Of a stretch of DNA of 42,374 nt, positions 1-42,374 are shown in pieces. Every line of letters begins with the position of its first letter. Within the stretch, counting starts at the first letter, position 1. The notes beneath the pieces are model-generated. The model did no database searches and was not told the DNA's origin. It was given only the letters and a program-made list of their open reading frames with translations. Origin of the DNA: Marinilabiliaceae bacterium (GTDB lineage: Bacteria > Bacteroidota > Bacteroidia > Bacteroidales > Marinilabiliaceae); NCBI GenBank assembly GCA_016342595.1, contig JAEINY010000026.1, forward strand, positions 1 to 42,374, in the 5' to 3' direction. The position numbers and the translations under genes are program-made.

Positions 1-1809
1 AATAAATTGAAAGACGAATGGAATTTCAACGGCTTTGTTATTTCTGATGCCGGCGCTACCGGCGGAGCCAATGTACTGCATTATACAGCCAACGATTATG
101 CAGAATCGACTCAGGACGCAGTTGAAGGCGGACTGGATGTGATCTTCCAAACATCCTACAATCATTACCCGCTATTCTGGGAAGCCTATGAAAAGGGGAT
201 GATTGAACCAGAGGCCATCGACGATGCCGTTCGACGCATCTTAAGCGTAAAATTTGAACTGGGACTCTTTGAGAATCCATATATCGATCCTCGTGAGGCT
301 ACGAAATGGAATAATACACCCGAGCATCGGGAATTATCGGCTAAAGCAGCTGCTAAATCAATGGTACTATTGCAGAATAATAACCATCTCCTCCCCCTCC
401 AATCCAGCCAAAAGATAGCCCTTATCGGTTACGATGCAAAAGCAGGACGATTAGGAGGATACAGCGGGCCAGGCAATAATATCATTACCATCGAGGACGG
501 TATTTCCAAGACCATTGGAATGGAAAATATCAATTATGCTGAAGGTGTTGATCTGCATTCCAAGGAATACACAACCATTAACGCCAAATATTTAAAGACG
601 GTAAAGAATGGGAAAACCATCAACGGCCTTCGGGGCGATTATTTTGATAACATTCACCTGAGTGGCCAACCAGCTGTTCAACGGATCGATCCGCAAATAC
701 AATTCGGCTGGACTCTATTTTCTCCCCACGAAAAATTAAACTACGATTGGTATTCCGTTCGATGGACCGGCCAGCTAAAAGCACCCCAAGCCGGCACCTA
801 CAAAATTGGTATTGAAGGCAATGATGGCTATCGCTTATGGCTGAACGGCGAACTCCTTATTGACAACTGGCAAAAGAAATCATTTCAGACCATCGTAAAG
901 GATTATTCATTTGAAGCTGGCCAAAGTTATGACTTGAAGGTGGAGTTTTTTGAATCAACCGGTAATGCAAAATTCAAATTGATTTGGGATGCCACAACAA
1001 ACGATCATTGGCAAGATAAAATTGCGAAGGCCGTGGAGGCAGCCCAACAAAGTGATGTGGCCATTGTAACTGCCGGTATTCATGAAGGTGAATTTCAGGA
1101 CAGAGCCCTCCTTAGCCTGCCCGGCCATCAGGAAGAATTAATCAAAGCGGTTGCTGCCACAGGAAAACCAACGGTTGTCGTTCTCATTGGTGGTAGTGCC
1201 ATTACCATGAATAACTGGATGAACGATGTTTCTTCCATTCTGATGGCCTGGTATCCGGGTGAAACAGGTGGTAATGCTGTCGCCGATATCCTATTCGGCC
1301 ATGAAAATCCTGCCGGTCGCCTGCCTATCACCTTCCCGGTAGCCGAAGGGCAATGTCCGCTCTATTATAACCATAAACCTACCGGGCGTGGTGATGATTA
1401 CTATAACCTGACCGGCCAACCGTTGTTCCCATTTGGTTATGGGTTGAGTTATTCAACGTTTGAGTACAGTCAGCTTCAGTTGAGTAACAATACGATCAAG
1501 ACCAACGGTTCCATCACAGTAAGCTGCCAGGTGACCAATACCGGCAAGCATACCGGTGATGAAGTGGTTCAATTATATATCCGGGACGAACTGGCTTCCG
1601 TTGCCCGTCCGATAATGGAGTTAAAAGGCTTCCAACGCATCTCACTCCAGCCGGGCGAAACAAAAGATGTCTCGTTTACTTTAGGCCCCAAACAACTCAG
1701 CATGCTTAATAAAGACTTAGACACGGTAGTTGAACCGGGAGATTTCCGTATCATGATAGGAGCCTCATCAAAAGATATCCGCTTGCGTGGTATTTTAACG
1801 GTAGAATAG
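1..1809 (+). CDS. GH3 family beta-glycosidase with PA14 insert (5' end missing)
   Basis: The frame is open from base 1, so this is the C-terminal 602 residues of a longer glycoside hydrolase family 3 enzyme. It starts at the end of the catalytic barrel: GFVISDAGAT carries the expected nucleophile Asp at fragment residue 16. Next comes the start of the GH3 C-terminal alpha/beta sandwich. A PA14 domain (about residues 205-330, with GTYKIGIEGNDGYRLWLNG) is inserted into it. The sandwich then resumes (AIVTAGIHEGEFQDR; WYPGETGGNAVADILFG), followed by a C-terminal fibronectin-III-like domain. PA14-containing GH3 enzymes are usually about 800-900 aa beta-glucosidases or related enzymes acting on plant or microbial oligosaccharides, so roughly 250 residues lie off the left edge. 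The signal peptide cannot be judged. The exact substrate is not predictable. A strong hairpin lies downstream at 1953-1990. Confidence 0.93.
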   Translation, partial: NKLKDEWNFNGFVISDAGATGGANVLHYTANDYAESTQDAVEGGLDVIFQTSYNHYPLFWEAYEKGMIEPEAIDDAVRRILSVKFELGLFENPYIDPREATKWNNTPEHRELSAKAAAKSMVLLQNNNHLLPLQSSQKIALIGYDAKAGRLGGYSGPGNNIITIEDGISKTIGMENINYAEGVDLHSKEYTTINAKYLKTVKNGKTINGLRGDYFDNIHLSGQPAVQRIDPQIQFGWTLFSPHEKLNYDWYSVRWTGQLKAPQAGTYKIGIEGNDGYRLWLNGELLIDNWQKKSFQTIVKDYSFEAGQSYDLKVEFFESTGNAKFKLIWDATTNDHWQDKIAKAVEAAQQSDVAIVTAGIHEGEFQDRALLSLPGHQEELIKAVAATGKPTVVVLIGGSAITMNNWMNDVSSILMAWYPGETGGNAVADILFGHENPAGRLPITFPVAEGQCPLYYNHKPTGRGDDYYNLTGQPLFPFGYGLSYSTFEYSQLQLSNNTIKTNGSITVSCQVTNTGKHTGDEVVQLYIRDELASVARPIMELKGFQRISLQPGETKDVSFTLGPKQLSMLNKDLDTVVEPGDFRIMIGASSKDIRLRGILTVE

Positions 1810-1868
1810 AAACAACGAAAGTTATACCAATTAAATATCAAATGCGATAGCTATCACATGCGCTGGTA

Positions 1869-1944
1869 TAATGCCGATACATAATCAAAGGGCGTTTAGA
1901 AGTGAAACGCACTAAAGGCGCATTTTGATTAGTAAACGGTATTA
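1869..1944 (-). repeat. Dispersed inverted-repeat element, copy 1
   Basis: This 76-nt segment has imperfect terminal inverted repeats. Its left end contains GCCGATACATAATCAAA and its right end TTTTGATTAGTAAACGG. Read on the minus strand it matches the element at 18435-18494 at both ends (ACTAATCAAAATG...; CTTTGATTATGTATCGGC), while the middle differs in length and sequence. It lies between two convergent genes. It looks like a small non-coding MITE or REP-like repeat. No transposase is seen near either copy. Confidence 0.6.
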
Positions 1945-1952
1945 CTATATAG

Positions 1953-1990
1953 AAGGAACCATTCCCTTGTGCAGAGAATGGTTCCTTTTT
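1953..1990 (+). terminator. Intrinsic terminator after the GH3 gene
   Basis: A 12-bp perfect inverted repeat (AAGGAACCATTC / GAATGGTTCCTT) encloses an 11-nt loop and runs into a T-rich tract at 1986-1990. It sits between the convergent GH3 gene and the metallo-hydrolase gene. Because the minus-strand side is followed by a weaker T-rich stretch, it may serve both genes. Confidence 0.8.
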
Positions 1991-1993
1991 ATA

Positions 1994-2752
1994 TTATAGA
2001 GTAAACACTTCCGTAGGTGCATACCGTGAAGTCGGCAATACCTCAAAACGGTCAGCTACTTCTTCAAAAGCCCGCATGGCCAACTCAGGTCGGTTGTTAT
2101 CGGCTGAAATATGCGATAAGAAAATTGTTTTCAATGGGGAGCCATTTAAGTTCTTCACTAATTCCACCGCCTGATCATTACTCAGGTGGCCCTCATCAGA
2201 AGATACGCGTTGCTTGAGGTAATAGGGATAAGGCCCGTCCATAAGCAAGGCTTCATCGTAATTGCTTTCCAGAAAAACGGCATGACAAGCACTCAAATGA
2301 GCTTTCACATTGTCACACCCCACACCAATATCGGTCATTACGCCAATGTGCTGCCCATTTACTTCTACCCGGAAACTACAAGGGTCCACGGCATCGTGGT
2401 GCTTTGAAAAGGTATGCACTATTATACCACCGACCTGAACAGCCTCACCGGGAGCAAATAATTTGATCTTTTGTGGATGGGTATCTTTGCGTGCGCGATT
2501 CAATGTGGTTTCTGTCAGATAACCCGGTAATTCATGCATGTCACACAAAACACGTAACCCCCGAATGTGATCGGAATGTTCATGGGATATAAAAACCGCC
2601 TTCACTTTGCGCATATCCAGCTTCACTTCTTTCATTCGTTTGAGTACCTGCCGGCGACTAATACCTGCATCAATCAATACCGCTTCTTCACCATTGCCAA
2701 TGTAATAGCAATTTCCATTGCTGCCCGAAGCCAGCGCACATATTTTGATCAT
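1994..2752 (-). CDS. YycJ/WalJ-like MBL-fold metallo-hydrolase
   Basis: This 252-aa protein has the full length of the YycJ family of metallo-beta-lactamase-fold hydrolases. The N-terminus CALASGSNGNCYYI is the characteristic family opening. The metal-binding HxHxDH motif is present as HEHSDH around residues 57-62. Later ligand regions are visible as SKHHD, MTDIG and FLSHIS. Family members are single-domain cytosolic phosphodiesterase or nuclease-like enzymes. In Firmicutes yycJ belongs to the walRK operon, but no such partners occur here, so the physiological role is open. The gene converges on the GH3 gene. Upstream lies a heptamer repeat spacer rather than a coding neighbour. Confidence 0.9.
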   Translation of the reverse strand: MIKICALASGSNGNCYYIGNGEEAVLIDAGISRRQVLKRMKEVKLDMRKVKAVFISHEHSDHIRGLRVLCDMHELPGYLTETTLNRARKDTHPQKIKLFAPGEAVQVGGIIVHTFSKHHDAVDPCSFRVEVNGQHIGVMTDIGVGCDNVKAHLSACHAVFLESNYDEALLMDGPYPYYLKQRVSSDEGHLSNDQAVELVKNLNGSPLKTIFLSHISADNNRPELAMRAFEEVADRFEVLPTSRYAPTEVFTL

Positions 2753-2775
2753 TCCTTACATTTTAATTGGAGCCA

Positions 2776-2873
2776 CTAGCCTCTAGCTGCTAGTTATTAG
2801 CCTTTAGCTACTAGCTGTTAGCTGTTCATTGTTCACCGTTCACTGCTCACTGTTCACTGTTCACTGTTAGCTT
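2776..2873. repeat. Heptanucleotide repeat array (14 units in register)
   Basis: Fourteen consecutive 7-nt units keep an exact register. The first seven are variants of YTAGCYD (CTAGCCT, CTAGCTG, CTAGTTA, TTAGCCT, TTAGCTA, CTAGCTG, TTAGCTG). The next six are variants of TTCACTG (TTCATTG, TTCACCG, TTCACTG, CTCACTG, TTCACTG, TTCACTG). The last is TTAGCTT. The array fills the spacer between two minus-strand genes. It resembles the heptamer STRR-type spacers known from some bacterial genomes. It is non-coding and lacks the unit length of a CRISPR. Confidence 0.9.
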
Positions 2874-2888
2874 CTTTCTCATCACTCA

Positions 2889-3548
2889 TTACTTAACAAA
2901 AAACCGTTCCACCTCTTTTCCATCTGCGTATTGCTCCAGGAGCTGACGTGTTTCATTCAACGCTTTTTCGATGGATGCTTTGCCTTCAAACCCGATAATG
3001 ATCATGAGGTACCTGTTCGTTTTCCCGGTCACCATGGTGCGCACTGAATCGCTGGTGGGAGTTCCAAAACCACCTTTCGAATCCCGGAAGATAGGTAAAC
3101 GTTCCACATTTAATTCACCCCGACCAATGCCTTCATAGGGTTCATTGGCTGCCCCGATGCCCATGGCTATTTCACCATTTATCGTATCCAGATCATAGCC
3201 GCAAATGGAAAAACCTGTTTTAACTGAAATCAGATTTAGAATATCCACTACATTGTTGATGTGATAGAGTCCTTTTCCATTGGCCACGCGTCGTAACAAG
3301 GATTCAGCCGCCGGCCGGTAGCGATTGGGATCTTTCCCCAATTTACGGTAAGCATCTTTATTGGCTTTCACCGTGGACATCTCACGAATGGATTCAGGTG
3401 TTAACTGAGGCTCCAGGCGTTTGATCTCATCGCTTAATAAAGCCATTAAGGCTTCTGAAGAAGCTTCGACCGATACTTCGGCTACAAAACCGCCCAACAT
3501 GAGGTGAGGCAATAATTCCTGCAATTCCTTTTCGATTTGAACGATCAT
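2889..3548 (-). CDS. B3/B4 tRNA-binding-domain protein (COG3382-like)
   Basis: This 219-aa protein is recognisable as a stand-alone B3/B4 domain, the module otherwise found in the phenylalanyl-tRNA synthetase beta subunit. Key segments are KANKDAYRKLGKDPNRYRP, ESLLRRV and LYHINNVVDILNLISVKTG, followed by GYDLDTI and GIGRGELNVERLPIFRD. In PheT this module supports editing of mischarged tRNA. Free-standing versions are thought to act on aminoacyl-tRNA or amino-acid-like ligands, but most are functionally uncharacterised. The N-terminal 60 residues are helical and family-typical. The gene is monocistronic as far as can be seen. It is divergent from the FKBP gene across an inverted-repeat spacer. 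Confidence 0.85.
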   Translation of the reverse strand: MIVQIEKELQELLPHLMLGGFVAEVSVEASSEALMALLSDEIKRLEPQLTPESIREMSTVKANKDAYRKLGKDPNRYRPAAESLLRRVANGKGLYHINNVVDILNLISVKTGFSICGYDLDTINGEIAMGIGAANEPYEGIGRGELNVERLPIFRDSKGGFGTPTSDSVRTMVTGKTNRYLMIIIGFEGKASIEKALNETRQLLEQYADGKEVERFFVK

Positions 3549-3593
3549 GGTGGTCTGTTTTTAATCTTAGTGCAAAGAAAATGTTTTTTGGGG

Positions 3594-3714
3594 TTACACA
3601 GAGATCTCTGAGAGATAAATAAGAAAAAAGATCACAGAGATGATGATACCTATCAGGAGTAACATCAAGTCTCTGTGCGCTTTCTCATTTTCATACTCAG
3701 AGTCCTTTGTGTAA
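3594..3714. repeat. Inverted repeat pair flanking a divergent spacer
   Basis: TTACACAGAGATCTCTGAG (3594-3612) is matched on the opposite strand by 3696-3714 (read as TTACACAAAGGACTCTGAG), 16 of 19 identical. Further ACAGAGA/TCTCTG words lie between (3634-3640, 3670-3676). The arms flank an 83-nt interior in the divergent region upstream of the FKBP gene. It may be a small non-autonomous repeat or a regulatory hairpin. Confidence 0.5.
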
Positions 3715-3740
3715 TCTTTTTTATGCCCATTCAATTTCAA

Positions 3741-3748
3741 TATCTTTG
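3741..3748 (+). promoter_or_regulatory. -7 promoter box of the FKBP/HAD operon
   Basis: TATCTTTG is a perfect match to the Bacteroidota -7 consensus TAnnTTTG. It is placed 22 nt before the ATG at 3771, which gives a leader of about 15-17 nt. No convincing -33 TTTG is seen at the usual spacing. Its position inside the longer open frame argues against the upstream start at 3675. Confidence 0.6.
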
Positions 3749-3770
3749 CCTCCAAATAAAACGATCAACC

Positions 3771-4433
3771 ATGAACACATATTTCAAGACAACATTTGTA
3801 CTCGCCGGCTTTGTTAGCCTTCTAATGGCAAGCTCCTGCCAATTGACAAAAAAAATGAGTGAGAAACCCATTAAACTTAAGACTTATCAGGACAGTCTCA
3901 ATTATAGTCATGGCGTGATGTTTGCACAACAAGTGGGCGAGATACCTAATTTCGATACCAAGATGATGATCGCTGGTATCCGGGAAGCCAACAAAGAAAA
4001 TCCACAACTCAGCAAGAGCCAGATCAATGACATTATCACCTTCGAGAAAAAACGGGTGGGTATCGAATACCTGGCGGAGAATGGGAAGAAGGCAGGCGTA
4101 ACCACCACCGAAAGTGGCCTTCAATACAGAGTTATTACCCCAGGTAAAGGTACTAAACCAGCGCTGACGGATAAAGTGAAAGTACACTATGAAGGCCATT
4201 TGATCAATGGTACGGAATTCGATAGCTCCATCAAACGTGGCGAACCCATTTCATTCCACCTCAACCGCGTGATTAAAGGGTGGACCGAAGGGCTTCAACT
4301 CATGAAAGAAGGTGGAAAATACGAATTAGTGATTCCCTCTGAACTGGCATATGGTGAACGCGCCATGGGCGATGTCATTCCCGCTCATTCCGTACTTATT
4401 TTTGAAATCGAATTAATTGCAATCGAAAAGTAA
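3771..4433 (+). CDS. FKBP-type peptidyl-prolyl isomerase lipoprotein
   Basis: This 220-aa protein is a predicted secreted FKBP-type peptidyl-prolyl cis-trans isomerase. I chose the ATG at 3771 over the open-frame start at 3675. From 3771 the protein begins with a clean lipoprotein signal (hydrophobic stretch, then ASSC with Cys23), and a promoter box lies at 3741-3748. The N-terminal helical FKBP_N dimerisation region covers about residues 30-105 (DSLNYSHGVMFAQQVG). The FKBP domain follows, with VKVHYEGHLINGTEFDSS, VIKGWTEGLQLMKEGGKY and the C-terminal strand HSVLIFEIELI, and includes the expected aromatic pocket residues. It probably assists folding of periplasmic or outer-membrane proteins while lipid-anchored. 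It is followed after 6 nt by the HAD gene, so the two are likely cotranscribed. Confidence 0.9.
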   Translation: MNTYFKTTFVLAGFVSLLMASSCQLTKKMSEKPIKLKTYQDSLNYSHGVMFAQQVGEIPNFDTKMMIAGIREANKENPQLSKSQINDIITFEKKRVGIEYLAENGKKAGVTTTESGLQYRVITPGKGTKPALTDKVKVHYEGHLINGTEFDSSIKRGEPISFHLNRVIKGWTEGLQLMKEGGKYELVIPSELAYGERAMGDVIPAHSVLIFEIELIAIEK

Positions 4434-4439
4434 CACGCA

Positions 4440-5114
4440 ATGATTAACTGGGGAAAGATAAAAGCTGTGTTCTTTGACATGGACGGTGTGCTGTATGATT
4501 CAATGAAAAATCACGAAAGCACCTGGATAGAGAGCTTTAAACAATACAATATTGACTTACCAGCCTTCGAAGCTTACCTCAATGAGGGGAGAACCGGTAA
4601 TGCAACCATCGATTACGTGTTTCGAAAATACCTCAACAGACCGGCCACCCGGCAAGAACAGGAAGCCGTTTATACCTACAAAACCCAGTTAATAAACCAG
4701 GCACCCAAGGCGGAAATCATGCCGAAGATGCCGGTTCTTCTTTCGTTTTTACGTTCCAAAGGGATTGCGACTTATGTGGTAACGGGCTCACGCCAACCGG
4801 CACTGATTGAGAAATTAAGCCGTGATTTTGACATTGAAGCGAATCAAATTATCTCAGGTGCTGATGTAAAGAAAGGTAAACCGGATCCTGAACCCTATCT
4901 GATGGCATTGGAAAAATCGGGCTTTCAGAAAGAAGAATGCCTGGTAGTTGAAAATGCACCGCTGGGTATTGAAGCGGCCAAGGCAGCCGGTCTTTATACT
5001 ATTGGCGTTAACACGGGCGTTTTAGACGATTCCATCTTGCAGGATGCCGGTACTGATGAATTATTTGATGATACGGCTTCTTTGGCTACACAATGGATGG
5101 AAGCCTTATCCTGA
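4440..5114 (+). CDS. HAD-superfamily phosphatase, beta-phosphoglucomutase-like
   Basis: This 224-aa haloacid-dehalogenase subfamily IA protein has motif I as FFDMDGVLYDS, with nucleophile Asp13 and acid Asp15. Motif II is VVTGSR, motif III is the Lys in KKGKPDPEPY, and motif IV is VENAPLGIEAAKAAG. The helical cap between motifs I and II is of the phosphoglucomutase/phosphatase type. Members dephosphorylate small phosphorylated metabolites such as sugar phosphates, and the substrate here cannot be assigned. It starts 6 nt after the FKBP stop, which suggests cotranscription. The coding sequence runs directly into the 21-nt periodic array. Confidence 0.88.
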   Translation: MINWGKIKAVFFDMDGVLYDSMKNHESTWIESFKQYNIDLPAFEAYLNEGRTGNATIDYVFRKYLNRPATRQEQEAVYTYKTQLINQAPKAEIMPKMPVLLSFLRSKGIATYVVTGSRQPALIEKLSRDFDIEANQIISGADVKKGKPDPEPYLMALEKSGFQKEECLVVENAPLGIEAAKAAGLYTIGVNTGVLDDSILQDAGTDELFDDTASLATQWMEALS

Positions 5115-5128
5115 AACAAGTAATAAAA

Positions 5129-5548
5129 GCTAAGCTGGAGTGAGAAGATCCTCGTTTACAGCGAGCCTCTTCTTACTTGAAATGAGAAAAGGCTAACTAA
5201 AACATAGAAACACCTCACTTCAAGTGAGAATAAGCTAACAAAAAGTGAGGTCATCCTGGAAAAAAGTAAGAACGTTCTCACTTTTTCTTAGGATGTCCTG
5301 GCTTTTTTACCCGAACACCTCGTTTTTTGTCAGAACGTTTTAACACAAAGCGAGGTTATCCTCACTTTTTACCAGAACAACCTCGTTTGGGGCCAGGATA
5401 ATCTCAGAAAAAACACGGATTTCGGTGGAAAACACCAGATGCTTCACTGGTTTTTCAAGCTCTTTCAACAAAAAGGCTACCCGATCCACTCGTTAAAAGA
5501 GAATAGCCACCTAAAAAACTTGATCTTCCTGATTCAAAGTGAATGCTT
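5129..5548. repeat. Array of ~20 degenerate 21-nt units
   Basis: Units recur exactly every 21 nt, with phase positions 5129, 5150, 5171, 5192, 5213, 5234, 5255, 5276, 5297, 5318, 5339, 5360, 5381, 5402 and onward to 5528. The best preserved are CCTCGTTTTTTGTCAGAACG (5318), CCTCACTTTTTACCAGAACA (5360), CCTCGTTTGGGGCCAGGATA (5381), CCTGGCTTTTTTACCCGAAC (5297) and CCTGGAAAAAAGTAAGAACG (5255). The start of each unit is CCT, TCT or GCT, and the centre is often an A or T run. Some units are reversed (5339 reads as CCTCGCTTTGTG on the other strand), and CTCACTTCAAGTGAG (5214-5228) is a perfect short palindrome. No convincing gene overlaps. It lies between the convergent HAD and iorB genes. Confidence 0.8.
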
Positions 5549-5596
5549 TCACCTATAAGCACAAATTGTCTATACTTTGCGCCAACATTATCCATC

Positions 5597-5630
5597 AAAA
5601 GAAAAGCCGGCATGATAAATCATACCGGCC
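5597..5630 (-). terminator. Intrinsic terminator after iorB
   Basis: On the minus strand GCCGGTATGAT pairs with ATCATGCCGGC (11 bp with one G:U) around a 2-nt loop, followed by TTTTCTTTT. It lies 24 nt beyond the iorB stop. Confidence 0.85.
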
Positions 5631-5653
5631 TTACAGGATGTATATTAAAGGTT

Positions 5654-6247
5654 CTATTGTGTGTCTGCCACCACTTTATCAGCTACGTCCTTACCGGCAC
5701 GCAATGCTTTCAGGTTCATATTAACAATCTCGTCACCTTTACGGCCAAAGATCTTGCGAATACCCTCTTCCAATACCTCAAACGGCATATCCAGGAAAGG
5801 GGAAGCCGCACCCAACATCACGATGTTACTGGCGCGGGCCGATCCACAATCTTTCGCAATAGCATCAGCATCTACTAACACCAGATTTTTATGCGACTTC
5901 AATTCTGTCAAAACAGCCTCGTCCGATGGATAATCAGGAATATTATTAAAAGGTGTTGTATTGGTTACGATCCATCCCTGATCACTCAAAAAAGGCATAT
6001 AACGCAAGGCTTCCATTGGCTCCACTGACAAGATAATATCAGCTGTTTTCTTGGCGATCAAATCTGAATAAATAGGATCAGATGAAACCCGTAAGTTGGA
6101 CTGAACATCACCACCACGCTGGCTCATACCATGCGTCTCGGCTTGTTTCATATAAAGGTTATTGTCCAAAGCCGCCATACCAATAACAGCTGAGATGGAT
6201 AAGATTCCCTGACCACCAACCCCGGATATAATGATATCTTTTTTCAT
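5654..6247 (-). CDS. iorB: Indolepyruvate:ferredoxin oxidoreductase, beta subunit
   Basis: This 197-aa protein matches the pyruvate-ferredoxin-oxidoreductase gamma-type domain. It has an N-terminal GVGGQGILSISAVIGMAA loop, followed by KQAETHGMSQRGGDVQSNLR, which is diagnostic of IorB and related 2-oxoacid oxidoreductase subunits. With IorA it forms the cytosolic, oxygen-sensitive enzyme that oxidatively decarboxylates arylpyruvates (indolepyruvate, phenylpyruvate) from aromatic amino acid transamination to aryl-acetyl-CoA. The reaction reduces ferredoxin. It follows iorA with a 53-nt gap on the same strand and precedes a strong terminator, so it is the last gene of a two-gene operon. Confidence 0.92.
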   Translation of the reverse strand: MKKDIIISGVGGQGILSISAVIGMAALDNNLYMKQAETHGMSQRGGDVQSNLRVSSDPIYSDLIAKKTADIILSVEPMEALRYMPFLSDQGWIVTNTTPFNNIPDYPSDEAVLTELKSHKNLVLVDADAIAKDCGSARASNIVMLGAASPFLDMPFEVLEEGIRKIFGRKGDEIVNMNLKALRAGKDVADKVVADTQ

Positions 6248-6300
6248 TTCGTTTACGTTTTAAAACCACCGCCCCGCAGTGGTTCGTTACAATCTGATAA

Positions 6301-7905
6301 TTACGCTTTGGATTTAACTGCTTTGCGTTTTTTACGCATTAGTGTCTGAATACATTCACGACGTGGAATAATTACGGATACTCCTTCATAAGCAAACTCT
6401 TCTTTCATCATGGCGACCATGGCATCATGATTCTTACGATGCGGCTCAATCACACGAATATGCGCCGGATCAACACCAATACCTTTACAGATATCTTCAA
6501 TCTTATTATGTGCTGCAGAAGTCTGACCACCAGTCATGGCAGTCGTTTCATTATCACTGATAATAACCGTCATGGTCGTTTTCTCATTCACTGCATCCAA
6601 CAAACCAGTCATCCCGGAGTGCGTGAAGGTAGAATCACCAATCACCGCTACAGCAGGCCGTAAACCAGCATCTGAAGCCCCTTTGGCCATGGTGATGGAA
6701 GCCCCCATATCCACACATGAGTTCACGGATTCAAATGGCGGTAAAGCACCTAAGGTATAACAACCGATATCGGAGAATACGTGACCATCGCCATGTACTT
6801 CTAAAGCTTCATTCATTGCCGCATAAGCATCGCGGTGTCCACATCCCACACACAATGATGGCGGACGATTGGCTACTACCGAAAGGATATTATTATCAAC
6901 AGATACATCTTTCTTCAAGGCTTTACCAACCCAGTCAGGATTCAACTCGCCATCACGTGGCAACCAGCCATCCAAACGTCCATGAACAGGTTTTCCTTTA
7001 CGGAAATAACCCGCCAGTTTTTCTTCTACCAACGGATATCCATCTTCCAACACTAACAACTCGTCGCTGATGGCTTCCAGTTCCATCATTTGCTTGCGCG
7101 GAATCGGATATTGACTAATTTTCAATACTGAATACTCACATCCTTGCGGATAATGCTCCATCAAATAATTGTAAGCGATACCACATGCTACAATACCTAA
7201 CTTCTTATTGGGTCCTTCTACAAAATGATTGTAAGGCGATTCCTCTGCTGATTTTTCAAATACGTCCTGGTCTTTCAACAGGTTTTTATAGCGGGCACGT
7301 GCAATGGCTGGCAACAGTACGAATTGACGCATGTCATCGGGCAACACCAATGTATTCTCATCTACAATTTCTTTGCGCTCTACACCTGCACGAGAGTGTG
7401 CTATACGTGTAGTAATACGCAGCAATACAGGTACTTTCAGCGTTTCACTCAAACGGAAACCGAAATACGCCATATCGTAAGCCTCTTGTTGGTTGGATGG
7501 CTCTAGTATAGGCATCATGGCAAACTGTCCATAGAAACGAGAATCCTGCTCGTTCTGCGACGAGTGCATGGATGGATCATCGGCTACAGTGACCACCAAA
7601 CCACCGTTTACACCGGTAATGGATGAATTGACAAAGGCATCCGCTGCCACATTCAATCCCACGTGCTTCATACACACCATGGCCCGTTTTCCGGCATAGG
7701 ACATCCCCAAAGCCGTTTCCATAGCTGTTTTCTCATTGGCCGACCATTGGCTATGAATTTCTCTGGACTTCGCATCTTTTGATCCTTGTACGAATTCCGT
7801 AATCTCGGTGGATGGCGTTCCGGGATACGCGTAAATCCCCGACATCCCCCCGTCAATCGCGCCTTGGGCAATTGCTTCTGCTCCTAATAACAACAACTTT
7901 TGCAT
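6301..7905 (-). CDS. iorA: Indolepyruvate:ferredoxin oxidoreductase, alpha subunit (TPP-binding)
   Basis: This 534-aa thiamine-diphosphate enzyme subunit has an N-terminal pyrimidine-binding domain (GGMSGIYAYPGTPSTEI; KHVGLNVAADAFVNS). The TPP-binding C-terminal domain contains CVGCGHRDAY, DIGCYTLG and the GDSTFTHSGMTGLLDAVN...SDNETTAMTGG metal/TPP motif at about residues 420-460. It pairs with IorB in aromatic amino acid fermentation or synthesis of aryl-acetyl-CoA. Many IorA proteins continue into a C-terminal 2x[4Fe-4S] ferredoxin domain with CxxCxxC motifs. This one ends in RRECIQTLMRKKRKAVKSKA without any such motif. Electron transfer may therefore need a separate ferredoxin, as in other short IorA versions. 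It is the first gene of the iorAB pair. Confidence 0.93.
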   Translation of the reverse strand: MQKLLLLGAEAIAQGAIDGGMSGIYAYPGTPSTEITEFVQGSKDAKSREIHSQWSANEKTAMETALGMSYAGKRAMVCMKHVGLNVAADAFVNSSITGVNGGLVVTVADDPSMHSSQNEQDSRFYGQFAMMPILEPSNQQEAYDMAYFGFRLSETLKVPVLLRITTRIAHSRAGVERKEIVDENTLVLPDDMRQFVLLPAIARARYKNLLKDQDVFEKSAEESPYNHFVEGPNKKLGIVACGIAYNYLMEHYPQGCEYSVLKISQYPIPRKQMMELEAISDELLVLEDGYPLVEEKLAGYFRKGKPVHGRLDGWLPRDGELNPDWVGKALKKDVSVDNNILSVVANRPPSLCVGCGHRDAYAAMNEALEVHGDGHVFSDIGCYTLGALPPFESVNSCVDMGASITMAKGASDAGLRPAVAVIGDSTFTHSGMTGLLDAVNEKTTMTVIISDNETTAMTGGQTSAAHNKIEDICKGIGVDPAHIRVIEPHRKNHDAMVAMMKEEFAYEGVSVIIPRRECIQTLMRKKRKAVKSKA

Positions 7906-8015
7906 ACCGCAGGGTCAGTTTTAAATTATTACTTTCTTTTTTCGAATCGCTAAATAACAAATATCATTTACCTTAATCCATGACATTTATCAACGGTTAC
8001 AATTTTAATCTAATC

Positions 8016-8426
8016 TTAATAACAAATTGTAAGCACCAAGCGACGAGGACCACCAAAACGTCGAAATTCACACAAATAAATTCCTTGCCATGTTCCCACA
8101 TTAAACTCCCCGTTTGAAATGGGAATGGTCACAGAAGAACCGATCAGCGATGCCTTTGCATGTGCGGGCATATCATCAGAACCCTCCAGAGTATGCTTGT
8201 AATCAGAATCATGCTCAGGAACCAATTTATTAAAGATGGTTTCAAAATCTTCCCTCACAGTCGAATCGGCATTTTCGTTCAGGGTAATGGCTGCCGAAGT
8301 GTGCTTAATAAAAATATGAAGTAATCCTTTTTCGGGAAGGTTAGGAATGGCATTAACTACGAAGTTGGTTATTAAATGATAGCCTCTTCCTAAATCAGGC
8401 AACGTCAGTTCAATCTGTTCTACCAT
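8016..8426 (-). CDS. YjbQ/UPF0047 family protein
   Basis: This 136-aa protein has the full family length and hallmark segments HTSAAITLNENADSTV, DDMPAHAKASLIGSS and GTWQGIYLCEFR. The conserved His and Glu residues form the proposed active site. YjbQ proteins are small trimeric cytosolic enzymes with weak thiamine-phosphate-synthase activity in vitro. Their physiological role is unsettled. It appears monocistronic and has its own promoter box at 8472-8479. Confidence 0.92.
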   Translation of the reverse strand: MVEQIELTLPDLGRGYHLITNFVVNAIPNLPEKGLLHIFIKHTSAAITLNENADSTVREDFETIFNKLVPEHDSDYKHTLEGSDDMPAHAKASLIGSSVTIPISNGEFNVGTWQGIYLCEFRRFGGPRRLVLTICY

Positions 8427-8471
8427 TAGTGCGAATTACAGGATGATTACAGTTTTATCATCCCGAAATTA

Positions 8472-8479
8472 CAAATTTA
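8472..8479 (-). promoter_or_regulatory. -7 promoter box of the YjbQ gene
   Basis: On the minus strand the sequence reads TAAATTTG, a perfect TAnnTTTG box. It would give a leader of about 39 nt. A TTTG lies 23 nt further upstream (8503-8506), slightly wider than the usual -33 spacing. Confidence 0.5.
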
Positions 8480-8600
8480 CCGGATGATTAAAAAACACCC
8501 GGCAAATAAAATCTTCAATCCATGATTCTCACTGAGAAAATAGTGGTAAAGAAATTCAAAAGCAAAGAAAGAGAATTCACTGGATTAGGAAGCCAAACAC

Positions 8601-9797
8601 CTAAAAATCATGAAAGGCATTATACGTATCTCCGAGCGTTGATCCCTTTTGCATATCCTGTTGTTTCTCATGCCACTGTTTGGCGAGTTGTTTGTATACC
8701 GGATCGGCATATTCCAGGAAATCAATAGTCGCCTGGCAGAAGCGTGGCATCCCACTATCACGGATATCTTTCACCCGATCTTTGGTACAGCCGCCAAAAC
8801 AATTCTTATACCAGGTACATGTTTTACACTTGCGTGGTAACTGTGCTTTCATCGCGCCGAATTGAGACTGTTTCCTGCTGTTGAGCATATCAATTAAACG
8901 GCCTTGCATAATGTTACCCAATTTCCATTTAGGCTCCACAAAGAAATCGCAGCTGTACACATCGCCTGTATGTTCAACAGTTGTATAAATACCGCATTCT
9001 TTTCGCAAGGTACATTCCGGTGCCTGCACGCCTACATAGGTATGGAATATGGATTCGAAATTTCGAATATTGGTCGTTGGCTCCCCGTTTTCAAAATCCT
9101 TGATCCATAAATCAAATAGATCCATCAGGAAATTGGCATATTTCTCATCGGTCAATGAAAAATCAGCCGCTTTGCGGGGATCATTCTTGTCACTCTCCAC
9201 CACGGGGATGAATTGCATCCAGGTTAAGCCCACACTTTTATAGAATTCATATAGCTCCTCTACATAATCAGCTGAATAATCGGTGATACAACACATGGCA
9301 TTTACAGCCACACCTGCATTCAGAAGGGTATCCAGACTCTTCATCACGATGTCCCAGGAGGGTTTTCCGTTTTTCGTCAAACGATAATGATCATGAACAT
9401 GTTTGGGACCATCTAAAGATAAGCCCACCAGAAAATCATATTGCTTAAGAAACTCTGCCCATTCGTGATTAATATTTATACCATTTGTCTGAAGGCCATT
9501 TCCCACGCTCTTCCCATTGCCATATTTCTGCTCAAAAGCCACTGCTTTCTTAAAGAAGTCTAATCCCATTAAAGTGGGTTCACCACCTTGCCAACCCAAA
9601 GACACTTGTGGTCCTGACTGACTCATCACTTGCCGGATCAATTCCTCCAACACCTCATCACTCATGCGGTGCACCTGTTGTTCTTTAAACAACTCAGCCT
9701 TTTCCAAATAAAAACAATAGGTACATCCCAGGTTACAATCCGGGCCGGCTGGCTTTATCAACACCGATTCCAGTGGTTTATAATTTTGTTGTCTCAT
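8601..9797 (-). CDS. Radical SAM enzyme, anaerobic sulfatase-maturase (anSME) type with SPASM domain
   Basis: This 398-aa protein has the radical SAM motif CNLGCTYC (Cys21, Cys25, Cys28, CxxxCxxC), followed by FYLEK as in anSME proteins. GWQGGEPTLMGLDFF is the family SAM-binding glycine-rich region. The C-terminal SPASM part has many cysteines (CTLRKECGIYTTVEHTGDVY, CDFF, CKTCTWYKNCFGGCTKD) for two auxiliary [4Fe-4S] clusters. Such enzymes convert an active-site Cys or Ser of sulfatases to formylglycine in the cytosol before export, and so enable use of sulfated glycans. No sulfatase is encoded in the window, so the substrate lies elsewhere. A different peptide-modifying SPASM function is less likely given the close motif match. 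Confidence 0.88.
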   Translation of the reverse strand: MRQQNYKPLESVLIKPAGPDCNLGCTYCFYLEKAELFKEQQVHRMSDEVLEELIRQVMSQSGPQVSLGWQGGEPTLMGLDFFKKAVAFEQKYGNGKSVGNGLQTNGININHEWAEFLKQYDFLVGLSLDGPKHVHDHYRLTKNGKPSWDIVMKSLDTLLNAGVAVNAMCCITDYSADYVEELYEFYKSVGLTWMQFIPVVESDKNDPRKAADFSLTDEKYANFLMDLFDLWIKDFENGEPTTNIRNFESIFHTYVGVQAPECTLRKECGIYTTVEHTGDVYSCDFFVEPKWKLGNIMQGRLIDMLNSRKQSQFGAMKAQLPRKCKTCTWYKNCFGGCTKDRVKDIRDSGMPRFCQATIDFLEYADPVYKQLAKQWHEKQQDMQKGSTLGDTYNAFHDF

Positions 9798-10031
9798 CCC
9801 TTAAATCTTAGTTCTTTAGATACACGATGTTTAATATTCCTTTCCTTGTGCCCACTAAATTAAAAAAAATCCGCATCCTTTAAAGCACCGCATAAGCCTT
9901 TCAAATGCTGACACGCATTGAAAAACACATCAGTTTCACTTTTCTTTTTAACAATATTTAATAACTCAAGTGTTACAATACTCCATAATTTATCTAACTT
10001 TAGATACAACAAACCCAATTACCTAAATATC

Positions 10032-12878
10032 ATGGACAAACTTCATTTATCAAAAAAGGGAATAAAAACCTCCCTTTATGCAGTTGCTATATTATTATCA
10101 ATAGCACTTTTTCCAAACTTACTGACCGCACAATCCCCGGCAAACTTTAAAGGGGAAGTTCCTTTCGATCCTTCCTTTCGAACCGGACAGCTTGAAAATG
10201 GTTTAAACTATTTTATCCGCGAAAACAAATTACCTGAAGAGCGGGCTTTCTTTTACCTTATCGTGAACACGGGGGCCATTCATGAAACACCAGAACAAAA
10301 CGGCTTGGCCCACTTTTGTGAACACATGGCCTTCAATGGTACCAAGGACTTTCCGGACAAAGACATTATTAACTATATGGAATCCATTGGTGTGTCGTTT
10401 GGTGGTGGCATAAATGCATTTACAAACTACACCATGACTGCTTACACCCTGAACAATGTACCTACTACTAAACCCGTTTATGTAGATACTGCTTTAATGG
10501 TATTACAAAACTGGGCCTTTGAAGTGAATTACACGGACGAAGAAATTAATAAAGAAAGAGGTGTTATTCATGAAGAGTGGCGTACACGGGGTGGTGCTTA
10601 TCGTCGTATGAGTGATCAAACCAATCAAGTTTTGTATGGCACAACACCTTATGCGAAACACAACATTATTGGTGAATTAGAAGTGATTGACAATTGCCCT
10701 GAACAATTATTACGCGATTACTATAGCAAGCAATACCGACCTGACCTAATGGCAGTAGCTGTTATAGGCGATATCGATCCAGAGGTGATTGAAAAAAAAA
10801 TAAAAGAGCTTTTCGGCAACTACGAGAAGCCACAGTCTTCAGCGAAAACGATTTCGTCTCTGATTGCTGATAATCAAGAAACCCTGTTTACTTCGGCTAC
10901 TGACAAAGAGGCGCGCACCACCGATATCACACTTTATATTAAGCATCCACATCGTAAAAATGAAACCTGGGAAGATGAGCGTGAAGGCATGGTGAGAAGC
11001 CTCTTCTCATCGATGTTCAATAAACGCTTGCAGGAAAAATTAAACACCCCTGATCCGGCTTTTATTAGTGCCTACTCGTACTATAGTTTTCTAACCCAAC
11101 AAAACGATGCTTATTTCTTACGCATCACAGCACTGCCTTCCGATCCGATCCGAAGCTTTAAAGAAGTGCTCACCGAAAATGAACGTGTCAAACAACACGG
11201 ATTTACACAAGGTGAATTGGAGCGAGCTAAAAAAGAAATCTTATCAAGAGCAGAGCAAGCTTTCAACGAACGCGACAAACAGGAATCGAGAAGACTGGCC
11301 TTTGCCTGTCTCCGACACTTTGGTTACCAGATGCCATACCCCGGCCCGGAAGCCAGCTATTACCATAAAGAAGCCGTATTACCATCCATCACACTGGAAG
11401 AGGTCAATCAGGTATCCGCTCAATTAATCACCGATGAAAATCGTGTCATGGTCGTACACGGGCCAGAAAAAGAAGGCTTTGTCATTCCTGATGAAACAGA
11501 ATTAAAAGCTGCCTATAGCGAAGTCATCAAAAAAGAACTAGAGCCTTACAAGGATGATTTTGTGGAACGGGCACTCATGGAACCGCTTCCAACCCCGGGA
11601 TCTGTCACCAGGGAAGAATACCGCGAAGATCTGAATGTAACGGAATGGACCCTTTCCAACGGCATTAAAGTTGTGACACAGCACACCGATAACAAGGAAG
11701 ATGAAATCATGTTTTCAGCATTTAGCTGGGGTGGTTATAATGTCTTTGACACAGAAAACCTGGTCATGGCTGAAATGATCCCCGTGGGCATGCGAACAGG
11801 TGGTATCGCTGAGTTCACCTCTACCGACCTCAAAAAACAATTGACTGGTAAACAGTTCCGTATTTACCCCTGGCTGAACGACAATGAAGAAGGCTTATTT
11901 GGATCGACTACGAAAAAAGATCTGGAATCAGCCTTACAAATGGTTCACATGTATTTCACCAATCAAGGAAAGGATCACAGCGAGTTTTCAGGTATTGTGG
12001 AACGCCAAAAGCAAGTGCTAATGAACAAGCAAAGTGATCCCCGCACCACCATGCGTGATTCCATTACGGCTATCACCAATAGTTATCACCCACGTAAAAT
12101 GCCGCGCAATGTTGAGGATTATGATGCTGTAAAAGCTGATCAAACTTTTGCTATGGCACGAGAACGTTATGCTCAACCGGAACATTTTACATTCCTGTTT
12201 TTAGGTGCTATTGACAATGAAACCATCAAACCATTAATTGAGCAATACATTGGTAGCCTACCTATTTCTAAAGAGGCTGATGATCAATTAAAAGACTGGA
12301 ACATTCGCCCACCTAAAGGCATCACTCAGAAATCTTTCACTCGTGCCATGGAAACGCCAAAATCAACTGTCTTTGTGAGCTATCATGGGGAAGCTGATTA
12401 CACTGCCGAAAACCAGCAATACCAAAATGCCATTCGTTACATCTTAAGAATGCGTTTTGTTGAGTCGGTCCGTGAAGATGAAGGTGGATCCTATGGGGTT
12501 AGTGTGTATGGTAGTTTGAAAAACAAACCGGTTCCTTCCTATTCAATGAACATGCAATTTGATTGTGATCCGGAAAAAGCAGATCACTTGAAAGGGGTGC
12601 TACAAAACGATATTAATAAATTGATTGAAGAAGGACCGACTGCGGAGGAAGTACAGAAAACAAAAGAGTACCTGATAAAGGATAAAGAAACCAATCTGAA
12701 ACAAAATTACTTTATGCTCGATCAACTAAGAGAGGCCTATAAATCGGGTCATTATTTCATCAGCGAAAAGAACTTTGACAAGGTTATTGAGGGTTTTACT
12801 CAGGAGACGATCCAGAAAAAAGCCAAAGAATTACTAAAATCCGACAGTCGTATTGAGATTGTTATGAAGCCAGAATAA
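10032..12878 (+). CDS. M16 family (pitrilysin/insulinase-like) zinc metallopeptidase, exported
   Basis: This 948-aa protein starts at the ATG at 10032. The open frame extends upstream to a TTG at 9918, but the 10032 start gives a proper signal peptide (residues 1-34, SLYAVAILLSIALFPNLLTAQ). The inverted zincin motif HFCEH (His94, Glu97, His98) is intact in GLAHFCEHMAFNGT. The downstream glutamate ligand is in INKERGVIHEEWR. The second, inactive M16 half follows and carries the RFVESVREDEGGSYG region with the Arg/Tyr pair used in substrate binding. It is probably a periplasmic or envelope-associated peptidase of the two-half 'zinc protease' type common in Bacteroidota. It ends at a strong terminator shared with the convergent dehydrogenase gene. 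Confidence 0.92.
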   Translation: MDKLHLSKKGIKTSLYAVAILLSIALFPNLLTAQSPANFKGEVPFDPSFRTGQLENGLNYFIRENKLPEERAFFYLIVNTGAIHETPEQNGLAHFCEHMAFNGTKDFPDKDIINYMESIGVSFGGGINAFTNYTMTAYTLNNVPTTKPVYVDTALMVLQNWAFEVNYTDEEINKERGVIHEEWRTRGGAYRRMSDQTNQVLYGTTPYAKHNIIGELEVIDNCPEQLLRDYYSKQYRPDLMAVAVIGDIDPEVIEKKIKELFGNYEKPQSSAKTISSLIADNQETLFTSATDKEARTTDITLYIKHPHRKNETWEDEREGMVRSLFSSMFNKRLQEKLNTPDPAFISAYSYYSFLTQQNDAYFLRITALPSDPIRSFKEVLTENERVKQHGFTQGELERAKKEILSRAEQAFNERDKQESRRLAFACLRHFGYQMPYPGPEASYYHKEAVLPSITLEEVNQVSAQLITDENRVMVVHGPEKEGFVIPDETELKAAYSEVIKKELEPYKDDFVERALMEPLPTPGSVTREEYREDLNVTEWTLSNGIKVVTQHTDNKEDEIMFSAFSWGGYNVFDTENLVMAEMIPVGMRTGGIAEFTSTDLKKQLTGKQFRIYPWLNDNEEGLFGSTTKKDLESALQMVHMYFTNQGKDHSEFSGIVERQKQVLMNKQSDPRTTMRDSITAITNSYHPRKMPRNVEDYDAVKADQTFAMARERYAQPEHFTFLFLGAIDNETIKPLIEQYIGSLPISKEADDQLKDWNIRPPKGITQKSFTRAMETPKSTVFVSYHGEADYTAENQQYQNAIRYILRMRFVESVREDEGGSYGVSVYGSLKNKPVPSYSMNMQFDCDPEKADHLKGVLQNDINKLIEEGPTAEEVQKTKEYLIKDKETNLKQNYFMLDQLREAYKSGHYFISEKNFDKVIEGFTQETIQKKAKELLKSDSRIEIVMKPE

Positions 12879-12912
12879 AAAAAGAAAGCCGGGTCATGCC
12901 CGGCTTTTCTTC
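12876..12912. terminator. Bidirectional intrinsic terminator
   Basis: GCCGGG-TCATG-CCCGGC (12888-12904) is flanked by an A-rich tract on the left and a T-rich tract on the right. It can therefore terminate both the M16 peptidase gene (+) and the 2-hydroxyacid dehydrogenase gene (-). Confidence 0.88.
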
Positions 12913-13887
12913 TTAACTTAAGACCGTTTTATTGACTGGATTATTAGGAACCTTCCCACTAAAGTAATCCTGTATATTTTGAGCCACTACCACCGACATT
13001 TCTTTTCGCGTTTCATGTGTCGCTGTTCCCAAATGCGGCATGAGCACGACATTATGCATATCCAAATAGGCAGCCGGAATATTTGGCTCCTCTTCATACA
13101 CATCTAAACCGGCGCCTGCAATTTCATCATTCTTTAACGCTTCAATTAAAGCCTGTTCATCAACGACCGGCCCACGAGCCGTATTTATTAAGTAAGCAGA
13201 TGGTTTCATCCATTCCAACTGAGGCTTACTGATCAAATGTTTCGTCTCAGGCGTCAGCGGCATATTTAAGGAGACCACATCGGCTGTCTTCAACAACTCC
13301 TCCATAGAAACGTAAGTAGCTTTCAATTCCGCCTCAACCGCTTCATCCACCCTGGTGCGATTGTGGTAAACGATTTCCATGCCTGAAGCGATAGCCCGCC
13401 TTGCCAGGGCTTTGCCGATAGCCCCCATTCCGACAATACCCAAACGTTTACCAACAAGAGTGGTACTCAGGTTACGCATCACCCCCCAGGTTATTTCCCC
13501 TTTGGTCCGCAAGCGATTATTCATTTCACCCATTCGACGAGCGACAGAAATCATTAAGCCCATGGCCAATTCAGCCGTTGGTTCAGTCACGGGATCGGGA
13601 CTATTGGTCACTAAAATACCTTTTGAAGTCGCGTAACTGACATCAATATTATCGAATCCGGCCCCAAAATTGGCAATCATCTTCAATTGTAGGGCGGCAT
13701 CTATCACCTCATTGGTTAATTTATGTCCATACACGGTGACTACAGCATCGCAATCCGCAATTTTCTCTTTCAGCTCCTCCTGGGTGAACGCTTCATTTTC
13801 GGGATAGACCAATTCCCAGTCCGGCAAGATGGCATTAAATCCTTCTTGCGGAATGGCTAACATGATCAGTAATTTATGTTTCTTCAT
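12913..13887 (-). CDS. D-isomer 2-hydroxyacid dehydrogenase (glyoxylate/hydroxypyruvate reductase-like)
   Basis: This 324-aa NAD(P)-dependent dehydrogenase has the two-domain D-2-hydroxyacid dehydrogenase layout. The Rossmann motif is GIVGMGAIGKALARR at about residues 150-165, and the domain linker is ANFGAGFDNID. The catalytic triad is visible as Arg in INTARGPVVDEQAL, Glu in DVYEEEP and His in LMPHLGTATHETR. It probably reduces small 2-oxoacids such as glyoxylate or hydroxypyruvate, but the substrate cannot be fixed from sequence and related keto-acid reductases look alike. It is divergent from the TonB receptor gene across the periodic array, with a near-consensus promoter box (TATCTTTA on the minus strand) at 13910-13917. 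Confidence 0.9.
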   Translation of the reverse strand: MKKHKLLIMLAIPQEGFNAILPDWELVYPENEAFTQEELKEKIADCDAVVTVYGHKLTNEVIDAALQLKMIANFGAGFDNIDVSYATSKGILVTNSPDPVTEPTAELAMGLMISVARRMGEMNNRLRTKGEITWGVMRNLSTTLVGKRLGIVGMGAIGKALARRAIASGMEIVYHNRTRVDEAVEAELKATYVSMEELLKTADVVSLNMPLTPETKHLISKPQLEWMKPSAYLINTARGPVVDEQALIEALKNDEIAGAGLDVYEEEPNIPAAYLDMHNVVLMPHLGTATHETRKEMSVVVAQNIQDYFSGKVPNNPVNKTVLS

Positions 13888-13984
13888 CTTTTATCCAATT
13901 AAGTCGCCTTAAAGATAAAGGCATTCTATTTCTTTTCAAATTGTACTGCCTGTTATCAGGGATTCACCTTTCTTGACAATCACA

Positions 13985-14290
13985 TAGCGGGCATTAAAAA
14001 GCCATTGGCGGGGATTTTTTTATTATAGCGGGCGATAAACAACCAATAGCGGAGAATTAATTAGCATAGCGGACTATTTATATCCATAAGCGCGGACTCC
14101 TTATCAAGCAGATACTGCTTCACAGCTGTTGGCGGGCACTTCACAGGCAATAGCGGCGCAACAACAAGCGTTGGCGGACGATAAACAAAGCAATGAAATC
14201 CCCGCCAGAGCATAATGATTTCCCGCTAACGCATAATGACTCTCCGCTCTGCAAAATAAATGTCCGCTAACTGGTATTAAACATCCGCTT
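13985..14290. repeat. 20-21-nt periodic array with strand switch
   Basis: A GC-rich core WTRGCGG recurs in AT-rich surroundings. Plus-strand cores (TAGCGG/TGGCGG) start at 13985, 14006, 14026, 14047, 14067, about 14088 (AAGCGCGG), 14130, 14151 and 14172. Spacing is 20 or 21 nt, with one degenerate position (about 14109). After 14172 the core appears only as its complement CCGCYA/CCGCTY: 14202, 14223, 14244, 14264 and 14285, again 20-21 nt apart. Between cores the sequence varies, for example TAGCGGGCATTAAAAAGCCA and TGGCGGACGATAAACAAAGC. It fills part of a 624-nt divergent spacer and codes for nothing recognisable. Confidence 0.85.
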
Positions 14291-14295
14291 AAGCA

Positions 14296-14511
14296 GCGTA
14301 ATGGATGACTTTACTTAATTCTAGATTTCTCTATAAAAATTAGTTCTACTTTAATGCACCTTGTCATATACCTCACCTTGTACACCCAAATCTTATTTCC
14401 AAGACAAGCCTACCTGGCAAAATTATGTTTTCAACTCAATAAAACTGACAACATACTAAAATCGATAAAAAACAGTTTTTTATAATTGCTGATCATTCCT
14501 ATTTTTATGCG
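14296..14511. other. AT-rich leader region upstream of the TonB receptor gene
   Basis: About 215 nt separate the periodic array from the receptor ATG. I see no open reading frame, no convincing hairpin and no perfect TAnnTTTG box. TATTTTTA at 14500-14507 is one base off but too close to the start codon to be confident. The receptor promoter must lie here or inside the array. Confidence 0.4.
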
Positions 14512-16941
14512 ATGAATAAATACGTCTTAATCATTTTTATAGTTCTTCTGTGGTTTCCAGGGGCAAGGCTTTTCGCTCAAGAAAAACATCTGCTTAACGG
14601 TTACGTCACTGATTCTCTCAAACAACCGTTGGAATTTGTAAACATTACGATAAAAGACAGACCCGATGGAACCATCACGGATGACAAAGGACACTTTTCA
14701 TTTGAGACAAAAACACCATTGCCATTCACGGTAATTACTTCATACATTGGATACACTTCCCAAGAGATTGAAATACGGAAGACTGAGCAACTAAAAAACA
14801 TTACCATTGTTTTGATAGCCAAACAAGAAGTCATTGATCAAGTGGAAGTGACTGGTGAAATAAAAGATCAAAGCTTTACCAAGATTGATCCCAAGCTGAT
14901 TAAAGCCCTGCCAGATGCCTCCGGTGGAAATATTGAAGGCCTGGTAAAAAGCCAGATGGGTGTGGCATCTAATAATGAATTAAGTTCGCAATACCGGGTG
15001 CGGGGTGGTAACTACGATGAAAACCTGGTATACGTCAATGACATTGAAATCTATCGCCCCTTCTTAATCCGATCGGGTCAGCAAGAAGGCTTGAGTTTTA
15101 TTAATCCGGATTTAATCTCTTCCTTAAAATTCTCACCTGGTGGTTTCGAAGCTCAATATGGTGATAAGATGTCTTCGGTTTTGGATGTGCGTTACAAACA
15201 GCCCAAAGCGCTTCAAGGAAGTATGCAAGCAAGCCTGCTTGGTGCCTCCGGCCACGTTGAAGGCAGTACAAAAAACGGTAAGCTATCCGCCATAACAGGC
15301 GTTCGCTACAAAACCAACAAATACCTTTTGGGTACTTTGGATGTATCGGGTGATTACAACCCGGTCTTTTTTGATGCCCAATCTTTCATCACTTACACCA
15401 TTAATGAAAATTGGCAACTGGAAGCATTGGGTTACTATTCGCAAAACGCTTATGATTTTGAGCCGGTAGATCGCGAAACAGTATTTGGTACCATTCAGGA
15501 AGCAAAAAAACTAAAAGTGTTTTTTGAAGGTCAGGAAAAAGACTTGTTTCAAACCGGATTGGGGGCCGTTTCGATCAAACACATGCCTGATGTCGCCAAT
15601 CAATACAAGCTTACCGCCTCGGGGTATCGCACGTATGAAGAGGAAACCTATGATATTTTAGGGCAATACTGGTTGCAGGACATCGAATCAACGGAAAGCG
15701 AGCCGGTAACTGCGGTTGACGGTATTCAAAACATCGGTGTCGGCAGTCACCTTGAACATGCCCGCAACGACTTATTGGGCATCATTCAAAACGTGGCTTT
15801 TCAAGGCAAACATCAATTAAACGACCACCTTCTCACCTGGGAAGTAAAGTATCAGCATGAACAATTTAAAGATCATCTGAACGAATGGGAAATGCGTGAT
15901 TCAGCTGGTTATTCACTTCCCCATTCCGACAAGGAAGTCAAACTGGTCTATTCTTACAATGCCGATCTGGAAACCAACAGTAATCGAATCACCGCTTATC
16001 TTCAGGATGAATACAGGTGGCAACTGACCAATGGGACCCTTTTGGTGAACGGTGGTGTCCGAATCAATCATTGGGATTTCAACAATGAGTTTTTAATTAG
16101 TCCGCGCCTTAACTTGCTGTATTACCCTGCGGGCAATAAAAATAATCGCTACCGCTTTGCCACCGGCATCTATTACCAGTCGCCTTTATACAAGGAGCTA
16201 CGCACACCGGATGGAGCACTAAATCATGATATTAAAGCTCAAAAGTCCTATCAATTAGTGGGGGGATATGATTACATTTTTGATGTGAACGGGCGTCCGT
16301 TTAAATTCACCACCGAAGCTTATTATAAGTATATGACCGACCTCATCCCGTATCAGGTTGATAACGTCAGAATCCGCTACTCCGGCAAAAACAACGCGAA
16401 AGGTTATGCTGCTGGTATTGATTTAAAACTACACGGTGAATTTGTTCCCGGTGTTGAATCCTGGGCCAATTTGTCCTTCATGAAAACGGCGGAAGACCTG
16501 GAAGATGATTTCTATATAGATGGAGAAGGAAATACTGTTTATCCGGGTTACATTCCAAGACCATCGGATCAGCGGGTGAATTTCTCCCTCTTTTTTCAGG
16601 ATTATATGCCCAGTAATCCCACCTTTAAAGTACACCTGAACTTATTGTATGGGACCGGATTACCATTTGGCCCACCGCAATCGCCCCGATACAAAGCGAC
16701 CAATCGCATGCCAGCCTATCGTCGTGTCGACATTGGTTTCTCCAAAGACCTGCGAGGCCGACGCCCTAATCCCAATAGTTTCATAAAAGATTGCTGGTTG
16801 GGTGTGGAGATCTTTAACCTCTTTGATATAAATAATACCATCTCCTACTTTTGGATATCGGATGTTCACAACCGGCAATATGCCGTTCCCAATTATCTCA
16901 CATCCCGCCGCTTTAACGTGAAGTTATCGGCTGCATTTTAG
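14512..16941 (+). CDS. TonB-dependent outer-membrane receptor with carboxypeptidase-regulatory-like domain
   Basis: This 809-aa protein has a signal peptide (residues 1-22, IIFIVLLWFPGARLFAQ). A CarboxypepD_reg-like beta-sandwich spans about residues 27-105 (LNGYVTDSLKQPLEFVNITI; GYTSQEIEI). The plug domain is at about 110-230 (GNIEGLVKSQMGVASNNELS; YRVRGGNYDENLVYVNDIEI; GFEAQYGDKMSSVLDVRY). A 22-strand-type barrel follows and ends in FNVKLSAAF with a terminal aromatic. It imports an unknown ligand across the outer membrane using TonB energy. There is no SusD-like partner next to it, so this is not a typical polysaccharide-utilisation pair. Siderophore, vitamin, peptide or glycan ligands all remain possible. 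Confidence 0.92.
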   Translation: MNKYVLIIFIVLLWFPGARLFAQEKHLLNGYVTDSLKQPLEFVNITIKDRPDGTITDDKGHFSFETKTPLPFTVITSYIGYTSQEIEIRKTEQLKNITIVLIAKQEVIDQVEVTGEIKDQSFTKIDPKLIKALPDASGGNIEGLVKSQMGVASNNELSSQYRVRGGNYDENLVYVNDIEIYRPFLIRSGQQEGLSFINPDLISSLKFSPGGFEAQYGDKMSSVLDVRYKQPKALQGSMQASLLGASGHVEGSTKNGKLSAITGVRYKTNKYLLGTLDVSGDYNPVFFDAQSFITYTINENWQLEALGYYSQNAYDFEPVDRETVFGTIQEAKKLKVFFEGQEKDLFQTGLGAVSIKHMPDVANQYKLTASGYRTYEEETYDILGQYWLQDIESTESEPVTAVDGIQNIGVGSHLEHARNDLLGIIQNVAFQGKHQLNDHLLTWEVKYQHEQFKDHLNEWEMRDSAGYSLPHSDKEVKLVYSYNADLETNSNRITAYLQDEYRWQLTNGTLLVNGGVRINHWDFNNEFLISPRLNLLYYPAGNKNNRYRFATGIYYQSPLYKELRTPDGALNHDIKAQKSYQLVGGYDYIFDVNGRPFKFTTEAYYKYMTDLIPYQVDNVRIRYSGKNNAKGYAAGIDLKLHGEFVPGVESWANLSFMKTAEDLEDDFYIDGEGNTVYPGYIPRPSDQRVNFSLFFQDYMPSNPTFKVHLNLLYGTGLPFGPPQSPRYKATNRMPAYRRVDIGFSKDLRGRRPNPNSFIKDCWLGVEIFNLFDINNTISYFWISDVHNRQYAVPNYLTSRRFNVKLSAAF

Positions 16942-17054
16942 TGGATGGACAGGATCGATATCCTTTAATAACCCCAATGGATTGATCGTTCAAAATATTT
17001 TCAAAATCTGATAAAACTCAGCTTTCAAACTGTTTTATAATTGGTTAAATCCGC

Positions 17055-17062
17055 TATTTTTG
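17055..17062 (+). promoter_or_regulatory. -7 promoter box of the ornithine aminotransferase gene
   Basis: TATTTTTG is a perfect TAnnTTTG box 42 nt before the ATG at 17105. A TTTT stretch lies about 18 nt upstream in the -33 position. The predicted leader is about 35-37 nt. Confidence 0.6.
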
Positions 17063-17104
17063 TTTCAGACCAAATAAGAAATTAACAGAACTAAATCCGT
17101 AGTT

Positions 17105-18331
17105 ATGACAGAGAAGAAAATGACACAACAAGATTACATCGACCGCGAGGACAAGTATGGTGCACACAACTATCATCCACTTCCAGTAGTGCTTGAAAAG
17201 GGTGAAGGCATATACGTATGGGATGTGGACGGTAAAAAATACTTCGACTTCCTTTCGGCTTACTCAGCTGTTAACCAAGGTCACTGTCACCCCCGAATCA
17301 TCAAAGCACTGACTGATCAGGCACAAGATTTAACCCTTACTTCCCGGGCTTTCCACAGCAGTGTATTGGGTGAATTTGAAGAGTATATCGCCAAGTACTT
17401 TGGATTCGACAAAGTATTGCCAATGAATACCGGAGCCGAAGCCGATGAGACGGCTTTGAAGCTGTGTAGAAAATGGGCTTACGAGAAAAAAGGGGTACCT
17501 GAAAACCAGGCTAAAATTATTGTCTGTGAAGGCAACTTCCATGGCCGTACCATTTCGATTATCTCTATGTCGACTGATCCGGAATCGTACAAAGGATTTG
17601 GCCCTTACACACCTGGTTTCGTCACTGTACCTTACAATGACCTGGATGCATTGGCTAAAGAACTGGAAGATCCGAATGTGGCCGGATTCCTGGTAGAGCC
17701 GATTCAAGGTGAAGCCGGAGTTTTTGTACCGGGAGACGGCTATTTGAAAAAAGCATTTGAGCTGTGTAAAGCTAAAAATGTATTATTCATGGCTGACGAA
17801 GTACAAACAGGTATTGCACGTACCGGAAAACTGTTAGCGTGTGATCACGAAGGTGTGCGTCCGGATGTATTGATATTGGGTAAAGCGATCTCTGGTGGTG
17901 TATTCCCTGTATCCGCTGTTTTAGCGGATGATGATGTGATGTTAGTCATCAAACCGGGTGAGCACGGTTCGACCTATGGCGGAAACCCGCTAGGCTGTAA
18001 AGTAGCCATTGCCGCTTTAGATGTGGTGAAAGATGAAAAATTAGCTGAAAATGCTGAACGTTTAGGCCAAATTTTTCGTGAGGAATTGTCGAACGTTAAA
18101 TCAGACATGATTGAGTTAGTACGCGGTAAAGGTTTACTAAACGCAGTAGTGATCAAGCCCAAAAATGGAAAAACAGCATGGGATGTTTGTGTAGCCATGA
18201 AAGAGAATGGATTGATTGCCAAACCAACACATGGAAACATTATCCGTTTTGCTCCTCCATTGGTTATTAACGAGGAACAATTACGCGAAGCTCTTGACGT
18301 AATTAAAAGCACATTTGCTCAATTCGAATAG
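17105..18331 (+). CDS. rocD: Ornithine--oxo-acid transaminase
   Basis: This 408-aa class III PLP-dependent aminotransferase closely matches ornithine aminotransferase. The N-terminal [20 protein letters not shown] segment is characteristic of OAT rather than acetylornithine aminotransferase. Cofactor-site segments include [41 protein letters not shown] and the Schiff-base lysine Lys260 in LGKAISGG, followed by [15 protein letters not shown]. The enzyme interconverts ornithine plus 2-oxoglutarate with glutamate semialdehyde plus glutamate in the cytosol, linking arginine/ornithine and proline metabolism. The gene has its own promoter (17055-17062) and a perfect 10-bp terminator (18357-18391), so it is a single-gene transcript. 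Confidence 0.95.
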
Positions 18332-18356
18332 TAAAAAGCTTTCTAAATTTTATAAG

Positions 18357-18391
18357 CGCGAAGGAAACATTAGATTCCTTCGCGTTTTTTT
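18357..18391 (+). terminator. Intrinsic terminator after rocD
   Basis: CGCGAAGGAA pairs perfectly with TTCCTTCGCG around an 8-nt loop and is followed by seven T residues. It begins 26 nt after the stop codon. Confidence 0.92.
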
Positions 18392-18434
18392 ATTCTAAAA
18401 ATTCAATTGACACCACCCAGCTTTCAAACACTCA

Positions 18435-18494
18435 TACCGATTACTAATCAAAATGAGCGATAAAACATCGCTCTTTGATTATGTATCGGCATTA
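18435..18494 (+). repeat. Dispersed inverted-repeat element, copy 2
   Basis: This 60-nt element has CCGATTACTAATCAAA at its left and TTTGATTATGTATCGG at its right, a 16-nt terminal inverted repeat with 13 pairs matching. The interior is a second stem, GAGCGA/TCGCTC, around a 7-nt loop. It corresponds to the minus strand of 1869-1944. The whole element can fold as one long hairpin. It lies between the rocD terminator and a minus-strand small ORF. Confidence 0.6.
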
Positions 18495-18525
18495 ACCACA
18501 AGTAATAAGCAAAATGCTTTATCAA

Positions 18526-18762
18526 TCATTTTATTATACTTTTGGTATCAGTTACCGGTTTCCTCATACCCTTAACATCAATTCCCATCTCACACAATTG
18601 CTCAGCTACACCATACATAAAACAAACCTTAATGCCCACATCCGAATCACCACCACTACAGATAACCTTCAGTTTATCAATTTCTTTCACATCGTTTTTT
18701 TGCGCAGTCATCCACAGAAAAGGCATTATTATCAAAAACAAACAACATAATATCGTCTTCAT
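18526..18762 (-). CDS. Small exported protein of unknown function (78 aa)
   Basis: This 78-aa open frame begins with a good signal peptide (CCLFLIIMPFLWMTAQ, cleavage probably after residue 20) and continues as a short mature part with three cysteines (LKVICSGGDSDVGIKVCFMY; EQLCEMG). I do not recognise a family. The signal sequence is the main reason to believe it, since an opposite-strand frame of similar size overlaps it and shows no such feature. It is divergent from the 172-aa gene at 18820. No perfect promoter box is seen. The mature protein is small enough to be a secreted peptide, but no function can be assigned. Confidence 0.5.
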   Translation of the reverse strand: MKTILCCLFLIIMPFLWMTAQKNDVKEIDKLKVICSGGDSDVGIKVCFMYGVAEQLCEMGIDVKGMRKPVTDTKSIIK

Positions 18763-18819
18763 AGTATTTTTTCTTATTTTTCATCTTAAATATCAGACCT
18801 ACATTAACAAAAGGTAAAC

Positions 18820-19338
18820 ATGACTCCAAAAGAATCCTATATCACACTACTCAAAGAGCAATTAAACAAAGTGGATGATCGTGCATTCAATCTTTCCTCA
18901 TGGAAAAAGGCTACTTGTCTTGTTTTGGAATCCTACTTTGGCATGAATGCGCCCCAGGTAAAAGCGATAGAAAAAATTGATTACGCATATAGCAGCTGGA
19001 CCCTTCGGGATGAATCAGGTGTAACAGATCCTGTGAAAACAGATTGTAAATCCACTTTATCCATGATTATCCGGGAAATGGAAATCATCGCCGATACAGA
19101 TACCAAAGCAGATAACCAGATTGAAACCAGTAATGATTTAAATTTTGTTTGGACACCATTAGAAGATGAACTGACCGGTGCTTCATTAAAGAAATTAAAA
19201 TCCTTACTGACCACTACAAATGTTGAATCCAGTGAAATTGAGAAATTCCTGAAAGATTTGCCGGGACAAACGACCATCAATGTCCTGCAAAGTGTGTTGA
19301 TGTCGGAGTCATTCAGAAACTGGATTACTAAGCAATAA
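18820..19338 (+). CDS. Hypothetical cytosolic protein (172 aa)
   Basis: I do not recognise this 172-aa protein. It has no signal peptide or membrane segment. It looks like an N-terminal helical part (residues 1-50, YITLLKEQLNKVDDRAFNLS), a middle acidic region (IIREMEIIADTDTKADNQ) and a C-terminal helical part ending in SVLMSESFRNWITKQ. Composition and codon use match the surrounding genes. The SpoIIAA/STAS-like gene begins 31 nt after its stop on the same strand, so they probably form a two-gene unit and might act together. Confidence 0.7.
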   Translation: MTPKESYITLLKEQLNKVDDRAFNLSSWKKATCLVLESYFGMNAPQVKAIEKIDYAYSSWTLRDESGVTDPVKTDCKSTLSMIIREMEIIADTDTKADNQIETSNDLNFVWTPLEDELTGASLKKLKSLLTTTNVESSEIEKFLKDLPGQTTINVLQSVLMSESFRNWITKQ

Positions 19339-19369
19339 ACCACCTTAATCGTTCTTAGAAGACTAATTT

Positions 19370-19738
19370 ATGATATCATATGCCTACATAGACAACATCT
19401 TACATGTTTCCATGACCAAAAAGGTAACTCTGAAGGATCTCATTGAATTTATTCATGAATTTAAGAATCTGGAAAACATGCCCGAAAACTTACGTATTTT
19501 TTACGACTTAACAGAAGCGGACTTAGTATTACATCTGGATGACATTTCCAAATTATCAAAGCTAGCCGAAGCGGCTACTGGAAAATTCAAAGCAGTAAGA
19601 ACAGCTTTTTATGTAACGGACCCCAAAATTACGGCCTACACAATGCTATTCTCCTGGCTTCCTGAAGATTCATTCACGCAACGAGAAAACTTCTCAACTC
19701 GTGAAGCAGCCATGGAGTGGCTGACAGCTGATGAATAA
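19370..19738 (+). CDS. STAS/SpoIIAA-like domain protein
   Basis: This 122-aa single-domain protein has the pattern of the SpoIIAA-like/STAS-fold family common in Bacteroidota: a short beta start (ISYAYIDNILHVSM), then TLKDLIEFIHEFKNLENM. Next comes the strand LRIFYDLTEADLVLHLDDI, then a helix and AVRTAFYVTDPKITAYTMLF, ending in a helical REAAMEWLTAD. Such proteins are cytosolic; some bind lipids or partner proteins, and most are uncharacterised. It follows the 172-aa gene closely and is likely cotranscribed with it. The family assignment rests on overall pattern and is moderate. Confidence 0.65.
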   Translation: MISYAYIDNILHVSMTKKVTLKDLIEFIHEFKNLENMPENLRIFYDLTEADLVLHLDDISKLSKLAEAATGKFKAVRTAFYVTDPKITAYTMLFSWLPEDSFTQRENFSTREAAMEWLTADE

Positions 19739-19806
19739 AATAAATGATTCTAACAAAATAGATCCCCTGTTTTCACACAAGGGACCATGGATTATAATAG
19801 TCTAAT

Positions 19807-20400
19807 CTAGATTTTGCCTTTCATGCGTTCGTCCATTAATTCCCGGGCTAATTTTTGTTCCCGACGTAAGGCTGTTTTCCGATGTGCCTCAAACTCCTCT
19901 TCTACTTCTGCTAATCGAGCTTTCGTTTCACGGGTCACATGATGTCCGCGCTTAAACATTAAAAACACAATTGTTGTTATCGCAAGTAAAACCAATACCA
20001 ATCCCCACATTATAGAATTATAGACCGTTTTACCTAACTCCATTCCTAGAAAGCTGAGCGCATTTTTCGAGTTCACGGCTGCTTGAAACTGCCCCTTAAC
20101 ATCGGAAACAACAGCACTTAATGAGTCATACTTTTGAATCCCGGCGCGAATTTCACTTTGCGAAGTTTGTAGTGCACTCCTCAATTGAAGGATACTATCA
20201 GAAGCATGAGATTTCAACTGATTAAGTGAACTCAACTTAACTACTTTAAACTCTTCATAGCTACTGGATTTCTTAATCACATAATCAAACTGCTCTTGAA
20301 TAGTGCCTGTTGTCATTGGATCAGTCTCTTCCGTTGTTTGTGCATACAGGGGAGCCCAAATAATGATCAGCAATAATGTAACAAGTTTTAATTCCTTCAT
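19807..20400 (-). CDS. Conserved Bacteroidota membrane protein with coiled coil (function unknown)
   Basis: This 197-aa protein has a signal peptide (residues 1-20), then a conserved segment GTIQEQFDYVIKKSSSYEEF. A heptad-rich coiled coil follows (residues 60-115), then one transmembrane helix (GLVLVLLAITTIVFLMF, about residues 134-152), and a charged cytosolic tail with EEEFEAHRKTALRREQKL. This arrangement matches a conserved Bacteroidota family that public databases have often labelled tRNA (guanine-N1)-methyltransferase. That is my recollection of the naming. Nothing in the sequence resembles a SPOUT or Rossmann methyltransferase, so that label should not be used. Topology suggests a periplasmic coiled coil anchored in the inner membrane. 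Confidence 0.75.
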   Translation of the reverse strand: MKELKLVTLLLIIIWAPLYAQTTEETDPMTTGTIQEQFDYVIKKSSSYEEFKVVKLSSLNQLKSHASDSILQLRSALQTSQSEIRAGIQKYDSLSAVVSDVKGQFQAAVNSKNALSFLGMELGKTVYNSIMWGLVLVLLAITTIVFLMFKRGHHVTRETKARLAEVEEEFEAHRKTALRREQKLARELMDERMKGKI

Positions 20401-20681
20401 TTGTTGTAATGTTTCAAATTGGTTTTTACTCTCACTTTAACGATACCAATCTCAACAATATTGTTTAAAATATCAAATCATAGAATCATTTTCTCACTCG
20501 CTCAAAATAAAAAAAAACATAAACTCCTTTTTTTGCTGATTCATCACAAGGAAAGCCAAGTAGATGACTTCAATAATTTGTCGAATTCTTTTAAATAGCT
20601 TGTCCCCCTCTAAACGAAGTCAGTAGATACTTTATCTGGTCTGCATATAATTCCTAAGATTTAACCTCCGGAATATTTTTT
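20401..20681. other. AT-rich spacer without recognisable genes
   Basis: This 281-nt region separates the divergent coiled-coil protein gene and the small membrane protein gene. It contains poly-A stretches and a spaced inverted pair TGACTTC / GAAGTCA (about 20565 and 20615). I see no open frame with a start and supporting signals, and no terminator. Confidence 0.4.
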
Positions 20682-20689
20682 TATCTTTG
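20682..20689 (+). promoter_or_regulatory. -7 promoter box of the small membrane protein gene
   Basis: TATCTTTG is a perfect TAnnTTTG box, with TTTA 18 nt upstream as a possible -33 element. Transcription would begin near 20695, downstream of the first in-frame ATG (20691). This supports the second ATG (20733) as the true start. Confidence 0.6.
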
Positions 20690-20732
20690 CATGTTTGTTG
20701 GATTATTCAATTTCAAACATCAAGATTACCAA

Positions 20733-21128
20733 ATGATTAGAGGCAACAAATATTTTGATCCGTTAATGGGCTCCATTGGGGGGGTATTTATGGGTACATT
20801 AATTTATACCATAAATGCATCTCATGGATTTAACTTATCGATTGTTGCGGCTCTGAAACAAGGTTCTTACACCTTTATTATGGGGGGAATCACCATGAAG
20901 CTTGTTGAAAATCTGGTACGCAAAATTGATGAGCGCACCCGTGCGATACTCATTGCAGTAACCTTACCTACGTTATTTGCCACAATGCTAACCTACATAT
21001 TGCACTCTATCAAAGGAACCCCTGAACCAATATTTTCTACTCTTCCTACTGTTTTACTGTCTCCTTTTAGCTTTTTCTGGTGGGCTAATAAACAGCGAAA
21101 AAAATTCGAGCGATCCACAAACAGCTAA
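20733..21128 (+). CDS. Small multi-spanning membrane protein (unknown function)
   Basis: This 131-aa protein has about four hydrophobic segments: MGSIGGVFMGTLIYTI, AALKQGSYTFIMGGITM, AILIAVTLPTLFATMLTYIL and a weaker one around PTVLLSPFSFFWWAN. It ends in a basic tail (KQRKKFERS). I place the start at the second ATG because a perfect promoter box at 20682-20689 would start transcription after the first ATG. I do not recognise a family. Immediately after its stop lies a decayed histidine-kinase tail in another frame. Confidence 0.7.
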   Translation: MIRGNKYFDPLMGSIGGVFMGTLIYTINASHGFNLSIVAALKQGSYTFIMGGITMKLVENLVRKIDERTRAILIAVTLPTLFATMLTYILHSIKGTPEPIFSTLPTVLLSPFSFFWWANKQRKKFERSTNS

Positions 21129-21132
21129 CCCA

Positions 21133-21263
21133 GACACTAACAAAGAAACGGGTACTGGACTTATCCTATGTAAAGAATTAATTGAAAATCAAGGTGGAAC
21201 TATTTCAACATCAAGCCTACTGGAATAGGAAGTTGCTTTAACATTACCCTGACTTTAGAATAA
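21133..21263 (+). pseudogene. Remnant of a histidine-kinase HATPase C-terminus, frameshifted
   Basis: Translation from 21133 gives DTNKETGTGLILCKELIENQ and then GGTISTSSLLE before a TAG at 21226-21228. Changing frame there continues as GSCFNITLTLE to a TAA at 21261-21263. Together these reproduce the last ATP-binding part of a sensor histidine kinase: the G2 box (normally GTGLGL, here missing one Gly-Leu step), the following helix and the final strand. No kinase body lies upstream, because the small membrane protein gene occupies the space in a different frame. It is therefore a truncated, frameshifted fragment. Confidence 0.7.
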
Positions 21264-21287
21264 TAACGCGATTACATCTGGGATATA

Positions 21288-21317
21288 CAACAAAAGGCCA
21301 CCATCTTTGGCAGCCTT
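21288..21317 (-). terminator. Intrinsic terminator after argS
   Basis: On the minus strand AAGGCTGCC pairs with GGTGGCCTT (nine pairs including two G:U) around a 6-nt loop, followed by TTGTTG. It lies 23 nt beyond the argS stop. Confidence 0.65.
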
Positions 21318-21339
21318 TCGAACTATTTGATCCTATTTT

Positions 21340-23133
21340 TTACATACGATTCGGCACATCAATACCTAACATCCACATCGCATTTTTAATCGTCTTACTT
21401 ACATTTTTACACAACACCAATCGCATGGCTCGTTTATCTTCATCCTCTTCAACGGCAATAGGCGAAGCATGATAGAACTGATTGAACTCCTTCGCTAAAT
21501 CATAAGCATAATTAGCGATGATCGCAGGACTATAAACATTTCCAGCTTCAGCTACCACATTTGGAAAATTAGCCAGCATACTCATGAGCTGAACCTCTTT
21601 TTCACTTAACTCAACGTCATTATTTGCATGTTCAGGTACATTATATCCCTTGTCAATAGCTTTACTTACAACAGAGTTTATTCGGGCAAAAGTATATTGA
21701 ATAAATGGCCCTGTATTTCCATTAAAATCAATAGATTCTTCAGGATTAAAGGTCATATTTTTACGAGGGTCCACTTTCAGGATGAAATATTTCAAGGCGC
21801 CTAAAGCAATGGTACGATACACTTGCTCTGCTTCCTCTTCAGAATAACCTTCCAGTTTACCCAACGCCTTTGACATTTCCCGGGCTGTATTGACCATCTC
21901 TTCCATCAAGTCATCGGCATCAACAACTGTTCCCTCACGTGATTTCATTTTACCCTCGGGCAACTCCACCATGCCATAGGAAAAATGAACTAAATCTTTT
22001 CCCCACTCCAATCCTAACTTATCTAACAATAGAGCTAACACTTTAAAGTGATAATTCTGCTCGTTACCGACAACATACACCATTTTATCAATGTTGAAAT
22101 CATCATAACGTAATTTCGCAGTACCAATATCCTGTGTCATGTATACACTTGTTCCGTCCGCACGCAACAACAACTTTTCATCCAGTCCGTCATTTTCAAG
22201 ATTCGACCAGATACTATTATCTTCACGACGATAGAAAACGCCTTTATCCAGCCCTTCTATTACCATGTCACGCCCTACTTTGTATGTATCCGATTCATAG
22301 TAAATCTTATCAAAACCAACTCCCATGGTTTTATAAGTTACGTCGAAGCCTGTATACACCCATTGATTCATCATTTTCCACAGCCCATATACTTCCGTAT
22401 CATTGGCTTCCCATAAACGCAACATTTCACGTGCCTCTTTCATCAAAGGAGAATTAGCTTCTGCTTCTTCTTTGGATTGACCGGCATCCATCAATGCTTT
22501 TTGTTCTTTCTTATATTCCTGATCAAATTTCACATAGAAATCGCCTACCAAATGATCTCCTTTTTTACCAGTTGATTCAGGAGTCTGGCCTTCGCCCCAC
22601 TTTTTCCAAGCCAACATTGACTTACAGATATGGATACCCCGGTCATTGACAATATTAGTTTTCACTACTTGATTCCCATTGGCCTCCACAACACGAGACA
22701 ATGAAAAGCCGAGTAAGTTATTTCGAATATGTCCCAGGTGCAAGGGCTTATTGGTATTAGGTGATGAATACTCAATCATCACCAATGGTGAGTTTTCGTC
22801 AGCTTGTTTGATACCATAGTTTTCAACATCTGAAATACGGTTAATCAGATTCACCCAGTACGAATGGGACAGTACCAAGTTCAAGAAGCCTTTGATCACC
22901 TCAAACTGCGCCACATCACCACAGTCTTTTTTCAGAAATTCACCTATCTCATTCCCCGTTTCAATGGGATTTTTTTTAGATACTCTTAAAAGCGGAAATA
23001 CTACAACAGTAAAATCCCCTTTCATATCTTTTCGGGTCAGTTGAACCTGAACCGATTCAGATTCGATCGTTTCACCATATAATTCCTGAACAGCTTTTGC
23101 TACAGAAGCTTTGATCTGACTTTCAATTCCCAT
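21340..23133 (-). CDS. argS: Arginyl-tRNA synthetase
   Basis: This 597-aa class I aminoacyl-tRNA synthetase charges tRNA-Arg with arginine in the cytosol. The N-terminal Arg-tRNA-synthetase-specific domain is present (residues 1-110). The HIGH signature is HLGH at residues 132-135 within SSPNTNKPLHLGHIRNN. The KMSKS-equivalent loop is GKMKSREG near residue 393. The C-terminal DALR anticodon-binding domain includes IQYTFARINSV and ends in KNAMWMLGIDVPNRM. Length is normal for the Bacteroidota form. It has its own promoter (23173-23180) and a terminator (21288-21317). Confidence 0.97.
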   Translation of the reverse strand: MGIESQIKASVAKAVQELYGETIESESVQVQLTRKDMKGDFTVVVFPLLRVSKKNPIETGNEIGEFLKKDCGDVAQFEVIKGFLNLVLSHSYWVNLINRISDVENYGIKQADENSPLVMIEYSSPNTNKPLHLGHIRNNLLGFSLSRVVEANGNQVVKTNIVNDRGIHICKSMLAWKKWGEGQTPESTGKKGDHLVGDFYVKFDQEYKKEQKALMDAGQSKEEAEANSPLMKEAREMLRLWEANDTEVYGLWKMMNQWVYTGFDVTYKTMGVGFDKIYYESDTYKVGRDMVIEGLDKGVFYRREDNSIWSNLENDGLDEKLLLRADGTSVYMTQDIGTAKLRYDDFNIDKMVYVVGNEQNYHFKVLALLLDKLGLEWGKDLVHFSYGMVELPEGKMKSREGTVVDADDLMEEMVNTAREMSKALGKLEGYSEEEAEQVYRTIALGALKYFILKVDPRKNMTFNPEESIDFNGNTGPFIQYTFARINSVVSKAIDKGYNVPEHANNDVELSEKEVQLMSMLANFPNVVAEAGNVYSPAIIANYAYDLAKEFNQFYHASPIAVEEDEDKRAMRLVLCKNVSKTIKNAMWMLGIDVPNRM

Positions 23134-23172
23134 TCTATTCTATATTTAATGTGATCGTTATTTTTCAATTCG

Positions 23173-23180
23173 CAAAGATA
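23173..23180 (-). promoter_or_regulatory. -7 promoter box of argS
   Basis: On the minus strand the sequence is TATCTTTG, a perfect TAnnTTTG box, giving a leader of about 33 nt. A second near match (TATCTTTA) lies 10 nt further upstream. Confidence 0.55.
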
Positions 23181-23400
23181 ATAAAGATAAGCATTTCAGG
23201 ACTAACACAATGTTACATTGATCGGGTTAAAAACTCAAAAACAACATCGTTTATTAGTTTTTAAATTTATTTAACGATCTCCCAATTTCCTTTATCCTTG
23301 CACAAAAAAACATCATTAAATATATAGAAACCGTAATTCTTGCCCACAACATTTTTTACTTTCTATTAAAACCTATAATTTCGTTTCTCTGTTGAATAAT

Positions 23401-25473
23401 ATGGACTGGAAAAAACATTTTGACAAAATGATGACTAAGGTATCATGCTTAACTCTTACCTTATTTATCCTGTATTCATTAACCGCTTATGGTCAGAATA
23501 CACATACAGAACAGCTTACTGTTAATGAAGTAAATGAATTCAAATCCCTTTTTATCCAAATGGCGGTACTCCTGGGGATGGCTATCATCGTATTTCTTTA
23601 TGTAAATTTAAGATCAAATAAATCAAAACGCAGGCCAACTGAGAAGCTAAAACTGAATCACGCTTCAAATCAAGCCAAGCAGGATTCTCCAACATACCTA
23701 CAACCAATTGTTGATCTCATTCCGTATGCGGCCTGCATGGTAAACCAACAAGGAATCCCTCAGTTCTTTAATAACCAATTTGAGCAGCTCACTCAACGAT
23801 CTCTAAAGATTATTTTAAGTCAGCACTGGAAAAAATTATTGAACCTACGAGCTGAAGAAATTCCAAATTCAAACCTCACATCAAAGAATTCAGTCCTTTA
23901 TAAAACCCTTGATGATCATGTTTTAAAAATCACTCAAACTCCAATACAACAGAAAGGACAAAAGGATCTACAGTCAATTATTATTGAAGATGTAACGTAC
24001 CTTGAAACAAAAATAGATACCCTGAGTGAACGAGTAAAGTACTTCCGTTATGTGATTAACCAAAGTACTTCAGCCATTTTTATCACAGAGGTCACCGGAA
24101 CCATTTTGGAGATAAATGACATTGCAGAGCAATTTACCAATATGCGTTTTGATAAGCTCAAGCAAGAGAATATTTACAGTTTTATTCCCCCATCACTTCA
24201 AAATGAACTTCATGATCAAGTCAACAAATCAACTCACTCCAATCACAAAAGTCAATTAATCGAATATACCTTCTCTATTGGAGACAAAAATATTCCGGTA
24301 GATATCAACTTGGGTACGATTGATTACTTTGGTAAAAAAGCAATCATCATCATCATTAAAGATGTTTCTGAACGAGTAAAACATGAACAACGTTTAATTC
24401 TGGCACAGAAAAAAGCGGAAGAATCTGATCGCCTTAAATCCAACTTTCTGGCTAATATGTCTCACGAAGTGCGCACGCCAATGAACAGTATAATGGGATT
24501 TTCCGAATTAATGTGCGACACTCAACTAACTAACACTGAACGTCGCGAATTCCATCAAATCGTTAAAAATAGTGCACAAGAGTTACTTAATCTATTAGAT
24601 GACATCATAGAATTCTCAAAGATTGAATCTGGCCAAATTCAACTTAAGAACGATGCGCTAAATGCGGAACAATTACTGCATAACTTAAAATCACATACTT
24701 TTGAGTTATTAAAAAACAAATCGGACATTAATTTTTCCATCTCAACACCTATTGGCATTTCGGAGCCACCATTTATCTTCTCTGATTTTGAACGAATTAC
24801 CCAAATCTTACGCCACCTATTGGATAATGCCGTAAAATTCACCTATTCAGGCAGTATTACACTAGGACATTCATATCGACCTGATGGTTCTATAGATCTA
24901 TTTGTAAAAGACACCGGAATTGGTATTCCGCAGGTCAAAATCTCAAAAATATTCCAAAAATTCAGGCAAGCTGATGAAGCTAATAACAGGGAATTTAGCG
25001 GAGCCGGATTGGGACTTAGTATGAGTCAACAACTAGCCAGACACATGAATGGTTTTCTTTGGGTAGAATCACAAGAACATATTGGCTCCACCTTCCACCT
25101 CATTATTCCTCCTAAAGTGGCCAATCAGGAGGGAGATATCAGAGACATTAAAACCATTCTATATTTTCAGAAGGAAAATGAAAATCATGAACTACCGGCT
25201 ATAAAAACATCTGGTCATTATCAAATCATTCCCGTCTTTAACGAAGAAGAACTACAAAACATCCCCATTACTAATTCTATTGCCGGTATTATTCTCACAT
25301 CAATACCAAATCAAGATACGCTTGATCAACTTTATGAAAATTGTCATCGTATTGGATTATTCAACCCAACAAAAAAATCATTTGAAAGTCCAGTTAAAAA
25401 CAAATTACATCCCCTTTCAGATACGGAGGAACTTAATAACTTTATTAACCTTTGCCAACAGGTCAAGCGTTAA
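23401..25473 (+). CDS. PAS-containing sensor histidine kinase with degenerate receiver-like C-terminus
   Basis: This 690-aa membrane kinase starts at the ATG at 23401 (the frame also contains a TTG at 23392). Residues 1-32 form a signal or first membrane segment, and MAVLLGMAIIVFLYVNL is a transmembrane helix near residue 60. Two PAS-like domains follow (about 95-200 and 215-325). The HisKA box has the phosphoacceptor His355 in NMSHEVRTPMNSIMGFSEL. The HATPase has DNAVKF (N box), DTGIGIP (G1) and GAGLGLSM (G2). The last about 115 residues alternate strands and helices (IKTILYFQKE; IAGIILTSIP) like a receiver domain, but the strand that should end in the phosphoacceptor Asp has none. No response regulator gene is adjacent. 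The ligand sensed is unknown. Confidence 0.88.
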   Translation: MDWKKHFDKMMTKVSCLTLTLFILYSLTAYGQNTHTEQLTVNEVNEFKSLFIQMAVLLGMAIIVFLYVNLRSNKSKRRPTEKLKLNHASNQAKQDSPTYLQPIVDLIPYAACMVNQQGIPQFFNNQFEQLTQRSLKIILSQHWKKLLNLRAEEIPNSNLTSKNSVLYKTLDDHVLKITQTPIQQKGQKDLQSIIIEDVTYLETKIDTLSERVKYFRYVINQSTSAIFITEVTGTILEINDIAEQFTNMRFDKLKQENIYSFIPPSLQNELHDQVNKSTHSNHKSQLIEYTFSIGDKNIPVDINLGTIDYFGKKAIIIIIKDVSERVKHEQRLILAQKKAEESDRLKSNFLANMSHEVRTPMNSIMGFSELMCDTQLTNTERREFHQIVKNSAQELLNLLDDIIEFSKIESGQIQLKNDALNAEQLLHNLKSHTFELLKNKSDINFSISTPIGISEPPFIFSDFERITQILRHLLDNAVKFTYSGSITLGHSYRPDGSIDLFVKDTGIGIPQVKISKIFQKFRQADEANNREFSGAGLGLSMSQQLARHMNGFLWVESQEHIGSTFHLIIPPKVANQEGDIRDIKTILYFQKENENHELPAIKTSGHYQIIPVFNEEELQNIPITNSIAGIILTSIPNQDTLDQLYENCHRIGLFNPTKKSFESPVKNKLHPLSDTEELNNFINLCQQVKR

Positions 25474-25520
25474 GTCACAAGTAAAAATAAAAAGGTAAGA
25501 GTGAAAAGATAAAAGTAAAA
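25472..25520. repeat. A-rich heptamer array (seven units)
   Basis: Seven consecutive 7-nt units stay in register: AAGTCAC, AAGTAAA, AATAAAA, AGGTAAG, AGTGAAA, AGATAAA and AGTAAAA. The first overlaps the stop codon of the histidine kinase gene. Because the sequence is A-rich, chance resemblance is a bigger concern than for 2776-2873. Confidence 0.5.
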
Positions 25521-25619
25521 ACGTTTATCCTCTGATCAACCCAAAACAATCCATGATGACAATCGCAAAGTGGATCATTGACTATACTTTATTGACAAGC
25601 AAAGTATAAATTGATACCA

Positions 25620-26261
25620 TTATTTTGTATCTAACTCGAACTGAATAGCAATTCGATATTCACCATTTATAGGATTCCCCATTCGTGTAGCTGCTAAAAA
25701 CTCCCATTCCGAAGGTAGTTTACTAGCCACTTTCATAACAGCACTATCTAATATAGGATGTATTTTTTTTGACAAATAGTAACTGAGAATACTTCCATCT
25801 TTTGAAATTCGCAACCCCAATTCAACTTCACCTGAAATATCAAGTTCTTTGGCTTGTTCAGGATAATTCAAATGACCTACAATGAACAAATATGGGATAA
25901 GCGGACTTCCTTTAAACATACAAGGTGTAGCCATCGCCAGTTCGCGACGAGCCCTTCCGGCAATTCGTACTATTTTTTCAATATCGTAATCATATTCATA
26001 TTCAAGAATATTATTCAGATTAAAATATTGCCATTTACCAATCTGGCGATTATTGAGATAACGCCCCTTCTCAATGATGCGACCTTTATAATAATGAAAA
26101 TAACGTCCCTTTCTCAAGGTCGTATCATTAGTATCAACTCCATACACTTCACGGAAATAACCATTCTCACGAGTTATGAATGTTATCTCTTGTCCACTCA
26201 ATTGAAAAACTGAAATAACAAATAAGATAATTACAATAAAAAGTCTTCGTACATCTTCCAT
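25620..26261 (-). CDS. Exported protein with MORN-like and TonB C-terminal-like domains
   Basis: This 213-aa protein has a signal peptide (residues 1-23, IVIILFVISVFQLSGQ). Short MORN-like repeats follow (KGRYFHYYKGRIIEKGRYLN; IGKWQYFNLNN). The C-terminal half has the pattern of the TonB C-terminal domain: YPEQAKELDISGEVELGLRI, then SKDGSI, DSAVMKVASKLPSEWEF and ATRMGNPINGEYRIAIQFEL. True TonB proteins have an N-terminal membrane anchor and proline-rich linker, which are missing here. This is therefore one of the periplasmic TonB-C-like proteins common in Bacteroidota rather than an energy transducer. It converges on the histidine kinase gene. Confidence 0.75.
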   Translation of the reverse strand: MEDVRRLFIVIILFVISVFQLSGQEITFITRENGYFREVYGVDTNDTTLRKGRYFHYYKGRIIEKGRYLNNRQIGKWQYFNLNNILEYEYDYDIEKIVRIAGRARRELAMATPCMFKGSPLIPYLFIVGHLNYPEQAKELDISGEVELGLRISKDGSILSYYLSKKIHPILDSAVMKVASKLPSEWEFLAATRMGNPINGEYRIAIQFELDTK

Positions 26262-26453
26262 AACTCTTTAAACAAGTAAAACCATTGATTGGTTACTATA
26301 TTCACTTTACAAAGGTGGCGTATATGACTATTCTTATCAAATATTTTCAGTTAATCTTGTGAAAATGAAAAGAATAACACAGTGCACTTAGAGTAATGGA
26401 AGAGATCTAAATTAGGGCTTTACAATCTTTTTGTTTTACTGTAAATTGTTGTG

Positions 26454-27350
26454 ATGGATAAGTCTGATTCATCTCAACAAATGCCTTTGTTCATTATCTC
26501 CGGAGGAAAAGGAGTAGCTGGCCACACATTGGTGCGAGGTTTACTTATCCAGTATCCGGACAATAAAGTTCATGTGAACATTATTCCAAATGTTCAAACC
26601 GATTCAAAAATACAGGAGGTTGTAAACCGTGTCAAGCGGCATAATGGCTTGATCGTTCATACAATGGTGAATGCCCATTTGCGAGATTTTTTAATCTCAA
26701 CCTGTGAAAAATGTGATGTTGATCAGATTGATCTCATGGGCGATTTGGCCAACTTCCTGGAAAAACGACTGGGTTTGGTTTCGGTAAATGTACCTGGACT
26801 TTATCGACGCATAAATGCCCAATACTACGAGCGCATTGAAGCTATTGAATATGCTTTGAATCATGATGACGGGGTGAATCCCAATCGCTTATTTGATGCT
26901 GAGATTATCCTAACCGGTGTTTCCAGAGCCGGAAAAACACCTCTAAGTGTATACATGTCTATGTTTGGCTGGAAAGTAGCAAATGTGCCATTGGTGAAAG
27001 GTATTGCACCACCACCCGAATTATTCAAACTGGATCCGCGCCGGGTTTTCGGACTCAACATCAACCTATCAACACTCCTTTCGATGCGTCAAAAAAGATT
27101 GGAGCAGATGCAAAATACATCTAATACCCAATACGTGGATCCGGATTTTGTGAAGCAGGAAATCCGACATGCTCATTTTGTATTTGAACGTGGCGGTTTT
27201 ACTATTATCAATGTAACGAATAAACCCATTGAAACCACCGCCAACGAAATTATTGGGTTAATCACTGACCGGTTTGGACTATTTGAACAAAAAAAGAAAC
27301 CGGCAGGAAGACATTTCCCACCGGAATCCAAAACTCACAAAAAAAAATAA
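26454..27350 (+). CDS. PEP synthase/pyruvate-phosphate-dikinase regulatory kinase-phosphorylase (DUF299 family)
   Basis: This 298-aa protein (start ATG at 26454; a GTG lies one codon earlier) matches the PSRP/DUF299 family. The diagnostic P-loop-like motif is ILTGVSRAGKTPLSVYMSMFG, followed by KVANVPLVKGIAPPPELF. The N-terminal FIISGGKGVAGHTLVRGLL replaces the usual phosphate-contact start. The family is bifunctional: it inactivates pyruvate,phosphate dikinase or PEP synthase by ADP- or ATP-dependent threonine phosphorylation and reactivates it by Pi-dependent removal. It is cytosolic and controls pyruvate/PEP flux. The target enzyme gene is not in the window. It ends 4 nt before the convergent DUF3686 ATPase gene, with a lysine-rich tail. 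Confidence 0.9.
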   Translation: MDKSDSSQQMPLFIISGGKGVAGHTLVRGLLIQYPDNKVHVNIIPNVQTDSKIQEVVNRVKRHNGLIVHTMVNAHLRDFLISTCEKCDVDQIDLMGDLANFLEKRLGLVSVNVPGLYRRINAQYYERIEAIEYALNHDDGVNPNRLFDAEIILTGVSRAGKTPLSVYMSMFGWKVANVPLVKGIAPPPELFKLDPRRVFGLNINLSTLLSMRQKRLEQMQNTSNTQYVDPDFVKQEIRHAHFVFERGGFTIINVTNKPIETTANEIIGLITDRFGLFEQKKKPAGRHFPPESKTHKKK

Positions 27351-27354
27351 CTAA

Positions 27355-30300
27355 CTATTGCTGACTCATGACATCTTTGATGCCAATCACACCTTTTGCA
27401 ATTTCTTCCATTTGTACTATCATGTGGGTCGTCTGATTATTATCGCCCATCCCCTTCAAACGGTTACTTCTGACAAAGGACTCTTTGAGCTCTTCCCAGC
27501 GCTGTTTCTCTTCCGGGGAAATAACACCATACATTTCTTTAAACTTTAACATATTGGCTTCTGCGCCAGTCGTTAAAGTCTGAGCTTCATTCTGATAATG
27601 AGAAATGATGAGCGTTTCGATCTCCTTGTCATTCATTACAGAAAGCACTTTCTCCGAAATTTTATTCATATCCCGATACGACCCTTGCAGCTTAAATGCT
27701 GGCTCTGTCCGGTGCTCTTCAGCCTGAGCAGCCGAATGAATGTAGGCCTGATTCACTTTCAAGATAATATCACGTGCTATGATCAGCTTTTTCAACACAT
27801 CCACATATTCACTAATCTCTTCAGGTGTATGACTGGACTCAAATTCAAACCCATCCTTTTTACCGGTAGCTGCAATACTCAAGAGTGTATATAAATCCTT
27901 TTGACTTTTGGATGACAATTTATTCAACACCGGATTGGATGTCAACGAGTTCTCAATGTAACTCATTTTAAACTCCTCTTCTGAACCACCTAGTATATCT
28001 CCAATATTATAAATATCAGCACGGTTAGCCAACATATCCGGGATTTTAAACTTATCTCCACTTTCGGTATACGGGTTACCAGCCATCACCACACACACTT
28101 TCTTTCCCCGGAAATCATAGGTTTTACTCCGTCCTTTATACACTCCTTCAATCTTACGCTGAGCATCACAAAGAGAAATAAACTTCTGCAAAAACTCCGG
28201 ATTACAATGCTGAATATCATCCAAATAAATCATCACATTATCACCCATCTCAAAAGCCAGGTTCAATTTTTCCAATTCCTCACGAGCAGCAGCATTGGCC
28301 GCTTCCGAAGGATCTAAAGAAGTAATGGCATGCCCGATGGAAGGACCATTGATTTTCATAAAAATAATACCCAATCGACTGGCCAGGTATTCCATTAAGG
28401 TAGTTTTACCATATCCAGGGGGCGAAATCAACAATAACATCCCCATTAAGTCGGTCCGTTTTCCTTCTCCTTCAGCACCAATCTGCTTGGCCAGGTTATT
28501 ACCAATAAGTGGTAAGTAAACTTTATCAATCAATTTATTACGCACAAAGGAAGTTAACACACGGGGCTTAAATTCATTCAAGCGTAAATCATAAGCAAAC
28601 GCATCAACCAATTGTTTTTTTAATGCATTGTATTGATTAAACTGCTCTGTCTTCACGGTAGAGAACTCCTTCAAACGCGCCATGAAAGCGTTATAATCAA
28701 AAGTGTATGAATCATCATTAATAAGTGCATGCGAACCTTTCAGGCCTTTCAATTCCGTTTTTACGGATTGATCGATGATTCTTTTATCCTCTAATGATTC
28801 CAATAACATAGTCATTGCACATTCATCCAGGTATTCACGATCACCACCTGCCTCATCAAAAAAGGCATTCAACCAACTACGAATCAACTGCAAAGCTTGT
28901 TCCGGGATAGCTTTCAGAGGCGCAAGTGAATCCTCAAAATGTTTTATCGCCTGACTTTTTCTAAGGTAACTGTAGAATGAGTTCAGGATTTCATTGGCCA
29001 CTCCGGACAACACAAACTGATCGCCACGTGTCATCTCATAAAACAGATAAGCAGCCGCCTCATCCGATACCTGACTATCAAATAATTTAATCGCGCCTAA
29101 GAAATCTGACAGGTACACTTTTAGTGTCTCCTGCAAGTAATCAAACTGCCTGGTACGCGGAAATACTTTTAAAATAAGACCAGCTCCTTTTAAATTATGA
29201 TTGAGTTCAATGCGTTGCTGGTCGTTGATATAAACTGACCAGAAAAATTCAGCACAGGCTCTTGCTTGGGGGGCATAGCGCAATAAATCGGCATTATCAT
29301 TTACTTGAATACATGCCAACAAAATAGAGCACGTATCCTCATCATGAACACCCTTCGAATACCCTTCATTGTACCGTACCGACATGAACTTTTGCACATA
29401 TGCTTTTAAATCTTCCGCATTGAAGTCAGACAGTTGCTGTAATCCCGGTTCATCACCATTCACGGCATTTTGAGCGGCCTGAAAAATCTGATAAGCCAGA
29501 AACTCACTTCGATACACACTCTTATCTTCAGAAGGTAGCACTTGATTCCAAACATTTTTAGTCGCCAAAAAAGATTCATTCTTGACTGTCTCAAAAAAGT
29601 TGGTTCCTGACAGGTGGAAAAACATTTGATTGTCTCGATTTACCATAGAAAGCTCTAATTCCTGGACATTAACCGAGAATTTATGATTCCCGAATTTAAT
29701 GATATTAGCCCCTTCTTCGAATAATTCCTGACGATCTTTAAGCTGACGTACCGTTTCTTCCTTTACCGACTTAAGCTTACTCTCCAGGTCGTCCGCTTTG
29801 ATGTTATCCTCCATCACCTTCAGCTCCGCGATGACATCGCGCACCTTTTCGATCATCAGGTCTGAAGCAAAATATCCGTTCACCTCATTCACTTCTTTAA
29901 ACTTGGATACACGGCTACGAATGGCTTTTAATATCCGCTCAGCAGAAGACTGAAGTGCTGTGGTCCGGCGGTTACGTGCTTCAACCAGGTTCAGTTTTTT
30001 CGACTCAAAGGCATTGTAAACCTCTTCACGCCGTTGTGCAACTTTATCAATGAACTCCTCAAAATCACTAAACTTCCCCTCCAATTCTTCCAACTGCACC
30101 ATCAGTTTGGAGAGGTACTCATCAGTCTTTCCAGGTGAATCGCATAAATCCAGGTAATTCACCATCCCCTGCTCAACCAGCTTTAATTGAGATGCAAACT
30201 CGGCTTGCGCCTCCACCGAACGCAGATTTTTACGTTGCTTCTTTAGCTCTGCCTTTATCTGATTGAATTGCGAATAAACTTCCGAAATATTATTAATAAT

Positions 30301-32250
30301 CTGAGTGGTCTGAGTAGCATCTTCAATTTTCAGGTTACTCACAATATCTATGAGCATCTCCAACTGATTGGCCACTTTTAATATTTCATCCGCCAACTCA
30401 TCAGCATCCTTAACTTTTGCTATATTTTTAACACCATCCCGAATCTCCTGTACCCTATTTTTATAACTATCCAGTGCATCATCACGCAATAAAAATCGAA
30501 CACAATCCTGCGAAAGGCGTTTGGTTTTCTCTTCCACGGAAGTCTCCAACTCTTGCACAATTGCTAAATCGACATAGCGCAGCTCCTTCAAGCTAATCAC
30601 CTCGCCTCTTACTGCACGCAAAGCGGCCAATAAATCCACAAATCGGTTGATATCCGTGAATTGTTGTTTGGAAATGTGTTTAAAGATTTCTTCCACTTTC
30701 AGAGAAGCTTGCTGAACTTTTTCCTTAGTATCCTTTCGGATATTTTTTACTTTCTCAAATTCATTTATGCCCGAAGAGGCTGACTTTTTAATGGCAACTA
30801 AAGGTTGATTCAATTGGTAAGCATCCGCTTCATCGATCCAGTAATACGTATCCATCACATCAGTGGATCGCTTTACCAAATCTAAATACAAATTGGCATA
30901 GGAATCTTCCTTCCGAATGAGGATTAACACCTCATTACACTCCGCCATAGCCCTTACAATATCCTTATTCCCGATCTTATACAAACGGGAGTTATTAGTG
31001 GCTGCAATCTCATAATTACTGCTCACAAAAGGTGTTTGCCACACCTGAATCACATGGTTCCTGGATTCCTCCTCCTGTCCTTTGAAATAACAGAGCTCCC
31101 CATTATCAAAGATGGAATACCCGTTACATAATATCGGTGTATCAATTTTTTGAGTAATCAGGTTATAGATCAACAATACATAGACTCCCAACTGCTGATT
31201 ATAGAATACATACAAGTAATCTTCCCCGTTAACAGAGGCATATTTTGTTTCGAATAACAGGTCGTCAACATCGTTATCAAATAACTTATATTGGCCGTTT
31301 TGGAGATAATAGCCATTAGCAAAAATCAGCCCTTGATTATCGGGCAACAACACACAGGAATCTTCTAAGGCATCAATGCGTTTGGCTTCCTGAACTTTTG
31401 AGTTATAAACGAAGTAACGGTATATTTTCTCCTGGTAAGGTTTAATCTTTAACACCACCAGATTACCCACAATGGCATAAAATATTTCAGCATCATCTAA
31501 GGTCTGCTCCTTCACATCCACATCTTCGGCTAAGATACCTAAGCCAGAGTTGGTATTATCTTCTACTTTAATGGTTAAATCTCCACCCACGGTTTCCACA
31601 AAAACAATGTCTTCGATGGATACATGCGGATGCTCCCCATACACATACATTTCGCGGGTTGTTTTCTGCCACTGAAATTCATGTTGATCGGGAAAAACAT
31701 ATTCATGCGTATGGCGATTTCCCAGGTATTGCATTTGACTCCCATTAATGAGCCATTTAAAAGCTTTGATATCATCAGCCCCTTTACCTGTTTGAAATAC
31801 CATAAACAGATGAGGTCCGATGACGGCAAACTTTACAAATTGAGTATTTTTATAGTACTCATAAAGATTATCAAAATCTCGGACAAATTGAGCATCACTA
31901 ATCAGCTCGGACTGCTGTTTGGCAAAGGCATGTTCCCCGTAGGTATAAATGCTAAATACATCTTGCGGGGTTGTTTTAGTTTTCAAGCCCATGGTGACAT
32001 TGTAACCAAACAACATCAAGTTACCAAAAGCCACCATGTCAGCCGGTGAACAGTTATTATCTGTTGTAATGCGATCAGTTGCTATCAAGGTGGTTTCAAT
32101 GGAACCAAATACTTCCTTGCGCGCCGCATTCAGTTTATCAAGTCGCTCATTCAGATCATCTCCATGCTTGCGAAGGCGATTCTTAATAATTTCATAAGTC
32201 CCTTCTTCCAACTGGACACTGTCCGCATTCATCACCTGATCGTCTGACAT
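27355..32250 (-). CDS. Giant DUF3686-type AAA+ ATPase (often labelled 'DNA repair ATPase')
   Basis: This 1631-aa protein has three visible parts. The N-terminal about 500 residues are strand-rich with repeated FxxNGxYxLxxGxYKLF-like patterns, suggesting a propeller-like fold. Long coiled coils cover about residues 500-870. The C-terminus is a MoxR-like AAA+ module. Walker A is SPPGYGKTTL near residue 1280, Walker B is MIYLDDIQHC near 1343, and sensor 1 is AGNPYT near 1391. The architecture and length match the DUF3686 family, which databases often call DNA repair ATPase. Nothing in the sequence shows DNA binding. Its neighbours are flotillin, YqiJ-like, PspA and DUF2170 genes, so I favour a membrane-associated remodelling role. 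A terminator separates it from the flotillin gene, so it may be transcribed separately. Confidence 0.85.
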   Translation of the reverse strand: MSDDQVMNADSVQLEEGTYEIIKNRLRKHGDDLNERLDKLNAARKEVFGSIETTLIATDRITTDNNCSPADMVAFGNLMLFGYNVTMGLKTKTTPQDVFSIYTYGEHAFAKQQSELISDAQFVRDFDNLYEYYKNTQFVKFAVIGPHLFMVFQTGKGADDIKAFKWLINGSQMQYLGNRHTHEYVFPDQHEFQWQKTTREMYVYGEHPHVSIEDIVFVETVGGDLTIKVEDNTNSGLGILAEDVDVKEQTLDDAEIFYAIVGNLVVLKIKPYQEKIYRYFVYNSKVQEAKRIDALEDSCVLLPDNQGLIFANGYYLQNGQYKLFDNDVDDLLFETKYASVNGEDYLYVFYNQQLGVYVLLIYNLITQKIDTPILCNGYSIFDNGELCYFKGQEEESRNHVIQVWQTPFVSSNYEIAATNNSRLYKIGNKDIVRAMAECNEVLILIRKEDSYANLYLDLVKRSTDVMDTYYWIDEADAYQLNQPLVAIKKSASSGINEFEKVKNIRKDTKEKVQQASLKVEEIFKHISKQQFTDINRFVDLLAALRAVRGEVISLKELRYVDLAIVQELETSVEEKTKRLSQDCVRFLLRDDALDSYKNRVQEIRDGVKNIAKVKDADELADEILKVANQLEMLIDIVSNLKIEDATQTTQIINNISEVYSQFNQIKAELKKQRKNLRSVEAQAEFASQLKLVEQGMVNYLDLCDSPGKTDEYLSKLMVQLEELEGKFSDFEEFIDKVAQRREEVYNAFESKKLNLVEARNRRTTALQSSAERILKAIRSRVSKFKEVNEVNGYFASDLMIEKVRDVIAELKVMEDNIKADDLESKLKSVKEETVRQLKDRQELFEEGANIIKFGNHKFSVNVQELELSMVNRDNQMFFHLSGTNFFETVKNESFLATKNVWNQVLPSEDKSVYRSEFLAYQIFQAAQNAVNGDEPGLQQLSDFNAEDLKAYVQKFMSVRYNEGYSKGVHDEDTCSILLACIQVNDNADLLRYAPQARACAEFFWSVYINDQQRIELNHNLKGAGLILKVFPRTRQFDYLQETLKVYLSDFLGAIKLFDSQVSDEAAAYLFYEMTRGDQFVLSGVANEILNSFYSYLRKSQAIKHFEDSLAPLKAIPEQALQLIRSWLNAFFDEAGGDREYLDECAMTMLLESLEDKRIIDQSVKTELKGLKGSHALINDDSYTFDYNAFMARLKEFSTVKTEQFNQYNALKKQLVDAFAYDLRLNEFKPRVLTSFVRNKLIDKVYLPLIGNNLAKQIGAEGEGKRTDLMGMLLLISPPGYGKTTLMEYLASRLGIIFMKINGPSIGHAITSLDPSEAANAAAREELEKLNLAFEMGDNVMIYLDDIQHCNPEFLQKFISLCDAQRKIEGVYKGRSKTYDFRGKKVCVVMAGNPYTESGDKFKIPDMLANRADIYNIGDILGGSEEEFKMSYIENSLTSNPVLNKLSSKSQKDLYTLLSIAATGKKDGFEFESSHTPEEISEYVDVLKKLIIARDIILKVNQAYIHSAAQAEEHRTEPAFKLQGSYRDMNKISEKVLSVMNDKEIETLIISHYQNEAQTLTTGAEANMLKFKEMYGVISPEEKQRWEELKESFVRSNRLKGMGDNNQTTHMIVQMEEIAKGVIGIKDVMSQQ

Positions 32251-32413
32251 ATCTATTATAATTTATTGAGGTTGGTTAATTACGCATTTCGGAAAGAATC
32301 CTTCCCGTTCATTTCCCCTATTGGATCGATTCAATGTCTTTATGGGTTCATTTCGTCATGAAACCGGGTTTGGCGCCATAATATAAATCGATTCTCACTC
32401 AAATGGTATAAGG

Positions 32414-32456
32414 ATAAAAGAACATCGAGGTGAATAGGTATTTATTCACCCCGATG
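32414..32456 (-). terminator. Intrinsic terminator between flotillin and DUF3686 genes
   Basis: On the minus strand CATCGGGGTGAAT pairs with ATTCACCTCGATG (13 pairs, one G:U) around an 8-nt loop and is followed by TTCTTTT. It lies just beyond the flotillin stop. It would reduce or stop readthrough into the ATPase gene, which starts about 160 nt later. Confidence 0.75.
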
Positions 32457-32463
32457 AATGTTA

Positions 32464-34671
32464 TTATACGATTCCTAAGAATCCAGCTGTTTTCTCTGAA
32501 ACACCTAAGGTTTTAGCAATTTCACCCAGGTTATTGAGGATTCCTTCGGTTTTCTGATCACTATTGGCCTGCATCATTTTATAGAGCAATGCACTAATGG
32601 ACAAATTTTTCACATCTTCAGAAGACAACCCAAACTGGCTGATAAAGCTGTTGATTTGATCCTTAAAGCTTTTTCCATCCGAACCATCGAAGAAATGATC
32701 TTTAATATCCGAAATGATTTGACTATTATTCACAATCTTATCCACTTGTTTACCTTGTGTGATGGAGCCTACAATCTTATCGAAGAACATGGTTTCACCA
32801 CCCACAATGTCGATATTAGCAGCACGTAAGGCTTCCGCAATCACTTGCGCCTGTGCATCCGCAATGTCTTTCTGAATGCGGATACGGGCCATCTCCAGCT
32901 CTTTCTCCATATCCAGTTTCAACTTGAATTCTTCGTGCTCACGCCCTACTGAATCCAGTTTCTTCATGGCCATTCCTTTCTCTTCGATGCCTTTGGCTTC
33001 AACCGCATTGCGCTCTTCCAATACTTTATTCTCGGCCTGGCCTTTCTCTTCTGATGCAACAGCTTTGGCTTTGATCACCTCGGCTTCCGCAACACCAACT
33101 TCTTTAGTCGCATTGGCATCGGCAGTAGCTTTCGCTTTCACCACTTCTGCCTCAGCTACCCCAACATTCTTGGTAGCTTCAGCATCTGCTTCGGCTCTTG
33201 CTTTGATCCCACTGGCTTCCGCTTTGGCTTTAATCTCCATTACTTTCGCCTCATTGGTTCCTTGAATCTCCAATGCTTGCGCTTTGGCTTCAATTACCTG
33301 TGCTTCAGCCACACCTAAAGCTGCTGCTTCAGCGGCTTTTGCTTCGGCTAAAATCTTCGTGGCTTCTGCTTGCTTACCAGCCGATTCGTATTCTGCCTCA
33401 GCTTGAATAACTTTCGTCTTCGCATTGTGTTCAGCTGCGTTTTTAGTCGCCTCAGCTGATTTAATTTCTCTCACAAAAGCCTCTTCAGCATCCATTTCAG
33501 CAGTGGTGATTGCTACTTTCTTAGCCCGATCAGCAGTGGCAAACTCCTGTGTGTCTTTAATCTTCTCTTGCTCAGCAACAGTGGCTTTTTCAACTTCCAC
33601 ACGTTCACGAATTACTTCCTGAATCTCCTTACGCTGTATTTCCAGCTCTTTCTCTTTGGCTATTTGAGCAATAGCTACTACTTTTTCACGTTCTGTTTGC
33701 TTCAAGGCACGATCCTGCTCCACCGCTTCCGTTTCCACCAGCTCCACTTTTTCACGGTTCTTCTCGGCAATGACTACCTGACGCTCTTTGTTCTTCTCGG
33801 CCACTGCGACTTCTTCTTCGGTAGCAATACGCGCTTTTTCAGCTATTAGTCGTTGCTCCTGAGCTACCTTCGCAATCTCCGCATTTTGCCGATCCTTAAT
33901 ATTAGCCACCTCACGTCGTTGATTCTCTTCTGATTCGGCTAACTGTTTTTCCAGCTCCAATACCGTTTCACGCGCTTCCACATCTTGCTTGGTGATGGTT
34001 TTTTCTTTGTCTCGTGCAATTTGGTTAGATAAAATCTTTTGCCGAGCTGTAAGCTCGACAATCTTTTTAATACCTTCAGCATCCAGAATATTATCTTCTG
34101 ATAAAGAACTCAATGGTGTTTGCTCCAAAAAGTCAATGGCGCAATCATCCAGGATATATCCGTTCAAATCGGTACCAATAATATTTAAAATCTCATGCTT
34201 GAATTTCTCACGCGAATTATATAATTCGACGAATTCAAATTGCTTACCCACCGTTTTCAGGGCCTCAGAAAACTTGGCATCAAATAAATCCACCAATGCT
34301 TTTTGATCCGATGCACGCGGACAACCAATGGACTGGGCCACCTGAACCACATCTTCACCCGTTTTATTCACCCGCACAAAAAAGTTGACTTTGATATCTG
34401 CCCGCATGTTATCACGACAAATCAATCCATCTTTTCCAGCTCTTTCAATGACCACGGTTTTCAAGGTAATATCCATGAGCTCCATCTTATGAAGTACAGG
34501 AATCACAAACATTCCGGAAAACGATACTTTCGTCCCGAATGCACCCGTTCTAACCAAGGCTTGTCCTTGTGTTGCTTTACGATAGGTTTTTACGATCAGT
34601 GCCAAGATTCCAAAAGCCACAATAGCGATTAGAACAACAACCGAAACACCCAAGCTTTCAATAATACTCAT
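32464..34671 (-). CDS. Flotillin-family SPFH protein (YqiK-like)
   Basis: This 735-aa protein has one N-terminal membrane helix (VSVVVLIAIVAFGILALIV, residues 9-27). An SPFH/Band 7 domain spans about residues 35-210 (GTKVSFSGMFVIPVLHKMEL; VNFFVRVNKTGEDVV). A very long Glu/Ala/Lys coiled coil covers about residues 215-600. The flotillin C-terminal region contains AQVIEAKAQALEIQG-like EA repeats and a small globular end. Within the coil a 22-residue unit is duplicated (ATKNVGVAEAEVVKAKATAD, then ATKEVGVAEAEVIKAKAVAS). E. coli YqiK is about 550 aa, so the coil is longer here. Flotillins form membrane microdomain scaffolds. It follows the YqiJ-like gene after 3 nt, the same order as yqiJ-yqiK in E. 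coli, so the pair is almost certainly one operon. Confidence 0.92.
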   Translation of the reverse strand: MSIIESLGVSVVVLIAIVAFGILALIVKTYRKATQGQALVRTGAFGTKVSFSGMFVIPVLHKMELMDITLKTVVIERAGKDGLICRDNMRADIKVNFFVRVNKTGEDVVQVAQSIGCPRASDQKALVDLFDAKFSEALKTVGKQFEFVELYNSREKFKHEILNIIGTDLNGYILDDCAIDFLEQTPLSSLSEDNILDAEGIKKIVELTARQKILSNQIARDKEKTITKQDVEARETVLELEKQLAESEENQRREVANIKDRQNAEIAKVAQEQRLIAEKARIATEEEVAVAEKNKERQVVIAEKNREKVELVETEAVEQDRALKQTEREKVVAIAQIAKEKELEIQRKEIQEVIRERVEVEKATVAEQEKIKDTQEFATADRAKKVAITTAEMDAEEAFVREIKSAEATKNAAEHNAKTKVIQAEAEYESAGKQAEATKILAEAKAAEAAALGVAEAQVIEAKAQALEIQGTNEAKVMEIKAKAEASGIKARAEADAEATKNVGVAEAEVVKAKATADANATKEVGVAEAEVIKAKAVASEEKGQAENKVLEERNAVEAKGIEEKGMAMKKLDSVGREHEEFKLKLDMEKELEMARIRIQKDIADAQAQVIAEALRAANIDIVGGETMFFDKIVGSITQGKQVDKIVNNSQIISDIKDHFFDGSDGKSFKDQINSFISQFGLSSEDVKNLSISALLYKMMQANSDQKTEGILNNLGEIAKTLGVSEKTAGFLGIV

Positions 34672-34674
34672 TCG

Positions 34675-35355
34675 TTAAATTTTATAGGGTTCTACTATAT
34701 AACATTTTTTATCTTCGAGAAAATCAATCACCAAGCCGGTTTCTCCTTTCTGCAAAAGCACGCCATCTTCTTTGGTGAGGATGGTGATCCTAAACGTATT
34801 TCCTTCATGTTGAATCTCAGCCTGTCCATACTTTTTATGATCCGCTTGCATCAAAGCCGTGCAGACTTTTCCGGCGTATTTAAAACTATCCTCCGCATTA
34901 TGCTTCAACTTATTAAACATGGCAGCCACCGGCGTGGTCAACACCTTTGACACCATCAAACTCACAATAATATTAGGAATTAAAAAGACTAATGAAAGAA
35001 GAAAAGACCCATTCAGTAAGAAGTGATTCATCAGAATGGATATGCACCACATGGGGATAAACAAGAAGCTCAGCCACACCATAAATGGTATCTTGCCCAG
35101 ATTAAAAAAGGTAAGTATTGAGTTCATAAATGCCACTGATCCCAGGTCTGTATCCGTGTCCACTTCTGTATCCATGTCAGCGTCTGCATCTAAACTGACA
35201 TCCAGATCCACATCACCACTATCAACCTCCACATCCAGAAAATCCATATCTAGTGCACCAAGAATAACAAAAATCCAATACACCAGAATGAGTAAAATTA
35301 AAATGGTGGGAATGAGATTCACTCCGGAGAATGCTGCTTCAAAAAGTTCCTTCAT
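34675..35355 (-). CDS. YqiJ-like OB-fold membrane protein
   Basis: I place the start at the ATG at 35355 (226 aa). The open frame continues to 35430, but the extra 25 residues have no membrane or family character. The protein has a first hydrophobic segment (IPTILILLILVYWIFVILGA) and then a remarkable acidic linker (DMDFLDVEVDSGDVDLDVSL and onward, with about 20 Asp/Glu in 40 residues). Further membrane segments follow (IPFMVWLSFLFIPMWCISIL; FLLSLVFLIPNIIVSLMVS). The C-terminus is an NfeD-like OB fold (YGQAEIQHEGNTFRITILTK; ETGLVIDFLEDKKCYIV). YqiJ/NfeD proteins partner with SPFH proteins. The 3-nt gap to the flotillin gene supports a physical partnership. Confidence 0.85.
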   Translation of the reverse strand: MKELFEAAFSGVNLIPTILILLILVYWIFVILGALDMDFLDVEVDSGDVDLDVSLDADADMDTEVDTDTDLGSVAFMNSILTFFNLGKIPFMVWLSFLFIPMWCISILMNHFLLNGSFLLSLVFLIPNIIVSLMVSKVLTTPVAAMFNKLKHNAEDSFKYAGKVCTALMQADHKKYGQAEIQHEGNTFRITILTKEDGVLLQKGETGLVIDFLEDKKCYIVEPYKI

Positions 35356-35555
35356 AAGATTAGCGTTAGGTTTCAAAACAGATCCGGTGATGCCCACACA
35401 ACAAGCTACTCCCCTTAAACGCACCGGCAATCCTAAAAATAACTTGAGATAAATGCAGCCTCCTGTGAGGTTTCAATTTGTCAGCAGGTTAGCTAACCGG
35501 GCGAAAATAACAAAGAACGCTTATTGAGGACAGCTCCCAAATCGGAGTTGCGAAA

Positions 35556-35563
35556 CAAAAGTA
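35556..35563 (-). promoter_or_regulatory. -7 promoter box upstream of the YqiJ-flotillin operon
   Basis: On the minus strand the sequence is TACTTTTG, a perfect TAnnTTTG box, without an obvious -33 TTTG. It would give a long leader of about 195 nt before the ATG at 35355, so this assignment is tentative. Confidence 0.4.
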
Positions 35564-35658
35564 CGAATATTGAGTTAAATACAGTTAGGGAATCAGCATT
35601 TTATCTCACATCTTTGTATACAACTATTTATTAACTACTTCAAGTAGAAATGAAGGTG

Positions 35659-35686
35659 TCAAGATTCAAGGATCAAGACATAAGAC
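35659..35686. repeat. Short heptamer array (four units)
   Basis: Four 7-nt units lie in register: TCAAGAT, TCAAGGA, TCAAGAC and ATAAGAC. It is the same kind of heptamer spacer as 2776-2873 but with a different unit sequence. Confidence 0.6.
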
Positions 35687-35736
35687 GCCTTTATTACCTT
35701 GGCATAATCAAGTGCCAGAATAACAACCAGTCGTTA

Positions 35737-35769
35737 AATAACGAAAGGTACACCCTTTCAGATGTACCT
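35737..35769 (-). terminator. Probable terminator after the PspA gene
   Basis: On the minus strand AGGTACA pairs with TGTACCT around a 10-nt loop and is followed by TTCGTTATTT. The 7-bp stem is short, but the position directly after the PspA stop fits. Confidence 0.55.
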
Positions 35770-35778
35770 CTCAGCAGA

Positions 35779-36486
35779 CTATTCTCTTTTACCTAATTTT
35801 TCTTTTAACTGAGCCAAGGCATCACTGGCAGCCACTTTATTGCTATCTCCTAAGGCAGAATCAATTTCATCATCCAGGCTTTTAGATTCATTGGCGATAT
35901 CACCATAAGCTTCAGCTAAAGCTTCTTCCTGATTGACTTTCTCCTTCATTTTCTCTAGCATACTAATGGTACTGGAAGGATCCACCTGCGCCATCTGCTT
36001 ATTGATATTTTTTGTGGCCTGACTTACTTTTACCCGAGCTTGCAAGGTGCGTAACTCGTTCTCATAGGCGCTGATTTGCGACCTTAGTTTTTTAATGTTG
36101 GCATCCAGCTGTGAAATATCCTTATCAAACTTCTCAACCTCGGCTTGCTTTTGAGCCGCAAACTGCACATCCTCTTCCTTTTTAGATAAGGCTTCAGTGG
36201 CCAGACGATCTGCCTCATCAGCAGCAATGGCTCCTTGTTCCGCCTTCTTCAGCAACAGAATGGCCTTTGCCTCGTAATCCTTAGCCCGTTTCTTACTCGA
36301 CTCCATATCGTTACGAGAACGAATGGCCAAGGCTTTCACCTCAGCAAATGCTTTCAGGCTCTGATCCAGATGCTCTTTTAATTCACGAATCCCTTGTTCC
36401 GTCATTTTAATGGGATCTTCCAGTTTATCTACTGCAGAATGTGCTTCTGCTTGTCCTATTCTAAAAAGTCGACTAAATATATTCAT
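35779..36486 (-). CDS. PspA/IM30 (YjfJ-like) membrane-stress protein
   Basis: This 235-aa almost entirely helical coiled-coil protein has PspA/IM30 family features. The N-terminal amphipathic start is MNIFSRLFRIGQAEAHSAVD, followed by DPIKMTEQGIRELKEHLDQ and a long hairpin of heptads. The segment SQATKNINKQMAQVDPSSTI precedes the closing helix. PspA-type proteins are peripheral inner-membrane ESCRT-III-like proteins that bind stressed membranes and limit proton leakage. The DUF2170 gene lies 11 nt upstream on the same strand. This DUF2170-PspA pair mirrors yjfI-yjfJ of E. coli. The combination with YqiJ/YqiK-like genes downstream points to an envelope-stress locus. Confidence 0.9.
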   Translation of the reverse strand: MNIFSRLFRIGQAEAHSAVDKLEDPIKMTEQGIRELKEHLDQSLKAFAEVKALAIRSRNDMESSKKRAKDYEAKAILLLKKAEQGAIAADEADRLATEALSKKEEDVQFAAQKQAEVEKFDKDISQLDANIKKLRSQISAYENELRTLQARVKVSQATKNINKQMAQVDPSSTISMLEKMKEKVNQEEALAEAYGDIANESKSLDDEIDSALGDSNKVAASDALAQLKEKLGKRE

Positions 36487-36497
36487 GACATTAATTT

Positions 36498-36893
36498 TTA
36501 TTGATTTGATAATTTAATTATTTCCTCTCCATACTCACTCAGCAACAAGCTTAATGAGTTAATCGATCCTTCCACTTCATTCAAATCAAGATTTTCCATT
36601 TGCAGCGTATCGCGAAAGATGACTTTTCGCCCTGTTTCATCCAGTACAAAGGCACCATGGACGATGTCCCGGTTTTTCATTAACAACTGTTTAAACACAT
36701 TCAACGAATCGTGATTCATTTCAAAGATGAACTGCTCCATCAGCAGAAGGGGATCGGCACACCCCAGAACCAGATTTTTGATACCTTCCTCCTCTTTGTT
36801 CACTACAAACATCCCATCTTCTTCGTTTTCTGAAACGATTTCGCAATTCAGTTCCAACAGGTAATCCTTTACTTTTTTATAATGTTTGTCCAT
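36498..36893 (-). CDS. DUF2170 (YjfI-like) protein
   Basis: This 131-aa small acidic cytosolic protein matches DUF2170/YjfI in length and pattern. It has YLLELNCEIVSENEEDGMFV, then LVLGCADPLLLMEQFIFEM. Next comes FKQLLMKNRDIVHGAFVLDE, then KVIFRDTLQMENLDLNEVEG, and it ends in a helix. The family's biochemical role is unknown. In gammaproteobacteria it precedes a PspA homologue, and the same order with an 11-nt gap is found here, so it is probably the first gene of this transcript. Its promoter must lie in the 198-nt spacer shared with the divergent XRE regulator. I see no perfect TAnnTTTG box there for it. Confidence 0.8.
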   Translation of the reverse strand: MDKHYKKVKDYLLELNCEIVSENEEDGMFVVNKEEEGIKNLVLGCADPLLLMEQFIFEMNHDSLNVFKQLLMKNRDIVHGAFVLDETGRKVIFRDTLQMENLDLNEVEGSINSLSLLLSEYGEEIIKLSNQ

Positions 36894-37041
36894 TTGCTAG
36901 GTGTTTAATTGATTATAAAGTTCTGAAATTAGCTAAAAATAATTTCTATAATAAATGCATTTCACTTTTCACCACCCTAGTCAAGATGATAAATAAATTA
37001 GCATTTTCGGTTTCAAATCGTTATTTTTGACAACTACAGTA

Positions 37042-37074
37042 GCAAATGTAGGAAAGATTTTTTCATTTGCAAAT
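37042..37074. promoter_or_regulatory. Candidate XRE-regulator operator
   Basis: GCAAATG (37042-37048) and CATTTGC (37064-37070) form a perfect 7-bp inverted repeat with centres two helical turns apart (22 nt). The second arm is embedded in the perfect 10-bp palindrome ATTTGCAAAT (37065-37074). The site ends 17 nt before the ATG of the XRE gene and lies in the spacer divergent from the DUF2170-PspA transcript. It fits an autoregulatory operator that could also act on the divergent promoter. Confidence 0.5.
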
Positions 37075-37091
37075 CATTTTAGCAATTATTT

Positions 37092-37829
37092 ATGAGTTTT
37101 TTTGGAAAAAATATTCGCAAAATCCGCTCGATTAAAAAAATCAGCCAGGCTGTTTTTGCTGAAATCTTCGGATTATCAAGGGCTAGCATCGGCTCTTATG
37201 AGGAAGGACGCGCCGAACCAAAATTAGAAATCATCATTCAAATAGCTAATCATTTTAGCATCACCATTGATGAATTAATCAATAAAGAGCTCACGGTAAA
37301 CGATCTTTACCATTTCAATCTGAATACCGAACCTATTTTTAAACAAATCCCCTCAGCTCCTTTATTCTCTATAAAGGAAATGAAGCTTTGCCGGACCAAA
37401 GACTTGTTAAATCAAGAATTGGCAGCTACCCTTGACAATATTACTCAAAGCATTAGTCTACCCATAACCAAACCTGGTGACTACCTGGCTGTTTACATTG
37501 ATGAAACGCAGCTGGCTATTAAAGCAAGCAACCTTGAAACCGGGGATACAGTGGTCATTCGAACAGATGACAAAATACTGCAGAGTCCCACCAAGCTATG
37601 GTTGATCAAACACAACAATGCCATTTTCATTAGCGAGCTAGTATTTTTAGCAAACAAGCAGCTCCTTTTCACAAGCAATACTTCTGAACCTTACTATGTA
37701 AACCAGAAAGACGTAGACTACCTCCTTCCCATCCAAATGCTTATCAGTAACCAGGTAGCTCCCAAAACGAACGAGAGGCGAATGGATCAATTAGAACTAC
37801 AAGTAAACGAACTATTTAAAAAATTATAA
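37092..37829 (+). CDS. XRE-family transcriptional regulator with degenerate S24-like C-terminal domain
   Basis: This 245-aa protein has an N-terminal Cro/C1-type helix-turn-helix (residues 8-62: IRKIRSIKKISQAVFAEIFG; LSRASIGSYEEGRAEPKL). The C-terminal half is strand-rich and resembles the S24/LexA-like fold (TKPGDYLAVYIDE; LETGDTVVIRTDD). It lacks the Gly-[Asp/Glu]-Ser-Met nucleophile motif, so self-cleavage is not expected. It may instead bind a ligand or partner. The last 20 residues form a short coiled coil (MDQLELQVNELFKKL) suited to dimerisation. The gene is divergent from DUF2170-PspA with candidate palindromic operators between them. The PLD-like gene follows after 14 nt, so the two are likely cotranscribed. 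Confidence 0.85.
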   Translation: MSFFGKNIRKIRSIKKISQAVFAEIFGLSRASIGSYEEGRAEPKLEIIIQIANHFSITIDELINKELTVNDLYHFNLNTEPIFKQIPSAPLFSIKEMKLCRTKDLLNQELAATLDNITQSISLPITKPGDYLAVYIDETQLAIKASNLETGDTVVIRTDDKILQSPTKLWLIKHNNAIFISELVFLANKQLLFTSNTSEPYYVNQKDVDYLLPIQMLISNQVAPKTNERRMDQLELQVNELFKKL

Positions 37830-37843
37830 CCCCATCACAATTT

Positions 37844-38518
37844 ATGAAAGAAACACTAGAGCATCTGCAAACATCTTTGGAAGATGCCATCATGACCCGT
37901 GGCGAAAAAAAAGCACTGAAAGCCATCCTACAAGATAAACACCTCACAAAAAACGAACTCAATTGCTTACGCAGCGAAGTATTTAAACTCGCCAAAGGCC
38001 AGGTGAGTGAATTTAAAAACGAGCAAATTATTGACTGGCTGGAAGAAGCCAATAAGTTAATACTGCCAAAAACTGAAACGGGTATTTACACAAAGTCCTT
38101 TTTCAGTCCGGGTACCAGTTGCCTGGATACGATCAATATGAATATTGGTAGCGCCACCCGGAAAATTGATATTTGTGTATTCACCATCAGTGATGACCGC
38201 ATCCGCGATAAGATCCTGTATGCGATCAACAAAGGGATAAGCGTGCGCATCATTACCGATGACGATAAAACCATGGACAAAGGCAGCGATATTGAGTTTT
38301 TGTTAAACCGGGGAGCGAAAGTAAAAATGGATGATTCACCGCATCACATGCACCATAAATTCGCGTTGTTCGACGATGAAATTCTTTTAACCGGCAGTTA
38401 CAACTGGACACGCAGCGCCTCGCAATATAACCAGGAGAACATTCTGGAGACCAATGATCCCAAAGCGATTGATCAATACAAAAAAGAGTTTGAGCGCTTA
38501 TGGGCGGCTTTTGAATAA
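37844..38518 (+). CDS. Phospholipase D-like protein with single HKD motif
   Basis: This 224-aa protein has an N-terminal helical segment (residues 1-80, EDAIMTRGEKKALKAILQDK) and a PLD domain. One HxK(x)4D motif is present in MHHKFALFDDEILLTGSYNW, followed by TRSASQYNQEN with the usual Ser/Asn after the motif. Single-HKD proteins work as dimers, either as nucleases (Nuc type) or as cardiolipin/phospholipid hydrolases (PLD6 type). Sequence alone cannot decide. It follows the XRE regulator by 14 nt. Its proximity to PspA and flotillin genes makes a lipid role attractive. Its other neighbour is the CRISPR-Cas locus, where a nuclease would also fit, but it is not a known Cas protein. Confidence 0.85.
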   Translation: MKETLEHLQTSLEDAIMTRGEKKALKAILQDKHLTKNELNCLRSEVFKLAKGQVSEFKNEQIIDWLEEANKLILPKTETGIYTKSFFSPGTSCLDTINMNIGSATRKIDICVFTISDDRIRDKILYAINKGISVRIITDDDKTMDKGSDIEFLLNRGAKVKMDDSPHHMHHKFALFDDEILLTGSYNWTRSASQYNQENILETNDPKAIDQYKKEFERLWAAFE

Positions 38519-38555
38519 AAAAACGGATTAATAAGCATCAACTTTGGAAAAGTTC

Positions 38556-38580
38556 AAAAAAACTCCCACCGAAGCGGGAG
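38556..38580 (-). terminator. Terminator of the tracrRNA
   Basis: On the minus strand CTCCCGC-TTCG-GTGGGAG forms a 7-bp stem (one G:U) capped by a C(UUCG)G tetraloop, followed by seven T residues (38562 down to 38556). It is a textbook intrinsic terminator and fixes the tracrRNA 3' end. Confidence 0.88.
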
Positions 38581-38657
38581 TATAGGTCTTTTAACCTTCG
38601 GCGCCGATAGCTATCAGTGCCTTATTGTGATAAGATTCTAAAAGAATTTTTCAATTC
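38556..38657 (-). ncRNA. tracrRNA of the adjacent type II-C CRISPR-Cas9 system
   Basis: This predicted about 100-nt RNA is transcribed away from cas9. It begins just after a perfect promoter box (38664-38671). The 5' part (38628-38657, read as TTAGAATTG...AATCTTATCA) is the expected anti-repeat. Next comes CAATAAGGC (38619-38627), the same segment that follows the anti-repeat in Neisseria-type tracrRNA. Then come a GATAGCTATC/GGCGCC-rich nexus-like fold, a small hairpin AGGT-TAAAAG-ACCT (38584-38597), and the UUCG-capped terminator. The implied CRISPR repeat begins near TTGTGATAAGATTCTA, consistent with Bacteroidota repeats that start GTTGTG. The array that would prove this is outside the window. 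Confidence 0.78.
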
Positions 38658-38663
38658 TAATAC

Positions 38664-38671
38664 CAAATATA
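38664..38671 (-). promoter_or_regulatory. -7 promoter box of the tracrRNA
   Basis: On the minus strand TATATTTG is a perfect TAnnTTTG match. It places the start of transcription near 38656-38658, exactly at the anti-repeat. A TTATG lies 19 nt upstream at the -33 position as a partial match. Confidence 0.7.
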
Positions 38672-38780
38672 CGAAAACAAGTGAAGCAAGCATAAGTTTT
38701 CACATATTTTTATTATATTTATCAATAGGGACACTTCTTAATTCTAATCGCTCTCCCCAGAGCTGCAAAACCCGATTTTA

Positions 38781-41700
38781 ATGAGCCAGAAAATATTAGG
38801 ACTTGACTTAGGCACCAACAGCATTGGCTGGGCCGTGGTGGAAACAGAAGATCAAAAACAATTCAAACTCATTGATAAAGGGGTACGCATTTTTCAGGAA
38901 GGCGTGAAAATTGAAAAAGGGGTGGAAGGCTCCAAAGCAGCTGAACGAACAGCCTACCGAAGTGCCCGGCGCATCAAATACCGCCGTAAACTACGAAAAA
39001 TAAACACTCTAAAAGTCCTTTCCACCAACGGGTACTGCCCTCCATTATCCGGCCATGAGCTGGATGAATGGCGTTACAACAGAGTCTATCCGAAAAACAA
39101 TGCCTTTAGGGAATGGTGGCTCACCGACCATGAAGGAGCTGCCGACCAGCGAAAGGCACAAACTAAAAACCCCTATTATTTCAGACATTTGGCTGCTTCT
39201 GAAAAGCTGGATTTAACACAGGAGAAAAACCGCCACCTGATTGGCCGTGCCTTCTATCACATGGCGCAACGACGGGGATTCCTGAGCAACCGCCTGGAAA
39301 CTACCAAAGAGAGTGAGGGAGCTGTTACCAAAAGCATTACTGAAATAACGCAAGCCAAAGGGGAGCTCACATTAGGCCAATACTTTTACGGCTTATATCA
39401 AAAAGGTGAAAAGATACGGGATCAGTACACCCACCGCGAAGCTCATTACCTGACGGAATTTGACAGCATCTGCGAAAAGCAGGAATTACCGGCCGGCATG
39501 ATTACGGCCCTGAAAAAAGCGATATTTTACCAGCGCCCACTGAAATCACAAAAAGGGGTGGTAGGTAAATGTCCGTTTGAGACCAATAAACCCCGTTGTG
39601 CAGTATCACACCCCTTGTTTGAAGAATACCGCATGCGTTGCCTCATCAACAACATAAAAATAAAAACACCTACTGATGAACACTTACGCTTTTTAAACGA
39701 AGCTGAAAAAAACAAAATCATCCCCCAATTCTTCCGAAAGAAAGATCATTTCGACTTTGAGGATCTGGCCAAACAACTGGCCCCTAAAAAACAATACCAA
39801 TTTTACAAGAGCCGAACCATTAACCCCGAGGATTGGCTGTTTAATTACGACCTGAAAACCACCGTGAGTGGCTGTCCGGTATCAGCCCGCTTTAAATCAT
39901 TATTCGGTGATGACTGGGCGCATTACAAGCAGTCCTACATCCGTGAAAAAGACGGTCACCCCTCACAAATTGACATACAGGATGTGTGGCATGTGCTTTT
40001 CACCTACGATTCGGCGGATAAGCTCAAGGAATTTGCCAGCCACCGGCTGAAGCTGGACGAAACGCAGATGGATGAATTCATGAGGATACATCTGAAGCAA
40101 GATTATGCCTCACTGAGCCTGAAAGCCATTAACAAGATATTGCCTTATTTACGTGAAGGCCTCATTTATTCGCATGCTGTGTTTTTAGCCAATATGGAAC
40201 AGGTGATTCCTGCCGATGTATGGGCTGATAAGGAAAATCAACACCTCATCCGGCAAGAGATCCAACAATTGATTCATACACAAAATGAAGCAAAGCAGGT
40301 AACAGAAGTGGTCAACAGCCTGATCAAACAAAACCGGGATACTGATGCCACCTGGAGTAAGGAGGCCACTGACCTGTATCGTACCGACCTGATGAGGACC
40401 CTGAGAAACTACTATGGTACTGAAAAATACCAGGGTTTTCAGACCGAAAAAAAACAACGGCTGGAGGCGGCAGCATTTGAATTGTTTCAAACCCAAATGC
40501 AGAAACACATGGGACGGGGCGAGTTTACCCAACCCCAGCGCATTGACGACCGGATACGCCAGTTCTTAGCGGATCATTTTAATGTGAACGGCTCCTTTGA
40601 AAAACTGTACCATCCCTCGGCAATGGATGTATACCAAGCCCCCACAAAAGGCAAGGACGGTAATTATTACCTGGGAAGTCCCCTGGTAGCCTCCGTACGC
40701 AATCCCATGGCCATGCGGGCCCTGCACCAGTTGCGCCACGTGATCAATGAGCTCATTCGCACCGAGACCATTGACACCAACACCACCATCCAAATTGAAA
40801 TGGCCCGCGACCTGATGAATGCCAACGAGCGCAAAGCCCTGCAAAGCTGGCAGCGTGACCGTGAAAATAAACGTAAAGGGTATGCCCAACTGATTAAAAA
40901 GCATTTTGAAGAAAATAACATCACCCGCGACCCCTCCGTCGAAGAGATACTGAAATATCAATTGTGGGAAGAACAAAACCACATCTGCCTCTATACCGGC
41001 CAGCAAATCGGGCTCACTGAGTTTTTAGGGGCGGATCCGCTTTATGACATTGAGCACACCATCCCCCAAAGCCTGTCGTTTGACAACTCACAGGTCAATA
41101 AAACCCTTTGTCAAAGCCGCTTTAACCGGGCCACCAAACGTAATAAAATACCGACCGAACTGAACAATCATGCCGCCATCCTGGAACGTATTGAGCATTG
41201 GCACGGGACGATAGAAAAACTGAACAAGCAGATAAACGCAGCGGTCAGACAAGCCCAGACAGCATCGACTAAAGAGGCCAAGGACAATGCCATTCAAAAA
41301 CGCCACCGATTAAGGATAGAACGTGATTACCATCGCGATAAATACAATCGGTTTACCATGAAAGATGTCCCCACAGGATTTAAAAACAGCCAATTGGTCG
41401 ATACCGGTATTATCACCAAATATGCCCGTCTCTATCTCAAAACATTGTTTAACCGTACCTTTACTGTTAAAGGAAGCACGGTAGCCGATTTCCGCAAGTT
41501 CTGGGGCTTACAGGATATCTATGCAAAAAAACAACGGGTGAACCACATTCATCATTGCATTGATGCCATCACCATTGCTTGTATGACCCAACCACAATAC
41601 GCCCAACTGGCACAGTTTTACCGGGCATGGGAAGGATTACGTGAGCAAGGCATTGATAAAAAACCAACGTTTAACAAACCCTGGCCCAGGTTTACCGAGG

Positions 41701-42374
41701 ATGTGAAAGCTATCGAACAGGAATTATTGGTATCGCATTACACCCCGGATAACCTGCCTAAAAAGAATCAGAAGAAGTTGCGCAAACGGGGGCAAATACA
41801 ATGCACTAAAAATGGCCAAGCCATTATTCAAACCGGTGATTCGGTGCAGGGCAGTCTGCATAAAGAGACTTTTTACGGAGCCATTGAGCGCGAAGTAAAA
41901 AACAAAAAAGGGGAAACCGAAAAGGTGATTAAATATGTGGTGCGCAAAAAGCTGGACATGCTCAGCGATGCCGACCTGAAAAATATCGTGGATGATAGTG
42001 TAAAAGCCATTGTAATCAATGCCCGTAACGAAGAAAAAACGCTTCGTAAAAAACTGGATGCACTGACCAAACAACTGCAAAAAGCCGAGGAGCATGAAGA
42101 ACCGGCCATGCGCCAGGAGAGGAGCCAATTGGAGCAGGCCATTGTTGAACTCTATGCACTGCCCACAAAAAAGGGGGGCTTTGTCCCCATTAAAAAAGTA
42201 CGTCTGTATCAACCTACCGTGACCAATCCCTTACACATCAAAAAACAACGGGATAAAACGACAAAGTCACCCAAACCCTATAAAGAAAATTACTATGCCG
42301 CCAATGATGGCAATTACTTAATGGCCATCTACGAAGGGAAGGATGCCAAAGGGAAGATTAAACGTGATTTTGAA
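38781..42374 (+). CDS. cas9: CRISPR-associated endonuclease Cas9, type II-C (3' end missing)
   Basis: The frame is open from ATG 38781 to the window end: 1198 codons without a stop. RuvC-I is ILGLDLGTNSIGWAVV with catalytic Asp9. The Arg-rich bridge helix is AAERTAYRSARRIKYRRKLR. The REC lobe carries the Bacteroidota-typical KSQKGVVGKCPFE and PRCAVSHPLFEEYRM. RuvC-II is IQIEMARDLMN with Glu673. The HNH domain is YDIEHTIPQSLSFDNSQVNK with catalytic His759 and Asn782 in SRFNRATKRNKIP. RuvC-III is VNHIHHCIDAITIACM with His925 and Asp928. All nuclease residues are therefore intact. Cas9 cuts DNA guided by crRNA:tracrRNA. Bacteroidota II-C proteins are usually about 1300-1500 aa, so the end of the PAM-interacting domain is beyond the edge. 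The divergent tracrRNA lies 123 nt upstream. Confidence 0.97.
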   Translation, partial: MSQKILGLDLGTNSIGWAVVETEDQKQFKLIDKGVRIFQEGVKIEKGVEGSKAAERTAYRSARRIKYRRKLRKINTLKVLSTNGYCPPLSGHELDEWRYNRVYPKNNAFREWWLTDHEGAADQRKAQTKNPYYFRHLAASEKLDLTQEKNRHLIGRAFYHMAQRRGFLSNRLETTKESEGAVTKSITEITQAKGELTLGQYFYGLYQKGEKIRDQYTHREAHYLTEFDSICEKQELPAGMITALKKAIFYQRPLKSQKGVVGKCPFETNKPRCAVSHPLFEEYRMRCLINNIKIKTPTDEHLRFLNEAEKNKIIPQFFRKKDHFDFEDLAKQLAPKKQYQFYKSRTINPEDWLFNYDLKTTVSGCPVSARFKSLFGDDWAHYKQSYIREKDGHPSQIDIQDVWHVLFTYDSADKLKEFASHRLKLDETQMDEFMRIHLKQDYASLSLKAINKILPYLREGLIYSHAVFLANMEQVIPADVWADKENQHLIRQEIQQLIHTQNEAKQVTEVVNSLIKQNRDTDATWSKEATDLYRTDLMRTLRNYYGTEKYQGFQTEKKQRLEAAAFELFQTQMQKHMGRGEFTQPQRIDDRIRQFLADHFNVNGSFEKLYHPSAMDVYQAPTKGKDGNYYLGSPLVASVRNPMAMRALHQLRHVINELIRTETIDTNTTIQIEMARDLMNANERKALQSWQRDRENKRKGYAQLIKKHFEENNITRDPSVEEILKYQLWEEQNHICLYTGQQIGLTEFLGADPLYDIEHTIPQSLSFDNSQVNKTLCQSRFNRATKRNKIPTELNNHAAILERIEHWHGTIEKLNKQINAAVRQAQTASTKEAKDNAIQKRHRLRIERDYHRDKYNRFTMKDVPTGFKNSQLVDTGIITKYARLYLKTLFNRTFTVKGSTVADFRKFWGLQDIYAKKQRVNHIHHCIDAITIACMTQPQYAQLAQFYRAWEGLREQGIDKKPTFNKPWPRFTEDVKAIEQELLVSHYTPDNLPKKNQKKLRKRGQIQCTKNGQAIIQTGDSVQGSLHKETFYGAIEREVKNKKGETEKVIKYVVRKKLDMLSDADLKNIVDDSVKAIVINARNEEKTLRKKLDALTKQLQKAEEHEEPAMRQERSQLEQAIVELYALPTKKGGFVPIKKVRLYQPTVTNPLHIKKQRDKTTKSPKPYKENYYAANDGNYLMAIYEGKDAKGKIKRDFE

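Follow-up and report, generated by a model that had tools for sequence, protein, structure and literature searches.

The window, by which we mean the whole stretch of 42,374 nucleotides analysed here, contains an array of fourteen short cores between two genes, and this array is a real and recurrent element. The fourteen cores form one head-to-head array, which we tentatively read, from comparison of the sequences, as the set of sites for a putative DNA-binding protein. The source genome comes as an assembly of 461 contigs, with a completeness of 98.99 and a contamination of 6.04, and is related to Carboxylicivirga and other Marinilabiliaceae.

An earlier sequence-only reading had described nine plus-strand cores followed by five minus-strand cores, mostly 20-21 nt apart and with one degenerate unit, and our analysis confirmed this description. 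On the plus strand, GCGG starts at 13987, 14008, 14028, 14049, 14069, 14092, 14132, 14153 and 14174, giving steps of 21, 20, 21, 20, 23, 40, 21 and 21 nt, in which the 40-nt step represents one degenerate unit near 14112. The minus-strand cores, visible as CCGC, start at 14202, 14223, 14244, 14264 and 14285; the step across the strand switch is 28 nt, and the steps then are 21, 21, 20 and 21 nt. Eight of the nine plus-strand cores fit WRGCGG (the exception is CGCGG at 14092), and CCGCY is found in all five minus-strand cores, three of which read CCGCYA. The parts of the array and its neighbours are as follows:

12913..13887, minus strand: left neighbour, D-isomer specific 2-hydroxyacid dehydrogenase (PF02826, E 2.2e-60; PF00389)
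13985..14112, plus strand: left arm, outer part, with six cores (13987-14092) and the degenerate unit near 14112; EM consensus TAGCGGGcAaTtaATAaCCAA
14130..14177, plus strand: left arm, inner part, with three cores (14132, 14153, 14174)
14178..14201, no strand: centre, 24 nt from the last GCGG to the first CCGC
14202..14290, minus strand: right arm, with five CCGC cores; EM consensus AGCGGAnATTTATTATGCnTT, read on the minus strand
14512..16941, plus strand: right neighbour, receptor with CarboxypepD_reg-like and TonB plug domains (PF13715, PF07715)

Ten pairs of like cores lay 20-22 nt apart, compared with a mean of 0.06 and a maximum of 3 in 20,000 dinucleotide shuffles, none of which equalled the window array, so that the periodicity was far beyond the shuffled controls that had been proposed as a check. 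The autocorrelation z scores at lags 21 and 41 were 7.0 and 5.9, respectively, with lags 7 and 14 absent among the ten top lags. The suggestion that all cores lie on one face of the DNA can hold inside an arm; across the switch, however, the step of 28 nt (~2.7 turns) means that the two arms do not have a common helix face. Likewise, the sequence between the cores was said to vary, and the units are indeed degenerate, but this sequence is not free: in 73 of 87 units from seven arrays, called by anchoring on the core, a T stood 8 nt past the first G of the core.

The placement of the array between divergent dehydrogenase and TonB receptor genes was borne out by the Pfam scan. In strain N1Y90 (L036) the same two genes are also divergent, and are separated by a 259-nt spacer without the array, as against 624 nt in the window; in G019 the two are separated by a Fic-like gene and a small gene (read by eye), and no array is present there either. 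The remaining loci around this gene pair (L009-L036, L089) had no chain of three GCGG or CCGC cores. At this locus the array appears to be young or easily lost. Comparison with close relatives, which had been suggested as a possible refutation, gave a divided answer: the array is absent at the orthologous locus, yet the same architecture is present elsewhere in these relatives.

Recurrence of the layout in the family

Twelve further places, spread over seven family genomes (the window's own included), showed the same motif and geometry, usually with a core AGCGR and a T-block. Together with the window array (G000 C422), the thirteen head-to-head arrays are G000 C209 and C36; G050 C1, C13, C53 and C76; G068 C150 and C176; G011 C135; G019 C68; G049 C66; and G021 C55, which has the core AGAAGA. 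Three of them (G050 C53, G068 C176 and G021 C55) adjoin relatives of one gene, and the 12 places therefore represent about ten other loci. A three-core, one-arm pattern that specified no centre matched 13 of 71 family genomes, some of these matches being coding or heptamer-like. Seven look-alike loci were inspected, of which five had plus units followed by minus units (G011:C135, G019:C68, G050:C13, G068:C150 and G068:C176), and in these five and the window the centre step was 28 nt throughout. The other two, both in G018 (L136 ~1150-1480 and L137 1-340), are one-way tandem arrays in which TAGCGGGCATCCGGnACTCGT is repeated nearly perfectly every 21 nt.

A four-core pattern with a 28-nt centre step matched 5 of 71 genomes (reversed control, 1), and with the core AGCGR it matched 6 of 71 (reversed control, 0). 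When the centre was left free between 10 and 40 nt, all five matching rows (four arrays) had 24 nt between cores; as the reversed control of this pattern matched seven genomes once each, only the constant centre length is informative. A profile of sequence only (R1) found further arrays, some with changed cores; it was built from arrays with a 28-nt centre step, and the four-core patterns likewise have the centre built in. Of the 13 head-to-head arrays, 12 had a centre step of 28 nt and one, G050 C1, had a step of 27 nt. A fourteenth strand-switched array, G000:C25 (L231 5401-5750, core AGCGAA), which came from a core-free periodicity scan of the window's own genome, has a different second block and a centre step of 33 nt, for which reason the centre is nearly, not wholly, constant: it measures 24 nt in 12 of the 14 strand-switched arrays, and 23 and 29 nt in the others. 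In G011, a single place matched the patterns and the profile. Outside the family, no convincing match was found in 393 genomes of the order and 395 of the phylum.

According to ORF lists, the genes flanking the 12 arrays that are readable on both sides are divergent in three cases, convergent in three and tandem in six. This mixture of orientations is evidence against a promoter operator or a terminator, and both roles are disfavoured.

Other arrays with a period near 21 nt

The core-free periodicity scan covered 442 kb of the window's own genome (20 stretches and the window) and found 18 periodic places outside long open frames, of which 14 had lags of 20-22 nt or about double; shuffled sequence gave no windows in the same scan. 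The window supplies three of the 14, one of them a heptamer repeat (2701-2981), leaving 11 in 399 kb without the window, and the units are mostly unlike from array to array. The same scan found three arrays in 400 kb of G054, two in 200 kb of G050, one in 115 kb of Carboxylicivirga-type loci (the heptamer repeat of L026) and four in 629 kb of other Bacteroidota loci, and none in G058 (200 kb), G067 (100 kb), G039 (200 kb) or E. coli (50 kb). In 400 kb of G047, scanned at a lower threshold, there were three arrays with z of at least 5.3, one of which is the array linked to the ~230-aa gene described below. The window array is thus one member of a crowded class of ~21-nt arrays, within which constraint shows most clearly in the AGCG head-to-head family.

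Several members of the class deserve separate mention. At 5110-5420 of the window, between convergent genes, is a second and unrelated 21-nt array of the type AGTGAG..CTCACTT, with a direct z of 8.3 at lag 63 and further signal at lags 21 and 42; the repeat at 2701-2981 is of heptamer type (TTAGCTN, then GTTCACT), with 14/21-nt periodicity. Two arrays of G054 (L250 9500-9750 and L258 4830-5080) have another motif in common, approximately TGMCGGAAAATSATT as judged by eye, along with a strand switch, and may form a second head-to-head family. G365:C325 (L154), from a different family of the order, carries a one-way 21-nt array of GCGGATGCCGCTGATGnACGT. Comparable 21-nt arrays of GCGGACA may occur in Bacillota, as spurious open frames with LSA-type heptads in Bacillus would suggest.

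Beside the ODP-flavodoxin gene, G011 has an AGCGGA array, G051 (L307) has an unrelated 21-nt array (z 9.9, unit approximately GATCACTACGTTTTTTAAAAT) and G050 shows a weak signal further off (z 5.3). The other 11 of the 14 congeners had no array at this locus (best z of 3.9 or less, with only 164 nt readable in G048). The gene on the far side is the same as in G011, as judged by eye, only in G045, G046, G047 and G052, and the spacer is short there.

Unit conservation and competing explanations

In order to compare the units with the products of tandem duplication and even decay, we realigned them without core anchoring (EM) and simulated this process; the 12 AGCG-type arrays have 24 arms, and the simulation covered 18 of them. 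In 15 of these 18 arms, the excess seen in the best six contiguous columns was attained by no matched simulation; the exceptions, which were not separated from neutral decay, were the left arms of C209 (0.38), C36 (0.07) and G050 C1 (0.13). For the window, the difference between core and rest was attained by none of 31 matched simulations of the left arm and none of 36 of the right. By a second statistic, the spread of column identity, 8 of the 18 arms passed 0.05, and the right arm of the window (0.03) differed from the left (0.45, not separated). Twelve other arrays were also simulated, with values of 0.00 in C21 and G021 and of 0.03 in C25, C49, C57, G053a and G052. Outside the core, unit identity was 0.43 between neighbours in an arm, 0.40 between left and right arms, 0.40 between different arrays of one genome and 0.35 between different genomes, against 0.28 by chance (12 arrays; G021, with its different core, was omitted). 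These identities fit a motif shared across a genome better than local copying alone. The arrays are also distinct from CRISPR arrays, which have near-identical repeats of 20-50 nt with spacers; the conserved block here is about 6 nt and the units are degenerate.

These results bear most directly on the main rival to binding sites, a functionless minisatellite in which replication slippage or template switching makes ~21-bp copies and flips one arm, after which the copies decay. We consider this explanation possible, if somewhat improbable, and such a process may have started such arrays. It agrees with the abundance of non-coding ~21/42-nt arrays with mostly unrelated units in the window's own genome, with the longer repeats that span two or three units each (higher-order lags 41, 42 and 63), with the different units of the 21-nt arrays that 2 of 14 congeners have beside one gene, and with a centre that is not invariant. 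It agrees too with five of the twelve other arrays (win5k, C13, C36a, C45 and G047), in which the core statistic was not separated from decay, being attained by 0.20-0.65 of the simulations. What it does not predict is that 15 of 18 AGCG-type arms should show contiguous core conservation that exceeds the neutral level, that units of different arrays in one genome should match as well as the two arms of one array, or that the centre step should be 28 nt in 12 of 14 strand-switched arrays. The residue of a repeat-making process, which the sequence-only reading had offered as one of two explanations, may therefore still account for the array, since the genome has other ~21-nt arrays, with mostly unrelated units, and several of these are indistinguishable from neutral decay.

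The inverted layout could also reflect a long RNA or DNA hairpin, with paired arms as the functional form. The cores are complementary by construction, the folds of G011 (z -5.6) and G068:C176 (z -4.6) beat all 200 shuffles, and 4 of 18 consensus pairs were changed on both sides; the window's own fold, however, reached a z of just -1.9, with 5 of 100 shuffles folding equally well, and the window had no Rfam match at the gathering threshold. Across 13 arrays, mirrored and non-mirrored units were equally alike at variable positions (0.397 and 0.397, p=0.495), and the covariation term for arm pairing was unfavourable (+0.47). The inverted layout thus resembles oriented sites and not a stem, and we regard a hairpin as very improbable. 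Scarcely more probable is that the array is what remains of a mobile element that had an array of transposase-binding sites at either end and has lost its cargo. The ends of Tn7 and Mu carry such arrays, with fewer sites per arm than the window array. The arms point inward as two ends would, the copies are dispersed and the array is missing from orthologous spacers, but the nearly constant 24-nt centre is not expected from cargo loss, and a BLAST search of the window's own genome (E 0.001) returned the array as its single DNA match, with no second copy. No Pfam transposase family was present among the five window genes scanned.

Of the explanations weighed, the other one that the sequence-only reading had offered, a phased protein-binding array, survives best: the arms fail to pair, the core is conserved in most arms and the geometry recurs. 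We infer protein binding itself, as well as its cooperativity and its role. The tests favour binding sites over a hairpin, given the equal likeness of mirrored and other units of the arms; over a decaying minisatellite they do so less firmly, on the basis of core conservation and of the equal likeness between arrays and between arms. Observations that speak against a binding array include the 33-nt step of C25, the spread of column identity, which separates just 8 of 18 arms from decay, the single matching place in G011, the slightly greater likeness of neighbouring than of distant units, as duplication would give, and the ~21-nt arrays with unrelated units in the window's own genome, which go beyond what one protein explains. 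Under the binding-array reading, each 21-bp unit, two helical turns long, would hold one copy of the protein on the same DNA face, and the protein would read AGCGR together with the T-block ~8 bp further on; as the arms face each other around the 24-nt centre, two rows of protein would meet with dyad symmetry. As the layout occurs at many loci, between genes of all orientations, a role in DNA structure or in the marking of intergenic sites would be more likely for such a complex than that of an ordinary promoter operator. The best reading of the sequences is that the binding preference of the putative protein would be lineage-specific.

An associated gene family and related repeat systems

The gene whose relatives adjoin 3 of the 13 head-to-head arrays encodes a protein of ~230 amino acids that matched no Pfam family at E 0.001 and showed weak NCBIfam similarity, far below the cut-off, to the 'PQLLE family' (all five copies tested). 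It occurs as 12 copies in 10 of the 71 family genomes. A ~21-nt periodic stretch (lags 21, 42 or 62; z of at least 4.8) lies within 560 nt upstream of 11 of the 12 copies, the exception being the copy in G043, of which 114 residues are covered, close to the end of a contig. A similar upstream signal was seen for 25 of 360 other genes from four genomes, in a comparison that used 30 as against 60 shuffles per window and in which upstream stretches may include coding DNA. One could therefore suppose, on the strength of this association, that the arrays belong to the system of this protein family and that the window array is a distant satellite of it, which we think quite unlikely. The copies are related, so that the 11 of 12 are not independent, and the core of the upstream arrays differs between genomes; the copy in the window's own genome (G000:C60, 31% identity) has a different upstream unit, as judged by eye. 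The gene-linked core of G047 occurred elsewhere, over 400 kb of sampled sequence, in just five isolated pairs and in no array. The protein was modelled with confidence as a helical bundle (pLDDT 88.8), for which structural comparison gave no telling match, and 8 of 11 copies are acidic (pI 5.1-6.3). The link between gene and arrays is an association only, and we treat it as a lead, not as proof.

A broader proposal can also be made. Some Bacteroidota chromosomes may possess a genome-wide system of many phased intergenic arrays with two-turn units, a subset of them head-to-head around a set centre, in which the recognised sequence turns over between lineages; this would imply either a DNA-organising protein co-evolving fast with its site or an array-writing activity that keeps a fixed step and is indifferent to sequence, and the ~230-aa family would be the resident gene. 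We hold this proposal to be unlikely.

Among known systems, the iterons of plasmid replication origins are arrays of ~20-22 bp sites in helical phase, replicon-specific and next to a gene. The arrays described here, including that of the window, similarly have gene-adjacent phased sites of ~20-22 bp that are specific to a lineage, but unlike iterons they number several per genome (four found in G050) and have inverted arms, a nearly constant centre and no Rep gene among the neighbours scanned; by Pfam, the genes adjacent to the window array are the 2-hydroxyacid dehydrogenase and the receptor with a TonB plug domain, and not a Rep initiator. The REP/BIME sequences of enterobacteria are dispersed intergenic repeats in paired orientations with palindromic units of ~35 nt. 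The present arrays are also dispersed, intergenic and paired in orientation, but their cores are short, non-palindromic, spaced by 21 nt and variable between lineages. The heptamer repeats of these genomes, which we take to be STRR-like, include TTAGCGG in G086 and C. marina, like the window core, although no such short lag is among the ten top lags of the window array. Borg elements contain pervasive tandem repeats, intergenic among other places, of independent origins and fast evolution (PMC9879509). The present arrays resemble them in these respects and differ in their degenerate units with a conserved core, the period of ~21 nt, the inverted arms and the bacterial host genome. No description of such arrays was found in the literature searched.

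If a protein binds these arrays, its preference would shift between close genera as the spacing and symmetry of its sites stay nearly fixed, which would be unusual for a bacterial chromosome. If none does, there would be a repeat-making process whose step is close to two helical turns, and that process would need an enzyme. Either way, such arrays are frequent between the genes of this genome.
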